A stretch of DNA of 64,000 nt from Paucidesulfovibrio longus DSM 6739 (GTDB taxonomy: Bacteria; Desulfobacterota; Desulfovibrionia; Desulfovibrionales; Desulfovibrionaceae), in NCBI RefSeq assembly GCF_000420485.1, contig NZ_ATVA01000017.1, positions 186,001-250,000 of the forward strand. The letters are read 5' to 3'. The notes beneath the pieces were generated by a model, which had not been told where the DNA came from, searched no databases, and saw only the letters and a list, made by a program, of their open reading frames with translations. The position numbers and the translations under genes were made by a program. Shown here one piece after another: positions 1-64,000 of the stretch; positions within the stretch are counted from its first letter, which is position 1, and every line of letters begins with the position of its first letter.

Positions 1-318
<318 letters not shown>

Positions 319-361
319 ATCATCGTTTCCTCAACGCGGACGCGGGGCCGCTCCGTCGCGG

Positions 362-835
362 CTAGAGCCGCATCATCATGGCGGTCTCGTCGCAGTCCGG
401 GAATTTGGGACAGTTCAGACAATCGGACCAGACCTTCTGCGGCAGCACGTCCTTGGGCACCTCGCGGAAGCCCAGGTGCGCGAAGAAGTCCGGCGTGTTC
501 GAGAGCACGAACACCTTGTAGAGCCCAAGCGTGACGGCCTCGCTCAGGCAGGCCTCCACCAGATCGCGGCCCAGGCCCCGGCCGCGGAAGTCGCGGGTAA
601 TGACCAGGGAGCGTACCTCGGCCAGCTCCTCCCAGCAGATGGACAGGGCGCAGCAGCCCGCCAGCCGCCCGGTTTCCTTCTCCACGACCACGAAAAAATC
701 ACGCAGGAGCGTGTAGAGCTGGTTGAAGGAGCGCGGCAGGACCAGCCCTTCCTCCTCCGGATTGTCCAGCAGCATGGCGTGCATGGGCTTGACGTCGGAA
801 ATGCGCGCCTTGCGGATGACGAACGCGTTGTCCAT
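362..835 (-). CDS. GNAT-family N-acetyltransferase (N-acetylglutamate synthase-like)
   Basis: A 157-residue single-domain GNAT acetyltransferase. The acetyl-CoA loop is seen as RDFRGRGLGRDLVEACL at about residues 83-99, after the strand LAEVRSLVITRD. The C-terminus has a cysteine cluster, CLNCPKFPDCDE. From memory, this arrangement occurs in short ArgA-like N-acetylglutamate synthases that lack the kinase-like domain, so a step in arginine synthesis is plausible but inferred. The start ATG directly abuts the TAG stop of the thioredoxin-like gene upstream (TAGATG) and has no own Shine-Dalgarno sequence. Translation is therefore probably coupled to that gene. Confidence 0.8.
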   Translation of the reverse strand: MDNAFVIRKARISDVKPMHAMLLDNPEEEGLVLPRSFNQLYTLLRDFFVVVEKETGRLAGCCALSICWEELAEVRSLVITRDFRGRGLGRDLVEACLSEAVTLGLYKVFVLSNTPDFFAHLGFREVPKDVLPQKVWSDCLNCPKFPDCDETAMMMRL

Positions 836-1381
836 CTATTTGGCCGCCGCCGCGCGCTTGATCAAAGCCGCGAGCATCTCTTTGGGGTAAAAGCCGGAGT
901 CCTCGAAGGCGATCTCGCCCTTGGCGTCGTAGAGCAGAAGCTTGGGAATGTAAACGGTGCGCAGCTCGTCGCCCACGGCGGGCTCCACCAGCAGCACCGT
1001 GGCCCCGGGCTCGTATTCCTTGAAAAACCCGCGGACAAGGTTCTTGTCCATGTCCAGGTTGAGCAGCAGCACCTCCAGCTCGTCCGGGGGGAACTGGTCG
1101 GCCAGCTCCTCGAGCACGGGCATCTCCTGCACGCAGGCCGGGCAGTTCACGGACCAGAGGCAGACGAGCACGGCCTTGCCGCGTCCCGCGGCGATGCGCT
1201 CCTTGACCTCTTCCACGTTCAGGGGCTTCAGGCTGTCGCTCCAGTGGCCCCCGGTGGAGGCGGAAGCCTCTTCCCCGGACGAGGCCGAGCCTTCCGGCGA
1301 ACCGGAGGAACAACCGGCCTGCAACGCCACCAGCAGCAGCGCCGCGACCAGCATGGATCCGAAAACGGATATTCTTTTCAT
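836..1381 (-). CDS. TlpA-like thioredoxin-fold lipoprotein
   Basis: A 181-residue exported thiol-disulfide protein. It opens with a lipoprotein signal (MKRISVFGSM, hydrophobic stretch, lipobox LQAGC), followed by a short Ser/Gly/Glu-rich linker and then the thioredoxin fold with the redox pair NCPAC in VCLWSVNCPACVQEMPVL. A cis-Pro region (VYIPKLLLYDAKG) follows. The protein should sit in the membrane facing the periplasm and reduce or oxidise partner cysteines. An in-frame extension upstream to 1516 was rejected because it would bury the signal peptide. The gene is followed without spacing by the acetyltransferase gene; the functional link is unknown. Confidence 0.85.
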   Translation of the reverse strand: MKRISVFGSMLVAALLLVALQAGCSSGSPEGSASSGEEASASTGGHWSDSLKPLNVEEVKERIAAGRGKAVLVCLWSVNCPACVQEMPVLEELADQFPPDELEVLLLNLDMDKNLVRGFFKEYEPGATVLLVEPAVGDELRTVYIPKLLLYDAKGEIAFEDSGFYPKEMLAALIKRAAAAK

Positions 1382-1543
1382 GGATACCTCGTGAATCTTG
1401 GGCGCGGTTGTATCAGAAAGCTTCCGGCCCGAAAAGGACACAGTAAGGCCCCCGGCCCCATCAGGCAAGCCCGGACCGCGAGGCGCGGACATACACGCCT
1501 GCGCGCCGGGCCACAAGCGCGCGGCGCGCGGGCGGCCTTCCGC

Positions 1544-3970
1544 CTAGTTCATCAGGCGCTTGGCCAGCTTGACCGCGCTGACCGCGTCCGTGGAGAAGCC
1601 GTGCGCGCCGATGGCCTCGGCAAAGGCTTCCGTGACCACGGCCCCGCCGATCATCACGCGCACGTCGTCCAGGCCCTGCTCCTTCAGCAGCTTGATGGTG
1701 TCCTCCATGCGCACCATGGTGGTGGTCATCAGCGCGGAAAGTCCCACGAGCTTGGCCCCCTCGGCCCTGGCCGCCTCCACGATGCGCTCGGCAGGCACGT
1801 CCTTGCCCAGGTCCACGACCTCGAAGCCGTGGTTGCGCAGCATCAGGCAGACGATGTTCTTGCCGATGTCGTGGATGTCGCCCTCCACGGTGGCCATGAC
1901 CACGCGGGGCTTGTCCTTGCCCGCGCCGTCCTTTTCCAGCAGCGGCTTGAGCAGCTTGAACGCGGTTTGAAGCGTTTCCGCGGACTGGATCAGCTGGGGC
2001 AGGAAGTATTCCTTGCGCTCATACTTTTCGCCCACCTCCATGATCGCCGGGATGAGCCGGCCGTCCACCAGGGAAAAAGGCTCCGCGCCCTTGTCCAGCT
2101 CGGCCTGCACCAGGGCGGTGATGCGGTTCAGCTCGCCCCGGACCACGGCCGCGTGCAGCGGGTCCGCGTCCGGCACGCTGCCCGCGCCGCCTCCGGCCGA
2201 CCCGGCGGAGCCCGCTGCCGGAGCGCCGCCGCCCGCGGGCTTCCACTCGGCGTAGCCCGCGATGAAGCGCCCGGCCTGGGGGTCGCGGTTCAGCAGCACC
2301 TCGGACGCGGCCAGGGCCTCGCGCAGACGCGCCGAGCCGGGGTTGGCGATGAACGAGGCCAGCCCGGAACAGAGACACATGCCCAGGAAGGTGGAGTTGA
2401 GCAGCTCGCGCGCGGGCAGGCCGAAGGAGATGTTGGAAAGTCCCAGGGTCGTGGCCAGCCCCAGCTTTTCCGTGCAGTAGCGGATGGTCTCCAGGGTGGC
2501 GCGGGCCGCTTCCGGCTTGGAGGAAACCGTCAGGGCTAGGCCGTCCACAACGGCGAGGCGGCGCGGCACGCCCAGGGACTCGGCCTCGTCGAGCATCTCC
2601 TCGATGATGGCGATGCGCTCGGCAGCGGTCACGGGGAGCTTGCGGCCCTTGATGGGCAGCAGGATGAACGGTGCGCCGAACCGGGCGCAGAGCGGTCCCA
2701 GCTCGGCCATGCGGCCCGGATCGCCGCTGATGGAGTTGACCAGGGGCGAGCCCGGATAGCTCCAGAGCGCCTCGGCCACGGCCGCCGGGTTGGAGGAGTC
2801 GATGCACAGGGGCGTGGTGAAGCGGCCCACCAGGGTCTTGACCAGTCCGGGCAGGGTCACGGTCTCGTCCACCATGGCCGCGCCCACGTTCACGTCCAGC
2901 ACGGGCGCGCCCAGCTCGATCTGCTCCGAGGCGAGGCGCAGGGCCTCGTCCTGGAGCCCCTGCTGCAACTCGGCGATGAGCTGCTGCTTGCCCGTGGGGT
3001 TGATGCGCTCGCCGATGAGCACTGCGGGGTGGCCGCCGCCCAGGGGCACGCCCGCCCCGCGCGAGGTCAGGACCACGGCGCGGTCCTCCGGCTCCGGGCG
3101 GTTCCAGGCGCGGCCCGCGCAGCGCGAATGCAGCGCGCGGATGTGGTCCGGCCCGGTGCCGCAGCAGCCCCCGGCGAACTTGGCGCCCAGCTCGAAGAAG
3201 CGCGCGGACTGCTCGGCAAAGACGTCCGGCCCCAGGCGGAACACGGTCTTGCCGTCCGCGTCCAGCTCGGGCAGGCCCGCGTTGGCCGCGACGTAGAGCG
3301 GGGTGGAAAGCCGCCGCAGCATGGACTCGACCACGCCCGCGAGCTGTTCCGGCCCGGCCGAACAGTTGGTGGCCACGAGGTCCGCGCCCATGTTCTGCAT
3401 GGTGTCGATGAAGTGCAGGGGGGCGGTGCCGGTGAGGCTGTTGGCCCCCTCGAAGGTCATGGACACGCCCACGGGCAGGTCGCAGACCTCGCGGGCCGCG
3501 ATGACCACGGCGCGCGCCTCGGCCAGATCGAAATGCGTTTCGCCGAGAATCAGGTCGGCCCCGCCGTCCACGCAGCCCTTGATCTGCTGCTTGAAGACCT
3601 CCACCAGCTCACGGAAGGTCAGCTCGCCCAGCGGCTCGCAGAAATGCCCGGTGGGTCCGATGCTGGCGGCCACGAAGGCGTTGTCCCCGGCGGCCTTCCG
3701 GGCCAGGGCGCACATGGCCCGGTTCAGCTCGTAGGCGTCGGCGTCCAGGCCGAGCTTGAGCCGCGAGCCGCCGAAGGTGTTCGTGGTCAGGATTTCGGCT
3801 CCGGCGGCGAGATAATCGCGATGCACCTGGAGCACCGGGTCGGGAGTCTTCAGGCCGAACAGCTCCGGCGACATGCCTGCGGGCAGCCCGCGCTGCTGGA
3901 GCAGCGTTCCGTAGCCGCCGTCGAAGAAATGCACCTTGTCGTCGTTGAGAAGCTTGCGAAAGTCCGGCAT
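1544..3970 (-). CDS. metH: Cobalamin-dependent methionine synthase, short form
   Basis: An 808-residue methyltransferase that makes methionine from homocysteine and methyl-tetrahydrofolate through B12. The order is: homocysteine/zinc barrel (residues about 1-290, with TNCSAGPEQL and the zinc pair GGCCGTGPDHI), pterin-binding barrel (about 315-575, with LIGERINPTGKQQL), a Gly/Ala/Ser-rich linker, a B12 cap helix bundle, and a B12-binding Rossmann domain with VEGDIHDIGKNIV (the DxHxxG ligand loop). The protein ends after this domain, so the AdoMet-dependent reactivation domain of the roughly 1200-residue enzymes is absent. Its promoter is overlaid by a palindrome at 4083-4108. The next gene downstream is 162 bases away. 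Confidence 0.96.
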   Translation of the reverse strand: MPDFRKLLNDDKVHFFDGGYGTLLQQRGLPAGMSPELFGLKTPDPVLQVHRDYLAAGAEILTTNTFGGSRLKLGLDADAYELNRAMCALARKAAGDNAFVAASIGPTGHFCEPLGELTFRELVEVFKQQIKGCVDGGADLILGETHFDLAEARAVVIAAREVCDLPVGVSMTFEGANSLTGTAPLHFIDTMQNMGADLVATNCSAGPEQLAGVVESMLRRLSTPLYVAANAGLPELDADGKTVFRLGPDVFAEQSARFFELGAKFAGGCCGTGPDHIRALHSRCAGRAWNRPEPEDRAVVLTSRGAGVPLGGGHPAVLIGERINPTGKQQLIAELQQGLQDEALRLASEQIELGAPVLDVNVGAAMVDETVTLPGLVKTLVGRFTTPLCIDSSNPAAVAEALWSYPGSPLVNSISGDPGRMAELGPLCARFGAPFILLPIKGRKLPVTAAERIAIIEEMLDEAESLGVPRRLAVVDGLALTVSSKPEAARATLETIRYCTEKLGLATTLGLSNISFGLPARELLNSTFLGMCLCSGLASFIANPGSARLREALAASEVLLNRDPQAGRFIAGYAEWKPAGGGAPAAGSAGSAGGGAGSVPDADPLHAAVVRGELNRITALVQAELDKGAEPFSLVDGRLIPAIMEVGEKYERKEYFLPQLIQSAETLQTAFKLLKPLLEKDGAGKDKPRVVMATVEGDIHDIGKNIVCLMLRNHGFEVVDLGKDVPAERIVEAARAEGAKLVGLSALMTTTMVRMEDTIKLLKEQGLDDVRVMIGGAVVTEAFAEAIGAHGFSTDAVSAVKLAKRLMN

Positions 3971-4320
3971 CTGAATCTCCCGGCGGCGGTTGCCGCCTCA
4001 CCCGGTTCCGGTCCTGGTCCGGGGCTTGGTCGGCGCGGGCGTGCGAGGCCCGCGCATGATTGTCGCGTGCGTTTCCTGCGTTCCTATATCAAGACATCTC
4101 AATATAGGCAACGTTGAATTGGCCCGACTGGCACGCGGCGCGAATTCCGGGTAGGGTACCATTCCGGCGGCCTCCCTGCCGCCTCCGGACCGACCGAGCA
4201 AGGCGCTCCGGAAGGCCTCGGAGGGCACAGGTTGAAAAACATACCCGAAAGGTATACCGTGTGCATTTGACCGCCATTGAACACCACACGGCGATGCTTT
4301 CGCCGGAAGAACATCCAGAC
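3971..4320. other. Divergent intergenic region metH / rpoH
   Basis: About 350 bases without a gene. It holds the leftward metH promoter and its palindromic operator (4083-4111). The remainder, toward rpoH, is G+C-rich sequence with short in-frame GTG and ATG codons that lack ribosome-binding sites. No convincing rpoH promoter or riboswitch could be read. A possible -35-like TTGAAA lies at about 4236 but has no well-spaced -10. Confidence 0.6.
4083..4111 (-). promoter_or_regulatory. metH promoter with overlapping palindromic operator
   Basis: On the minus strand a -35 element TTGCCT (4106-4111) and a -10 element TATAGG (4083-4088) are separated by exactly 17 bases. A 26-bp imperfect palindrome (4083-4108) covers the space from the -10 to the first half of the -35. 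Its outer arms CCTATAT and ATATAGG pair perfectly, inner bases AGA and TCT also pair, and 10 of 13 positions match in all. A repressor bound here would block metH. Known SahR (ArsR-family, S-adenosylhomocysteine-responsive) control of methionine genes in Desulfovibrionales is a good candidate, by inference. Confidence 0.65.
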
Positions 4321-5334
4321 ATGAAACCGGACACCACTTCCCAGCCGGATGTCGACCAGGCGTCGGTGAATAAAGCCGAAGCCGGAGACGCCAAGATTGC
4401 CAGCAGCGAAAAGCCCGACAAGGCCGAAGGCTTCATGCTGCCCGCCCTCAAGGACAAGCGCTCCGGCCAGGTGGTGCCCAGCGACCCGCTCCAGCTCTAC
4501 CTGCGCGAGATTTCGCGCTTCCCCATGCTCAAGCCGGAAGAGGAGCAGGAGCTGGCCCAGCGCGTGCGCGAAAACGGCGACCAGGACGCGGCCTTCCGCC
4601 TCGTTTCCTCCCACCTGCGCCTCGTGGTCAAGATCGCCATGGAATTCCAGCGCCGCTGGATGCAGAACGTGCTCGACCTGATCCAGGAGGGCAACGTGGG
4701 CCTGATGAAGGCCGTGAACAAGTTCGACCCGGACAAGGGCATCAAGTTTTCCTATTACGCGGCCTTCTGGATCAAGGCGTACATCCTCAAGTACATCATG
4801 GACAACTGGCGCATGGTCAAGATCGGGACCACCCAGACCCAGCGCAAGCTCTTCTACAACCTGAACAAGGAACGGCAGCGGCTGCTCTCGCTCGGGTTCA
4901 ACCCGACCACGGAGGCCCTTTCCGAATCCCTGAACGTCAGCGAGTCCGAGATCGTGGAGATGGACCAGCGCCTTTCGCGCGGCGACATGTCCCTGGACAT
5001 GCCCATGAGCGACGACACGGACTCCACCCGGCTCGACTTTCTGCCCTCCCTGGCCCCCGGCGTGGAGGAAACCCTTTCCGACAATCAGATTTCCTCCATC
5101 CTGCTCAAGAATCTCAAGGCCATCGAGCACGATCTCAACGACAAGGAACTGGCCATTCTCAACGAGCGCCTGCTTTCGGACTCCCCCGTGACCCTGCGGG
5201 AGATCGGCGAGCGCTTCGGGGTCACGCGGGAGCGCGTGCGCCAGATCGAGGCGAGGCTGCTGCAGAAGATCCGGCAGCATCTGGAAGAAACGGTGGACGA
5301 TTTTTCCGTGGAGTGGATCAACAAAGATGAATGA
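4321..5334 (+). CDS. rpoH: RNA polymerase heat-shock-type sigma factor (RpoH-like)
   Basis: A 337-residue sigma-70-family factor without the long region 1.1 of housekeeping RpoD. Region 1.2/2.1 begins around residue 55 (DPLQLYLREISRFPML). Region 2 shows NVLDLIQEGNVGLMKAVNKF and FSYYAAFWIKAYILKYIMDN, followed directly by QRKLFYNL, which corresponds to the RpoH box QRKLFFNL. Region 4 has LREIGERFGVTRERVRQIEAR. The ATG at 4321 was preferred over in-frame ATG 4294 and GTG 4261 because GGAAG lies upstream at proper distance and the longer N-terminus looks non-coding. It would direct transcription of heat-shock and protein-quality genes. The next gene overlaps its end by 8 bases. Confidence 0.88.
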   Translation: MKPDTTSQPDVDQASVNKAEAGDAKIASSEKPDKAEGFMLPALKDKRSGQVVPSDPLQLYLREISRFPMLKPEEEQELAQRVRENGDQDAAFRLVSSHLRLVVKIAMEFQRRWMQNVLDLIQEGNVGLMKAVNKFDPDKGIKFSYYAAFWIKAYILKYIMDNWRMVKIGTTQTQRKLFYNLNKERQRLLSLGFNPTTEALSESLNVSESEIVEMDQRLSRGDMSLDMPMSDDTDSTRLDFLPSLAPGVEETLSDNQISSILLKNLKAIEHDLNDKELAILNERLLSDSPVTLREIGERFGVTRERVRQIEARLLQKIRQHLEETVDDFSVEWINKDE

Positions 5335-6082
5335 CAAGCTCATTGCCCTGAAGAAACAGTCCTGCAGGCTGGCCCGCCAGCACAACCTGCCCTCCTTCTA
5401 CAGCGACTTCGCCGAGGAGGCCGACTTCTCTTCCGACCTGTTCTTCAACAACCAGGCCCTGCTCAAGCTCCAGGAAGACTCCGTCGCCTTCTTCTACGAC
5501 GACTACATGTTCGGCATCGAGCATTCCAAGCGCCTGGCCCAGGACGCCTGCACCATCCTGCTGGCCTGGGACAACGGCCTGACCAGCCAGGCCTCCCGGC
5601 GCACCGGGCTGCTGGCCCAGGTCGCGGCCATGATCCGCGACATCGAATGCTCCGACGGCGAATCCGACCGCAGCCAGGGCTCGGCCCTGTCCCTGCTGGA
5701 CGGCTGCCCGCTCTCCCCGGAGGAAAAGCGGCTCGTGACCCGCGCCTGCACCTGCCGCACCCGCCCGGACCCGGCGGAGATGCCCGAAGGCAGCGAGCTG
5801 CGCGCCCTGAGCTTCAGCCTGCACGACGCCTACTGGTTCCGCTTCGGGCCGGACATCTTCTCCACCGTCATGTGGATCTACTGCGACTACACCACCCTGA
5901 GCCTGCCCGAACTGGTGGACCAGTTCGAAAAGGGCGTGGACGCCGCGCGCTACGCCTCGGACGGATTCCTCACCGAGCCGGGCAGGAAGTACGGCCCGGA
6001 GATCCTTCAGGCCGGAGTGGAGCAGGGCGAGCTCATGCTCAAGCTGCTGCGCGAGGCCGCGGGCATGGAAGAGGGACGCTGA
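5327..6082 (+). CDS. Unknown protein with degenerate HD-like helical core, coupled to rpoH
   Basis: A 251-residue soluble protein that I do not recognise as a named family. The segment EHSKRLAQDACTILLAWDNG followed by LLAQVAAMIRDIE has the spacing of an HD-phosphohydrolase core (H... then HD). The expected HDxG is RDIE here, so the metal site is incomplete. No signal peptide or membrane segment is visible, and the C-terminal third is helical. The start overlaps the last three codons of rpoH, which implies coupled synthesis and a possible role with the sigma factor or its regulon. That role is inference from position only. Confidence 0.7.
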   Translation: MNDKLIALKKQSCRLARQHNLPSFYSDFAEEADFSSDLFFNNQALLKLQEDSVAFFYDDYMFGIEHSKRLAQDACTILLAWDNGLTSQASRRTGLLAQVAAMIRDIECSDGESDRSQGSALSLLDGCPLSPEEKRLVTRACTCRTRPDPAEMPEGSELRALSFSLHDAYWFRFGPDIFSTVMWIYCDYTTLSLPELVDQFEKGVDAARYASDGFLTEPGRKYGPEILQAGVEQGELMLKLLREAAGMEEGR

Positions 6083-6130
6083 CACGGCCTCCGGACCACA
6101 CCAACAACGCATCCACACGGAGCGCACCGC

Positions 6131-7927
6131 ATGAGCATTTTCGCAGCCCGAAAGAACATTTCCGCAGACCGCGACTCCGGGAGATGCCGCACGGGCGCGC
6201 TCCTGGCTGGCCTGATCTGCCTCGCCTGCCTGGCCGTCCTGGCCGGGTGCGCCGCGCATCCCTCGACGCGGACCGCGCCCCCGGCCTCCGTCCCCCTGAG
6301 CCCGGAAGCCCAGCGCACCTACGACTACCTGCTCTTCCAGGATCAGCGCTCCGCGCTGGAGCGGCTCGCCCGGCTCGGACAGGACATGACCGAGGAGCAG
6401 TACGCCGAGGCCATGGAGATCCAGAAGCGCGCGGCCCAGGCCGCGGACCGGCTCCTCGCCGAGCAGCCTTCCCCGGAACTCTACGGCGAAAAGGCCTCCC
6501 TCTATTTCAATTCGGACCAGCTCTCCGAAGCCCGCTCCATCCTGGACGCGGGACTGGCCAAGTTTCCCAACGACCGCGACCTCGTGAGCATGCTCGCCAG
6601 CGCCTACCTGCTGGAAGGCAACACCAAGAGCGCGGCCCTGCTCCTGGAAGCATACCTCTACAGCGCGCCCGAAGACCACGAAATGCGCAAGCGCCTCGCC
6701 GGGGTGCTCATCGACTCCCAGGATTTCGCCAAGGGGCTCGACCAGATCAACATCATCCCCAAAAAGGAGCGGGACAAGGTCGCCCTCTACCTCCAGGCCA
6801 GGGCCGAGTCCCGCCTGGGCAAGCGCCGGCAGGCGCTGGCGACCCTGGACCAGACCCTCAAGCTCGACCCGGACTACTATGAAGCCTGGGCCGAGGTGGC
6901 CTACCTGCGCGAGCTGGAAAACGACCTGCCCGGCGCGATCAAGGCGTACAAGCGCCTGCTCGACCTGGGCGGCCCGGAAGAAGAGATCCGCATCCGGCTC
7001 GTGACCCTGCTGCTCAAACTGAACAGCGTGGACCAGGCGCTCAAGGTCGCCATGGAAGGCCCCACGGAGAAATCCTACCTTCTCTCGGCCTCCAGCGCCT
7101 TCCTCAATCAGGGCTTCCCGGCCCAGGCATCGGCCGTGCTGGACACCCTGGGCGGGTTCGACCCCGTGCCCACGGAATACTTCTTCTACAAGGCCGTGAT
7201 CGCCTTCGAGGCGGAGGAGGACGTGGAAAAGGCCCTGGAATACCTGGACCAGGTGCCCACGGACGACGACCGCTACGACGAGGCCCTGGAATTCCGCATC
7301 CAGATCCTGCACGGCCTGGAACGGCCCGAAGACGTGCTCAAGCTCATCCGCGAGGGCCAGGCCAAGTTTCCGGACAAGCTCGGATTCTACCAGATGGAAT
7401 CCGAGTACTGGCTCAGCCGCGAAGACGAGCAGCAGGCCCTGGGCGCGCTGGAGCGCGGGCTGGCCCGCAGGCCGGACAACCCGGACCTGCTCTACCGCTA
7501 CGGAGCGCTGCTCGACCGTACGGGCCAGCGGGAAAAGGGTCTGCAGATCATGGAGCGGATCATCAAGAGCGACCCGCAGCACGCGGACGCCCTGAACTAC
7601 ATCGGCTACACCCTGGCCGAGGAGGGCCGCGACCTCCAGCGCGCCCTGGTGCTCGTCGAAAACGCCCTGCTCCAGGAGCCGGACAACGGCTACATCATCG
7701 ACTCCCTGGCCTGGGTGCACCTCAAGTCCGGCCATCTGGACAAGGCCTGGGAGCAGATTCAGCGCGCCGTGCGCGAGGTGCCCAAGGATCCCACCATCTG
7801 GGAGCACTACGGGGACATCGCCAAGGCCCTCGGCAAGAAGGTCTCCGCCCTGGAAGGCTACCGCAAGGCCATCCAGTACGGATCGGAAGAGGTTGACCGC
7901 ATCAAGGACAAGATTAAGTCTTTATGA
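6131..7927 (+). CDS. TPR-repeat lipoprotein
   Basis: A 598-residue secreted lipoprotein. The N-terminus has a basic region, a hydrophobic stretch and the lipobox LAGC near residue 40. The remainder consists of tetratricopeptide repeats, readable for instance at residues about 225-290 (ALATLDQTLKLDPDYYEAW, then a second unit) and about 430-580. The architecture resembles outer-membrane TPR lipoproteins that scaffold envelope assembly; the exact partner is unknown. GGAG lies eight bases before the ATG. Its stop overlaps the start of the next lipoprotein gene (ATGA), so both are likely made together. Confidence 0.88.
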   Translation: MSIFAARKNISADRDSGRCRTGALLAGLICLACLAVLAGCAAHPSTRTAPPASVPLSPEAQRTYDYLLFQDQRSALERLARLGQDMTEEQYAEAMEIQKRAAQAADRLLAEQPSPELYGEKASLYFNSDQLSEARSILDAGLAKFPNDRDLVSMLASAYLLEGNTKSAALLLEAYLYSAPEDHEMRKRLAGVLIDSQDFAKGLDQINIIPKKERDKVALYLQARAESRLGKRRQALATLDQTLKLDPDYYEAWAEVAYLRELENDLPGAIKAYKRLLDLGGPEEEIRIRLVTLLLKLNSVDQALKVAMEGPTEKSYLLSASSAFLNQGFPAQASAVLDTLGGFDPVPTEYFFYKAVIAFEAEEDVEKALEYLDQVPTDDDRYDEALEFRIQILHGLERPEDVLKLIREGQAKFPDKLGFYQMESEYWLSREDEQQALGALERGLARRPDNPDLLYRYGALLDRTGQREKGLQIMERIIKSDPQHADALNYIGYTLAEEGRDLQRALVLVENALLQEPDNGYIIDSLAWVHLKSGHLDKAWEQIQRAVREVPKDPTIWEHYGDIAKALGKKVSALEGYRKAIQYGSEEVDRIKDKIKSL

Positions 7928-8898
7928 TCGACGCGCCCCGTTCCCGCCCGGCCGCCCTGCTCGCCTGGGCCGCGCTTTTCTGCGTCCTGTCCGGCCTTCT
8001 GGGCGGCTGCGCCAAGAGGCCCCTGCCCGACTACGGCTTCGCGCCGCAGACCTGGAACGTCTTCAACGCGCACTACCGGGTTCGCCCGCAGGCTCCGGCC
8101 TTCGCGGTCTCCACCAGCCTGGCCTGGAGCTCGGGCAAGAAGAGCGCGCGCATCCTCATCGATCTCTGGGGCGCCTTTTCCCACGCGGACATGCCCGACG
8201 GCGGCGCGGGCAGCGGCGCGATCATCCGCATGGATGCCTGGTCCAACCTGGGCGGCAGCCTCTGCAACCTGCGCGAGGGCACGGATGGCCTGGCCGCGCT
8301 CTACCCGGACCAGCTCAAGGCCTACACCCACTCCGACCCGGTCATCGGCGCGCGCCTGCTCGGCCTGCCCTTTCCCTTTTCCCTGGCCGACTTCGCGGCC
8401 CTGCTCTACGGCGACTTCACGGACCTCGTGCCCGAACGCTACGACGCGGTGGAAGCCCTGCCCAAGGGCGGCTATCGCTACACCTTCCGCACGGGCCGGG
8501 TGCGCAGCCTGAGCCTGGACAAGGCGGCCCGGCCCCTGGCCATGTCCGGCCAGACCAGCGTGCCGGAGGAATACCGCGAAAAGCTCGGCGGCCTCTGGAG
8601 CATTGATTTTTCCAACTATCCGGACAGCGCCGCGCCCGCTCCCGCAGACCCGGCCCAGCCGGAAAAGGCCCGCGCGCCCATGGCCGAACGCCTTTTCCTG
8701 ACCCTTCCGGGCGACAACCGCGGCAGCTTGCGCATCCAGTCGCGAGAGCTTAAACTTGACGAATGGCCGGACAAGGCCATGACCCTGAACCTGCCCGAAG
8801 GGGTCGAGGTCCGCGCCCTGGACGGCGCGCCCAGAGACTGGACCACCGGGCGGCCCGAAGGCGAAGAGCCGATGCCGGGCGACAATGACCAACCATAG
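7924..8898 (+). CDS. Lipoprotein, LolB-like candidate
   Basis: A 324-residue lipoprotein with lipobox LGGC at about residue 29. The mature part starts with a stretch like the opening of LolB proteins (a variable region, then a domain that begins as an exported beta-rich shell: FAVSTSLAWSSGKKSARILIDLWG). Hydrophobic and aromatic residues are spread evenly through it, consistent with a barrel that holds lipid. Assignment as the outer-membrane lipoprotein receptor LolB is only suggested, because no diagnostic motif is certain and the C-terminal 90 residues are proline- and acid-rich. It overlaps the TPR lipoprotein gene by four bases. Confidence 0.6.
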   Translation: MIDAPRSRPAALLAWAALFCVLSGLLGGCAKRPLPDYGFAPQTWNVFNAHYRVRPQAPAFAVSTSLAWSSGKKSARILIDLWGAFSHADMPDGGAGSGAIIRMDAWSNLGGSLCNLREGTDGLAALYPDQLKAYTHSDPVIGARLLGLPFPFSLADFAALLYGDFTDLVPERYDAVEALPKGGYRYTFRTGRVRSLSLDKAARPLAMSGQTSVPEEYREKLGGLWSIDFSNYPDSAAPAPADPAQPEKARAPMAERLFLTLPGDNRGSLRIQSRELKLDEWPDKAMTLNLPEGVEVRALDGAPRDWTTGRPEGEEPMPGDNDQP

Positions 8899-8914
8899 CC
8901 GAATCGGAGCGAAG

Positions 8915-9229
8915 ATGTCCGAAACGACCCAGGAAAATACCTCCCGAACCAGCTACCCCATTCCCGGTCCCGAACCGGGGCTGATCGAAAATTTCCTGCT
9001 GGGACTGCGCGTTGTCTGGCGCGAGAGCGGGAAGGCGCTCTCCGGCCTGCTGCACCGCTACGAGCGGCGCGCGCTTGCCAAGCGGCTCGATGAAGAGTAC
9101 TGCCGCCTGGGCCGCATCCAGGCCGGGCACGACGCCGAAACCAGCCGGGCGCTGGTCATGGGCCAGATCGGCCTGCTCCGGGACGAAATCGACGCCCTGG
9201 ACCAGGAACGCAAGAACCAGGCCGCCTGA
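8915..9229 (+). CDS. Small conserved-looking protein, coiled-coil
   Basis: A 104-residue protein of unknown function. After a polar N-terminus it has one amphipathic to moderately hydrophobic helix (LIENFLLGLRVVWRESGKAL), then charged helices likely to form a coiled coil (LAKRLDEEYCRLGRIQAG, LLRDEIDALDQERKN). No catalytic motif is visible. An in-frame ATG at 8885 inside the previous gene has no ribosome site, whereas ATG 8915 has GGAG five bases upstream, so 8915 was chosen. It lies between the lipoprotein genes and rpiB in one rightward run. Confidence 0.65.
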   Translation: MSETTQENTSRTSYPIPGPEPGLIENFLLGLRVVWRESGKALSGLLHRYERRALAKRLDEEYCRLGRIQAGHDAETSRALVMGQIGLLRDEIDALDQERKNQAA

Positions 9230-9273
9230 CGGCCAAAGACCCCAGGGCGCGCCCGCGCCGAAAGAGGGAAGAC

Positions 9274-9708
9274 ATGTCCAAAAACGTGATCATCGGCTGC
9301 GACCACGGCGGATTGGCGCTCAAGGAAACCCTGAAGCCCTTCATCGAAAAGATGGGCTGGAGCGTGACCGACCTCGGAACCCACACCACGGACAGCTGCG
9401 ACTACCCGCTCATCGCCAAGGCGGTCTGCGACGCCGTGCTCAAGGACGAGGGCTCCCTCGGCATCCTCATCTGCGGCACGGGACTCGGCATGTCCATGAC
9501 CGCGAACCGCATTCCCGGCATCCGCGCGGCGGTCTGCACCAACGAATACATGGCCCGCATGGCCCGCGCCCACAACGACGCCAATGTGCTCTGCCTCGGC
9601 GAGCGCACCACCGGCCCCGGCCTGGCCCAGGAGATCACCCAGGTCTACCTGAGCGCCGAGTTCGAAGGCGGACGCCACCTGCGCCGCATCAATCTGATCG
9701 AAAACTAA
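9274..9708 (+). CDS. rpiB: Ribose-5-phosphate isomerase B
   Basis: Cytosolic enzyme of the non-oxidative pentose phosphate pathway, converting ribulose 5-phosphate and ribose 5-phosphate. The 144 residues are full length for the RpiB/LacAB family. Seen are the start IIGCDHGGLALKETL, the active-site cysteine loop ICGTGLGMSMTANR (about residues 66-79) and the C-terminal ARAHNDANVLCLGERTTG. The gene is followed 25 bases later by transketolase, an enzyme of the same pathway, so they likely form one transcript. Confidence 0.95.
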   Translation: MSKNVIIGCDHGGLALKETLKPFIEKMGWSVTDLGTHTTDSCDYPLIAKAVCDAVLKDEGSLGILICGTGLGMSMTANRIPGIRAAVCTNEYMARMARAHNDANVLCLGERTTGPGLAQEITQVYLSAEFEGGRHLRRINLIEN

Positions 9709-9733
9709 CCATATATTTCAAAGGAATACGCGC

Positions 9734-11728
9734 ATGTCCCAGGATACGCTCAAAAACGGCCAGCTCGTGGTCAACACGGTCAAGGGCCTCGTCATGGACG
9801 GCACCCGCAAGGCCAATTCCGGCCACCCCGGCGGGGCCATGTCCTCGGCGGACTTCGCCACCACGCTCTTCAAGGATTTCCTGAACTACGATCCCGAAGA
9901 TCCGACCTGGTTCAACCGCGACCGCTTCGTGCTCTCCGCGGGCCACGAGTCCATGCTGCTCTACTCCCTGCTCCACCTCCAGGGCCTGCTGCCCCTGGAA
10001 GAGCTGGAGCGGTTCCGCCAGTGGGGCTCCAAGACCCCGGGCCACCCGGAAGTCCACCTGACCCCCGGCGTCGAAGCCACGGCCGGACCGCTCGGCCAGG
10101 GCTTTTCCCAGTCCGTGGGCATGGCCGCGGCCGAGGCCTTCCTGAACGAGACCCTGGGCGCGGACGTGGTGGACCACTTCACCTACGTGCTCGTCTCGGA
10201 CGGCGACATCCAGGAGCCCGTGTCCCTGGGCTCGGCCATCCTGGCCGGACGCTGGGGCCTGGGCAAGCTCATCGCCTTCTACGACTCCAACAAGGTCCAG
10301 ATCGCCGGAGCCTGCTCCCGCGTGGACTGCACCAACTACGTCCAGGCGTTCGAGTCCTTCGGCTGGCATGTCCAGGAAGTGGACGGACACGACCGCGAAG
10401 CCATCGCCGAGGCCCTCAAGCGCGCCCAGATGGAAGCCACCCGGCCCAGCATCATCATCGGCCACACCATCATGGCCCAAGGCTCGGCCGGACGCGAAGG
10501 CGACCATGAAACCCACGGCTCGCCCCTGCCCCCGGAGGAAATCGCCGCCACCAAGTCCAAGATGGGCCTGGATCCCGAACAATTTTTCCAGGTGCCGGCC
10601 GCTGCCCTGGCCGAGTTCCGCGCCCGCTTCGACGGCCTGCGCGCCAACGCGGACGAGTGGAAGGCCAACCTCAAGGCCAAGCTCGCGGACAAGGACTTCG
10701 CCGCCAAGTGGAACCTCTTCACCGGCCCGCGCTCCGCGCTCCAGGTGGAGATGCCCTCCTTCGCGCCCGGCGAGAAGGTCGCCACCCGCAAGGCCTGGGG
10801 AGCCTGCCTGAACCAGATCATGGACCAGCTGCCCCAGCTCGTGGGCGGCTCCGCGGACCTCGACCCCTCCAACCAGACCGTGAAGTTCCGCGACCACGTG
10901 GGCTGTTTCGGCGTGGACGGGTTCGGCAGCCGCAACCTCTCCTTCGGCGTGCGCGAGTTCCCCATGGCCGCCATCGTCAACGGCCTGGCCCTGCACGGCG
11001 GCGTGATCCCCTTCGGCGCGACCTTCCTGACCTTCTCCGACTACTGCCGCAACGCCATCCGCATGAGCGCGCTCCAGGAACTGCCCGCGCTCTACGTCTT
11101 CACCCACGACTCGTTCTACCTCGGCGAGGACGGCCCCACGCACCAGCCCATCGAGCACCTCTCCTCCCTGCGGCTCATCCCGGACGTCATCGACCTGCGC
11201 CCGGCCGACGCCGTGGAAACCGCGCTCTGCCTGGATGTCGCCCTGCGCCAGGAAAAGCACCCCTGCTGCCTGTTCCTGACCCGCCAGGGCCTGCCCACCC
11301 TTGATCCCGCCGTGCACACCGGCATGGCCGAGGGCGTGAAAAAGGGCGGCTACGTGCTCGTGGACCCCGAAGGCGGCCCCGACGCCGTGGACATGGTCAT
11401 CGTGGCCACCGGGTCCGAGGTTTCCCTGGCCATGGCCGCGGCCAAGCAGCTGCCCCAGCACAAGATCCGCATCGTGAGCATGCCCTCGGTCACGCTCTTC
11501 GAGCGGCAGAGCAAGGAATACAAGGACAGCGTGCTGCTGCCCAAGGTCGCCAAGCGCGTGGCCGTGGAAGCCGGACGGCCCGAACTCTGGTACCGCTACG
11601 TGGGCATGGACGGCCTGATCAAGGGCATCGACCACTTCGGCCACTCCGCGCCCTACCAGAAGCTCGAAGAGGAATACGGCTTCACCCCGGACGCGCTGGC
11701 CAAGCTCATCCAGGAAAAATACTCCTAG
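9734..11728 (+). CDS. tkt: Transketolase
   Basis: A 664-residue thiamine-diphosphate enzyme that exchanges two-carbon ketol units between sugar phosphates. Visible are the N-terminal GHPGGAMSSADFA, GPLGQGFSQSVGMA, the ThDP/metal motif SDGDIQEPVSLG ending near YDSNKVQIAG, and the central-domain signature EDGPTHQPIEHLSSLR near residue 460. The C-terminal domain contains VIVATGSEVSLA. It directly follows rpiB and precedes the fructose-bisphosphatase glpX, giving a carbon-metabolism cluster. The intergenic repeat copy and a terminator start about 15 bases after its stop. Confidence 0.97.
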   Translation: MSQDTLKNGQLVVNTVKGLVMDGTRKANSGHPGGAMSSADFATTLFKDFLNYDPEDPTWFNRDRFVLSAGHESMLLYSLLHLQGLLPLEELERFRQWGSKTPGHPEVHLTPGVEATAGPLGQGFSQSVGMAAAEAFLNETLGADVVDHFTYVLVSDGDIQEPVSLGSAILAGRWGLGKLIAFYDSNKVQIAGACSRVDCTNYVQAFESFGWHVQEVDGHDREAIAEALKRAQMEATRPSIIIGHTIMAQGSAGREGDHETHGSPLPPEEIAATKSKMGLDPEQFFQVPAAALAEFRARFDGLRANADEWKANLKAKLADKDFAAKWNLFTGPRSALQVEMPSFAPGEKVATRKAWGACLNQIMDQLPQLVGGSADLDPSNQTVKFRDHVGCFGVDGFGSRNLSFGVREFPMAAIVNGLALHGGVIPFGATFLTFSDYCRNAIRMSALQELPALYVFTHDSFYLGEDGPTHQPIEHLSSLRLIPDVIDLRPADAVETALCLDVALRQEKHPCCLFLTRQGLPTLDPAVHTGMAEGVKKGGYVLVDPEGGPDAVDMVIVATGSEVSLAMAAAKQLPQHKIRIVSMPSVTLFERQSKEYKDSVLLPKVAKRVAVEAGRPELWYRYVGMDGLIKGIDHFGHSAPYQKLEEEYGFTPDALAKLIQEKYS

Positions 11729-11742
11729 CTTTCGGGAAGCAA

Positions 11743-11969
11743 CCGGGGGAAAACCTTTCTGAAGAGAGGTTCTTCCCCCGGCCCCCCTTTCCAAAGACGT
11801 TCATCGGCGGAATGCCTTTCGGCATTCCGCTTTTGTTTTCCACGAGGAACAGTCCGCAGCCACCTCCCCGTCTCGCTTCCCTTTCCGCGCTTAAGCGCGG
11901 ATGCGCAGCATCGGGCTTCGGCGCAAAATGGGAGCCCGGAGGGCCGCGGGCCTTCTGGCCGCCGGAGGC
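11743..11969 (+). repeat. Composite intergenic hairpin repeat, copy 1
   Basis: Element order: hairpin A (11743-11781, outer arms CCGGGGGAA and TTCCCCCGG), the conserved string CCAAAGACGTTCA, hairpin B (11807-11830, loop TTTC), palindrome C (11885-11900), and the end module D (11930-11969) finishing in TGGCCGCCGGAGGC. The same order occurs at 39409-39673, and modules resembling C and D occur at 45454-45518. Arms differ in sequence but keep pairing, which points to conserved structure. Confidence 0.7.
11807..11839 (+). terminator. Intrinsic terminator after tkt
   Basis: A perfect 10-bp stem, GCGGAATGCC with GGCATTCCGC around a TTTC loop, is followed by TTTTGTTTT. It sits 79 bases past the tkt stop and also serves as hairpin B of the repeat. 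Confidence 0.8.
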
Positions 11970-12120
11970 GAAACGCTTCCTCCCGATTGCGGCGCGATTG
12001 TCATCCGAAACGGTTTGGCATACGTAGGCAGGCAGATCGTTGCAATGTTGCAGCCCTTGAAACTTCGTCCGCGCCGAGCGCGGGCATACGATTTGGGAAT
12101 TCTATTTCCTGGAGGATGAC

Positions 12121-13104
12121 ATGGAAGCTCCGTCCAAGAATCTGGCGATGGACCTGGTGCGCGTGACCGAGGCCGCGGCTCTGGCCGCAGGCCGCTGGCT
12201 GGGCCGAGGCGACAAGAATTCCGGCGATCAGGCCGCTGTGGACGCCATGCGTCTTTCGTTCAACAGCCTGGACATCGACGGCCGGATCGTCATCGGCGAG
12301 GGCGAGAAGGACGAAGCGCCCATGCTCTACAACGGCGAGCGCGTGGGCACGGGCGACGGCCCGGCCGTGGACGTGGCCGTGGACCCCGTGGAGGGCACGA
12401 ATCTGCTGGCCACGGGCCGTCCCAACGCCATCGCCGTGGTGGGCGTGGCCCCGGCGGGCACCATGCTCGATCCCGGTCCCAGCTTCTACATGCAGAAGCT
12501 GGTGGTTCCGGCTCCGGCGCGCGCCGTGGTCGACATCGAGGCCCCGGTGGGCCACAACCTCAAGTCCATTGCCAAGGCGCTCGGCAAGGACGTGGACGAC
12601 CTCGTGGTCTTCGTGCTGGACAAGCCGCGCCACAAGCCGCTCATCGCCGAGATCCGCGCGGCGGGCGCGCGCATCCAGCTGCATACGGACGGCGACGTGA
12701 ACGGCGCGCTCATGGCCGTGAACCCGCGCGGCGACGTGGACGTGATGATCGGCACGGGCGGGACTCCCGAAGGCGTGCTGGCGGCCTGCGCCATCCGGGT
12801 CATGGGCGGCGAGATGTTCGCCCGTTTCGACCCGCAGCTGGAAGACGAGAAAAAGGCCATGGCCGAGGCCGGGTTCGACCTGACGCGGGTCTACACCGCC
12901 GCCGACCTGGTCAAAAGCGACGACGTGTTCTTCGCGGCCACGGGCCTTTCCGGCGGTTCGTTCCTGAAAGGCGTGCGCTACACGGGCACGGGCGCGCTGA
13001 CCCACTCGCTGGTCATGCGCGGCCACACCGGCACGATCCGCTACATCGAGTCGGAACATTCCTGGGACAAGCTGATGCGCTTTTCCTCGGTGAAGTACGA
13101 CTAG
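12121..13104 (+). CDS. glpX: Fructose-1,6-bisphosphatase class II
   Basis: Gluconeogenic phosphatase that makes fructose 6-phosphate. The 327 residues match the GlpX family length. Metal and substrate motifs are visible: GEGEKDEAPMLYNGE (about residues 60-74), the inositol-phosphatase-like DPVEGTNLLATG (about 88-99), and GTGGTPEGVLAACAIRVMGG (about 211-230). AGGAGG... in TGGAGGATGAC precedes the ATG at a normal distance. It follows rpiB and tkt in the same direction but behind a terminator and a 390-base gap, so it probably has its own promoter. A strong terminator follows. Confidence 0.95.
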   Translation: MEAPSKNLAMDLVRVTEAAALAAGRWLGRGDKNSGDQAAVDAMRLSFNSLDIDGRIVIGEGEKDEAPMLYNGERVGTGDGPAVDVAVDPVEGTNLLATGRPNAIAVVGVAPAGTMLDPGPSFYMQKLVVPAPARAVVDIEAPVGHNLKSIAKALGKDVDDLVVFVLDKPRHKPLIAEIRAAGARIQLHTDGDVNGALMAVNPRGDVDVMIGTGGTPEGVLAACAIRVMGGEMFARFDPQLEDEKKAMAEAGFDLTRVYTAADLVKSDDVFFAATGLSGGSFLKGVRYTGTGALTHSLVMRGHTGTIRYIESEHSWDKLMRFSSVKYD

Positions 13105-13130
13105 AGCGCCGAAGGATGCACGAAATGGAA

Positions 13131-13155
13131 AAGGCCCGGATGTCCGGGCCTTTTT
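13131..13155 (+). terminator. Intrinsic terminator after glpX
   Basis: Stem AAGGCCCGG with CCGGGCCTT, loop ATGT, ending in a T run. It lies 27 bases past the glpX stop, before the convergent cheW gene. Confidence 0.85.
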
Positions 13156-13196
13156 CGTGTGCGCCGCGAGCCGCGCAGAGGACCGTGTCCGGGCCG

Positions 13197-13712
13197 CTAG
13201 GCGGCGGAACCGATCTTTTCCAGCTCCTCTTCGTAGAGCAGCTTGTCCACGTTGAGCAGGATCTTCACGTCGTCGCCGATCTTGCCCATGCCCTTGATGA
13301 AGCGGCTGCCCGAGCCCTTGGAAACCTGGGGCGGCGGGGAGACGTTCTTTTCGGGAATGTCCGCCACTTCGTTCACGGTGTCGACCACGAGGCCGATGGA
13401 CGTTTCATTGATGCGCACCACGATGACGCAGGTGCGGTCATCGTAGTCGCGCGGCTCCATCTTGAAGCGCGTGCGCACGTCCATGACCGGGATGACCTGG
13501 CCGCGCAGGTTGATGACGCCCTTGACGAAGCCGGGCATGTCCGGAACTTCGGTGATCTTCTGGATGCCCACGATCTCGATGACGTAGCGGATATCCAGGC
13601 CGTAATCCTCGTTGCCGAGGTGGAAGGTGAGGTACTTGTCCTTTTGGGAATCGCCGTCCTCATCGTCCATGAAATCGTCTTCGATGACGTTGTTGAGCTT
13701 ATCTTCCGACAT
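13197..13712 (-). CDS. cheW: CheW-like chemotaxis coupling protein
   Basis: A 171-residue adaptor that links chemoreceptors to the CheA kinase. After an acidic N-terminus (MSEDKLNNVIEDDFMDDEDG) the CheW fold follows: YLTFHLGNEDYGLDIRYVIEI, then PGFVKGVINLRGQVIPVMDV, a family signature at about residues 70-90, and SIGLVVDTVNEV. The ATG at 13712 has AGGGAGG upstream; an extension to 13778 would run through the promoter. It stands alone here, with no CheA or receptor gene nearby. It is convergent with glpX. Confidence 0.92.
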   Translation of the reverse strand: MSEDKLNNVIEDDFMDDEDGDSQKDKYLTFHLGNEDYGLDIRYVIEIVGIQKITEVPDMPGFVKGVINLRGQVIPVMDVRTRFKMEPRDYDDRTCVIVVRINETSIGLVVDTVNEVADIPEKNVSPPPQVSKGSGSRFIKGMGKIGDDVKILLNVDKLLYEEELEKIGSAA

Positions 13713-13749
13713 CGTGCCCTCCCTGGAAAGGTGATTGCGATCGAACAGT

Positions 13750-13778
13750 ATGATATAGGATCGGACCAGAGGGCGCAA
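13750..13778 (-). promoter_or_regulatory. Candidate cheW promoter
   Basis: On the minus strand TTGCGC (13773-13778) and TATCAT (13750-13755) are spaced by 17 bases. Five of six -10 positions match the consensus, and the expected start of transcription would leave a leader of about 30 bases before cheW. Confidence 0.5.
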
Positions 13779-13819
13779 GATATAGCGTCTGATGGTTCAC
13801 CAATAATCATGGAGGCCTC

Positions 13820-14740
13820 ATGCTGGTCATCATACTTGGCGGAACCGGGTTCATCGGCAGGGCGCTTTGCGCGGAGCTGCTCGGTGCGGGTCACGAGGTG
13901 GCAGTTGTCTCGCGCTCCCCGGCCAAGGTCCGGAGCGTGCTCGGCGAGGGCGTCCGCGCGCTGGAAGGCGGCGGCCCCGGCTCCTGGGCCGGGCTGCTCG
14001 GCCCGGAGACCGCCGTGGTCAACCTGGCCGGGGAGAACATCGCGGCGCGCTGGACCCCGGAACGCATGCGCCGGATCCTGGAGAGCCGGGTGCGCTCCGG
14101 AGAGGCCGTGGCCGCCGCCGTGGCCGAGGCCAAAGAGCGCCGCGCGACAGCGCCCGCCCTGGTGGTCCAGGGCTCGGCAGTGGGCTTTTACGGCCCGCAG
14201 CCCGGCGATCTCGTCCTGGACGAAGAGTCGCCTTCCGGAGGCGGCTTCCTGGCCGAGGTCTGCCGCAAGTGGGAGGCGGCCAGCCGACCCGTCGAGGAAC
14301 TGGGCGTGCCGAGGGCCGTGGTGCGCACGGGCGTGGTGCTCGGTCCGGGCGGCGCCCTGGCCAAGATGGTTCCTCCGTTCCGGTTCTTCCTCGGCGGTCC
14401 CGTGGGCAGCGGGCGGCAGGTGCTTTCGTGGATTCACCTTGCGGACGAGGTGGGGGCCATCCGATACCTTATCGAAAACCGTCTCGGCGGCGTGTTCAAT
14501 CTCACCTCGCCGCAGCCGGCCACATCCCGGGAGTTCGCCCGCGCCCTGGGCAGGGCTTTGCGCAGGCCCGCGCTGCTCCCTGTTCCGGGCTTCGCCCTGC
14601 GGCTGCTCTATGGGCGCATGGCCGACGAGGCGCTGCTCTCGGGCCAGCGCGCGCTGCCGAGCGCCCTGCTCCGGGCGGGGTACGAATTCCGCCGCCCGCA
14701 GCTGGACGCGGCCCTCGCGGACGCGGTGCAGGGCCTCTAG
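13820..14740 (+). CDS. TIGR01777-type NAD(P)-dependent epimerase/reductase
   Basis: A 306-residue extended short-chain dehydrogenase relative of E. coli YfcH and cyanobacterial/plant SulA. The nucleotide motif IILGGTGFIGRALC lies at residues 4-17, the family hallmark VVNLAGENIAARWTPERMRR at about 70-89, and VVQGSAVGFYGPQ at about 114-126. The natural substrate of the family is not firmly known. It overlaps no neighbour; it is divergent from cheW (108 bases), so both may share the intergenic control region. Confidence 0.85.
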   Translation: MLVIILGGTGFIGRALCAELLGAGHEVAVVSRSPAKVRSVLGEGVRALEGGGPGSWAGLLGPETAVVNLAGENIAARWTPERMRRILESRVRSGEAVAAAVAEAKERRATAPALVVQGSAVGFYGPQPGDLVLDEESPSGGGFLAEVCRKWEAASRPVEELGVPRAVVRTGVVLGPGGALAKMVPPFRFFLGGPVGSGRQVLSWIHLADEVGAIRYLIENRLGGVFNLTSPQPATSREFARALGRALRRPALLPVPGFALRLLYGRMADEALLSGQRALPSALLRAGYEFRRPQLDAALADAVQGL

Positions 14741-14839
14741 GCGCGGCGGCCCCGCCATCGGACAACGGCCCTTGAGCCCGGCGCGGCTCTGGTTTAGGGT
14801 TTGCGCGCATCGAGAACCACGGCCCCGGCAGGAGCGAGC

Positions 14840-16240
<1,401 letters not shown>

Positions 16241-16261
16241 ACGGGAATCCGGCCGCAGGGC

Positions 16262-20005
<3,744 letters not shown>

Positions 20006-20090
20006 GCCCGGTTGCTATCATAATCATCGGGAAGATAACAGACTATTATCAGCGCCTGCGGGCCGTTGTTTGCGCAGCCGCGGCGAAGCG

Positions 20091-20660
20091 TCAGCGTCCT
20101 CCCGCACCGCCGCCCATGCCGCGACCGCCGCCGCGACCCTGACCGCCACCGCCGCCTACGCCGCGACCGCCGCCGCCCACGCCGCGCCCCTGGCCGGCTC
20201 CCGGGCCGCGTCCACGACCCTGGCCCGCGCCGCACGGCCCGCGACCCTGGCCCTGGCCCTGGCTCTGGCTTTGTCCCTGTCCCGAAGCGCCGCTGCCGGA
20301 GCCTGCCGCGCGCTGCGCGCCCGCCGGGGGCGTCTGGGCCTGGCCGGAAGCGAGAAACCGATCCAGCGCGCTGCGCACGCTGCCCTCGGCGCACAGCTCG
20401 ATGCGCACGTTGCCGCGCTGGAGCACGTCCTCGGCCTTGGGTCCGACCCGCCCCGTGAGCAGCACCTGCACGCCCGCGTCGGCCACGTGCTGTGCCGCCT
20501 GGATTCCCGCTCCCTGGGCCTGTGAGGCGTTGTCCCCGTTGTCCAGCCAGCGGTGTTCCCCGCTTTCGCTGTCGTAGATCACGAAACCGGAAGCCCGCCC
20601 GAAACGCGGGTCCATGGCGTCCTCCAGGGTTCGTCCCTGGCTGCTGATGGCGATAAGCAT
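20091..20660 (-). CDS. NifX/NifB-type dinitrogenase cofactor-family protein with Gly-rich tail
   Basis: A 189-residue protein. Residues 1-105 form the dinitrogenase iron-molybdenum cofactor domain (MLIAISSQGRTLEDAMDPRF, then ASQAQGAGIQAAQHVADAGV and VLLTGRVGPKAEDVL), which in relatives binds metal-sulfur clusters. The last 75 residues are nearly all Gly, Gln, Ser and Arg and look unfolded. No nitrogenase gene is near, so this is likely one of the small stand-alone family members common in sulfate reducers. GGAGG stands upstream of the ATG at 20660. It lies between a heptosyltransferase gene and the hybrid kinase gene, same strand. Confidence 0.85.
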   Translation of the reverse strand: MLIAISSQGRTLEDAMDPRFGRASGFVIYDSESGEHRWLDNGDNASQAQGAGIQAAQHVADAGVQVLLTGRVGPKAEDVLQRGNVRIELCAEGSVRSALDRFLASGQAQTPPAGAQRAAGSGSGASGQGQSQSQGQGQGRGPCGAGQGRGRGPGAGQGRGVGGGGRGVGGGGGQGRGGGRGMGGGAGGR

Positions 20661-20783
20661 TGCTGCCTCCTTGTTGCGAAACAGGAAGCAACGGGCGTGC
20701 CGAAACGCAATCGGCTGAAATGTACGGGGATCAGGCAAAGGGAAAATCGCTGCGGGCGCGATATGCGCCCATTTTGACCTTGA

Positions 20784-21842
20784 CTACGGAGCGGGCTGCG
20801 CCTGAAGGCCGAGCATGGGCGCAAGATGCTCCCAAACCTGTTCCGGCCGCAGCAGACGCATGCAGTCGTGATGCCCCCTGGGGCACTTTCGCGGGCCATG
20901 CAGGCCGCAGGGGCGGCAGTCCAGCCCGTCCACCTCCAGCACGCGGGCCGTGTCCCCGCGCGGGAAGAAGCCGAGGGAGCGCACCGTGGGGCCGAACAGG
21001 GCCAGCGTGGGCACGCGCTGCACCCAGGCCAGGTGCATGGGGCCGGAATCGTTGGTCAGGTAGGCGTCGAGACGGCGGATGCAGGCCGCCAGGGCGGGCA
21101 GGTTCGGCTGCCCCGCGAGATCGACCACGTTGCCCGCCGCGCCGGAAAGCTCGACCACCCTGGCCGCGTCCGCTTCCTCGCCCGGACCCGCGAACACGGC
21201 AACCCCGGCCCCGGCCAGCGCGGCCCGGCCCGCCACCTCGGCGAAATATTCCACGGGCCACTGCTTGGTGGGCCAGGTGGAGCCGGGATGCAGGCCCAGC
21301 AAAGGGCGGCGCAGGCCGCCGAGCAGCTCCCCGGCGCGGGTTTCGGCCTCGGCGGGCAGGGTCAGCTCCGGCCAGGGAAACGTGCTCGGCTCCGGTTCGA
21401 GGTCCAGGGGCCGCAGCAGCCGCAGCAGCCGCTCCACCTCCTCGAAGTCCCGGAAGCGGCGGTCCACGGTGTGGGTGTAGGCCATGCGGTTGTAAAGCGG
21501 GCTGCGGTAGCCGATGCGCACGGGCGCGCCCGTGGCGAACGAAACCACGGCGCTGCGCAGGCTGGCGTGGGGGGAGATCCAGAGGTCGAAACCGCGCCCG
21601 GCCAGTTCGCGTCCGAACGACCAGGCCGCGCCCAGGCCCTTTTGCGCGCCCCGCTTGTAAAAGCCCGTCACCGAGGCGAGCCCCTCCTGCGCGGCGAAAA
21701 GCCCTTCCAGGCCGCCGCGCACGAAAAAGTGCAGCCCCGCGTCCGGAAACGCGAGGTTCAAGGCCCGGAGCAGGGGCAGGGTCAGCACGGCGTCGCCCAG
21801 GAACGCGGTCTGCCAGACGCCTATCTTGCGGAATTCACGCAT
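20784..21842 (-). CDS. Glycosyltransferase family 9 (ADP-heptose:LPS heptosyltransferase-like)
   Basis: A 352-residue cytosolic enzyme that should add heptose to the inner core of lipopolysaccharide. N-terminal IGVWQTAFLGDAVLTLPLLR and the C-terminal domain motifs LLGLHPGSTWPTKQWPVEYF and YLTNDSGPMHLAWVQRVP (the ADP-heptose site region) are typical of WaaF/WaaC. A cysteine/histidine tail (CRPCGLHGPRKCPRGHHDCM) is also seen, as in heptosyltransferase II proteins. Whether it is transferase I, II or a relative cannot be settled. It may be co-transcribed with the NifX-like gene 123 bases downstream. Confidence 0.88.
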   Translation of the reverse strand: MREFRKIGVWQTAFLGDAVLTLPLLRALNLAFPDAGLHFFVRGGLEGLFAAQEGLASVTGFYKRGAQKGLGAAWSFGRELAGRGFDLWISPHASLRSAVVSFATGAPVRIGYRSPLYNRMAYTHTVDRRFRDFEEVERLLRLLRPLDLEPEPSTFPWPELTLPAEAETRAGELLGGLRRPLLGLHPGSTWPTKQWPVEYFAEVAGRAALAGAGVAVFAGPGEEADAARVVELSGAAGNVVDLAGQPNLPALAACIRRLDAYLTNDSGPMHLAWVQRVPTLALFGPTVRSLGFFPRGDTARVLEVDGLDCRPCGLHGPRKCPRGHHDCMRLLRPEQVWEHLAPMLGLQAQPAP

Positions 21843-21954
21843 GTCGCAAATCCCTTACCCGCTGCGCGCGCCGCTGACAACAGCTTCGCCGCGCGGACCG
21901 CGTCCGACGCCTTGCGCCCGGCTTCCCCGGCTTCCGGTCCGATTCCGTGAAGAC

Positions 21955-21983
21955 TTGAAATGCCTCGACAAGGCGAATACAAG
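21955..21983 (+). promoter_or_regulatory. Candidate promoter for the 79-aa gene
   Basis: TTGAAA (21955-21960), a 17-base spacer and TACAAG (21978-21983) lie 74 bases before the ATG at 22057. The match is fair (four of six -10 positions). Confidence 0.4.
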
Positions 21984-22056
21984 GCAGGCAGAGGGCGTCG
22001 CCCCGAAGCGGCCCGCCGATACCGGATCAACTTTTGCCGGAAACGGAGGAATTTCC

Positions 22057-22296
22057 ATGAAATACATCATGTTCGAAGATTTTTCTGGCGATCCCGTGCC
22101 TGTGATCTTTCCCCGGCGCATCGACTTTGCCGAGCTGCGCGAGCAGATTCCCTACCCCACCGTGCTTTCGGCAGGCTACGTGCAGCTGCGCGGAACGGAT
22201 TTCGCCTGCCACGGCGAGGCCAGAGGCCTGTATGCCGAAGCCCGGCCCGAGGACGCGGCCATCATCTCGGAACGCTTCACCAACCCCGAAGAATAG
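22057..22296 (+). CDS. Small conserved-looking protein of unknown function
   Basis: A 79-residue protein with no signal peptide or membrane segment. The sequence begins MKYIMFEDFSGDPVPVIFPR and ends in acidic residues; the middle ISYPTVLSAG-like segment (QIPYPTVLSAGYVQL) and the stretch DFACHGEARGLYAEARPEDA look like a compact alpha/beta fold. No function is recognised. GGAGG seven bases before the ATG, a candidate promoter upstream and a strong terminator downstream together support a real single-gene transcript. Confidence 0.7.
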   Translation: MKYIMFEDFSGDPVPVIFPRRIDFAELREQIPYPTVLSAGYVQLRGTDFACHGEARGLYAEARPEDAAIISERFTNPEE

Positions 22297-22332
22297 CTCC
22301 GGGCCGCGCCTGACGCGGCCACAGGACACCGA

Positions 22333-22374
22333 AACCCGGATTCCCGCGCGTTCGTGCGGGAGTCCGGGTTTTTT
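22333..22374 (+). terminator. Intrinsic terminator after the 79-aa gene
   Basis: A 15-bp stem with one wobble (AACCCGGATTCCCGC pairing with GCGGGAGTCCGGGTT), loop of 8 bases, then TTTT. It separates the 79-aa gene from the convergent NtrY-like gene and may act in both directions. Confidence 0.85.
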
Positions 22375-22408
22375 CCAGGCGCGCCGACAGCGCCGTGCCG
22401 CACCGCCG

Positions 22409-24598
22409 TCAGTGGTCCGGCAGCTCCACGACGAACTGCGCGCCGCCTTCGGGCCGCGAGGAAGCGTTGACCACGCCGCGATGGTCGCCCACCACGGCCC
22501 GGACAATGGTCAGGCCCAGGCCCGTGCCGCCCTTCTTGCGCGAAAAATACGGCTCGAACAGGCGCGAGGCTTCCTCCTTGGACAGGCCCGGCCCGTTGTC
22601 GCGCACGGCGATGACGATCTTGCCCCGCTCGGCGTCGCGCCGGGCGGCCACTTCCACCTCGCCGCCCTCGCGCCCGTTCAGGGCTTCCGCCGCGTTGGTC
22701 AGCAGGTTGATGAAGACCCTGCGCAGGGCTTCGCGGTCGAAGGGAAAGGCCGGAAGGTCGGCTTCCGCGTCCAGACGCCACTGCACGCTTCGGTGCGTGT
22801 TGGCGAACATGCTCACGACCTCCTCCAGGAGCGGAGCCAGGACGTCGGGCCGGGGCTGGACCTCCGGAAGCTTGGCATAGGCCGAGAACTGCGTGACCAT
22901 CTGCTGGATGCGCTCCACCTGCTTGACGATCAGCTCGGTGCACTCCTGGAAGGTCTTGTCCTGGTGCTCCTCGCCGTAGCGGCGCTGGAGCCGCTGGGCC
23001 GAAAGCTTGATGGGCGTGAGCGGGTTCTTGATCTCGTGGGCGATGCGCCGGGCCACCTCGCGCCAGGCCGCCATGCGCTGGACCTTTTCCAGCTCGGTGA
23101 TGTCCTCGAACACGGCCACGATGCCGTAGGCCTCGCCGTCCTTGGCGCGCAGGGACACCACGTTGACGAAGAACTTGGCCGTCTTGGAGCGGACCGGAAT
23201 CTCGAGCTGGCGCTGCCACTGGGACTGGGGATCCTGGACCATCTGCTCGCGGGCCTCGCGCAGCATCTCCGCGAATTCGCCCTGCAGGAACATCAGCGGC
23301 TTTCTGCCGATGATCTCCCTCGAGACCAGGCTGAGCATGTCCTCGGCCGCGCGGTTCATGGTTCCGACCCGGCCCTCGTGGTCCATGGTCACCACGCCGG
23401 AGGTGATGTTGTCGAGCACGGCCTCGATGTAGCGGCCGCGCCGTTCCAGCTCGCGGTTCTGCTGGGCGAGGCGGCGGTTGTAGGTGTCCAGCCGGGCGCG
23501 GCTCTCGCGCAGGTCTTCGGTCATGCCGTTGAACGATTTGACCAGAAAGCCCAGCTCGTCGTCCGAGGGGTCTTCCAGCTTCACGGAAAGATCGCCGCGC
23601 GCCACGCGTTCCGTGCCCGCGGCCAGGGCCTGGATGGGCGCGGACAGCTCCTTGGCCAGCCGGAACCCGAACCAGATCGCGCCGAGGATGATCAGCGAGG
23701 TCATCACGCCGAGAGTCATGTACAGGGTCGTCTTCCAGGGGCTCTTGAGCGTCTTCAGCTTCTGGTATTCGTTGAGTCCGTTGATGACCTGGCGCAGCTT
23801 CTCGTGCACGTCCCAGCCGAGCTGGTCCGCGACCACGATGTAGCCCGTCTCGCCGTCGTCCACGGGCCGGAAGACCACGACGTGGTCCACGCCGCCGCCC
23901 TTGAGCAGGAAGGCCGAGCCGGGATTCTCGCGGTATTGCCGGGCGAGCTGCCCCTCCACCGAGGACCAGGCCCGGCTGATGCGCTCGTTGCGGAAGACCG
24001 TGAGCCAGGTGCCGTCGGGCTTGGCCACGCCGAGCAGGCTCACGCCCCATTCCTCGCCCTTCTCCCGGCAGAATTCGTCCATGCCCTTGCCGCCCCAGCG
24101 GAAGGACTTGCCGCGCAGGAGCGTTTCCAGGGTGGCGGCCTGCCTGTCCAGGCGGTCCTCCATGACCCGGTAGAACGTCTCCGAAAGGTTCAGGGAGTGT
24201 TCCATGCTGTCCTCGACCTGGACCTTGAACCAGTAGTCCACCGAGGTCTGCACGAACTTCACCGAGACCATGAACATGAGCAGGGTGGGGATCAGCGAGA
24301 GGGAAACGAAGGCCACCACGAGGCGCGTGCGCAGCCGCGAGCCGAGCACCCGGCGGCGGCGCTCCAGCAGGAGCTTGACCGCGTTGCGGGTGACGATGAA
24401 GAGCACCAGCAGGAGCAGGATGAAATTGACGTTGAACAGGCCGAGAAAAAGATAGGAATCCACGGCCAGATACTTGAGCTGGACCCAGGTGAGCACGCCG
24501 ATGAGCGCGAAACAGGTCAGGGCGATGGCCAGCTCTCGCCGGCGGCGCTTGCGCTCCTTCTCCTGCGGCGCGCCCACGGGAATGGATTGCTCTTCCAT
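22409..24598 (-). CDS. NtrY-like membrane sensor histidine kinase
   Basis: A 729-residue kinase. Several membrane helices near the N-terminus (about residues 25-110) frame a roughly 170-residue periplasmic part; a further helix near 290-310 precedes a HAMP unit (LSAPIQALAAGTERVARGDL), then PAS (YIEAVLDNITSGVVTMDHEG), the phospho-acceptor His521 in RRIAHEIKNPLTPIKLSAQR, and the ATPase domain with FINLLTNAAEAL and GTGLGLTIVRAVV. Domain order and motif text fit NtrY, the sensor of the NtrY-NtrX system. No NtrX gene is adjacent; the NtrX-like regulator at 14840-16240 is the nearest candidate. Divergent from the Lon-like gene. Confidence 0.9.
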   Translation of the reverse strand: MEEQSIPVGAPQEKERKRRRRELAIALTCFALIGVLTWVQLKYLAVDSYLFLGLFNVNFILLLLVLFIVTRNAVKLLLERRRRVLGSRLRTRLVVAFVSLSLIPTLLMFMVSVKFVQTSVDYWFKVQVEDSMEHSLNLSETFYRVMEDRLDRQAATLETLLRGKSFRWGGKGMDEFCREKGEEWGVSLLGVAKPDGTWLTVFRNERISRAWSSVEGQLARQYRENPGSAFLLKGGGVDHVVVFRPVDDGETGYIVVADQLGWDVHEKLRQVINGLNEYQKLKTLKSPWKTTLYMTLGVMTSLIILGAIWFGFRLAKELSAPIQALAAGTERVARGDLSVKLEDPSDDELGFLVKSFNGMTEDLRESRARLDTYNRRLAQQNRELERRGRYIEAVLDNITSGVVTMDHEGRVGTMNRAAEDMLSLVSREIIGRKPLMFLQGEFAEMLREAREQMVQDPQSQWQRQLEIPVRSKTAKFFVNVVSLRAKDGEAYGIVAVFEDITELEKVQRMAAWREVARRIAHEIKNPLTPIKLSAQRLQRRYGEEHQDKTFQECTELIVKQVERIQQMVTQFSAYAKLPEVQPRPDVLAPLLEEVVSMFANTHRSVQWRLDAEADLPAFPFDREALRRVFINLLTNAAEALNGREGGEVEVAARRDAERGKIVIAVRDNGPGLSKEEASRLFEPYFSRKKGGTGLGLTIVRAVVGDHRGVVNASSRPEGGAQFVVELPDH

Positions 24599-24761
24599 GC
24601 CGGATGCGTACCAGCAGCAAGGCCCGAATACAAGCGCGCAGGCATGCCCATCCGCACAACCCGGATTCGCCCCTGGTGACAAACCAGCGCAAAGCACTTA
24701 CTGTCTTTGCTCCGGCAAGGCGTTCCATTCCGGGCCGGAAATATCCGCAAGAGAGACGCAC

Positions 24762-27170
24762 ATGACCACCAAGCCGAAAACCCTGGACGCCCGCATGCTT
24801 CGCGCCGTCCTCGACCCTGATAGAATCCCCTACGCCGACAGCCGCGAGATTCCCTCGGGCAACGGCTATTCCCGCTTCCAGCCCCGCGCCATCCAGGCCC
24901 TGGAGCTGGCCCTGCGCATCAAGGGCAACGAATACAACATCTACGTCGCGGGCGACTCGAACATGGGCCGCACCTACTTCGTGCGCAACCATCTCAAGCC
25001 CGCGGCCAGGAAGGCGTCCACCCCGCCGGACTGGATCTACCTGCACAACTTCGAGAACGCGGACCGGCCCGTGGCCGTGCGCCTGCCCGCGGGCCAGGGG
25101 CGGGCCTTCAAGAACGCCATGTCCAAGGCCCTGACCGCCATCCGCGCGGACCTTCCCGCCTATTTCGACCGCGACAGCTACCACAAGCGCCATGAGACGC
25201 TCTTCAAAAGCCACAACCAGCGCCGCGAAGACCTCTTCGCCAAGATGGAAGAGGCGGCCAAGGCCAAGCAGTTCCGGCTGGAGATGGACGAGGCCGGGGG
25301 CCTGACCCTCTCGCCCATGGTGGACGGCGAAGCCATCGACGACAAGGCCTTCGAGCAGCTGCCCAAAAAGGAGCGCACAAGGCTCAAGCGCGAGGGCGAC
25401 GTGCTGCTCTCGGACATCGGCACCTTCCTGCGCCAGATCAACCAGAGCGAGAAGGGCCTCAAGCGCGAGGAGCTGGAACTCCAGCGCACCATCGCCCGCG
25501 AGGCCCTGGCCGAGAATTTCCAGCCCCTGGTGGAGCGCTTCGGCTCCCATGAAAAGCTCGCCGCCTACATCAAGGACGCCGAGGAATATCTCGTCGAGAA
25601 CGTGGACCTCTTCCTGCCCAGGGACGGCCAGGCCAATCTCACGGCCGCCCAGAACGAGAGCAACGTGGACGACCACTTCTCGCGCTTCGACGTGAACCTC
25701 TTCGTGGACAACAGCCGCACCGAGGGCGCGCCCATCATCGTGGAGGACCATCCCACGAACTTCAACCTCCTGGGCAGCATCGAGCGCGAGGCCGAACTCG
25801 GCGCGCTCTACACGGACCACACCCTGATCCGGCCCGGCAGCCTGCACAAGGCCAACCACGGCTTCCTGATCCTGAACACCGAGGATCTGCTCTCCAGCCC
25901 GTCCTCCTGGGAGGGGCTGCTGCGCGCCCTGCGCGCCGGGCGCTCGCGCATCGAGGATCCCGTGGACCAGGAGCAGGTGCGCACCCGGACCATCGAGCCG
26001 GAAACCATTCCCCTGGACCTCAAGATCGTGCTCATCGGCACGGACGAGAACTACGAGGCCCTGCTCTACCACGACGACCGCTTCCAGAAGTATTTCAAGC
26101 TCAAGGCCCACATGCAGTCCACGGCCCCGCGCACCATGCCCAACATCCGCCACTACCTCGCGGTCATCGGCAGGATCGTGCGCGAAAGCGGGCTGCTGCC
26201 CTTCGACCGTTCGGCCCTGGCCGGACTGGTGGACTTCTCCTCCCGGCTGGTGGAAGACCAGAAAAAACTCTCCCTGCACTTCCCCCTCGTGCGCGAGCGC
26301 ATGATCGAGGCCTCGGCCCTGGCCGAGATGGACGGCAAGGACATGGTCGGCGCGGACCACCTCCGCGAGGCCGTGGGCACCCGCGACTTCCGCTCCAACC
26401 TCTTCGAAGAGGAATACATGGGCGACTACGAGCGGGAGGTCATCAAGGTGGCCACCACGGGCGAGGCCGTGGGCCGCTGCAACGGCCTCTCCGTGACGCT
26501 CTTCGGCGACTACGAGTTCGGCCTGCCGCACCAGATCTCCTGCACCGTGGGCGTGGGCCACGGCGGCATCCTCGACCTGGAACGCGAGGCGCAGCTCGGC
26601 GGGCCGATCCACACCAAGGGCATGATGATCCTCAAGAGCTACCTGCTCAACCTCTTCGCCCAGGACAAGCCCACGGTCATGACCGGCAGCCTCTGCTTCG
26701 AGCAGAGCTACGCCGGCATCGAGGGCGACTCCGCCTCGGGCGCGGAGCTGGCCGCGCTGCTTTCCGCCCTTTCCGGCGTGCCCATCAACCTCTCCTTCGC
26801 CTTCACGGGCGCGGTGAGCCAGTCCGGCCAGATCATGGCCGTGGGCGGCGTCAACCGGAAGATCGAAGGCTTCTACGAAGTCTGCCGACGCCACGGCCTC
26901 ACGGGCCGCCAGGGCGTGATCTTTCCCAGGGACAACGCCGTGAACCTGATGCTGCGCGACGACGTGGTCCGCGCCGTGGAAGAGGGCAAGTTCTTCATCC
27001 ATCCGGTCAGCAGCGTGGAGGAGGCCATGGGCATCCTCACCGGGCTTCCCGCCGGAAAAAAGGGCAAGGACGGGCGGTTCCCCACGGGCACGCTCTATCG
27101 CCGCGTGGACGACCGCCTGGCCGAACTGGCCCGCCTGGCCAGCGAATACGGCCGGGGCGCCTCCTCTTGA
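24762..27170 (+). CDS. Lon-family protease with degenerate ATP-binding loop
   Basis: An 802-residue protein of the Lon-related putative ATP-dependent protease group. The N-terminal AAA-like part holds AGDSNMGRTYFV, where the Walker A lysine is Arg70, and HKANHGFLILNTEDLL in place of a clear Walker B. A long charged insertion (about residues 130-300) follows. The C-terminal Lon protease domain (about 560-780) has catalytic Ser657 in EGDSASGAELAALLSAL and Lys700 in AVGGVNRKIEGFY. The 43-residue spacing equals that of E. coli Lon Ser679/Lys722. It is cytosolic. The start ATG has GAGAG upstream. Whether it hydrolyses ATP is doubtful. Confidence 0.9.
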   Translation: MTTKPKTLDARMLRAVLDPDRIPYADSREIPSGNGYSRFQPRAIQALELALRIKGNEYNIYVAGDSNMGRTYFVRNHLKPAARKASTPPDWIYLHNFENADRPVAVRLPAGQGRAFKNAMSKALTAIRADLPAYFDRDSYHKRHETLFKSHNQRREDLFAKMEEAAKAKQFRLEMDEAGGLTLSPMVDGEAIDDKAFEQLPKKERTRLKREGDVLLSDIGTFLRQINQSEKGLKREELELQRTIAREALAENFQPLVERFGSHEKLAAYIKDAEEYLVENVDLFLPRDGQANLTAAQNESNVDDHFSRFDVNLFVDNSRTEGAPIIVEDHPTNFNLLGSIEREAELGALYTDHTLIRPGSLHKANHGFLILNTEDLLSSPSSWEGLLRALRAGRSRIEDPVDQEQVRTRTIEPETIPLDLKIVLIGTDENYEALLYHDDRFQKYFKLKAHMQSTAPRTMPNIRHYLAVIGRIVRESGLLPFDRSALAGLVDFSSRLVEDQKKLSLHFPLVRERMIEASALAEMDGKDMVGADHLREAVGTRDFRSNLFEEEYMGDYEREVIKVATTGEAVGRCNGLSVTLFGDYEFGLPHQISCTVGVGHGGILDLEREAQLGGPIHTKGMMILKSYLLNLFAQDKPTVMTGSLCFEQSYAGIEGDSASGAELAALLSALSGVPINLSFAFTGAVSQSGQIMAVGGVNRKIEGFYEVCRRHGLTGRQGVIFPRDNAVNLMLRDDVVRAVEEGKFFIHPVSSVEEAMGILTGLPAGKKGKDGRFPTGTLYRRVDDRLAELARLASEYGRGASS

Positions 27171-27217
27171 TCCGGCCCCGCCCGCGCGGCGGCGTCCCGC
27201 CTCGCTGGCGGAATCCA

Positions 27218-27246
27218 TTGATGTCGGCATGAATATGTCGTATTGA
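27218..27246 (+). promoter_or_regulatory. Candidate promoter for the 254-aa gene
   Basis: TTGATG (27218-27223) and TATTGA (27241-27246) with a 17-base spacer, 19 bases before the ATG at 27265. The implied leader is short and contains the GGAGG-rich ribosome site. Confidence 0.4.
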
Positions 27247-27264
27247 TGGAGGTCGGAGGGTGTA

Positions 27265-28029
27265 ATGTCCAAGGCGTGGATCATGGCCAAGCGTCCCGAG
27301 TTCGTCCGGGACATGTTCCGGAACTTCTGCCAGGCCTGCGGGTTTCTCGACGAGCAGTTCGAGCGCTACGACCGTGTCGGCAGCGTGGATTTCGAACAGC
27401 TGCGGGATCTCATCGGCGAGGAGAGCTTCAAGGGGCTTCTCTGGCGGCTCAAGGACACGGCGCACCACGTCTTCCGCAACGACCCGGACGACCCCATCGA
27501 GGGCCGCTTCCTGGATTGGGGCATGGGCTACATCTTCCACGAATGCATCAAGCTCAAGGAGGACAGCTACCAGCAGCTGACCTACGCGCCGTGGCTGCGC
27601 GAGATGGCCGTGGAAGGGGCGAGCGGACAGGATGTGGCCGGGCAGCTTTTGAACCTGCCGGGCCAGACCGAAGAGTCCATGCGCCGCGAGATCGCACGCA
27701 TCAGAGTCATTCTCGATCAATGCAAGCGTCTGCTTCCCGTGTATCTTTCGCGCCACAGCGACAATGCGCTGCTCGCAAGACTCATTTTCGCACAAAGCGA
27801 CATGGTCCGGGGCGTCTTCGGTGAACTGTATGACGACCTGATCGACGGCATTTATGCTGGACAGGCATGGATGCTTTACGTTCTCGCGTCGCGCAGTCTG
27901 CGGCTCGGCGGCTGGATGGACCAGGCGCGCGAGGCCGTTACGGAGGCGTATAAAATAAAACCGGACGAGAAAATTGTCTTGCAGGAAAAAAAAATTATTG
28001 ATAATTGGTCCCTTAGGATTGAAAGTTGA
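27265..28029 (+). CDS. Unknown 254-residue protein
   Basis: A soluble, helix-rich protein without a motif I recognise. It contains several aromatic and cysteine residues (FRNFCQACGFLDEQF, YIFHECIKLKEDSYQQL) and a helical C-terminal half (LLARLIFAQSDMVRGVFGEL). No signal peptide. The last 90 bases are markedly A+T-rich compared with the rest and include a run of nine A (27986-27994), giving the C-terminal QEKKIIDNW. It precedes the LysM lipoprotein gene by 55 bases, which is in the +1 frame and open upstream of its own start. Confidence 0.75.
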   Translation: MSKAWIMAKRPEFVRDMFRNFCQACGFLDEQFERYDRVGSVDFEQLRDLIGEESFKGLLWRLKDTAHHVFRNDPDDPIEGRFLDWGMGYIFHECIKLKEDSYQQLTYAPWLREMAVEGASGQDVAGQLLNLPGQTEESMRREIARIRVILDQCKRLLPVYLSRHSDNALLARLIFAQSDMVRGVFGELYDDLIDGIYAGQAWMLYVLASRSLRLGGWMDQAREAVTEAYKIKPDEKIVLQEKKIIDNWSLRIES

Positions 28030-28084
28030 CCTTTACCCGTATGTGCAAGGCTGTAATTTCTTTACCCAATTGAGGAGGCGTACA

Positions 28085-28537
28085 ATGAAGAAAATTATTC
28101 TGCTCGCGGTCGCCCTGAGCCTCGTCTTTGCCCTGGGCTGCTCCAAAAAGGTGAAAACCGAGCCGGAGACCGTGGTTGTCAAGGAACAGACGATGGACAA
28201 GGTTCTCACCCCCATGCAGCGCTACGAGGAAGACTATGCCAAGCTTCCCACCAGCCACAGCGTGACCAAGGGCGAGTGCCTCTGGTGGATCGCCGAGTAC
28301 AAGCAGATCTACAACGATCCGTTCATGTGGCCCCTGATCTACAAGGCCAACCGTGACCAGATCAAGAACCCGGATCTGATCTACCCCGGCCAGAACTTCT
28401 CCGTGCCCCGCGACTTCTCCCTGGACGAAGTCAAGGAAGGACGCAAGGCCGCCGGCGCTCCGTGGAAGGCTCTCGAGCCCGCCGCCGATGCCGTCATCCC
28501 GGCCCAGATGCGCGCCAACCTCGGCTACAGCTTCTAA
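28085..28537 (+). CDS. LysM-domain lipoprotein
   Basis: A 150-residue lipoprotein. Signal [19 protein letters not shown] with Cys19 as the lipid site; then a short charged linker and a LysM-like domain ([18 protein letters not shown] to [17 protein letters not shown], about residues 57-110) that should bind peptidoglycan. GAGGAGG lies six bases before the ATG. A strong terminator follows 30 bases after the stop, so it ends the transcript. The abundance-type signals (perfect ribosome site, terminator) suggest a well-expressed envelope protein. Confidence 0.9.
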
Positions 28538-28566
28538 TAAGCGGCCGAAGCCATACGCAGCTATAC

Positions 28567-28600
28567 GGGGCGCCTCCTTCGGGGGGCGCCTTTAATTTTT
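28567..28600 (+). terminator. Intrinsic terminator after LysM lipoprotein gene
   Basis: Stem GGCGCCTCC with GGGGGCGCC (one wobble), loop TTCG, followed by TTTAATTTTT. Confidence 0.88.
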
Positions 28601-28668
28601 CCCCAAGCCCCGCATTGACACCCCTCCCCCCTCTGCTATTCTCCAGTTACATAATGGAGAGGCCTTAC

Positions 28669-29814
28669 ATGAACATGGTCTTCGGCTGGCTGCGCACCCC
28701 TTTCGCAAAGTTGTTCGGCGCCATTCTCGGCGTGTTGCTGGCCGCCACGCTCGGCTTCTACTGGTTCGAGCTGCGCAACAACATGGTGCACGGACCGCTC
28801 TCCGCGCTCTGGTGGAGCGTCGTCACCCTGACCACCGTGGGCTACGGGGACATCGTGCCCCAGACCGCGGGCGGACGCATCATGGGCATCCTGGTCATGC
28901 TCTGCGGCATAGGCCTCGTGAGCACCTTCACCGGCAACCTGGCCTCCATGCTCGTGGAGCGCAAGGCCAGGAAACGCAAAGGGCTTCTGGAAGTGAAACT
29001 CAACGACCACATCGTCATCCTCGGATGGAACGCCTTCGCCCTCAACCTGGCCCAGGCCCTGGTCCAGGACGGGGTGCTCGACGGGCGCAGCCTCGTGCTC
29101 GTGAACACCCTCGGCGAAGAGGCCCGCAGCGAAATCGCCTACTCCCTGGGCCTGGGCGAGCGGTTGCAGTTCGTCCACGGCAGCGGAGCGCAGAAAAGCG
29201 TCGTGCACAAGGCGCGGCCCCAGGAAGCCCGCACGGCCTACCTGCTCTGCCAGGAAGGCCTGGACCCGGCCGAAGCGGACCAGCAAACCATCTATTCGGC
29301 CCTGACCCTGCGCTCGCTCGCGCCCAAGCTGCCCATCTACGGGGAGGTCGGGCTGCCGGACAACCGCGAGCACCTGCTCCGCGCCGGGGTCAACGAACTG
29401 CTCGTGCGCGGAGAAATCGCCACCCGCGCGCTCGGACTCATGGGCCGCGACCCTGCCCTCTGGAGCCTGATGCAGTCCATGCTCGGCCTGCGGGGAGCCG
29501 GGCTTCTCGACCTGCGCCCCCTGACGCGGGAGGAACGCGGAATGGACTGGCGAACCTTCGCCGAGCGCTGCCGCGCCCAGAACGGGAGCCTGCCCCTGGC
29601 CCTGTGCAAGAAGAGCCGCGACATTTCGCTTCAGGACATCCTGGACGAAGGATCCGCCCTGGATTCCTTCATCCTGGAGCTGTTCGCCTCCTCGGGCCAG
29701 GACACGCGCCTCGGCGAGCAGGGTCCGGGCGTGACGGCCAACCCTTCCGACGACGAGCCCCTGGCCGCATACGATTCGGTTCTCTTTATGAAAGCGCGGG
29801 GGGCAAAGTCATGA
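28669..29814 (+). CDS. Two-helix K+ channel with TrkA-N (RCK) domain
   Basis: A 381-residue MthK-like channel subunit. Two membrane helices (about residues 13-32 and 70-92) frame the pore helix and selectivity filter TVGYGD (residues 56-61). A cytosolic TrkA-N/RCK domain follows ([19 protein letters not shown], about 110-250), with a C-terminal extension of about 130 residues. The ATG at 28669 is preferred over ATG 28654 because GGAGAGG sits six bases upstream of it. Its stop overlaps the start of a cyclic-nucleotide-binding protein gene (ATGA), so the two are almost surely made together and probably work as one gated channel. Confidence 0.92.
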
Positions 29815-30329
29815 GCGACATCGAATGGAGCCGCATTCCGCTCTTCGAGGGACTGACCGAAGACTGGCTCAAGCTCGTTGCGGCCATCTTCGACAGCGTG
29901 GACATTCCGGCCGGGCAAAACCTGCTGGAGGAAGGGAACGAGGGCGACGAACTGTATATCCTGGTGCGGGGCCGCGTGCGCGTCATCAAGGCCATGCTCA
30001 TCCAGGGCATGAACCTGCCCCTGCTGGAGGCGGCCAGCCCGCACAAGGTGCTGGCCACCCTGGGGGCCGAGGGCTACCCGGTCTTCGGGGAAATGGCCCT
30101 GCTCGACCTCGACATCCGCTCGGCCACGGTGACCGTGATCGAGGACGCCCGATTCCTGCGCACGGACCGCGAACGCTTTTTCGCCCTGGTGGAGCAGGAA
30201 CCCCGGCTGGGCAGCCGCCTGCTGGCCATCCTCGGCAAACGGCTGGCCGCCACGGTACGCCGCAGCAACAACGAGCTGATCAAGCTGACCACGGCCCTGG
30301 CCCTGGCCCTGACGCGCAGCAGAGCCTGA
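29811..30329 (+). CDS. Cyclic nucleotide-binding domain protein
   Basis: A 172-residue cytosolic protein made of one cNMP-binding domain: [40 protein letters not shown], then a loop of about 25 residues with hydrophobic content, then [19 protein letters not shown] (phosphate-binding cassette, with FGEMALLD and RSATV), and a helical C-terminus. No DNA-binding domain is present, so it is not a Crp-type regulator. Given its four-base overlap with the channel gene, its likely role is to sense cyclic nucleotide and gate that channel; this is inference. Confidence 0.9.
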
Positions 30330-30342
30330 TTCGATATTATTC

Positions 30343-30371
30343 TTGCGATTACCCATCCCTTCCGTTACGTT
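30343..30371 (+). promoter_or_regulatory. Candidate rlpA promoter
   Basis: TTGCGA (30343-30348) and TACGTT (30366-30371) spaced by 17 bases, in the locally A+T-rich stretch between the cNMP gene and rlpA. Match quality is moderate. Confidence 0.35.
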
Positions 30372-30411
30372 AGAAAAAATCTAGAAAGACGGACAATCAG
30401 GGGTGGGACTT

Positions 30412-31377
30412 ATGAGACGTACCGTCAGGCAGATGCGCGTCGTCGCGTTCGCGGCGTGCTGCATCGTATTGCTTGTCAGCATTGGTTGCGTTCAGAAAAA
30501 ACGCATTTACAGCGAACCGGCCCATTACGACCACGGGACGGCTTCGCCCGCCTCCGCATCCGCGCCGGCCCAGGCCGGAACCCAGAGCGCGAACCTGGCC
30601 GTGCAGCAGCAGGAGCTTCCGGAACAGAAGCCGCTCCCCGCGGCCCAATCCGCGACCCAATCCGCGCCCGAACCCGCGCCCGCACCCGCGCCCGCACCGC
30701 AAGCCGAAACCGCCCCGCCGCAAGCCGTTGCCGCCGCTCCTTCCGGAGACGTGGGCATGGCCTCCTGGATCGCGGACGACTTCCACGGACTGCGCACCGC
30801 CAGCGGCGAACTCTACGACAAAGACGCCCTGACCGCCTCGCACCGGGATCTGCCCATGAACACGAGGGTGGAGGTCACCAACCTGGAGAACGGTCGCTTC
30901 ACCGTGGTGCGCATCAACGATCGCGGCCCCTTCAAGAAAAACCGGATCATCGACGTGTCGCGCCGCGCGGCCGAGGAACTGGGCATGATTTCCTCCGGAC
31001 TGGCCAAGGTGCGCCTGCGCGTGCTCGACGGCCAGGGAGCGCCGTCCGGTCAAGGCGCGACAGAGACGAAACAGCCCGCCCCCGACGAAGCGTCGAAGGC
31101 GGGCAGTGTCTCGGGACAATCGTCCCAGGCCCAGCCGGATTCCTGGTATGTGCAGGTCGGCGCGTTCCAGGATCGGGAAAACGCCAAAAACGTCCTGGCG
31201 GGTCTGTATTCCGCCGGATACGGGCAGTCTCGCATCAGCCGCAGCCAGGAGGACGGCCTCTACCGCGTCCAGGCGGGCAGCTTCGCCACCAGGGCCGATG
31301 CCGAAGCCGCCCTGGAAACGCTCAAGCCGCAATATCCCGCAGGCTACGTGATCAATTCGGGTTCAGTTCAGCCCTGA
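30412..31377 (+). CDS. rlpA: RlpA-family septal ring lipoprotein with SPOR domain
   Basis: A 321-residue lipoprotein: signal with lipobox VSIGC (about residue 26), an Ala/Pro/Gln-rich linker with repeated PAPAPAP, the double-psi beta-barrel RlpA domain (about 105-205: GMASWIADDFHGLRTASGE, then FTVVRINDRGPFKKNRIIDV with the catalytic-type Asp and the HDRG-like NDRGP), and a C-terminal SPOR domain (about 245-318: SWYVQVGAFQDRENAKNVL). RlpA enzymes cut peptidoglycan strands lacking stem peptides at the septum. ATG 30412 has AGGGGTGG upstream. The 3' end overlaps the convergent HU-family gene by 26 bases. Confidence 0.93.
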   Translation: MRRTVRQMRVVAFAACCIVLLVSIGCVQKKRIYSEPAHYDHGTASPASASAPAQAGTQSANLAVQQQELPEQKPLPAAQSATQSAPEPAPAPAPAPQAETAPPQAVAAAPSGDVGMASWIADDFHGLRTASGELYDKDALTASHRDLPMNTRVEVTNLENGRFTVVRINDRGPFKKNRIIDVSRRAAEELGMISSGLAKVRLRVLDGQGAPSGQGATETKQPAPDEASKAGSVSGQSSQAQPDSWYVQVGAFQDRENAKNVLAGLYSAGYGQSRISRSQEDGLYRVQAGSFATRADAEAALETLKPQYPAGYVINSGSVQP

Positions 31378-31642
31378 ACTTGCGGGAAAGCCGGAACACG
31401 ACGACCTTGCGCGGCGGCAGCGTGATGGTCTCGCTGGTCTGGGGGTTGCGCCCCTTGCGCGCGCGCTTGTCGTAGGCCTCGAACTTGCCGAAGCCGCTCA
31501 CGAGAAGGGCATGGTCCTTCTTGATGGACAGCTTCATGATGTCGAGGATGCTCTCCACGAGATCCTTGATCTCGGCACGGTTCTTCTCCGTGCGCTCGTA
31601 GATGTAGTCAACGATCCCGGCTTTGGTCAGCGTCTGTGACAT
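31352..31642 (-). CDS. HU/IHF-family DNA-binding protein
   Basis: A 96-residue nucleoid protein that bends DNA as a dimer. Seen are the N-terminal helices (LTKAGIVDYIYERTEKNRAE), the core LLVSGFGKFEAYDKRARKGR, the DNA-inserting arm with NPQT (GRNPQTSETITLPPRK) and VVVFRLSRKFRAELN. It is slightly longer than HU and could be an IHF subunit; the sequence alone does not decide. AGGAGG five bases before the ATG at 31642. It follows the HIT gene by 36 bases in the same direction, and its 3' end overlaps rlpA. Confidence 0.92.
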   Translation of the reverse strand: MSQTLTKAGIVDYIYERTEKNRAEIKDLVESILDIMKLSIKKDHALLVSGFGKFEAYDKRARKGRNPQTSETITLPPRKVVVFRLSRKFRAELNPN

Positions 31643-31678
31643 GCTTGCCTCCTGGTCTGAAGACATGGGTACTCCTGC

Positions 31679-32095
31679 TCAAGCGAGCGAAGACCGGATT
31701 TTTTCCGCAAATGCGTTCATCTCGTCCTGGCTCTCGTAGGACTTCTGGCCCCAGTGGTTCAATCCGTCGTCCAAGAAACGGGGAATCAGGTGGAAATGCG
31801 CGTGCATGACCAGCTGCCCCGCAGCCTCGTAATTGTTCATGCCCAGGTTGAGCCCGTCCGCTTTCGTCGCGGCCATGACCGCCGCGCCAACGCGCTTCAG
31901 GTCCGCCAGCAGCACTCCCGCGATCTCGTCCGGCAGGTCGAAGAAGTTTTCGTGGTGCCGCTTGGGAATCAGCAGGGCGTGCCCCTTGTTCACCGGGGCG
32001 ATATCCAGAAAGGCGAGGATTTCCTCGCTTTCGTAGATCTTGGCGCAAGGGATTTCCCCAGCCGCGATCCTGCAAAAAATGCAATCCGAATTCAT
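31679..32095 (-). CDS. HIT-family nucleotide hydrolase
   Basis: A 138-residue cytosolic protein of the histidine-triad (Hint-like) group, which hydrolyses nucleoside phosphoramidates or dinucleotides. The opening DCIFCRIAAGEIPCAKIYE with its zinc-type cysteines and the triad HAHFH in VMHAHFHLIPRF (about residues 98-109) are diagnostic. ATG 32095 was taken because longer in-frame versions begin in the promoter region. It leads a two-gene transcript with the HU-family gene. Confidence 0.93.
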   Translation of the reverse strand: MNSDCIFCRIAAGEIPCAKIYESEEILAFLDIAPVNKGHALLIPKRHHENFFDLPDEIAGVLLADLKRVGAAVMAATKADGLNLGMNNYEAAGQLVMHAHFHLIPRFLDDGLNHWGQKSYESQDEMNAFAEKIRSSLA

Positions 32096-32194
32096 TTCCG
32101 TTCCGATTTCTGTTTGCGCCCGCAAAGCAGGCGAGTGCCCGCCCACGCTCTTTTCCCGGCTTCTCGAACCGAGAAAAAGACGCGAGTTATGAGG

Positions 32195-32223
32195 AAGATA
32201 GCCCACAGCGACGCTTTAATCAA
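32195..32223 (-). promoter_or_regulatory. Promoter of HIT-HU transcript
   Basis: On the minus strand TTGATT (32218-32223), a 17-base spacer and TATCTT (32195-32200; four of six -10 bases). The leader would be about 90 bases. Confidence 0.55.
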
Positions 32224-32328
32224 GGCATTTCCTTGAAGAAAGCTGTTGCTCTTGCGTTATTTTTCAACGCAACGGCAACTGTGCTAGGCTTTTATAAGAA
32301 TATTAGAAGGTTGGCAAGAGCCAGATGA

Positions 32329-34188
32329 TCATCCCGCCGGGATGTATTCGGAAACCAGCTTGCGCAGCAGGGAGCGGATGCGCTCGGCGTCGTGGGAGCG
32401 GGCCGCCAGGCGCAGTTCCTCGATGGTCTCGTCCAGCAGCATGCAGTCGCAGGGCTGGGATTCCGCCGTGCCGCGCAGCACGCGTATCTTCTCGTGTTCC
32501 GTGCGGACCACGTCCTCGCCCTCGGTGATCAGTTCCTCGTAGAGCTTCTCGCCCTCGCGCAGGCCCGTGAACACGATCTCGATGTCCCGGCCCGGGGTCT
32601 TGCCGGAAAGCCGGATCAGGTCCGCGGCCATGTCCGCGATGCGCACCGGCTCGCCCATGTCCAGGATGAAGATCTCCCCGCCCCGGCGGCCCATGGTTCC
32701 GGCCTGGAGGATCAGCTGGGCGGCCTCGGAAATGCTCATGAAATAGCGCGTGACTTCGGGATCGGTCACGGTCACGGGACCGCCCTTTTCGATCTGCTGG
32801 CGGAAGAGGGGCATCACCGAACCGCTGGAGCCGATGACGTTGCCGAAGCGCACGGCCATGAACAGGGTCTTGGTGTCCTGGTGGCGCTTCATGAGCAGCT
32901 CGGTGACGCGCTTGCTCGCGCCCATGACGTTGGTGGGCCGCACGGCCTTGTCCGTGGACACGGTCACGAAGCGGCGCACCTCGTGGTGCACGGCCACGCG
33001 CATCAGCCCGCGCGTGCCCACGATGTTGTTTTCCACGGCCTGCCAGGGGTTCTGCTCCAGCATGGGCACGTGCTTGTAGGCGGCGGCGTGGAAGACGACT
33101 TCGGGGCGATGCTCCGCGAAAACGCGCTCCAACAGTCCGTCGTCGTTCAGGTTTCCGAGCACGGCCGCATAGTCGTGAAAACCGAACTCCCAGTGCAGCT
33201 GCATCTGGATCTGATAGAGATTGAATTCCGAGGCGTCGAAGAGAACCAGCTTTGCGGGATTGTAGCGGATGATCTGGCGGCAAAGCTCCGAGCCGATGCT
33301 CCCGCCGCAGCCCGTGACCAGGACGCAGCGGCCGCCGAGCAGGCCCTGGATGCCCTCGTTGTCGATGACCACTTCGGTCCGGCCCAGAAGGTCGTGATAA
33401 TCCACGTCGCGCAGCTGCTTGATGCCCACGCGGCCGCCCATGATCTCGCCCATGGCCGGAAGAATGCGGTGCTTCAGGCCCGTGGCCTTGCAGGCCTCCA
33501 CGATGCGGCGCATCTGGCCGGACGAGGCCTGGGAAACGGCGATGAAGATCTCCTCGACCTTGTAGCGCTCCACCAGCTCGCCCATCTCTTCCACGCGGCC
33601 CAGAACGGCCTTGCCGTGCAGGGTCCGGCCCCGCTTGGCGGAATCGTCGTCCACAAAGCCCACCAGCTGGTAGCCGAGCCCGGCGTTGCCGGAAAGCTCC
33701 CGCGAGACCAGCTCGCCCGCGCGCCCCGCGCCGACCACGAGCACGTTGCGCCGCTCGCGCCAAAAGCGCAGGCCGCCCGAGGAAATCACGGCGAAGCCCA
33801 TGCGGATGGCCAGACGCAGCCCCCCGGCCAGAACCAGGGCGAAGAGCCAGTCCAGGGCGAACACGCTGCGCGGAAAGCCCGTGAACCGATGCACGTAGGC
33901 CACGGCCGCGACCACGGCCAGGGACTGGACCACGGAGACGTGGAACAGCCGCACCGCGTCGCCCAGGCTCGTGTAGCGCCACATGCCGCGATACATGCCG
34001 AAAACGAAGTAGAACGGCAGCTTGATGGCCAGGACCAGGGGCAGCACGCCCCAGAACTGCGTCAGATAGTGCGGGGGAATCTCGAAATCGAAGCGGACCA
34101 GATAGGCGCCCAGCAGAGCCACGGAAAACAGCAGCGCGTCCGCCGCGATCATGGCGTAGAGCTTGGGATTTCGCCAATTGAAATACAT
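32329..34188 (-). CDS. pglF: UDP-GlcNAc 4,6-dehydratase, PglF/WbpM type
   Basis: A 619-residue membrane enzyme. Four membrane helices (about residues 10-125), a CoA-binding-like Rossmann domain (about 130-260, VLVVGAGRAGELVSRE), then the NAD-dependent dehydratase domain starting at VLVTGCGGSIGSELCRQI (about 287). The active-site stretch is TDKAVRPTNVMGASKR, with Met in place of the usual Tyr, as in PglF. It makes the 4-keto-6-deoxy sugar, first step of bacillosamine synthesis. ATG 34188 has GAGG upstream and starts one base past the PglE stop. Cytosol-facing inner membrane. Confidence 0.93.
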   Translation of the reverse strand: MYFNWRNPKLYAMIAADALLFSVALLGAYLVRFDFEIPPHYLTQFWGVLPLVLAIKLPFYFVFGMYRGMWRYTSLGDAVRLFHVSVVQSLAVVAAVAYVHRFTGFPRSVFALDWLFALVLAGGLRLAIRMGFAVISSGGLRFWRERRNVLVVGAGRAGELVSRELSGNAGLGYQLVGFVDDDSAKRGRTLHGKAVLGRVEEMGELVERYKVEEIFIAVSQASSGQMRRIVEACKATGLKHRILPAMGEIMGGRVGIKQLRDVDYHDLLGRTEVVIDNEGIQGLLGGRCVLVTGCGGSIGSELCRQIIRYNPAKLVLFDASEFNLYQIQMQLHWEFGFHDYAAVLGNLNDDGLLERVFAEHRPEVVFHAAAYKHVPMLEQNPWQAVENNIVGTRGLMRVAVHHEVRRFVTVSTDKAVRPTNVMGASKRVTELLMKRHQDTKTLFMAVRFGNVIGSSGSVMPLFRQQIEKGGPVTVTDPEVTRYFMSISEAAQLILQAGTMGRRGGEIFILDMGEPVRIADMAADLIRLSGKTPGRDIEIVFTGLREGEKLYEELITEGEDVVRTEHEKIRVLRGTAESQPCDCMLLDETIEELRLAARSHDAERIRSLLRKLVSEYIPAG

Positions 34189-34189
34189 G

Positions 34190-35326
<1,137 letters not shown>

Positions 35327-35328
35327 GC

Positions 35329-35952
35329 TCAGGAAATCTTCCGGGCGGGAACCCCGACCCAGGTTTCGTTCGCGGGCACGTCGCGGGTGACCACCGCGCC
35401 CGCGCCCACCACGCACCAGTCGCCCAGGCTCAGCCGGGGCACGATGCTCGCGCCCAGCCCCACCAGAGCGCCCTCGCCCACGTGCACCTCGCCGCCCAGG
35501 TTCACGCCGGGAGCCACGTGACTGAACTCGCCGATGGCGTTGTGGTGGTCCACGGTGGCCCCGGTGTTGACGATGGCCCCGCGCCCCACGGTGGTGCCGG
35601 GGTTGACCACGGCTCCGGCGCAGACCATGGCCCCGGCCTTGATGGACACGTCCGGCGCGAGCACGGCCGAAGGATGGATGGCCGTGATCAGCTGCTCGTC
35701 CTTGAGGCGCTCGGTCATCTCCAGGCGCGTGCGGTTGTCGCCGATGGCCACGATGACGGCCTCGTGGCCGATGTCGTCGAGCTTGTCCACGTTGCCGAGC
35801 ACCTTGAGCCCGAGAAATTCCTTGCCTGCGAGCGAGGAGTCGTCGTCCAGGAAACCCATCAGCTCCAGGTCGCGCCCCTTGGCCCACATATGGAAAAGGA
35901 TGTCGGCCACGACCTGGCCGTGCCCTCCCGCTCCGATGATGACGACTTTCAT
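35329..35952 (-). CDS. pglD: Sugar N-acetyltransferase, PglD/NeuD type
   Basis: A 207-residue enzyme expected to acetylate the 4-amino sugar to UDP-di-N-acetylbacillosamine. The N-terminal small Rossmann half (KVVIIGAGGHGQVVADILF) binds the UDP sugar; the C-terminal half is a left-handed beta helix of hexapeptide repeats (from about residue 95). The conserved catalytic region NTGATVDHHNAIGEFSHV is present at about 128-145. It lies between the second DegT gene and pglE with 2- and 16-base gaps, so all are one transcript. Confidence 0.92.
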   Translation of the reverse strand: MKVVIIGAGGHGQVVADILFHMWAKGRDLELMGFLDDDSSLAGKEFLGLKVLGNVDKLDDIGHEAVIVAIGDNRTRLEMTERLKDEQLITAIHPSAVLAPDVSIKAGAMVCAGAVVNPGTTVGRGAIVNTGATVDHHNAIGEFSHVAPGVNLGGEVHVGEGALVGLGASIVPRLSLGDWCVVGAGAVVTRDVPANETWVGVPARKIS

Positions 35953-35968
35953 TGCCGGTCCCCTTTGG

Positions 35969-37132
35969 TCAATGTTTCAGGGCGATTCGCACCGCCTCGA
36001 TAACGTCCTGAACGTCCGTGTCCGTCAGCTTGGCCGAAAGCGGCAGGCTCACGGTCTGCCGCCCGATGCGGGTGCCGTGGGGCGTGTCCTTTGGCCGCCA
36101 GCCGAAGCGTTCCTGGTAGTAGGGCTGCTCCGGCAGGCCCAGGTAGTGCACGCCCACGCCGATGTTCTCGGCGGTCATGCGCTGGAGGAAGCGGTCGCGG
36201 CTCACGCCCGCGCGCGCCTCGTCCACGAGCAGCGTGTAGAGATGCAGCCCGTGCAGGGTTTCCGCCTCGGGCGGGGCCGGGCAGGTCACGGGCAGGTCCG
36301 CGAAGGCCGCGTCGTACATGTCCCAGATTTCCCGCCGCCGCACATAATAATGATCCACCCTGGCCAGCTGGTGAATGCCGATGGCGGCCTGGATGTCCAT
36401 CATGTTGTATTTGAACCCGGCCTCCACGACCTGATAGTGCTTGTAGCCCTCGTCGCCGAAGCGCTTCCAGGCGTCCGCGCTCATGCCGTGCAGGCCCAGG
36501 ATCTTGATCCGGTCCAGGTCTTCCTTGCGCTTCGCCAGGACCATGCCGCCCTCGCCCGTGACCACGTTCTTGGTCACGTAGAAGCTGAAGCAGCCGAAGT
36601 CGCCGAACGTGCCGCAATGCTTTCCCTTGTAGGTCGATTCGATGGCGTGGGCGCAGTCCTCCACGATCTTCAGCCCGTGCTCGTCCGCCAGGGCCAGAAG
36701 CGCGTCCATGTCGCAGGGGCGGCCCGCGAAGTGGACCGGAAGAATCGCCCGCGTGCGCGGCGTGATCTTGGCGCGCACCGCCTCCGGGTCGATGTTCATG
36801 CTCACGGGGTCCACGTCCGCCAGCACGGGAACCGCTCCGGCGTGGATGATGGCGTTGACCGTGGCGCAAAAGGTCAGGGGCGTGGTGATGACCTCGTCTC
36901 CGGGCCGGAGCCGGAGCGCCACGAGGCTGAGGTGCAGGGCGGCGGTGCAGGAGTTGAACGCGGCGGCGTGCTCGGCCTGGGTGTAGGCCGCGAACTCGCG
37001 CTCGAAGCGGGCCACCTTGGGCCCGGTGCCGAGCCAGCCGCTGCGCAGGCTTCCGGCAACCTCCTCGATCTCGGCCTCCTCGATGCGGGGCGAGCCGAAA
37101 ACGAGAAAACGCTCCTTGGGTCGGACAGGCAT
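35969..37132 (-). CDS. Second DegT/DnrJ/EryC1 aminotransferase (ArnB/PseC-like)
   Basis: A 387-residue PLP enzyme distinct from the PglE homologue. Motifs: NSCTAALHLSLVALRL, VEDCAHAIESTYKGKHCG, the PLP lysine in SFYVTKNVVTGEGGM (about residues 183-197) and LGLHGMSADAWKR, which resemble ArnB/PseC group enzymes. Its substrate is a second 4-keto sugar nucleotide, or it replaces or supplements PglE. GGAG precedes the ATG at 37132. It sits between a universal stress protein gene and pglD. The presence of two aminotransferases suggests more than one amino sugar in the product. Confidence 0.88.
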   Translation of the reverse strand: MPVRPKERFLVFGSPRIEEAEIEEVAGSLRSGWLGTGPKVARFEREFAAYTQAEHAAAFNSCTAALHLSLVALRLRPGDEVITTPLTFCATVNAIIHAGAVPVLADVDPVSMNIDPEAVRAKITPRTRAILPVHFAGRPCDMDALLALADEHGLKIVEDCAHAIESTYKGKHCGTFGDFGCFSFYVTKNVVTGEGGMVLAKRKEDLDRIKILGLHGMSADAWKRFGDEGYKHYQVVEAGFKYNMMDIQAAIGIHQLARVDHYYVRRREIWDMYDAAFADLPVTCPAPPEAETLHGLHLYTLLVDEARAGVSRDRFLQRMTAENIGVGVHYLGLPEQPYYQERFGWRPKDTPHGTRIGRQTVSLPLSAKLTDTDVQDVIEAVRIALKH

Positions 37133-37227
37133 AGTATCTCCAGGATGATGTCGCTGCGGGACGTTCCCGCTGGGCCGCGATATACCCCGTTGTTTCAGGC
37201 TCGTCCAGGCGAACGCACGCTTCGCGG

Positions 37228-37650
37228 TCAGCGAATCACGAGCACCGGGCAGGGCGCGAGGTGCAGCACCTTGTGCGTCACGCTGCCGACCATCAGCCCT
37301 TCCAGGTCGCTCTTGCCCTTGGATCCCATGATGATCAGGTCGCAGCCCTCGGCCGTGGCCACGTCGAAGATGACCTCCGCAGAGGGGCCGCCCACGATGC
37401 GCGTCACGTAGTTCGCGCCGGAGAGCGAAAGCGTTTCCTCATAGGGCCGGAGCACTTCCTGGGCCTCGCGGTTCATGCGGTCCATGGCCTCGTCGAAATT
37501 GGGCTTGCCCAGCGTCTGGGGCACGGACTTGTGCGCGTGCAGCAGCACGGCCTCGGCCCCCACCAGCTCGCAGAAGCCCACGGCGTAGTTCACGGCGCGG
37601 TCCGAGCTGGAAGAGCCGTCCACGGGCAAAAGCACTTTCTTGATCTGCAT
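37228..37650 (-). CDS. Universal stress protein (UspA family)
   Basis: A 140-residue nucleotide-binding stress protein. Opening KKVLLPVDGSSSSDRAVNYA and the ATP-binding loop GSKGKSDLEGLMVGSVTHKV (the G-2x-G-9x-G-S/T pattern) are complete, so it likely binds ATP. The start codon lies three bases from the PglC stop and its GGAG ribosome site is inside the pglC 3' end, so it is translated from the glycan operon. Its link to sugar synthesis is unknown. Confidence 0.93.
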   Translation of the reverse strand: MQIKKVLLPVDGSSSSDRAVNYAVGFCELVGAEAVLLHAHKSVPQTLGKPNFDEAMDRMNREAQEVLRPYEETLSLSGANYVTRIVGGPSAEVIFDVATAEGCDLIIMGSKGKSDLEGLMVGSVTHKVLHLAPCPVLVIR

Positions 37651-37653
37651 ATC

Positions 37654-38271
37654 TCAATCTCCGTTGGTTGCTTCGGGTCGTTTTGAACCCATGAATTCCG
37701 CCATGGTCGCGTGGCCGGGCTGGCAGACGCCCTCCCGCCGCGCAACGCTCGCCACGGTCATCAACAGTATCCTCAGGTCCAGGAGCAGGCTGCGGTTGTC
37801 CACGTACCAGACATCCAGCGCGAAGCGCTCCTCCCAGGAGAGCGCGTTGCGGCCCCGGACCTGCGCCCAGCCCGTGATGCCGGGCCGGACCTCCATGCGC
37901 CGCGCCTGCTGCGGCGTGTAGCGCTCCAAGTATTGCATAAGAAGGGGCCGGGGGCCAACCAGACTCATGTCCCCCCTGAGCACGTTATACAACTCCGGCA
38001 GCTCGTCCAGCGAGGTGGAGCGCAGAAAACGCCCCAGCGGCGTGAGCCGCTCGCAGTCCGGCAGAGGGGTTCCGTCCGGGCCGGCGGCCTCGCGCATGGT
38101 CCGGAACTTGTACATCGTGAACGGCCTGCCTCCCAGGCCGGGCCGCACCTGCCGGAAGAGCACGCCCCGCCCCAGCTTCAGCCGCACGGCCAGGGCCACG
38201 CCGAGCATCACGGGCCAGAGCAGGGCCAGGCCCGCCAGGGCCACGCCCAGGTCCATCAGTCGCTTCAGCAA
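37654..38271 (-). CDS. pglC: Undecaprenyl-phosphate phosphosugar transferase, PglC type
   Basis: A 205-residue monotopic phosphoglycosyl transferase that should move phospho-diNAcBac onto the lipid carrier at the inner membrane, starting glycan assembly. Seen are the N-terminal reentrant helix (MDLGVALAGLALLWPVML), the catalytic Asp-Glu region RSTSLDELPELYNVL (about residues 89-103), LVGPRPLLMQYLERYT, and RPGITGWAQVRGRNAL. The gene overlaps the glycosyltransferase gene by seven bases. The short form without extra membrane domains is as in Campylobacter PglC. Confidence 0.93.
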   Translation of the reverse strand: MLKRLMDLGVALAGLALLWPVMLGVALAVRLKLGRGVLFRQVRPGLGGRPFTMYKFRTMREAAGPDGTPLPDCERLTPLGRFLRSTSLDELPELYNVLRGDMSLVGPRPLLMQYLERYTPQQARRMEVRPGITGWAQVRGRNALSWEERFALDVWYVDNRSLLLDLRILLMTVASVARREGVCQPGHATMAEFMGSKRPEATNGD

Positions 38272-39389
38272 AGGCCCATGCCCTCCAGCAAAATTTCGTT
38301 GATCCTGCGCACGTCGAAACGCTCCTCGGCCAGGGTCCGCGCTGCCGCGCCCATGCGCGCGGACAGATCAGGCTCCAAAATGAACCGTTTCAGCGCGCCT
38401 GACAAGGCGGAAACGTCCCGGACAGGCACGAGCAGACCGCTTTGGCCGTGGATGACCGCGTCCCGGCAGCCCGGATGATCCGTCGTGACCACTGCCCGGC
38501 CCATGGACGCCGCCTCCTGGAGCGAACGCGGCAGCCCCTCGCCGTAATACGACGGCAGCACCACCACGGAAGCCTCGGCCAGGTGCGGACGCACGTCCGC
38601 GACCTCGCCCGGATATTCCAGCACGCCCTCGGCGACCCAGGAACGCACCTCGGCCTCGCCCACCGCGCCCGGCCCGCGCTCCAGCCCGCCCAGCAGCCGA
38701 AAACGCGCCTGCGGAAACTCCCGGCGCACCGCGCGCGCGGCAGCGGCGAACTCCGCCACGCCCTTGTCCCGCAGGAGCCGGGCCATGCACAGAAACAGGG
38801 GCGGGCCGTCGGGAAGCGCCGTGCTGGGAAAACGATCCAAATCCACGCCCGTGCCAAAGGTCACGGCGCTCGGCGTGTCCGGCGAGAGCATTCCGTTCTC
38901 GCGGAAATACCGCTCGTCGTCCCTGTTCTGGAAAAATACACGCTCGTTGAAGTGCAGCGCGCCGCGATACAGGCCCCGGACCACGGCGGAAAGCACCCAG
39001 GCCGCCGCGCCCACGCCCTCGAAGGCCCGGCCAAGCCCCGTGACCATGGAATAGATGCGCCGGACACCGGCCCGCTGCGCCGCGAACGAGCCGAAAATCA
39101 CGGGCTTGATCGTATAGGAAAGCACGAGGTCGGCGCGCTCCTCCACCAGGGCCGCGCGCAGGTCCAACACGGCGCGCAGGTCCGCATACGGGTTCAGCCC
39201 CCGGCGGGAAAGGCGCACCGCGCGAAAGCCCACGCCCCAGGACGCCAGCGCCTCGTCCACGCCCTCAGCCTCGGCCCCGCCCGGAGCGAGCGCGCAGACC
39301 TCATGCCCCTGGGCGCGCATGGCCCGCAGCAGCGGGCCGCGAAAATTCACCAGGGAAGGGGCGTATCCAGCGATTATGCAAATTTTCAT
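38265..39389 (-). CDS. Glycosyltransferase family 4 (PglA-like candidate)
   Basis: A 374-residue GT-B transferase. N-terminal ICIIAGYAPSLVNFRGPLLR and RDLLSYTIKPVIFGSF-like segment LVLSYTIKPVIFGSFAAQR fit the GT4 group that includes PglA, which adds the second sugar onto lipid-linked bacillosamine. The donor-binding C-terminal half has LFLCMARLLRDKGVAEFAAA and SYYGEGLPRSLQEAASMGRA (the E-x7-E type region). Which sugar it adds is unknown. It is followed by pglC with overlapping ends. A composite repeat separates its start from the asnB stop. Confidence 0.88.
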   Translation of the reverse strand: MKICIIAGYAPSLVNFRGPLLRAMRAQGHEVCALAPGGAEAEGVDEALASWGVGFRAVRLSRRGLNPYADLRAVLDLRAALVEERADLVLSYTIKPVIFGSFAAQRAGVRRIYSMVTGLGRAFEGVGAAAWVLSAVVRGLYRGALHFNERVFFQNRDDERYFRENGMLSPDTPSAVTFGTGVDLDRFPSTALPDGPPLFLCMARLLRDKGVAEFAAAARAVRREFPQARFRLLGGLERGPGAVGEAEVRSWVAEGVLEYPGEVADVRPHLAEASVVVLPSYYGEGLPRSLQEAASMGRAVVTTDHPGCRDAVIHGQSGLLVPVRDVSALSGALKRFILEPDLSARMGAAARTLAEERFDVRRINEILLEGMGLC

Positions 39390-39408
39390 GTTGGTCTGGA
39401 AAAGCCTT

Positions 39409-39673
39409 CCGGGGGGAACCCTTTCTTGCAGAAAGGGTTCCCCCCGGACCCCCTTCCCAAAGACCGTTCACAGGCTGAACGCCTTCGGCGTCCAGCGGCG
39501 TCTTGCAAGCCTCCTCCTTCGAAACGGGCTGCGCCCGTTTCGAAGCGCGCTCCGTTGCGCACCGCAGGCTTGCCCGCATTCACGACAAACCTCGAAGCTC
39601 CGGCCCCGACCGCGCGCAGCGCGGGCGGCGAATGGGGGTCCAGGGGGCCGCGGGCCCCTTGGCCGCCGGAGGC
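39409..39673 (+). repeat. Composite intergenic hairpin repeat, copy 2
   Basis: The most complete copy. Hairpin A (39409-39447) is a perfect 17-bp stem starting CCGGGGGGAACCC with loop TTGCA; then CCCAAAGACCGTTCA; hairpin B (39474-39496, loop TTC); palindrome C (39517-39545), a perfect 13-bp stem with arms starting CTTCGAAACGGGC and loop TGC; and module D (39634-39673) ending TTGGCCGCCGGAGGC. It fills the 291 bases between the GT4 start and the asnB stop; nothing else is seen there. Confidence 0.75.
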
Positions 39674-39680
39674 TTGTCTT

Positions 39681-41606
39681 TTATATCCAGCGCTCCAGCC
39701 AGGCCTGAAGCATGAGCACGTTCCAAAGCTTGTATTCGTTGTCGGCCCTGCCCGCGAGGTGGTCCTTCCAGGCCTTGCGGATGGGCGCGGGCCGCAGCAG
39801 CCCCTGTTCTTCCAGGCGCTTCTCGGCGAGCAGCTCCTCGGCCCAGGGGCGCAGCGCCGTGCGCAGCCATGGGCCCAGGGGAATGCCGAATCCGGTCTTG
39901 GGCCGCTCGAACAGCCCGCGCGGCACGTGCCGCTCCAGCACGCGGCGCAGGAGCAGCTTGCCGCGTCCCGGCTCGGCCTGCATTTCCGGCGGCAGGGTCG
40001 CGGCGAACTCCACGACCTTGTGGTCGAGATAGGGCGCGCGCGTCTCCAGGGAAACGCTCATGGCGGCCCGGTCCACCTTCACGAGGATGTCGTCGGGCAG
40101 GTAGGTCGCGGCGTCCATGTACTGCATCCAGCGGGCGAAGCCGAGATTCTCCGGCCATTCGCCGGGCCGCTGCCAGAGCTGGAGCGGTTCGGTCCCGCGC
40201 ACGAGCAGGGAGGCCGGGTCCGGCCAGATCGAGGCCAGCAGGGCGTACATTTCCTCGCGCGTCCCGGCGGGCATGGCCTGGGCGAGCTTGTGCAGCTTCT
40301 GGCCGGGCGTGCGCTGGCGGTATTTTTCCGGCAGGACCGCGCCGAGCAGGCCGAAGGCGGTGTCCAGGCTGCGCGGGGAGGCCGCGCGCAGGGCCGCGGC
40401 AAAGGCCCGCCGCAGGGGCGCGGGCACCCGCGAGATGCGGTTCCAGAGTTCCGGAGCCCAGAAATGTCGATTGTAGCCCGCGAAGAATTCATCCCCTCCG
40501 TCCCCGGACAGGCAGACCGCGACGTGCTCGCGGGTCAGGCCGCAGACGAGGCGCGTGGGCAGCTGCGAGGCGTCCGCAAAGGGCTCGTCGTAGATTTCCG
40601 GCAGCAGCCCCACCAGCTCCAGGGCGTCCTCCGGCCGCGCGACCAGCTCGGTGTGTTCCGTGCCGAGGTGCGCGGCCACGGCGCGGGCGTGGGCGGCCTC
40701 GTCGTAGGCCGGGTCCGCGGAGCCGATGGTGAAGGTGCGCACCCGGCCCGGATTTTCGGCCTGCATCAGGGCCACGATCAGGGAGGAATCGATGCCGCCG
40801 GAAAGCAGCGCGCCCAGGGGCACGTCCGCGAGCATCTGGCCGCGCACGGCCTCGCGCAGCAGGGCTTCCAGCCTGTCGGCGGCGTCGCAGGGGCTGCCGT
40901 CGAAGGGTTCGGCGGCTTCGAGCGTTTCGCGCAGCGACCAGTAAGGTTCCGGCTCGTGCATGCCGTCCATGTCCACCCGGAGCATGTGTCCGGGCTGGAG
41001 CTTCTTCGCGTCGCGGTAGATGGTGCGCGGGCCGGGCACGTAGGAATGGCGCAGGTAGCCCGCCAGGGCCTCGCGGTCGATCTCCGGGTCGAATTCCGGG
41101 TGGGCGCGCAGGGCCTTGAGTTCCGAGGCGAAGAGAAAGGTCTGGCCGATGCGGGCGTAGTAGAGGGGCTTCTCGCCCAGGCGGTCGCGCGCCAGAAGCA
41201 GCGTGCGCAGCCGCGCGTCCCAGAAGGCGAAGGAGAACATGCCCCGCAGGCGTTCCAGGGCCTTTTCGGGCCGCCAGCGCTCCAGCCCGGCCAGGAGCGT
41301 CTCCGTGTCGGAGGTTCCCCGCCAGGAGCGCGGGCCGAGCTGTTCGCGCAGCTCCAGATGGTTGTAGATCTCGCCGTTGAGCACGAGCGTGCAGCGGCCG
41401 TCCTCCGAGGTCATGGGCTGGGCCCCGGCCTCGGACAGGTCGAGGATGCTCAGGCGGCGGTGCCCCAGCGCCAGGCTGCGGTCCAGGTACACGCCGTCCG
41501 CGTCCGGGCCGCGGTGGGCCAGGGTGGCGGTCATGGCGCGCACCGCCCCTTCCAGTTCGGAGGAAGGCAGCGCGGCGAGAGTATGGATTCCTGCGATTCC
41601 GCACAT
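39681..41606 (-). CDS. asnB: Asparagine synthetase, glutamine-hydrolysing
   Basis: A 641-residue amidotransferase. After removal of Met1, Cys2 is the glutaminase nucleophile (MCGIAGIH); the N-terminal Ntn domain continues with LAHRGPDADGVYL and LVLNGEIYNHLELR. The synthetase domain has the PPi loop LSGGIDSSLIVAL (about residues 264-276) and LSGDGGDEFFAGYNRH. The ATG at 41606 was chosen so that Cys is residue 2; an in-frame ATG four codons upstream would block this. Homologues in glycan clusters often amidate sugar acids, so either asparagine synthesis or glycan modification is possible. First gene of the leftward glycan run. Confidence 0.92.
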   Translation of the reverse strand: MCGIAGIHTLAALPSSELEGAVRAMTATLAHRGPDADGVYLDRSLALGHRRLSILDLSEAGAQPMTSEDGRCTLVLNGEIYNHLELREQLGPRSWRGTSDTETLLAGLERWRPEKALERLRGMFSFAFWDARLRTLLLARDRLGEKPLYYARIGQTFLFASELKALRAHPEFDPEIDREALAGYLRHSYVPGPRTIYRDAKKLQPGHMLRVDMDGMHEPEPYWSLRETLEAAEPFDGSPCDAADRLEALLREAVRGQMLADVPLGALLSGGIDSSLIVALMQAENPGRVRTFTIGSADPAYDEAAHARAVAAHLGTEHTELVARPEDALELVGLLPEIYDEPFADASQLPTRLVCGLTREHVAVCLSGDGGDEFFAGYNRHFWAPELWNRISRVPAPLRRAFAAALRAASPRSLDTAFGLLGAVLPEKYRQRTPGQKLHKLAQAMPAGTREEMYALLASIWPDPASLLVRGTEPLQLWQRPGEWPENLGFARWMQYMDAATYLPDDILVKVDRAAMSVSLETRAPYLDHKVVEFAATLPPEMQAEPGRGKLLLRRVLERHVPRGLFERPKTGFGIPLGPWLRTALRPWAEELLAEKRLEEQGLLRPAPIRKAWKDHLAGRADNEYKLWNVLMLQAWLERWI

Positions 41607-41732
41607 ATATACTCTCATTAACAGCCGGACGAAACGCGGGCAAGCCGCAAGGACGCCCGGATCGAATTGCGCCAGGCCCGGCCCCGGCCCTCTCCGGTTG
41701 CGGGGGGTGCGGCTTTGGAGTACAGGAGTGCC

Positions 41733-43112
41733 ATGAGCATTTCCGCGCGTTTCCGGGCTGTTGCGGCCCCTGCCCGCGCCGGGTTCGTCGCCCGCGCGCT
41801 CGTGGCGGCTTGCCTGCTGGCGGCGCTCGCGGCCTGCGCCGCGCCCTATCCCGCGCCGGAAAACGCCTACCAGGGCCTGACCCTGGCGCAATACCTGGCC
41901 GCGACCCGCGACGGGCAGGCCTTCAAGGTGGCCGACCTCTACGAGCCGCCCCCCGTGGTGGGGGAAACGCCCACGGGCCTGGGCAGCTTCGGTCCCGGCT
42001 ACGCCCTGCTCTCGACCGGGCCGACGATCCTGGACCTGGCCCAGGGCGCCACGACATATCAAAGCTTTTCGACCGCGCTGGCCGTGGGCCTTGCGGACGG
42101 CGACGTCCGCGTCTACGGCGCGCGCTCCTGTCCCGGCATGGACCAGCCCGTCCAGGGCGCTCCGCGCAATCTGGCCTGGGGGCCGCAGGCCCGCTACCTC
42201 GCGGTCATGGGCCGGGATCCGGCCGCTGTATTCGTGTACGACACGGAAAAATGCCACCTCGACGAAATCATCCAGCTCCCCGAAGCGATCGCGGCCCTGG
42301 CCCTTTCCCCTTCGGGCGACCTGCTCGCCGCTGCGGCCGAGGACGGACGGATCTGGATCGGCCCGCCCAGGGGCAAGAAGCGCCCCGCGGCCGAGGCGGG
42401 CCAGCCCCTGCTCGCGCTGGGCTTCGGCCCGGACGGCGGCGTGCTCTTCACGGTCACGCCCGGCGGCGTCGTGACCCTGATCGACGTGCGCGAAGGCCAG
42501 GTGCTCGAACGCTTCAAGGCCAGGGGCGGGCCGTTCGACTCCGCGCGCTTCCAGGACCACTACATCGTGCTGACCACGCGGGAAGGACGGCGGCTGGCCT
42601 GGGATCTGACCACGCGCAGGCAGGTGCCCTTCAGCCGCAAGCTGGCGCAGTTCTTCATCGACGACGGGGTGCTGCGCTACCGCACCTGGAACGGCGCGCT
42701 GCACCTGACCCCGTATCCGGACGAGCCGCGCTTCGAGGTGGAATACGCGGACTCGCGCGGGCTGATCCGGATCCTCGACCTGGACGGACGGACCCGCTAC
42801 TACGACCGCATCACGGGCCGGGAAACCACCGGGGCCTACGCTGCGGACTGGCAGCCCCTGCCCACCAACGACAAAGGCAATTTCTGCATCGGCGGGCAGT
42901 GCTACATGCTCACGGACCGGGCCTTCCAATGGGACCACGACGTGCTGCTCTGCCGCAGCGTGCCCGGCGTGGGCTGGTTCCTCTGGTGGGTCAAGAGCGA
43001 GCAGCCCGACCAGTTCAGCCCCCTGCCCGACCATCTGCCCGTGCGCGAAACGCTGCTGGCGGACGAGGCCGTGGAGTGGGCTCCCGTGTCGCCGCCGCCC
43101 GACTTCCCCTAA
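41733..43112 (+). CDS. Lipoprotein with beta-propeller-like repeats, unknown function
   Basis: A 459-residue exported lipoprotein. Signal segment with lipobox LAAC (about residue 34). The mature part has repeating strands typical of a WD40/NHL-like propeller (for example ALALSPSGDLLAAAAEDGRI and ALGFGPDGGVLFTVTPGG), then a C-terminal region with several Trp and three Cys residues (NFCIGGQCYMLTDRAF). The substrate or partner is unknown. AGGAG lies four bases before the ATG at 41733. It is divergent from asnB and upstream of a sugar aminotransferase gene, but 124 bases separate them. Confidence 0.8.
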   Translation: MSISARFRAVAAPARAGFVARALVAACLLAALAACAAPYPAPENAYQGLTLAQYLAATRDGQAFKVADLYEPPPVVGETPTGLGSFGPGYALLSTGPTILDLAQGATTYQSFSTALAVGLADGDVRVYGARSCPGMDQPVQGAPRNLAWGPQARYLAVMGRDPAAVFVYDTEKCHLDEIIQLPEAIAALALSPSGDLLAAAAEDGRIWIGPPRGKKRPAAEAGQPLLALGFGPDGGVLFTVTPGGVVTLIDVREGQVLERFKARGGPFDSARFQDHYIVLTTREGRRLAWDLTTRRQVPFSRKLAQFFIDDGVLRYRTWNGALHLTPYPDEPRFEVEYADSRGLIRILDLDGRTRYYDRITGRETTGAYAADWQPLPTNDKGNFCIGGQCYMLTDRAFQWDHDVLLCRSVPGVGWFLWWVKSEQPDQFSPLPDHLPVRETLLADEAVEWAPVSPPPDFP

Positions 43113-43236
43113 CCCCCCGACGCCACCCCCGGCGCGCCGGACCGAACACCGCCCTTGCGCAGGCCCGCAAAAATCGCTACCGCCTTGGAAACCCCACTTC
43201 GCCCAGACGGCGAAAGCACATAAGAGGACATCCAAC

Positions 43237-44364
43237 ATGGGCATTCCCTTCATCGATCTCAAGACCCAGTACGCACGCATCCAGGAACAGGTGAACCGGA
43301 ACATCCAGAACGTGCTGGAACACGGCCAGTACATCATGGGTCCGGAAATCCGCGAGTTCGAGGCCAAGGCCGCGGCCTTCGCCGGAACGAAGCACGCGCT
43401 CTCCTGCGGCTCAGGCACGGACGCCCTGGTCCTGGCCCTGATGGCCCTGGGCATCGGCCCCGGCGACGCCGTGCTGACCACGCCCTTCACCTTCATGGCC
43501 ACGGCCGAAACCATCGCCCTGGTGGGCGCGGTCCCGGTCTTCGTGGACATCGATCCGGCCACCTACAACATGGACTCGGACAAGCTCGCCGCCGCCCTGG
43601 CCGGGCTCAAGGCCTCCCGGCCCGACCTGACCCCCAAGGCGGTCATGCCCGTGGACCTCTTCGGCCTGGCCTGCGACTACGACCGCATCCTGGACATCGC
43701 CAAATCCAACGGGCTCAAGGTCATCGTGGACGGCGCACAGTCCTTCGGCGCGGAGTACAACGGCACGAAGACCGCGGCCCTGGGCGATGTGGCCTGCACC
43801 TCGTTCTTTCCGGCCAAGCCGCTCGGCTGCTACGGCGACGGCGGCGCCTGCTTCACCGATTCGGACGAAATCCAGGCGCTCATGGTTTCCCTGCGCGTCC
43901 ACGGCCAGGGCACGGACAAGTACGAGAACGTGCGCATCGGCATGAACGGCCGCATGGACACGATCCAGGCCGCCGTGCTGCTGCCCAAGCTCGAAATCTT
44001 CCCGGAAGAGATCCGGCTGCGCAACGAGGTGGCCGCGCGCTACGCCGAGGGCCTGAAAAACAGCGGGCTGGTGCTCCCCGTGGTGCCCGAGGGCTGCGTC
44101 AGCGTCTGGGCGCAATACTCGGTGCTGGCCGGCAGCGGCGAGGAGCGCACCGCGATCCAGGCCAGGCTCAAGGAGGCGGGCGTGCCCACGGCCATCTACT
44201 ATCCCAAGCCGCTGCACCTCCAGACCGCGTTCGCGAACCTGGGCCACAAGCCCGGCGACATGCCCGTGAGCGAGGCCGTCGGAGAGCGCATCTTCTCCCT
44301 GCCCATGTCCCCCTACCTCGCCGAGGCGGACCAGCAGACCATCTGCGCCGCGCTCTGCGGCTGA
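43237..44364 (+). CDS. DegT-family sugar aminotransferase, WbpE/WlbC-like
   Basis: A 375-residue PLP aminotransferase. The N-terminal IPFIDLKTQYARIQEQVN, the stretch SCGSGTDALVLALMALG, VIVDGAQSFGAEYNGTK and the PLP lysine in FFPAKPLGCYGDGGACF (about residues 189-205) are close to WbpE/WlbC, which aminate a 3-keto sugar nucleotide. This is the third sugar aminotransferase in the window but lies outside the leftward glycan run. The stop is followed after 11 bases by a radical SAM gene whose 5' end contains a terminator. Confidence 0.9.
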   Translation: MGIPFIDLKTQYARIQEQVNRNIQNVLEHGQYIMGPEIREFEAKAAAFAGTKHALSCGSGTDALVLALMALGIGPGDAVLTTPFTFMATAETIALVGAVPVFVDIDPATYNMDSDKLAAALAGLKASRPDLTPKAVMPVDLFGLACDYDRILDIAKSNGLKVIVDGAQSFGAEYNGTKTAALGDVACTSFFPAKPLGCYGDGGACFTDSDEIQALMVSLRVHGQGTDKYENVRIGMNGRMDTIQAAVLLPKLEIFPEEIRLRNEVAARYAEGLKNSGLVLPVVPEGCVSVWAQYSVLAGSGEERTAIQARLKEAGVPTAIYYPKPLHLQTAFANLGHKPGDMPVSEAVGERIFSLPMSPYLAEADQQTICAALCG

Positions 44365-44375
44365 CCGGAGCGGGG

Positions 44376-45446
44376 ATGCGCGTTCTCGACTTCGCCCATC
44401 CCGACCCGCAGACGAAAACGAACGGGCCGCGACTGCGGCCCGTTTTTCTGCCCTTTGCGGGCTGTCCGCACCGCTGCGCCTTCTGCGGGCAGCATCTCCA
44501 GACCGGACAGCGCGCCCGGCCCCTGGCCGAGATGCACCGCGCGCTGCGGAATGATCTGGAATCCGCCCGCGCCGCCATGGCCGCCGGACAGACCCGCCCC
44601 CTGGAGCTGGCCTTCTACGGCGGCACCTTCACGGCCCTGCCCGATTCCGATTCCGGTCCCTGGCCCGAACGATTCCTGAACCTGGCCGCGGAATACCGCG
44701 CCCTCGGCGTGGTCGGGCGCGTGCGCTGCTCCACCCGGCCCGACCGCACCGATCCCGAAATGCTCGCCCGGCTGAAGAGCCTGGGGCTGGACATGGTCGA
44801 GCTGGGCGTCCAGAGCTTCGACGACGCGGCCCTGGCCGCGTCGGGAAGAGGCTATGACGGGGAAACGGCCCGAAAGGGCTGCGAGAACGTGCGCGCGGCC
44901 GGGCTGCGGCTCGGCGTGCAGCTCATGCCCGGGCTGCCCGGCGACAGGCCGGGCGAACCGGACGGCACCTTCCGGCGCGATATCGAGATGACCGCCGCGC
45001 TCCGGCCCGACGCGGCCCGGCTCTATCCCTGCCTCGTCATCGAGGGCACGCCCCTGGCGCAGACGTGGCGCGCCGGAGGCTACCGGCCCTGGTCCCTGGA
45101 ACGCGCACGCGCCGAGCTGGCCCACGGACTGGAGCGGCTCTGGTCGGCCGGCGTCCCGGTGATCCGCATCGGCCTGCACCCGGAAGCGGACCTGCTGCCC
45201 GGCATCCTGGCCGGGCCGTGGCATCCGGCCCTGGGGCAGATGGTCCGCTCCCTGGCCCTCTGCGCGCATGTCCTGGCGCGGGCGCGGGAACTGGGCAGCG
45301 GCCCCAAGAGCCTGCAAACGCCCCGCCGCTTCTCCGGCGAGATCATGGGCCACAAGCGCGAACTCTGGGAAAGGTGGAAGCGGGCGCGCATTCGCATCGA
45401 ATTTCATGAGGGAGAGACGTTTCGGCTGGCCCTTGCAACGCCCTGA
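44376..45446 (+). CDS. Radical SAM protein, Elp3-like without acetyltransferase domain
   Basis: A 356-residue iron-sulfur enzyme. The cluster motif GCPHRCAFCGQ (CxxxCxxC, about residues 29-39) binds [4Fe-4S] and AdoMet; LELAFYGGTFTAL and MVELGVQSFDDAALAASGRG follow as in the Elp3/YhcC group. Unlike Elp3 it has no acetyltransferase domain. The reaction is unknown. GGAG lies five bases before ATG 44376. Codons 16-25 form a perfect terminator hairpin (44421-44444), an unusual feature at the start of a coding sequence. Confidence 0.85.
   Translation: MRVLDFAHPDPQTKTNGPRLRPVFLPFAGCPHRCAFCGQHLQTGQRARPLAEMHRALRNDLESARAAMAAGQTRPLELAFYGGTFTALPDSDSGPWPERFLNLAAEYRALGVVGRVRCSTRPDRTDPEMLARLKSLGLDMVELGVQSFDDAALAASGRGYDGETARKGCENVRAAGLRLGVQLMPGLPGDRPGEPDGTFRRDIEMTAALRPDAARLYPCLVIEGTPLAQTWRAGGYRPWSLERARAELAHGLERLWSAGVPVIRIGLHPEADLLPGILAGPWHPALGQMVRSLALCAHVLARARELGSGPKSLQTPRRFSGEIMGHKRELWERWKRARIRIEFHEGETFRLALATP
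44421..44447 (+). terminator. Intrinsic terminator inside the radical SAM coding sequence
   Basis: Stem AACGGGCCGC with GCGGCCCGTT, loop GACT, then T run to 44447. It lies 57 bases past the aminotransferase stop and covers codons 16-25 of the downstream gene. Confidence 0.75.
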
Positions 45447-45453
45447 AACGCGA

Positions 45454-45518
45454 CCGCCCCGCTTTCGCGGGGCGGAAAACGGGGGTCCGGGGGCCACTGG
45501 CCCCCGGCCGCCGGAGGC
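45454..45518 (+). repeat. Composite intergenic repeat, partial copy 3
   Basis: Only the last two modules: a 9-bp hairpin (CCGCCCCGC, TTTC, GCGGGGCGG; 45454-45475) and module D (45481-45518), GGGGGTCCGGGGGCC continuing to GGCCGCCGGAGGC. It lies between the stops of the convergent radical SAM and DUF169 genes. Confidence 0.7.
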
Positions 45519-45556
45519 ATTCCCTCTCCTCCTGCCGTTTCGGTCTGAACGCTTGG

Positions 45557-46381
45557 CTATTCCTCGCCCCAGGCCTTGGCGCTGCGGGCGATCTTCTTCC
45601 GCTGGCCCTGCCAGGTCGCGGTGCTCAGGAACGATTCCTCCCAGCGCTCAATCATGTCCAAATACAGGGCGTAGGGCACGGTCATGTAAAGCTCGTCCGT
45701 CTTCAGGAACTTGCGCATGGACGGATCCCAGCCGCCGAGCACGGCGCGGGTGCGGCCCGTGGCCCGATACGTGCGCGGCCAGGAAACCATGTTGCCGCAG
45801 CCCGGTCCCCAGGGCGAGGCCACGACCTCGGCGTCGTTGGTCAGGAACGCGGCGTATTGATGCAGCCCGCTCATGCTTTCGGGCCGTGCGAAAAAGGTCA
45901 CGAATTCCGGGTCGTGCTTGAGCGGCTCGAAATCGCCGACCTTGCGGAACACGAGATAGGGATTGGGCGCGGGCAGAGGATCCATGCACTGGAACATGCT
46001 CTTGAAGGAATCCGGCCCGTCCAGGTAGTGCTCGGTTTCCATGCCTTCGGGCAGCCCGCAGCTGACGTAGCGGGCGATGAAGTCGTAGGGGCCTTTTTGA
46101 AAGCCCACGTACTGCGTTCCGCCGGGGCAGCCGGGATGGTCCGCGCTGGTCCAGGCCGCGCCGCCTTTCTTGCGCAGCACCCAGACGTGCTTGATCAGGC
46201 AGGAGAACCGCTCGAACGCCGGGCGGAAATCGGCCCGGCCCTTTTCCTCCTGTTCCAGGGTGGGCATGTCGCAGTCCGGGGGGTGGTTGTCGGAATCGGG
46301 CTTTTCCGCCTCGTAGGCCCAGGCGACCGGCTCTTCGGTGATGCCGAGAATGTCGAGGAAAGATTGCAGCTTGGAGTTCAT
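45557..46381 (-). CDS. DUF169 family protein
   Basis: A 274-residue soluble protein of the DUF169 group, of unknown biochemical role. It contains several cysteines (DCDMPTL, FSCLIKHVWVLRKKGG, DHPGCPGG, PWGPGCGNMVSWPR) and a C-terminal region DELYMTVPYALYLDMIERWEES typical of the family. The ATG at 46381 overlaps the stop of the MarR gene by four bases, with GGAGG just upstream, so both genes form one autoregulated transcript. Function may concern stress or redox chemistry; this is inference from the MarR link only. Confidence 0.82.
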   Translation of the reverse strand: MNSKLQSFLDILGITEEPVAWAYEAEKPDSDNHPPDCDMPTLEQEEKGRADFRPAFERFSCLIKHVWVLRKKGGAAWTSADHPGCPGGTQYVGFQKGPYDFIARYVSCGLPEGMETEHYLDGPDSFKSMFQCMDPLPAPNPYLVFRKVGDFEPLKHDPEFVTFFARPESMSGLHQYAAFLTNDAEVVASPWGPGCGNMVSWPRTYRATGRTRAVLGGWDPSMRKFLKTDELYMTVPYALYLDMIERWEESFLSTATWQGQRKKIARSAKAWGEE

Positions 46382-46887
46382 CGATCGTCCTCCGTGAGAG
46401 TGTTCAGGTTGGCGATCATACGCCTGGCGAGGTCGAAGAAGAGTTCGGCCTCCTCGGCGCTGAGTCCGCGTACGGCTTGCTTGTTGACTTGGTGGGCGGC
46501 GTCCAGCACCTCGACCTCCAGCGCGCGGGATTTCTCCGTGAGCAGGATGCGCGCGCTGCGCCTGTCCGAAGGGTCGGCCCTGCGGGTGATCAGCCCGTCC
46601 CGCTCCATGCGCGTCAGGGTCCGGGCCATGGTGGACTGGTCCACGCCCAGGCAGCGGCAAAGCTCGGCCTGGGTGCGCTGATCCTTTTCCCAGAGCCAGA
46701 CCAGGGTTCCGAACTGTCCGGCGCAGATGCCCAGCGGCTCCAATCGCCGGGCCAGCCGATTCATGAATCGCCGCGAAAGCTGGTTCGTCCAATACCCCGG
46801 AGCCTTCTCCCGCTGGAAGCAGCTTCCGAGCGCGGTTTCAGCGCAGTGTTCCGTTCCGGTTTCCATTGCAGATTCGATCGCAGTCAT
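46378..46887 (-). CDS. MarR-family transcriptional regulator
   Basis: A 169-residue winged-helix repressor. The DNA-binding part is TQAELCRCLGVDQSTMARTLTRMERDGLITRRADPSDRRSARILLT (recognition helix and the DPSDRRS wing motif), between N- and C-terminal dimer helices. GGAGG stands four bases before ATG 46887. The promoter right upstream holds two identical palindromes 20 bp apart, so it likely represses its own operon with DUF169. MarR proteins usually respond to phenolic or oxidising compounds; the signal here is unknown. Confidence 0.9.
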   Translation of the reverse strand: MTAIESAMETGTEHCAETALGSCFQREKAPGYWTNQLSRRFMNRLARRLEPLGICAGQFGTLVWLWEKDQRTQAELCRCLGVDQSTMARTLTRMERDGLITRRADPSDRRSARILLTEKSRALEVEVLDAAHQVNKQAVRGLSAEEAELFFDLARRMIANLNTLTEDDR

Positions 46888-46901
46888 CGGCCCTCCGAAT
46901 A

Positions 46902-46944
46902 CATGGCTTGCCATGAACATGCATGGCTTGCCATGCGTTGTCAA
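46902..46944 (-). promoter_or_regulatory. marR promoter with tandem operators
   Basis: On the minus strand a perfect -35 TTGACA (46939-46944) and a -10 CATGTT (46916-46921) with a 17-base spacer. The 14-bp palindrome CATGGCTTGCCATG occurs twice, at 46922-46935 (in the spacer) and 46902-46915 (from the -10 through the start of transcription), exactly 20 bp apart. Bound MarR dimers would sit on the same DNA face and block polymerase. Confidence 0.8.
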
Positions 46945-47007
46945 GCAGGCTTCCACGGGGCTTGATAGCCACCTCTTGCGAACCCGAAAAAAGAGGGGTG
47001 CGGCGTC

Positions 47008-47036
47008 TTTCAATTCGCGGCGAAAGCGGCTACACT
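47008..47036 (+). promoter_or_regulatory. Candidate amidohydrolase promoter
   Basis: TTTCAA (47008-47013) and TACACT (47031-47036; four of six -10 bases) spaced by 17 bases. Transcription would start about ten bases before ATG 47053, giving a nearly leaderless message. Confidence 0.4.
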
Positions 47037-47052
47037 TCGCGATTAAGCAATC

Positions 47053-48210
47053 ATGAGCACTCGAAACCTTTCGATTCTCCGTGCGGCCAGGGTCATGAGC
47101 ATGGTCCCCGGCCAGGAACCGATACGCGATGCGGCCATCGTTCACGATGGCCGTTTTATTGTGCAAATCGGCCCGTGGACCGAGCTGCGAGCGCGGTTCC
47201 GCGGCCCCGTGGAAGACCTCGGCGGGGCCACGCTCTGCCCCGGCGTCTTCAACAGCCACACCCACCTGGAGATGTGCCACCTGCTCGGCAAGACCGTGCG
47301 CGGCCAGGGCTTCACATCCTGGATCAAGAGCCTCGTGGCCAACCCCATGTACGACATGGACGACGCGGAGGTGGCCGCGCAGTGCCGACGAATCCGGCGG
47401 CTCGGCACGGCCCACGTCGCCGACATTTCCACGAAGCAGGCCCCTCGCATCGCCGGCGTCCTCGACGAATCCGGCCTTTTTTTTGTGGCCTTCCGGGAGA
47501 TGATCTTTTTCAGCCCGCCCCCGGACGAGCAGGACTTCGTTCCCGACGGGGAATTCGCCAACGGCGTGCTCTCCTGCGCGGGCCACGCGCCCTACTCCAC
47601 CCATCCCGAAACCCTGCGCCGGGCCAAGCGCGCCTGCGCCGCGCGCGGACTGCCCCACTCCATCCACCTCGCGGAAAACGAGGAGGAGTCGCGCATTCTC
47701 ATGGGCGAGCGCATCGAGTTCGTGGAGGTGCTGGAGCGCGCAAACATCCCCATGACCGGATTCAGGCCGCCGCGCGTCTCCCCCGTGGCCTACGCCCTGG
47801 ACCTGGGGCTGCTGGACCCGGACACCCTGGCCGTGCACTGCGTGACCGTGAGCGACGAGGACATCGACATCCTGCGCCGCACCGGGACCAACGTCTGCCT
47901 CTGCCCGCGCAGCAACGACTACATCGGCGAGGGCCGCGCCCCCTGGGAAAAGCTCCGGGCCGCCGGAGTGAACCTCTGCCTGGGCACGGACGGGCTGGCC
48001 TCCAACCACGATCTCGACGTCTGGAACGAGCTGGCCTTTCTCAAGGAACGCTTTGTGGACGAACTTTCCCTGGAAGACGGCCTCGCGCTGCTCACGCGCA
48101 ACCCGGCAAGAGCTTTCCGGGCGGAAAACCGCCTCGGCACGCTGGAGCCCGGCAAGGCCGCGCGCTGGTCCGTGGTTCCGGAAAACGTGCTCGCGCTGTT
48201 CGAGGCCTGA
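47053..48210 (+). CDS. Amidohydrolase (TrzA/SsnA/MqnX-like deaminase)
   Basis: A 385-residue metal-dependent hydrolase. Metal ligands are visible: HTH in PGVFNSHTHLEM (about residues 66-70), HLAENEEES, the histidine in LAVHCVTVSDEDI, and LGTDGLASNHDLDVW with the catalytic Asp. The pattern fits ammonia-releasing deaminases; aminodeoxyfutalosine deaminase of the futalosine menaquinone pathway is a reasonable option for this type of organism but not proven. No clear ribosome site precedes the ATG. It is divergent from marR (165 bases). Confidence 0.85.
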   Translation: MSTRNLSILRAARVMSMVPGQEPIRDAAIVHDGRFIVQIGPWTELRARFRGPVEDLGGATLCPGVFNSHTHLEMCHLLGKTVRGQGFTSWIKSLVANPMYDMDDAEVAAQCRRIRRLGTAHVADISTKQAPRIAGVLDESGLFFVAFREMIFFSPPPDEQDFVPDGEFANGVLSCAGHAPYSTHPETLRRAKRACAARGLPHSIHLAENEEESRILMGERIEFVEVLERANIPMTGFRPPRVSPVAYALDLGLLDPDTLAVHCVTVSDEDIDILRRTGTNVCLCPRSNDYIGEGRAPWEKLRAAGVNLCLGTDGLASNHDLDVWNELAFLKERFVDELSLEDGLALLTRNPARAFRAENRLGTLEPGKAARWSVVPENVLALFEA

Positions 48211-48381
48211 GCGACCGCAGCGGAAAATTTCACGCGCCGCCCACGGGCGGCAGGAACGACGACGGCTTCCGGCCCCTGCGGGGACGGAAAATAATATGCG
48301 AACGGCGACCGCGCCGGGACACTGCCCTTGCAGGCGGCCCCGCGCACCGGTCGCCCGGATTCCAGCCAGAAGGAAGAAGAC

Positions 48382-49308
48382 ATGCAATGGCGGCATAAGG
48401 ATTTGTTGGATATTTCGCAGCTCAGCCGGGACGAGGTGCTGCACGTCTTCGAGACCGCGCAGTATTTCCGCGAGATCAACGAACGCCCCGTGAAGAAGGT
48501 GCCCACCCTCAAGGGCAAGAGCGTGGTGCTCTTCTTCGCCGAGCCGAGCACCCGCACCAAGACCTCTTTCGACATGGCGGGCAAGCGGCTCTCCGCGGAC
48601 ACCTTCTCGCTCTCCAAGAGCATGAGCAGCCTGCAGAAGGGCGAAACGCTCAAGGACACCGCCCTGACGCTCCAGGCCATGAACCCGGACGCCATCGTGC
48701 TGCGCCACTCTGTGAGCGGGGCGGCCAAGTTCCTGGCCGACCGCCTGCACTGCGGCGTGCTCAACGCGGGCGACGGCCGCCACGCCCACCCGACCCAGGC
48801 CCTGCTCGACGGCTACACCCTCTGGGAGCAATGGAAGGACTTCGCGGGCAAGACCGTGCTCATCCTCGGCGACATCGCCCACAGCCGCGTGGCCCGCTCC
48901 AACCTGATCATGCTGAACATGCTCGGGGTCAAGGTCCGCTTCTGCGCGCCGCGCACCCTGCTGCCCCCGGCGGTGCGCTCCTGGCCCTGCGAGGTCTACA
49001 CCAGCCTCGACGAGGCCGTGCGCGGGGTGGACGCGGTCATGTGCCTGCGACTCCAGCTGGAGCGCCAGCAGGACGGGCTGCTCCCGGACCTGCGCGAATA
49101 TTCCCGGCTCTACTGCCTTTCCCCGCGCCACATGGAGCTGGCCGCGCCGGACGCGCGCGTGCTGCACCCCGGCCCCATGAACCGGGGCCTGGAGATCAGC
49201 TCCGTGATCGCGGACGCGCCCCGGAGCCTCGTGCTCGACCAGGTGGCCAGCGGCGTGGCCGTGCGCATGGCCCTGCTCTTTCTCATCCTGACCCGCAAGG
49301 AGGCCTAG
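48382..49308 (+). CDS. pyrB: Aspartate carbamoyltransferase, catalytic subunit
   Basis: A 308-residue enzyme of pyrimidine synthesis joining carbamoyl phosphate and aspartate. Motifs: [17 protein letters not shown] (carbamoyl-phosphate loop, about residues 52-68), [34 protein letters not shown], and [13 protein letters not shown] (about 258-270). AGGAAGAAG precedes ATG 48382. Dihydroorotase starts three bases past the stop, so the two are one operon, as in bacteria whose PyrB and PyrC form a complex. No PyrI regulatory gene is adjacent. Confidence 0.97.
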
Positions 49309-49311
49309 CCC

Positions 49312-50580
49312 ATGTCCAGCCCTGATCTGATCGTCAAGAACGCCCGCCTGCGCGGCGAATCCGTGGACCTGCTGGTCAAGGACGGCAAGGTGCTGGAGGT
49401 GGTTCCGGCGGGCAAGGCGCCCAAGGATGCCGGGGAAACCGTGGATGCAGGCGGCCTTTCCCTGCTGCCCTCGCTCACGGACGTGCACACGCACCTGCGC
49501 GAGCCGGGCTACGAATGGAAGGAGGACATCGCCACGGGCCTTGCCGCCGCGGCCTTCGGCGGCTTCGGCAACATCATGTGCATGGCCAACACCGACCCCG
49601 TCAACGACAAGGCCGGAGTGACCGAAATGCTGCTCGACAAGGCCGCAACCGCCTGGCCGGACGGCCCGCGCCTCTTCCCCGTGGGCGCGCTGACCGTGGA
49701 CCTCAAGGGCGAGGCGCTCGCGCCCATGGGCGAGCTGGCCGACGCGGGCTGCGCCGCCTTTTCCAACGACGGCGTGCCCGTGAAGAGCAGCGCGCTCTTC
49801 CGCAGGGCCATGGAATACGCCTCGGACTTCGGCAAGGTGGTCATCGACCACTGCGAAGACCCGTACCTCGGCGTGGCCGCCGGGGCCAACGAGGGCGAAA
49901 TCTCCGGCAGGCTCGGCATTCCGGCCCAGCCCGACGCGGCCGAGGCCATCCAGGTGGCCCGCGACATCCTGCTCGCCGAATACCTCGGCCTGCCCATTCA
50001 CCTGGCCCACATCTCGTGCAAGAAGTCCGTGGAACTCATCGCCTGGGCCAAGCAGCGCGGGGTCGACGTCACGGCCGAAACCTGCCCGCACTACCTGACC
50101 CTGACCGAGAACGAGCTGGCCGACTACGACACCAACGCCAAGGTCAACCCGCCCCTGCGCACCGAGGCCGACCGCCGCGCCGTGCTCGAGGCCCTGGAGA
50201 GCGGCGTCATCGACATGCTCGCCACGGACCACGCGCCCCACGCCGCGCACGAAAAGGAAGTGGAGTTCGACTTCGCGCCCTGCGGCATCACCGGGCTGGA
50301 CACGGCCCTGTCCGTGACCTGGGGCCTGGTCAGCAAGGGCGCCCTCTCGGAAGACGCCTTTGTGCGCGCCTGGACAACCGCGCCCTGCGAACGCTTCGGC
50401 CTGCCCGTGAACCGCTTCCAGCCGGGCGATCCCGCCGACTTCCTGCTCTTCGACCCCGTGGAGGAATGGACGGTCACGCCGGAATCGCTGCGCTCCAAGA
50501 GCAAGAACACGCCGCTGCTCGGCCGCCCGCTTCGGGGCCGCGTGGTGCGGCATTTCCTTGCGGGCAAAAACATTGTATGA
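49312..50580 (+). CDS. pyrC: Dihydroorotase
   Basis: A 422-residue zinc enzyme that closes carbamoyl aspartate to dihydroorotate. The metal ligand HTH lies in LTDVHTHLREPGYEWKED (about residues 57-74), with further motifs AFSNDGVPVKSSALFR, HLAHISCKKSVELI, and the catalytic loop DMLATDHAPHAAHEKEVEFD. This is a complete, presumably active, type I enzyme. It follows pyrB directly. The HD-domain gene downstream begins 56 bases after its stop. Confidence 0.97.
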   Translation: MSSPDLIVKNARLRGESVDLLVKDGKVLEVVPAGKAPKDAGETVDAGGLSLLPSLTDVHTHLREPGYEWKEDIATGLAAAAFGGFGNIMCMANTDPVNDKAGVTEMLLDKAATAWPDGPRLFPVGALTVDLKGEALAPMGELADAGCAAFSNDGVPVKSSALFRRAMEYASDFGKVVIDHCEDPYLGVAAGANEGEISGRLGIPAQPDAAEAIQVARDILLAEYLGLPIHLAHISCKKSVELIAWAKQRGVDVTAETCPHYLTLTENELADYDTNAKVNPPLRTEADRRAVLEALESGVIDMLATDHAPHAAHEKEVEFDFAPCGITGLDTALSVTWGLVSKGALSEDAFVRAWTTAPCERFGLPVNRFQPGDPADFLLFDPVEEWTVTPESLRSKSKNTPLLGRPLRGRVVRHFLAGKNIV

Positions 50581-50636
50581 GTCCGGGACGTGAATACGAT
50601 CGACATCCGAGCGACCTACCCGGAGGAGAAGAATAG

Positions 50637-51968
50637 ATGAGCCAGCCTTTCAAAGACGCCGTGGGGTTCTGCAAAACCATCATGCGCAACGGCTTTGACG
50701 CCTACGTGGTCAATGCCCGCCTGCAACAGCAGACCCTCGGCCACGACGCCACCGAACAGGAAATCGACATCAGCACGGACATGGGCTTCGACGACCTGCT
50801 GCGCCTGTTTCCCGCCACCAAGCCTTCCCCCGAATCCGACGTGCTCGGTTTCTTCAAGGAAGGAGAGACGACCTACTACTTCTACAACTCGCCCGCAGCC
50901 ACGGACGCCCACCCCGAAGAGTGCGTGGCCCGGCTGACCCCGCGCCTGATGAAGCGGCTGGAGCAGCGCGGCGAAATCCCGCTCTCCTCGGTCTGCCCCT
51001 ACATCCCCTCGGCCATCGAGACCATGGACGGCTTCGCGGACTTCAGCAACGGCGAGGTCCGCTTCCTGGGCCTGCCGGACGAGACCGTCAAGCGCGACTA
51101 CCTGCTGGCCGTCCGCGCCCTGCGCTTCGCCGCCAACTTCCACCTGCCCATCGAGCCGAACTCCTGGCTGGCCATCGTGCGCGGCGCGCGCCGCGTGCTC
51201 GACTACGTGTCCATCAGCGACATCATGGACGAGTGGCGCAAGGTCGAGGCCGAGAACATGTGGCAGTTCGCCCAGTACCTCTTCGACTCGCAGATTCTGC
51301 ACGGGCTCGTGCCCGAAGTGGCCGCGCTCTCGCGCGTCAAGCAGATCAAGAACCCGGAAGCGGGCGAGGAAACCGTCTTCGAGCACACCATCGACGTGAT
51401 GCGCCGCTATCCCGAAGTGCTGCCCTACGACTGGTACGGCACCCTGGCCTGCTTCTTCCACGACGTGGGCAAGCTCTTCACCGCGGAATACTTCGAGGGG
51501 CAGTGGACCTTCTACCAGCACCACTACGTGGGCGCGCGCGTGACCCGCAAGATCCTCAACCGCCTGCGCTTCGAGCCGGCGGACATCGACCTGATCTGCG
51601 GGCTGATCAAAAACCACATGCGCCCGCACTTCATGCTCACGGACAAGGGCATCCGCCGCTTCAAGGCCGTGGACGAATACCCGCGCATCCTGGAGATGGT
51701 CCGTGCGGACATCAAGGCGCGCGGCGGCTCCTACCGGGAGTTCAACCACAACCTGAAGATGCTGGAACGGGCCGACATCCCGGAAGACGCCCTGGAGCCC
51801 ATGCTCAACGGCAACGAAATCATGCAGTCCACGGGCCTCAAGCCCGGCCCCACCGTGGGACTCATCCGCGACAACCTGCTCAAGGCCCAGATCGCGGGCG
51901 AGGTGCTCGACTACGACGGCGCCATCAAGTACGTGCAGGAATACGCCCGCCGCGAACAGCTCAAGTAG
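50637..51968 (+). CDS. Pseudo-CCA-adding enzyme with HD domain
   Basis: A 443-residue protein that aligns along its length with tRNA nucleotidyltransferases but lacks their GGxVRD loop (here DAYVVNARLQQQTLGHDA) and keeps only EIDIST of the metal motif. The neck helix sequence VKRDYLLAVRALRFAANFHL is well preserved. The C-terminal HD domain (about 245-400) is complete: EHTIDVMRRYP, FFHDVGKLF, IKNHMRPHF. It may thus act as a nucleotide phosphohydrolase rather than a CCA-adding enzyme; inference. GGAGGAG precedes the ATG. A strong terminator follows. Confidence 0.82.
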   Translation: MSQPFKDAVGFCKTIMRNGFDAYVVNARLQQQTLGHDATEQEIDISTDMGFDDLLRLFPATKPSPESDVLGFFKEGETTYYFYNSPAATDAHPEECVARLTPRLMKRLEQRGEIPLSSVCPYIPSAIETMDGFADFSNGEVRFLGLPDETVKRDYLLAVRALRFAANFHLPIEPNSWLAIVRGARRVLDYVSISDIMDEWRKVEAENMWQFAQYLFDSQILHGLVPEVAALSRVKQIKNPEAGEETVFEHTIDVMRRYPEVLPYDWYGTLACFFHDVGKLFTAEYFEGQWTFYQHHYVGARVTRKILNRLRFEPADIDLICGLIKNHMRPHFMLTDKGIRRFKAVDEYPRILEMVRADIKARGGSYREFNHNLKMLERADIPEDALEPMLNGNEIMQSTGLKPGPTVGLIRDNLLKAQIAGEVLDYDGAIKYVQEYARREQLK

Positions 51969-52000
51969 CCGACACGCGAAACGAAAACGGCATTACGAAA

Positions 52001-52040
52001 CCCGCCCGTCCCGGACATCCTCCGGGGCGGGCGGGTTTTT
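52001..52040 (+). terminator. Intrinsic terminator after the HD-protein gene
   Basis: A 15-bp stem with one wobble pair (CCCGCCCGTCCCGGA with TCCGGGGCGGGCGGG), five-base loop, then TTTTT. It closes the pyrB-pyrC-HD run. Confidence 0.9.
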
Positions 52041-52191
52041 CCTCCTCCCCTTCTTTTCGCCGTGCCATGATCCGGTTTTCCATGCCACGCATATTGTATT
52101 TTTCCCCCTTTGGTGCTACCGGATCAAAATAAGTGTTACGCATGGGCGAACGCTTGATTTGGATTTCCATAAACCCAAGAGGAGGAATCCG

Positions 52192-53439
52192 ATGCTGGAA
52201 ATGGAAATGGTCATGATGAAGGGATCCGCACCCAAGGACGTGGACCCGAACTCTTTCTCCTTCGTACAGGTGGACCCGGCCAAATGTCAGGCCTGCGGCA
52301 CCTGCCACGAGGTCTGCGGCACGGGCGCGATCCAGCCCATCAACGCCGAGGGCATCCACGGCGTGGTGGATCCGGCCGCCTGCATGAACTGCGGTCAGTG
52401 TCTCGTGAACTGCCCCTTCGGCGCCATCTATGAGGAAGTCTCCTTTGTGGACGACGTCCTGGCCGCGCTGAAGGATCCGGACACCGTGGTGGTCTCCATG
52501 CCCGCCCCGGCCGTGCGCTACGCCCTGGGCGAGCCTTTCGGCATGCCTCCGGGAACCTACGTGGGCGGCAAGATGCACGCGGCCCTGCGCAAGCTCGGCT
52601 TCGACCTGATCTGGGACAACGAGTTCACGGCGGACGTGACGATCATGGAAGAAGGCAGCGAGCTGATCCAGCGCGTGGCCCATCCGGATCATCATCATCC
52701 CCTGCCGCAGTTCACGTCCTGCTGTCCGGGCTGGGTCAAGTTCGTGGAGTCCTACTACCCCGAACTGATCCCGCACATGTCCACCTGCCGGTCGCCCATC
52801 GGCATGCTCGGCCCGTTGTCCAAGACCTACGGCGCGCAGCAGGCCAAGGTGGATCCGGCCAAGATGTACACGGTTTCCATCATGCCCTGCATCGCCAAGA
52901 AGTACGAGGGCCTGCGTCCGGAGATGGCGGCCAGCGGCCACCGCGACATCGACGCCACCATCACCACCCGCGAACTGGCCTACATGATCAAGAAGGCGGG
53001 CATCGACTTCAAGAACCTCAAGGACGAGAAGCCGGACCCGGTGCTCGGCGAATCCACGGGCGCGGCCACGATCTTCGGCACCAGCGGCGGCGTCATGGAA
53101 GCGGCCCTGCGCCTGGCCTACGAGGTGCTTTCCGGCGACAAGCTGAAGAATCCGGACATCAAGGCCGTGCGCACCGCCGAGGGCATCAAGACCGCTTCGG
53201 TGGACGTGCCCAAATTCGGCAAGGTCAACGTGGCCGTGGCCAGCGGGCTGGAAAACGCGGTCAAGCTCTGCGAAGAGGTCAAGGCGGGAAAATCGCCGCA
53301 CCACTTCATCGAGATCATGACCTGCCCCGGCGGCTGCGTGAACGGCGGCGGACAGCCTGTCGCCCCGGACGTGCGGGCCAGTCGCGGCGGTTCGCGCGTT
53401 CTGGCGGAGCTGAAGAACCGTTTTGGCCGCAACAGCTAA
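52192..53439 (+). CDS. hydA: Periplasmic [FeFe]-hydrogenase, large subunit
   Basis: A 415-residue H-cluster enzyme that oxidises H2 (or makes it). The N-terminal ferredoxin domain has two [4Fe-4S] sites, CQACGTCHEVC and CMNCGQCLVNC (residues about 33-80). The three H-cluster signatures are FTSCCPGWVKF, IMPCIAKKYE and EIMTCPGGCVNGGGQP. There is no own signal peptide: export depends on the Tat signal of the small subunit encoded 16 bases downstream. AGGAGG precedes ATG 52192. No HydE, HydF or HydG maturase gene is in the window. Confidence 0.97.
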   Translation: MLEMEMVMMKGSAPKDVDPNSFSFVQVDPAKCQACGTCHEVCGTGAIQPINAEGIHGVVDPAACMNCGQCLVNCPFGAIYEEVSFVDDVLAALKDPDTVVVSMPAPAVRYALGEPFGMPPGTYVGGKMHAALRKLGFDLIWDNEFTADVTIMEEGSELIQRVAHPDHHHPLPQFTSCCPGWVKFVESYYPELIPHMSTCRSPIGMLGPLSKTYGAQQAKVDPAKMYTVSIMPCIAKKYEGLRPEMAASGHRDIDATITTRELAYMIKKAGIDFKNLKDEKPDPVLGESTGAATIFGTSGGVMEAALRLAYEVLSGDKLKNPDIKAVRTAEGIKTASVDVPKFGKVNVAVASGLENAVKLCEEVKAGKSPHHFIEIMTCPGGCVNGGGQPVAPDVRASRGGSRVLAELKNRFGRNS

Positions 53440-53455
53440 TCGAAGGAGGATGGAG

Positions 53456-53797
53456 ATGAACAACGCACTGGGCATGACCCGGAGAGGCTTCATCAAGGTC
53501 GCGGGCGTGACTGCGGCCGCAGCGCTGCTCAACGGCGGCATGCTGGTCGAGGCCGAGGCTGCGTCCCTGGACTTCGTGGGCCAGCGCCAGGCCGGGGTGT
53601 ACGCCACGGACGCCAAGGTCTACAAGATCCGCAAGTCGCAGGACAATCCCATGGTCAAGAAGATCTACGCCAAGGACGGCTTCCTGTCCGAAGGCCCCCT
53701 GGGACACCGCTCCCACCAGCTCCTGCACACCTACTACTATGATCGCAGCGCAGGCGTGAAAGCGCTCAAGGCCAAGGGCGTGGAGCTCAAGGTCTAG
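53456..53797 (+). CDS. hydB: Periplasmic [FeFe]-hydrogenase, small subunit with Tat signal
   Basis: A 113-residue partner of HydA that wraps around the large subunit in the periplasm. The twin-arginine motif TRRGFIKV begins at about residue 8, followed by the hydrophobic stretch AGVTAAAALLNGGMLV and cleavage near AEAAS. The mature part (KIRKSQDNPMVKKIY, GPLGHRSHQLLHTYY) matches Desulfovibrio small subunits. ATG 53456 has AGGAGG at the right distance; ATG 53450 does not. Its Tat signal should carry the folded HydA-HydB complex across the membrane. Confidence 0.96.
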   Translation: MNNALGMTRRGFIKVAGVTAAAALLNGGMLVEAEAASLDFVGQRQAGVYATDAKVYKIRKSQDNPMVKKIYAKDGFLSEGPLGHRSHQLLHTYYYDRSAGVKALKAKGVELKV

Positions 53798-53867
53798 ACT
53801 GAGCTGGCGAAAACACCTCCGTTGCAACCTGAGGCGAGGGCCGTTCTGACCCGAGGGTTGCTCCTGG

Positions 53868-53905
53868 CGGCGCATGCCGCCCTGACCCGGCGCTTTTTCC
53901 TTCTT
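53868..53905 (+). terminator. Weak terminator candidate after hydB
   Basis: A 6-bp hairpin (GGCGGC, GCAT, GCCGCC) followed, after a spacer, by a CTTTTTCC run. The stem is short and the T run is displaced, so this is a tentative call. Confidence 0.3.
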
Positions 53906-53939
53906 TCTTCATAACGTTGCGGGGGATTCCCCCCACGGA

Positions 53940-54491
53940 TCATTTCCCGGCCAATCCTGCCAGGGCCGAACGCACCGCCTCGCGCAGCTCGTCCTTCTGA
54001 TACTCCACCGCGGGCGGCATAAGCGCGTCCGACTCCAGATATTTCGAGAACTCCTCATAGTATCCCAGGGCCATGGAGCGGTCCGCATCGTTTTTTTCCG
54101 CTTTCCAGCGCTGCTCCAGCAGGCGCGCATAGTTGAACAGCGCCAGCGGGTAGCGGTCGATGCGCAGGGCGGCTTCATAGTGTTTCCTGGCCTTTTCCGC
54201 GTCCCCAAGGCGCATCCAGGCCACGCCCATGTCGTTGTGGGCCTCGGCCGCGTTGGCCGTTCCCTCGCAGCACTCCAGCACCTTGGCGTAGCGGGCCAGC
54301 GCCGCCTGGTACTTGCCCATGGCCAGATAGCGCTCGCCCTGCTGGATGAGCACGGCGGGCAGTTCCTGGGCCAGGGCGGCCGCGGGGCAGAGCAGCGCCA
54401 GGGCGAGCAGCAGCGCCGCAGGCGCGCTGCGGAGCGAGCCCCGGCAGCGGAGGGGGCGGCGCAGAACGCGCAGGTGAAATACTGGGGTCAT
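53940..54491 (-). CDS. TPR-repeat exported protein (Ton-cluster type)
   Basis: A 183-residue exported protein: signal sequence with an LALALLCPAAALA core and a probable cleavage after it, then TPR units (residues about 60-150, e.g. LAMGKYQAALARYAKVLE and WMRLGDAEKARKHYEAAL). Similar small TPR proteins accompany TonB2/TtpC-type motors in other proteobacteria; here it lies about 2.6 kb from that operon, on the other side of a receptor gene. The ATG at 54491 has GGGAG upstream. It is divergent from the TM1266 gene, across an A+T-rich 225-base region. Confidence 0.78.
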   Translation of the reverse strand: MTPVFHLRVLRRPLRCRGSLRSAPAALLLALALLCPAAALAQELPAVLIQQGERYLAMGKYQAALARYAKVLECCEGTANAAEAHNDMGVAWMRLGDAEKARKHYEAALRIDRYPLALFNYARLLEQRWKAEKNDADRSMALGYYEEFSKYLESDALMPPAVEYQKDELREAVRSALAGLAGK

Positions 54492-54607
54492 GCCATACTC
54501 CCGTGTTATTATATTATGAAAAATATGCATTTTTTACATACATAAGCTTGATCGGTCTAGCTGAAACTCAGCGACGGACACGGCGTGAATAATATCGTAT
54601 CATCTTG

Positions 54608-54636
54608 ATTAATTGGCTATTGACTCGAATACTAAG
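54608..54636 (+). promoter_or_regulatory. Candidate promoter for TM1266-receptor transcript
   Basis: TTGATT (54608-54613) and AATACT (54631-54636; four of six -10 bases) with a 17-base spacer in an unusually A+T-rich stretch. A second possible -35, TTGACT, lies at 54623-54628. Leader to the GTG start is about 75 bases. Confidence 0.4.
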
Positions 54637-54716
54637 GGGTTGTACCTCTGTCCCTGCGTGTTATGAATTATATTTTAGTAACATGAAACGGGCAAGAAAA
54701 AGTCGGGAGTAAAGGC

Positions 54717-54974
54717 GTGAAACCGGAAACGACCGTGCGCCGTCTGGGCGTGGTGGGCATCGTGGTCGCGGACCGACAGAGCATGGCCAGGCGGGTGAAT
54801 GAAATTCTCAGCGATTTCGGTGAGATCATCGTCGCCCGTACCGGCGTGCCCTATCGAGAGCGCGGCGTGGCCGTGATCTCCGTGATCATCGACGCCACCA
54901 CCAACGAACTGGGCGCGCTGACCGGTCGGCTTGGTATGCTGGAACATGTCAGGGTCAAGTCGCTGATGCTCTAG
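54717..54974 (+). CDS. TM1266-type iron-only hydrogenase system regulator
   Basis: An 85-residue protein of the family called putative iron-only hydrogenase system regulator (TM1266), a ferredoxin-like/ACT-like fold without a helix-turn-helix. The signature segments RRLGVVGIVVADRQSMARRV, EIIVARTGVPYRERGVAVIS and IDATTNELGALTGRLGMLEHVRV are all present. The start is GTG with GGGAG seven bases upstream. Relatives usually lie with the hydEFG maturation genes; here it stands between hydAB (0.9 kb left) and a TonB-dependent receptor 28 bases right, which it probably shares a transcript with. Confidence 0.88.
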   Translation: MKPETTVRRLGVVGIVVADRQSMARRVNEILSDFGEIIVARTGVPYRERGVAVISVIIDATTNELGALTGRLGMLEHVRVKSLML

Positions 54975-55002
54975 ACCTCCTTTCTTGCGGAGGGAGGCGA
55001 AC

Positions 55003-57033
55003 GTGAAAACGCTCAAAACGTACGCCGTGCTGACGCCCCTGCTGCTCGCGCTGGTCCTTTCGCCCCTTGGGGCGCGAAGCGCGCGGGCCGCTGCGGCAAA
55101 GGCCGAGGCGGATTCATCGGAAGAGGTGCTCGACGCCGTGGTCATCACGGCCCGGGGATACGGGCAGCCCCAATCCGCCACTCCCGGCGGGGTCGGGGTC
55201 GTGGACGAGCGGGAGATTCAGGAGAGCATGCCCCTCGGAGTCGCGGACGTGCTGGACCGCATTCCGGGCGTGGACATCTCCACGGACTCGCCCTGGGGCG
55301 CGGAAACCGTGATCCGGGGCATGTCCCGCGACTCCGTGCTGGTGCTCATCGACGGTTGCCGCCTGAACGGAACCACGGACATCAACGGCCGCATGGGCCT
55401 GGTCAATCCCCAGGACGTGGAACGGGTCGAGGTTCTCAAAGGCCCCGTCAGCACGCTCTACGGCAGCGGCTCCACGGGCGGCGTGGTCAACATCGTGACC
55501 CGCGAGGGCCGGTTCGCCGAGCAGCCCGAACTGCATGGCGAGGTCTCGCTCGGCTACTCCAGCAATCCCCAGGGGCCGAATACGTACGGCAACGTCCGCT
55601 ACGGCTCGGACGACCTCTGGATCTACGGCTCGCTGGGCTGGCGCGACCATGACAGCGCCTACAGCGGAGACGGGGACGTGATCCGCAACAGCGGATACAT
55701 GGATCTCCAGGGCAAGGTCGCCCTGGGCTACGCCTGGGACGCCGAACACGAGACCACCATCCAGTATCAGCATGCGGACGTGGACGACGTGGGCATTCCG
55801 GGCACGGGCTCCGCGCCCCTGCCGGCCACGGCGGATGTGAGCCTGAAATCCAACGATCGGACCTTCGTGCAGCTGCGCCAGTCCTACCGGCCCGAACACG
55901 GCGCGCTGGACGAATCCGTGCTCACGCTCTCCTACCAGTCCATCGTGCGCGACCCCGCGATCATGAACGCGAGCACGGGCAGCATCCTTCAGGATCCCTA
56001 CGCCGAGCACGAGACCCTGGCCCTGAACTGGCGCAACGTCTTCGACCTCGGCGAGCACCGGCTCACCGCGGGCATCGACGCCTGGAACTGGTACATGACC
56101 GGCGACCGCTGGAGCGCGGCGGGCGTGTACGCCAAGCCCGTGCCGGACACGAACACCTTTTCGGGCGGACTCTTCGTCGAGGACGACTGGAAGTTCGCTC
56201 CGGCCTGGACGCTGAACCTGGGCCTGCGCACGGACGGCGTGCTCATTGAAAACGAGGAAACCGCCACGGTCAAGGCCGGGTACAAGAACGACCTGGACTG
56301 GGGCGCGCACGCGGGCCTGACCTGGGCCTTCGCGCCCCGCTGGAGCGCCACGGCCCTGGCGGCCGCCAGCTACCGCACTCCGAACATGCTGGAACTGTAC
56401 AAGAACATCACCCTGGGCGGCGGCGTGAGCGAGGTGGGCAACCCGGAGCTGCATTCGGAGAAGTCCCGCTACGGCGAGCTGGGCCTGCACTACACCGGCT
56501 CGGAGCTGCGCGCTTCGGCCGCGGCCTTTCTCAACCTCGTGGACGATCTGATCACCAGCGAAGAGGTCAGCGCAACGCTCTACCGCATGGCCAACACCTC
56601 ACAGGCGCGCCTTTCCGGCCTGGAGGGCAGCCTGGAATGGCGTTTCGCCCCGGCCTGGACCGCGTACGGCAACGTCTCCTGGACCGAGGGCCGCAACGAG
56701 GATACGGGCGAATGGCTGCGCTTCGTGGCCCCGCTGAACGGCCTGATCGGACTGCGCTACGACCTGGATTCGGGATTCTGGTGGGCGCTGGAGTCCCGCT
56801 GGGCCGCGGAGCAGCATCAGGTGCCCGAAGGCGCGCTGAAGACCGACTCCTGGGCCATCGTCAACGCCCGCTGCGGCTACGGCTTCGAGGCCTTGGGGCT
56901 GGGGAACGAATTGACCCTGGCCGTGACCAACCTCCTGGACACGCAGTACCGCAACCATCTGGCCACCTCGCGCGGGGTGGAGCTTTACGCTCCGGGCATC
57001 GGGCTGGAAGCGAACTGGCGGGTGCGGTTCTAA
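55003..57033 (+). CDS. TonB-dependent receptor 1
   Basis: A 676-residue outer-membrane receptor for a metal complex or similar ligand. Signal peptide (about residues 1-30), TonB box region (EEVLDAVVITARGYGQ), plug domain (about 50-165: VADVLDRIPGVDISTDSPWG, VLVLIDGCRLNG, VERVEVLKGPVSTLYGSGS), then a 22-strand beta barrel ending in the membrane-protein signature WRVRF. It resembles the BtuB/Cir branch, so cobalamin or a siderophore is possible. The start is GTG with GGAGG upstream. It follows the TM1266 gene in one transcript and ends at a good terminator. Confidence 0.92.
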   Translation: MKTLKTYAVLTPLLLALVLSPLGARSARAAAAKAEADSSEEVLDAVVITARGYGQPQSATPGGVGVVDEREIQESMPLGVADVLDRIPGVDISTDSPWGAETVIRGMSRDSVLVLIDGCRLNGTTDINGRMGLVNPQDVERVEVLKGPVSTLYGSGSTGGVVNIVTREGRFAEQPELHGEVSLGYSSNPQGPNTYGNVRYGSDDLWIYGSLGWRDHDSAYSGDGDVIRNSGYMDLQGKVALGYAWDAEHETTIQYQHADVDDVGIPGTGSAPLPATADVSLKSNDRTFVQLRQSYRPEHGALDESVLTLSYQSIVRDPAIMNASTGSILQDPYAEHETLALNWRNVFDLGEHRLTAGIDAWNWYMTGDRWSAAGVYAKPVPDTNTFSGGLFVEDDWKFAPAWTLNLGLRTDGVLIENEETATVKAGYKNDLDWGAHAGLTWAFAPRWSATALAAASYRTPNMLELYKNITLGGGVSEVGNPELHSEKSRYGELGLHYTGSELRASAAAFLNLVDDLITSEEVSATLYRMANTSQARLSGLEGSLEWRFAPAWTAYGNVSWTEGRNEDTGEWLRFVAPLNGLIGLRYDLDSGFWWALESRWAAEQHQVPEGALKTDSWAIVNARCGYGFEALGLGNELTLAVTNLLDTQYRNHLATSRGVELYAPGIGLEANWRVRF

Positions 57034-57059
57034 GGCCGGAGGAAAATCAGGAACATCCT

Positions 57060-57093
57060 ACGGGGCGGCGGAAACGCCGTCCCGTTTTCGTTT
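57060..57093 (+). terminator. Intrinsic terminator after TonB-dependent receptor 1
   Basis: Stem ACGGGGCGGCG with CGCCGTCCCGT (one wobble), loop GAAA, then TTTCGTTT. It lies between the receptor and the convergent tonB gene. Confidence 0.8.
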
Positions 57094-57101
57094 CGGCGGC
57101 G

Positions 57102-57839
57102 TCAGCGCTCCAGGCGGAACCGCAGCGGCAGACGCACCCAGGTGCGCACGGGCTCTCCGTGGCGCAGCCCCGGGCGAAAGCGCCAAAGCGCCACGGCCCG
57201 GATCGCGTTCTCCTCGAACACGCCGGGCGGGTCCGCCTGCAAGACTTGAATTCTGCTCACGCTGCCGTCCCGCTCCACCAGGAAGCGGAGCAGCACCGTG
57301 CCCGTGACCCCCTTGCGCCGGGCCTCGCGCGGATATTCCGGAGCCGGGCCGTGGCGGACGCCCGGAGCGCTGTCCACCTCGCCGAGCTCGAAGGCCGTCT
57401 CCCCCGAAGCCGTGTTCGCGGAGGCATCGCCGTGCGCGGACCGGGAAGCCTCGTCCGCTGATTCCTCATGCGCCGGGGCCGGTTCGGCTTCTACGGAATC
57501 CGATCGCTTTGGTTCGGGCCGCTCGGAAAGACGCAGAGCCGACAGAGAGGGGTCGGGCATGGCCGGGGCCGGTTCGGGTTGCGGCACGGGCTCCGGCTTC
57601 GCAGGAGTGATCGGTTCCGGCTGCTGCGGCGTTTCAGGCGGGGCGGAAGGAAACGCGGCTTGGACGCTCCGCTCCATGGAGGCGTCCCAATACAGGGTCC
57701 GCGCGCCGATCGGTTCCGGGACCGCGACCGGCTGCCGCATCCCCGGCAGAGGCACGGCCAAGAGCAGCAAGGCGGTGATGCCGATGCCTCCGAGCAGAGC
57801 CAGGAGCGCGCGACAGCAGCGGCCAAAGGCCCTTGCCAC
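57102..57839 (-). CDS. tonB: TonB energy-transducer protein
   Basis: A 245-residue protein with one N-terminal membrane helix (ALLALLGGIGITALLLLAV), a long Pro/Glu/Lys-rich periplasmic spacer (about residues 50-165, with EPVPQPEPAPAMP) and a C-terminal TonB domain (about 175-245: PEYPREARRKGVTGTVLLRF, then VALWRFRPGL). It spans the periplasm to pull on receptor plugs. The start is the GTG at 57839, one base past the exbD stop, with GGAG upstream. Last gene of a four-gene leftward operon. Confidence 0.9.
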   Translation of the reverse strand: MARAFGRCCRALLALLGGIGITALLLLAVPLPGMRQPVAVPEPIGARTLYWDASMERSVQAAFPSAPPETPQQPEPITPAKPEPVPQPEPAPAMPDPSLSALRLSERPEPKRSDSVEAEPAPAHEESADEASRSAHGDASANTASGETAFELGEVDSAPGVRHGPAPEYPREARRKGVTGTVLLRFLVERDGSVSRIQVLQADPPGVFEENAIRAVALWRFRPGLRHGEPVRTWVRLPLRFRLER

Positions 57840-57840
57840 G

Positions 57841-58260
57841 CTATTCGCTCCTTTGCGCCGCGATGCCCACGTTCCGGGCCCCGGCAAGACGGCACTGGTC
57901 GATGACCCGGATCACGTCATCGGTGCGGCTGGCGCGGTCCGCCACCACGAGCACGCCCCCGTCCGGCGAGACGGCCAGGAAAGCGGCCACCCTGGCCCGC
58001 ACGGCGCGCAGGTCGATGGACGCGCCTTCCACGAACACGCGGCCCTCGGCCGTGACCCCGACCTGGAGCAGGGGCCGCTGTTCCTGCTCGGCCGTGGCCG
58101 CTTCGGGTCGCTGCACGTCCACGCCCGCTTCGCGGGTGAAGGAGGCCGTGACGATGAAGAAGATCAGCAGGATGAAGACCATGTCGATGAGCGGGGCCAT
58201 GTTGATGTCCACCCCGCCCCGGGCGGCCCTGCCTGTGCGCACGTAGCGGAAGCAGCTCAT
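57841..58260 (-). CDS. exbD: ExbD/TolR-family proton-channel subunit
   Basis: A 139-residue inner-membrane protein with one N-terminal helix holding the proton-carrying Asp in INMAPLIDMVFILLIFFIVT (about residues 20-39), followed by a periplasmic domain. It works with ExbB to power TonB. The ATG overlaps the exbB stop by four bases (ATGA), and tonB starts one base past its stop. Confidence 0.92.
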   Translation of the reverse strand: MSCFRYVRTGRAARGGVDINMAPLIDMVFILLIFFIVTASFTREAGVDVQRPEAATAEQEQRPLLQVGVTAEGRVFVEGASIDLRAVRARVAAFLAVSPDGGVLVVADRASRTDDVIRVIDQCRLAGARNVGIAAQRSE

Positions 58261-58946
58261 GCGGCCTCCTGTCCGGTCCGGGCCAGGGCCGCGCAGAAAC
58301 GCCCCACCCGCGCCTGGAAGGTCTGGGCGCGGCGGCGCAGGAAACGCCCGGCAAAGAGCGCGGGGATGGCCACGAGCAGGCCGGTCTGGGTGCTCACCAG
58401 GGCCTCGGAAATGCCGCCCGAAAGGATGCGCGGGGAAGCCGCGCCATATGCGGCCAGGGCGTCGAACGCGCCGATCATGCCGCTGACCGTGCCGAGCAGG
58501 CCGAGCAGCGGGGCCGTGGCCGCGAAGACAAGGATGGTGCCCACGCCACGCTCGGCCTCGTCCCCATAGCGGTGGGCGAGCCGGTGCAGGAGACGCTCGT
58601 CCAGGCCAGGGTCGCCGGTGCGGCGGCGCACGAACTCGCGGACCAGTTCGGCCTGCCAGCCGCCAACCTCCCTCTCTCCGTTTTTCATGCCGACTTCCGT
58701 GCCGACTTCCGTGCCGACTTCCATGCCGCAGGGCCTCAGGGCGTTTTCCGCATCGCCATCGGGAAGAAGCAGCCGCGCGGCCTCTTCGGAGGGACGCTCG
58801 CCCCGCCGCAAGGCTGCCAGTTGCCCGGCCTTGAGCAGCACCAGCGTCCAGGCCCAGACCGAGAGCGCGGCCAGGGGCCACATGACCAGCCCGCCCGAGG
58901 CGAAATAATCCGCGAGCCGCGCGGCCTGTTCCGCCAGCGCGCTCAT
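58257..58946 (-). CDS. exbB: ExbB/TolQ/MotA-family proton-channel subunit
   Basis: A 229-residue inner-membrane protein with three helices: one near the N-terminus (GGLVMWPLAALSVWAWTLVL), a pair after residue 130 (FAATAPLLGLLGTVSGMIGA and LVSTQTGLLVAIPALFAG). The TM2-TM3 signature (APLLGLLGTVSGMI, ISEALVSTQTGLL) is complete. A cytosolic loop carries three near-copies of EVGT, encoded by a 12-bp tandem repeat (58687-58728). It overlaps its neighbours on both sides by four bases (ATGA). It is the second ExbB-type protein of this operon. Confidence 0.9.
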   Translation of the reverse strand: MSALAEQAARLADYFASGGLVMWPLAALSVWAWTLVLLKAGQLAALRRGERPSEEAARLLLPDGDAENALRPCGMEVGTEVGTEVGMKNGEREVGGWQAELVREFVRRRTGDPGLDERLLHRLAHRYGDEAERGVGTILVFAATAPLLGLLGTVSGMIGAFDALAAYGAASPRILSGGISEALVSTQTGLLVAIPALFAGRFLRRRAQTFQARVGRFCAALARTGQEAA

Positions 58947-61063
58947 TTTCCGCTCCCGCCGCCGAGCAGAATCACGCCGAAGGCCACGCTCTTTTCCTCC
59001 ATGTCCGCGACCACGGCGTCCACGCGCCGCTCCAGGAAGTGATGCAGGAGCAGGATCGGGATGGCCACGGCCAGCCCCAGCTGGGTCGTTACCAGGGCCT
59101 CGGAGATGCCCCCGGACATGAGCTTGGGGTCGGCATTGCCGAAGAGCGTCATGGTCGTGAAGGTGTTGATCATGCCCGTGACCGTTCCGAGCAGGCCGAG
59201 CAGCGGAGCCGTGGCTCCGAGCACGGACAGGGTCGGCAGGAAGCGCTCCAGACGGGGCACCTCCTTGAGAATCGCGTCGTGAAAGACGTTTTCCAGCACG
59301 TCGCGCGGGGCTCCGGCGTGGCGAAGGCCCGCGTCGAGCACCCGGCAGGAAGGCGCGTTCGCCGTGACGCGGCAGAGTTCGCCGCATTCGCCGATGCGGC
59401 CCGCGCGCAGCAGGTCTTCGAGATCATGCAGGGTCTGCGCCGATGCGGGGCGCTGGCGCAGCAGCACTGCGAGCCGCTCCAGGCCGATGAGCAGCCCGGC
59501 GGCCCCCACCAGCAAGATCGGCCAGACCAGGAAGCCGCCCGCGCGCAGTCGGTTCCAGAGTCCGGTCTTTTCAGCGTCCGCCGCAAACCAGTCCCCGCCG
59601 GAAATGTCCAGGGGCAGAACCGCGCTGAAGTGCGCTTCCTGGCCCGGCTGCCCGTGGCGGCCCGCACTGGCGGCGAAGTCCAGCAGGTTCCGGGAGGCGG
59701 CCCGTGAAAGCTCCGCATCCGAAACGGACCAACGCCCGCCTTCCAGAACGCGAAGCCCGGCAACACGCTCTCCGGACAGGACGTAGGCCGCGTTCGCGCC
59801 CACCAGGAGCACGTCGGCCCGCTGCTGCGCGCCGTCCCGGCCCAGGACCGGAGCCCGCACCAGCCGAACCGTTCCGGAATCGCGCATCCGACCCAGCAGG
59901 GCCTCGCCCAGGGCACGAAGCTCTTCGGGACCGGGCGGAACGGAGGCGTCGAGGATGGCCCTGCAGGCCGCGAGATCGTCAGGACGCGCCGGGGCCAGGG
60001 GCGAGCGAAGCAGCAGGCGTTCCGCGTCGCGTGCCGCGTCGTGGGCCACGGCCTCGATGCTGTCGAGTTCGGGAAACGCGGCAGCCAATCCGGCGCGCGC
60101 TTGCCGCAGTCGGAGCGTGAGTTCGTCGCGGCGTGCATCGAGTTCGGCGAGCCGTGCCGCGACTGCGCTGGTCCGGGAACGGAGAGCGTCGGGATTGAGG
60201 TCGGCCGCAGGGGCCGCATCCTCAAGAATAGCTTCGGCCCGCAGGGTGTGTTCGCCCTCGGCGACAAGGTCGGGCAGGACCGTTTCCACTCCGGGAGCAC
60301 CCCGTGCGCTTGAAAGCGGGAGCGCGGGCAGGAGCACGGGGCCGGGCAGCCTGCGGCGCGCGGTCATGTCCAGGGCCGCACGCACCGCGTCCCGCGCATC
60401 CTGGTCCAACCTGATCCACTCGCCGTGCGGACCGAGGGTCCAGGCCCGTTCCCGGTCGCGGGAAAGAAAGAATTCGGCCAGGCGTCCCACGCGCAGGGAT
60501 TCGCCCTGGGTCTCGCCTTCGGGCGTCCGCAGCACGGTTTGTCCGGAGGCGATCTCTTCGCCGTACTGCGCCTCGACCTGCAAGGCCTCCAGAACGCGGC
60601 GCAGCTTTTCGGCCAGGGAGGTTCCCGCCTCCGGGCCGGGTGCAGTCTCGCGCTCGTCCTCCGACAGGGAGACATCGCTCAGCAGGGCGCCGAGGGCGGC
60701 CAGTCGGCGGGCGCGCTCCTCCTGGAGAAACGGCAGATCCCGCGCCACCGCGTCATGGAGTTGCCCACTCAGATCAAAGAGCAGGGCTTCCAAACGGTTT
60801 TTCGAATCGGCGCTCTGCGCAGCCAGCCTTTCGAGTTCCCGGAGTTCGCGCTCCAGGTCGCGCACGACCCGTTCCTGGGCGCGCGTCTGCCGGTCGAGGC
60901 GTTCGGCGAGCCGGAGGAGGTCCGGAGCCGTGGGAGGAGCTCCTTCCTCGGTCCGGGCCGCGTCCGTTTCCAGGCCCAAGGCAGGGGCGGCCAGAGTCGG
61001 GGCGCAGAAGATCAGGCCGAAGAGAAGCAGGGCGGCAGGAACCGCCGCGGGAAGCGCGCGCAT
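58943..61063 (-). CDS. DUF3450 fused to TtpC-like ExbB-family protein
   Basis: A 706-residue inner-membrane protein. Signal sequence (about residues 1-26), coiled coil (about 45-125), a DUF3450-like region (about 125-250, e.g. AEKLRRVLEALQVEAQYGEE and ESLRVGRLAEFFLSRDRE), a further periplasmic part (about 260-500), then three ExbB-type helices with ATAPLLGLLGTVTGMINTFT and ALVTTQLGLAVAIPILLLHH. This joins DUF3450 and TtpC, which are separate genes in Vibrio-type TonB2 systems. ATG 61063 is supported by the signal peptide; no strong ribosome site. It leads the operon with exbB, exbD and tonB. Confidence 0.88.
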   Translation of the reverse strand: MRALPAAVPAALLLFGLIFCAPTLAAPALGLETDAARTEEGAPPTAPDLLRLAERLDRQTRAQERVVRDLERELRELERLAAQSADSKNRLEALLFDLSGQLHDAVARDLPFLQEERARRLAALGALLSDVSLSEDERETAPGPEAGTSLAEKLRRVLEALQVEAQYGEEIASGQTVLRTPEGETQGESLRVGRLAEFFLSRDRERAWTLGPHGEWIRLDQDARDAVRAALDMTARRRLPGPVLLPALPLSSARGAPGVETVLPDLVAEGEHTLRAEAILEDAAPAADLNPDALRSRTSAVAARLAELDARRDELTLRLRQARAGLAAAFPELDSIEAVAHDAARDAERLLLRSPLAPARPDDLAACRAILDASVPPGPEELRALGEALLGRMRDSGTVRLVRAPVLGRDGAQQRADVLLVGANAAYVLSGERVAGLRVLEGGRWSVSDAELSRAASRNLLDFAASAGRHGQPGQEAHFSAVLPLDISGGDWFAADAEKTGLWNRLRAGGFLVWPILLVGAAGLLIGLERLAVLLRQRPASAQTLHDLEDLLRAGRIGECGELCRVTANAPSCRVLDAGLRHAGAPRDVLENVFHDAILKEVPRLERFLPTLSVLGATAPLLGLLGTVTGMINTFTTMTLFGNADPKLMSGGISEALVTTQLGLAVAIPILLLHHFLERRVDAVVADMEEKSVAFGVILLGGGSGK

Positions 61064-61258
61064 GGTCACACCTGGTGCTGTTGAGTTTTGCCCGGAATCT
61101 TCCACAGAGTACAGGGAAGCTCAAGCACAAAATTGAAAATCATAACACGATTCAGATAAAACAGGTATGAAATCGAAGTGGATCATCGAGGGGCGGGGCG
61201 TATTCTCCGGCGGACCGCGTATGGTTGCTTCCCCAGGGTGTTGCGGGGCTGAAATCTA

Positions 61259-61293
61259 CGCTGCGGGTGTGAGGCAAGGAATGTCCCGCAGCG
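61259..61293 (+). other. Strong hairpin in receptor 2 leader
   Basis: Perfect 9-bp arms CGCTGCGGG (61259-61267) and CCCGCAGCG (61285-61293) with a 17-base loop. No T run follows, so it is not a plain terminator; it may be part of a structured leader RNA or a protein-binding site. Confidence 0.5.
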
Positions 61294-61416
61294 GGAGGAC
61301 GGGTGAGCTTGGAAGCGTATTCTTTTGTATACCAAGTGGATGGGGTTTACAGTCCTGCCGAATCTTGTTGCATGAAAAAAAATTTAGTGCTACGCAACAC
61401 GCCACGAAGATGAATA

Positions 61417-61432
61417 CGTGACATAATTCACA
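61417..61432 (+). promoter_or_regulatory. Crp/Fnr-type operator candidate
   Basis: CGTGA, six bases (CATAAT), TCACA: nine of ten bases match the TGTGA-N6-TCACA consensus of the Crp/Fnr family, to which HcpR of sulfate reducers belongs. It lies 47 bases before the receptor start. Confidence 0.5.
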
Positions 61433-61478
61433 TTGAACCTCATTCCCGCTTTCCGTGCGGCGACTCAAGGTGGAATCG

Positions 61479-63500
61479 ATGGACGCCTCTTCCCGCGTGA
61501 CACGCGTATCGGCCTGGCTGGCAGCCCTGCTGCTGCTCCTGTTTTCCCTCGCGCCCCTGGCCCTGGCCCAGGAGGGAGCCGCCCCGGACCCGGCCGCAAG
61601 CGCCGCGGACGCGGACGCTTCCAGTTCCGGGGATACGGACGCCGCGAAATCGAACGCCGGGAATCAGGACGAGGCCGTGCTTCCCGTGGTCGACGTGGTG
61701 GCCCGGCCCGTGATCGAGGGCAACGTGGTGGACCGCTTCGGCGCGACCACCACCGTGGTGACGCAGGAGCAGATCGAGGATCTCAACGCCGTGGACATGC
61801 CCGAGGCCCTGCGCCGGGTTCCGGGCGTGACCATCACCCGCCACAACCATGTGGGCTCCTTCGGCGGCGGCGAGGGCGGCGCGGTATTCATCCGGGGCAT
61901 GGGCTCCAGCCGACCGGGCGCGGAGATCAAAACCTATCTGGACGGCGTGCCCATGTACATGGGCCCCTGGAACCACCCGCTCATGGACCTGCTGCCCGTG
62001 GACGCGGCCGAGAGCGTGGAAGTCATCAAGGGACCGCAGCCCCAGCGCTACGGCAACAACGTCTCGGCGATCAACATCGTGCCCAAGCGGCAGCATGCGG
62101 ACGAGGAGGACTCCACCACCGTGAAGATGGCCGCCGGAAGCTACGGCACGGTGAGCCAGTCCGTGGAGCACGGCGGCAGCATGGAGGGCTTCGACTACTA
62201 CGTGGGCGAGGGCTCCATCCGCTCCGACGGCCACCGCCAGGACTCCTGGGGCAGCAAGCTCGGCTACTACGCCAACCTCGGCTTCGAGCTGAACCCGAAC
62301 TGGGATCTGCGCGTCCTGGCCCTGGGGACCATGAACCGCTCGGCCGACCCCGGCGCGGACACGGCCAAGGGCGAATCGGACGGCACCTACGGCACCAACG
62401 CGCAGTTGCTTTCCATGACCATTTCCCACCAGCACGACGCGCTGGACGGCGAGTTCAAGTTCTTCGTGAACACGGGCGAGGGAAACTGGAAGGACCAGAC
62501 CCAGACCGCCAACGCGGACGACTGCTATAACGATTTCACCTTCTACGGCGCACGCCTCAAGGAGACCTGGCACCCCTGGCAGGGTACGGACCTGAGCCTG
62601 GGCCTGGACCAGGACTGGTGGCAGAGCGTGGTGCACAATACCTACGACGACGGCACCGAGGACTACATCCGGCCTGACGACTTCTCCCTGACCATGCCCT
62701 ACGCCGCCGCCAGCCATCTCTTCGGCGACCGCAATGGCTGGTACGCGATTCCGTCGGCGGGCGTGCGCTTCTACGCGCACAACAAGTTCGACGGCGAGAC
62801 CGCACCCAACCTCGGCCTGGTTCTCGGCTACGCCGATACCGAGGCCCATGTCTCGACCTCGCGCGGCGTTGTGTATCCCGGCCACGACGCCATCGTGCTC
62901 GGCTGGGGAAACTGGGAGGAACTGAAGCCCGAGACCGTGGAGCACTTGGAGGCAGGCCTCTCGCAGCGCTTCGGCCGCTTCGCCCAGGCGGACGCGACCT
63001 ACTTCCACGACAAGGGCCGCAACCGCTACGTCTTCGGCGGAGCCTGGCCCAACTTCGTCTGGACCAACACCGAACATTACGACATCAGCGGCTGGGAATT
63101 CTCCCTGTCCGTCACGCCCGTGGAGTACTTCTCGGTCTTCGCCGGTCTGACGACCCAGGAGGCCACCCCCGAGGACATGCCCTACGTGCCGGAAACCACG
63201 ATCAGCGGCGGCTTCTCCTGGCGCTTCCTGGAGCAGTTCACCCTGAACATGGACTGCCAGTACGTGGACGAAATGTACGTGCTCAAGCAGACTCGCCGCA
63301 CGGGAAACACCAACACGGAGAAGGTGGATTCGCACTTCGTGACCAACGCCCGCATCGGCTGGGACTTCCAGTCCGAAATCATCGGCGGGGGCGAGCTCTA
63401 CCTGGCCGTGGAGAACCTCTTTGACGAGCGCTACGCCTACAAGCCGGACTACACCATGCCCGGCATCAACGGCACCGTCGGCGTGAAGCTGACGTTCTGA
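61479..63500 (+). CDS. TonB-dependent receptor 2
   Basis: A 673-residue outer-membrane receptor. Signal peptide to about residue 31, an acidic/Ala-rich linker (about 33-65), TonB box region (VLPVVDVVARPVIEG), plug domain (PEALRRVPGVTITRHNHVGS, VFIRGMGSSRPGAEI, VEVIKGPQPQRYGNNVSAIN) and a beta barrel ending GVKLTF. The ligand is unknown; the histidine-rich plug segment is notable. ATG 61479 has AGGTGG five bases upstream, while GTG 61455 has none. It is divergent from the Ton motor operon it presumably uses; a methyltransferase gene follows 70 bases after the stop. Confidence 0.9.
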   Translation: MDASSRVTRVSAWLAALLLLLFSLAPLALAQEGAAPDPAASAADADASSSGDTDAAKSNAGNQDEAVLPVVDVVARPVIEGNVVDRFGATTTVVTQEQIEDLNAVDMPEALRRVPGVTITRHNHVGSFGGGEGGAVFIRGMGSSRPGAEIKTYLDGVPMYMGPWNHPLMDLLPVDAAESVEVIKGPQPQRYGNNVSAINIVPKRQHADEEDSTTVKMAAGSYGTVSQSVEHGGSMEGFDYYVGEGSIRSDGHRQDSWGSKLGYYANLGFELNPNWDLRVLALGTMNRSADPGADTAKGESDGTYGTNAQLLSMTISHQHDALDGEFKFFVNTGEGNWKDQTQTANADDCYNDFTFYGARLKETWHPWQGTDLSLGLDQDWWQSVVHNTYDDGTEDYIRPDDFSLTMPYAAASHLFGDRNGWYAIPSAGVRFYAHNKFDGETAPNLGLVLGYADTEAHVSTSRGVVYPGHDAIVLGWGNWEELKPETVEHLEAGLSQRFGRFAQADATYFHDKGRNRYVFGGAWPNFVWTNTEHYDISGWEFSLSVTPVEYFSVFAGLTTQEATPEDMPYVPETTISGGFSWRFLEQFTLNMDCQYVDEMYVLKQTRRTGNTNTEKVDSHFVTNARIGWDFQSEIIGGGELYLAVENLFDERYAYKPDYTMPGINGTVGVKLTF

Positions 63501-63516
63501 CCATCATCCGGGGCGC

Positions 63517-63555
63517 GGCCGGATCATCCTCCTGATCCTTCCTCTTGATCCGGCC
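63517..63555. repeat. Inverted repeat between receptor 2 and methyltransferase
   Basis: Perfect 10-bp arms GGCCGGATCA and TGATCCGGCC separated by 19 bases. There is no T run, so attenuation, mRNA processing or a binding site is more likely than termination. Confidence 0.5.
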
Positions 63556-63570
63556 CGCCCACGAGGCAGC

Positions 63571-64000
63571 ATGCACGAATACGCCGCATTCCCCCACGAA
63601 AGCGCCCGCGAAGAGGCCGATCCGCTGCGCTCGGCTCCGGCTGCGCCGCCCGCCGGGCTCTACGCCCTGCTGCAAACGGCGTCGCTGGGATACAAGTCCT
63701 TCCTGGCGCTGCGGGCCGCCCTGGACGTGGGGCTCTTCGCCCATCTGGAGGAGCCGCAGGACGCGGACGCCCTTGCCGAACGCCTGGGCCTGGACCGCCG
63801 GATCCTGTCGCCGCTCTGCGGGCTGCTCGCCCAGTGGGGGCTGCTGGCAGAGGAGGACGGCAGGCTGCGCACCTCGGACGAAGCCCGGATATGGCTTGAT
63901 CCGGACAGCCCCCTGCGGCAGCAGCCCGTGACCGAGAACATGGGCGAAACCTTCCGCCTCTGGGAGCGGCTCGACAGCGCGCTGATTCAGGGCCCGTTCG
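63571..64000 (+). CDS. Methyltransferase with winged-helix dimerisation domain, truncated by window edge
   Basis: The first 143 residues of an O-methyltransferase-type protein. Visible is the N-terminal dimerisation/winged-helix domain: YKSFLALRAALDVGLFAHLE, DALAERLGLDRRILSPLCGL and LAQWGLLAEEDGRLRTSDEA, as in hydroxyindole/caffeate-type methyltransferases. The AdoMet-binding domain would be beyond the right edge. GAGG precedes ATG 63571. Its position right after a TonB-dependent receptor suggests co-transcription; a role in metal-chelate uptake or modification is speculative. Confidence 0.8.
   Translation, partial: MHEYAAFPHESAREEADPLRSAPAAPPAGLYALLQTASLGYKSFLALRAALDVGLFAHLEEPQDADALAERLGLDRRILSPLCGLLAQWGLLAEEDGRLRTSDEARIWLDPDSPLRQQPVTENMGETFRLWERLDSALIQGPF

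Follow-up and report, generated by a model that had tools for sequence, protein, structure and literature searches.

The two-gene operon that encodes a MarR-family protein and a DUF169 protein is very probably controlled by its own first product, a MarR/SlyA-type autorepressor predicted to act on two tandem operators in its own promoter. A dimer of this protein would bind each of the two operators (ATG-N6-CAT core, 14 bp, 20 bp centre-to-centre), one between the -35 and -10 elements and the other over the start site. Dimers at these two places would shut out RNA polymerase, because they would occupy the -35/-10 spacer and the start site together. A small molecule would then loosen MarR and free the promoter, and marR and the overlapping DUF169 gene would be made together. 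We arrived at this reading from the exact and unique pair of sites, a shuffle null, conservation in three genomes and a SlyA-like geometry; this MarR as the binder, repression, ligand release and the exact start site are what we infer from the DNA. The features lie in a 64,000-nucleotide stretch (the window) from a relative of the sulfate-reducing bacteria:

45557 to 46381, minus strand: DUF169 (PF02596) gene (P0002), 274 aa; its start and the marR stop share 4 bp.
46378 to 46887, minus strand: marR (P0001), 169 aa, MarR family, SlyA-like.
46892 to 46896, minus strand: GGAGG, presumed ribosome-binding site of marR, read from the sequence.
46902 to 46915, minus strand: candidate downstream operator, the second copy of the 14-mer, immediately after the presumed -10 and covering the presumed start; position kept in 3 of 3 congeneric genomes.
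46916 to 46921, minus strand: CATGTT, presumed -10 hexamer, weak (3 of 6 against TATAAT) and missed by the promoter scan.
46922 to 46935, minus strand: candidate upstream operator, CATGGCAAGCCATG (minus strand), inside the -35/-10 spacer; exact match, at the corresponding position in 3 of 3 congeneric genomes.
46939 to 46944, minus strand: -35 hexamer TTGACA (46944-46939), perfect; TTGAC is invariant in the three genomes.

The first-pass annotation had reported two identical 14-mers 20 bp apart and proposed a genome-wide look for more copies. CATGGCTTGCCATG indeed occurs exactly at 46902-46915 and 46922-46935, 20 bp apart, and an exact 14-mer search of the whole 3.70 Mb genome returned 2 copies, both in the marR promoter. 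Searching the same genome for the exact 14-mer and for CATGGCNNGCCATG gave nothing beyond these two known sites. The operator is a dyad, CATGGC-TT-GCCATG, with 6 of 7 pairs matched. Counting dyads with 6-bp arms and a 0-4 bp gap, and pairs of them within 60 bp, we found the operators to be the sole pair of identical dyads no more than 60 bp apart in the window, also with two mismatches allowed. Short dyads abound (the window has 175 of this class against a shuffle mean of 159), which speaks for a chance or repeat-element origin. An identical pair, however, appeared in 0 of 60 dinucleotide shuffles of the window, and the limit of two genome copies and the conservation in three species also argue against such an origin, which we regard as exceedingly improbable.

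Read along the minus strand, TTGACA is followed by 17 nt of spacer that include one dyad; then come CATGTT, the other dyad, GGAGG and the marR ATG at 46887. One dyad had been placed in the 17-base spacer behind a perfect TTGACA, and this is confirmed: the spacer spans 46938-46922 and contains the upstream dyad. The placement of the other dyad over the start site stands in part. It lies directly behind the presumed -10, but the start is positioned presumptively, since this hexamer matches at 3 of 6 bases and no sigma-70-like promoter in 45400-47200 satisfied the criteria of the scan. The DNA helix makes one turn in 10.5 bp. As 20 bp is nearly two turns (~1.9), both dimers would sit roughly on one face, not exactly so as had been suggested.

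The conservation of the promoter was assessed within the genus in a small sample of three genomes: the window's, G147 and G199 (the MAG Desulfovibrio sp. STF2_139, locus L003). MarR stands directly before DUF169 in all three, and the congeneric MarRs are 65-67% identical to that of the window. The 4-bp overlap of the two genes recurs in 3 of 3 genomes and, with the Pfam matches of both products, bears out the earlier claim that the operon encodes MarR and a DUF169 protein. MarR matches at E <= 1e-22 were obtained in 8 of the order's 348 genomes, with those of the genus among them; the best match outside the genus, among the candidates scored (at most 10 per genome), was 43% identical over 119 residues. 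The three promoters align free of gaps, with TTGAC, a 14-bp site, 6 bp and a second 14-bp site before marR, and the operator spacing is 20 bp in each. The outer CATG columns are invariant at 15 of 16 positions, against 4 of the 21 remaining columns of the region (Fisher p 6.7e-6, for a column split chosen after the alignment was seen); the upstream flank, aligned without gaps, has 5 invariant columns out of 60.

The -35-side dyad reads CATGGCAAGCCATG, CATGCTATAGCATG and CATGCCATGGCATG in the three genomes, with 6, 7 and 7 of 7 pairs, respectively. These variants (GC..GC, CT..AG, CC..GG) show that the inner changes are matched on both arms. The perfect dyad of L003 and L005 is loop-free and is thus not a simple RNA hairpin. 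At the downstream site the half-sites are kept and the symmetry decays, from 6 of 7 pairs in the window to 5 of 7 in L003 and 3 of 7 in L005. This decay favors a variant in which just one site matters or both form one extended site. The same variant gains from the DNA coverage reported for one MarR-family homodimer, SCO3205, of some 24 bp (PMC3737563), which exceeds the 20-bp spacing; by analogy, the two dimers may contact each other, and may cooperate or interfere. The ATG and CATG of the downstream site are nevertheless invariant in 3 of 3 genomes and in the same register, with most bases between them changed. We therefore consider this variant, which overlaps the reading with two tandem operators, unlikely.

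The counts of CATGSYNNRSCATG sites in the three genomes of the genus are 5 (the window's genome), 14 and 9. Apart from the operators, none of the 5 in the window's genome has an all-A/T centre. A CATGSYNNRSCATG match on contig C38 of G147 was dismissed as an extra site and taken as the same locus, since the contig end duplicates the sequence around the marR promoter on contig C30. One other G147 match, between flagellin-like and HDOD-like frames (named by eye), is probably due to chance.

On its other side, marR is flanked by a divergent amidohydrolase gene (Pfam) that starts at 47053. This neighbor is present in the window and in L003 and absent from the 3 kb on that side in G147; the operator sites stay with marR although the other neighbor changes. 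Within the first 110 bases of the amidohydrolase gene, a hairpin with a 10-bp stem followed by TTTATT (47131-47154) looks like a terminator or attenuator inside a coding region; the dyad is also present in L003.

The assignment of the dyads to MarR gains from the conserved sites, spacing and matched inner changes, from their place in the promoter of the protein's own gene (by sequence and conservation) and from the Pfam identification of MarR; the operator role first proposed for them is retained as a prediction. The MarR winged-helix domain was recognized by PF01047 (E 1.6e-15, 57.1 bits against a cut-off of 24.6). The presumed recognition helix, QSTMARTLTRMERDGLI, is the same in all three congeneric MarRs. 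A search with P0001 gave three further MarR-like frames in the window's genome, and the dyads could accordingly be bound by a regulator encoded elsewhere, with the adjacent MarR controlling other genes. The sites, however, remain with marR-DUF169 in all three genomes despite the changing neighbor, and the exact 14-mer has no further copies in the genome. The closest paralogue (L037), 39% identical, is preceded by 260 bp in which no perfect dyad with 6-bp arms occurs. Binding by such a regulator is thus very unlikely, and the adjacent MarR is the preferred candidate.

The closest match among protein models and solved structures is SlyA of the enterobacteria. It is the best PDB sequence match of the window's MarR (3q5f, E 1.6e-16) and its best-scoring NCBIfam model, yet the score of 64.7 bits lies below the cut-off of 120 for a SlyA equivalog. 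The half-site geometry is shared, with three bases, six and three: TTA-N6-TAA as reported for SlyA (PMC5797941) and ATG-N6-CAT in the window. A SlyA consensus has been proposed, TTAGCAAGCTAA, and its centre, GCAAGC, is also that of the window's operator. The outer triplets differ, and in the window a local two-gene operon is preceded by a tandem pair of identical sites. SCO3205 of Streptomyces coelicolor is likewise a MarR-family protein with two operators, but its sites lie in the 119-nt region between sco3204 and sco3205, whereas the window has its pair within a single promoter ahead of marR, and the DUF169 gene follows downstream on the same strand. According to a review (PMC5487221), MarR sites are often easily spotted as palindromes in marR promoters, and identification of the ligand may be hard; this description fits the present case. 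The switch is textbook in kind, of a common chemical-sensing type, here placed before a gene of unknown function.

In an unguided dyad-pair scan of 12 marR-DUF169 promoters, the best spacing was 20.0 bp in 1 of them, the window's own, whose score was reached by 1 of 300 shuffles. Other dyad pairings scored higher in L003 and L051. Among the nine promoters of other genera the scan gave no common dyad spacing, and the scores of 4 of these were reached by at least 18 of 300 shuffles. A general spacing rule for marR-DUF169 operons was accordingly discarded. By eye, L054 and L055 carry two TGACA/TGTCA dyads ~19 bp apart before their MarR genes, different in sequence and similar in layout.

The DUF169 protein matches PF02596 over residues 10-245 (99.4 bits against a cut-off of 27). 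Across the order we obtained 49 matches at E <= 5.4e-40 in 48 of 199 genomes, the window's own included, and some match at E <= 0.001 in 72 of 199. These 49 matches and L003 make up 50 loci; one copy, L090 (G078:C1:380854-381318), is interrupted by two stop codons. In 12 of the 50 loci, DUF169 is closely preceded on its own strand by a MarR gene, at distances from a 4-bp overlap to ~180 bp (3 in the window's genus, 5 in g10, 2 in g6 and 2 in g9). A divergent LysR gene is found upstream in 14 (g7, g8, g14). Outside the genus, the gene is thus adjoined by distant MarRs (9 of 50 loci) or by the divergent LysR, in which these Desulfovibrionales differ from the window. Sigma-54-type regulators immediately precede the gene in L061 and L096 and are divergent from it in L058, and L079 has its MarR downstream on the other strand. 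Family assignments rest on Pfam for P0001, L054, L060 and L072 (MarR), L066 (LysR) and L061 (sigma-54), and on similarity grouping for the others. The MarRs of other genera are at most ~35% identical to the window's over stretches of at least 100 residues.

Two regulator profiles, run over 32 stretches (534 kb), gave 12 matches, 10 of which directly adjoin an orthologous DUF169 gene. Of the stretches, 20 had been chosen because they contain such a gene, and the profiles, built from the same regulators, lean towards them. With frames read as shadows of regulator genes set aside, regulators form the largest neighbor groups (14 and 9 loci), and the next, among the groups listed, reach at most 6 of 50. 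A divergent nitroreductase is found beside DUF169 in L052 (Pfam) and L053 (similarity), and a downstream molybdopterin oxidoreductase in L068 (Pfam) and L070 (by eye). A CecR-type TetR regulator lies near DUF169 in a group of 4 loci, identified by Pfam in L072. Read by eye, L072, L077, L082, L084 and L085 show the order MarR, DUF169, TetR-like frame (4 of 5) and efflux-adaptor-like frame; Pfam gave no match for the partial efflux-adaptor-like frame of L072. Twelve stretches around more distant DUF169 genes contained at least 14 shared frame groups. Because orthologues in other genera also adjoin local regulators, DUF169 looks like a repeatedly rewired, inducible gene.

The first-pass annotation had expected the MarR ligand to give a first clue to DUF169 function. 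It would not be the very first, since a nitrate-fitness phenotype is already published for another DUF169 gene: interruption of Dde_0597, a DUF169 gene of Desulfovibrio alaskensis G20, was reported to raise fitness in nitrate (2.25), and the gene sits in a 'nitrate cluster' with a TauE-like neighbor (PMC4001038). A further DUF169 gene, Shel_07530, is found in a table of the YedE section of a second source (PMC5322559). The other papers found for DUF169/COG2043 carried the term in neither title nor abstract.

The AlphaFold2 model of the DUF169 protein is confident (mean pLDDT 94.1). Foldseek against the PDB gave no chain at E <= 0.001. With VIA-align the best match reached Z 5.8 (153 aligned, rmsd 4.6), against the Z of 8 that the tool advises; the 50 matches listed, all below Z 8, were all thiolases or trifunctional-enzyme chains. 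We found no sequence support for a thiolase relation, and a thiolase-like fold is a lead only, suggested by the model. Sequence searches gave no credible relative of a solved structure: the phmmer PDB rows for tau (E 0.00093, in which no stretch passes on its own) and TB39.8 (E 0.46) were taken as chance. No internal duplication was detected by hhalign at four cut points. All 41 DUF169 proteins that were aligned, from among the 50 loci, have Cys61, Cys85 and Cys195. Speculatively, and with rather low probability, DUF169 might be a protein induced for stress response or detoxification, perhaps a thiolase-like enzyme of small size that uses these three cysteines, whose gene has been captured repeatedly by local ligand-sensing regulators of different families, the sensor here being this MarR. 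If this is true, the MarR ligand would be the DUF169 substrate or a related toxic compound.

Taken together, the observation behind the first-pass annotation was right and its interpretation largely right. The value of the finding is the handle on DUF169, more than the switch itself: a clean, unique and conserved operator pair provides a simple reporter for the DUF169 inducer. In several genera DUF169 is found with local regulators, a sign that what is learned of this inducer could extend to a widespread, uncharacterised family.
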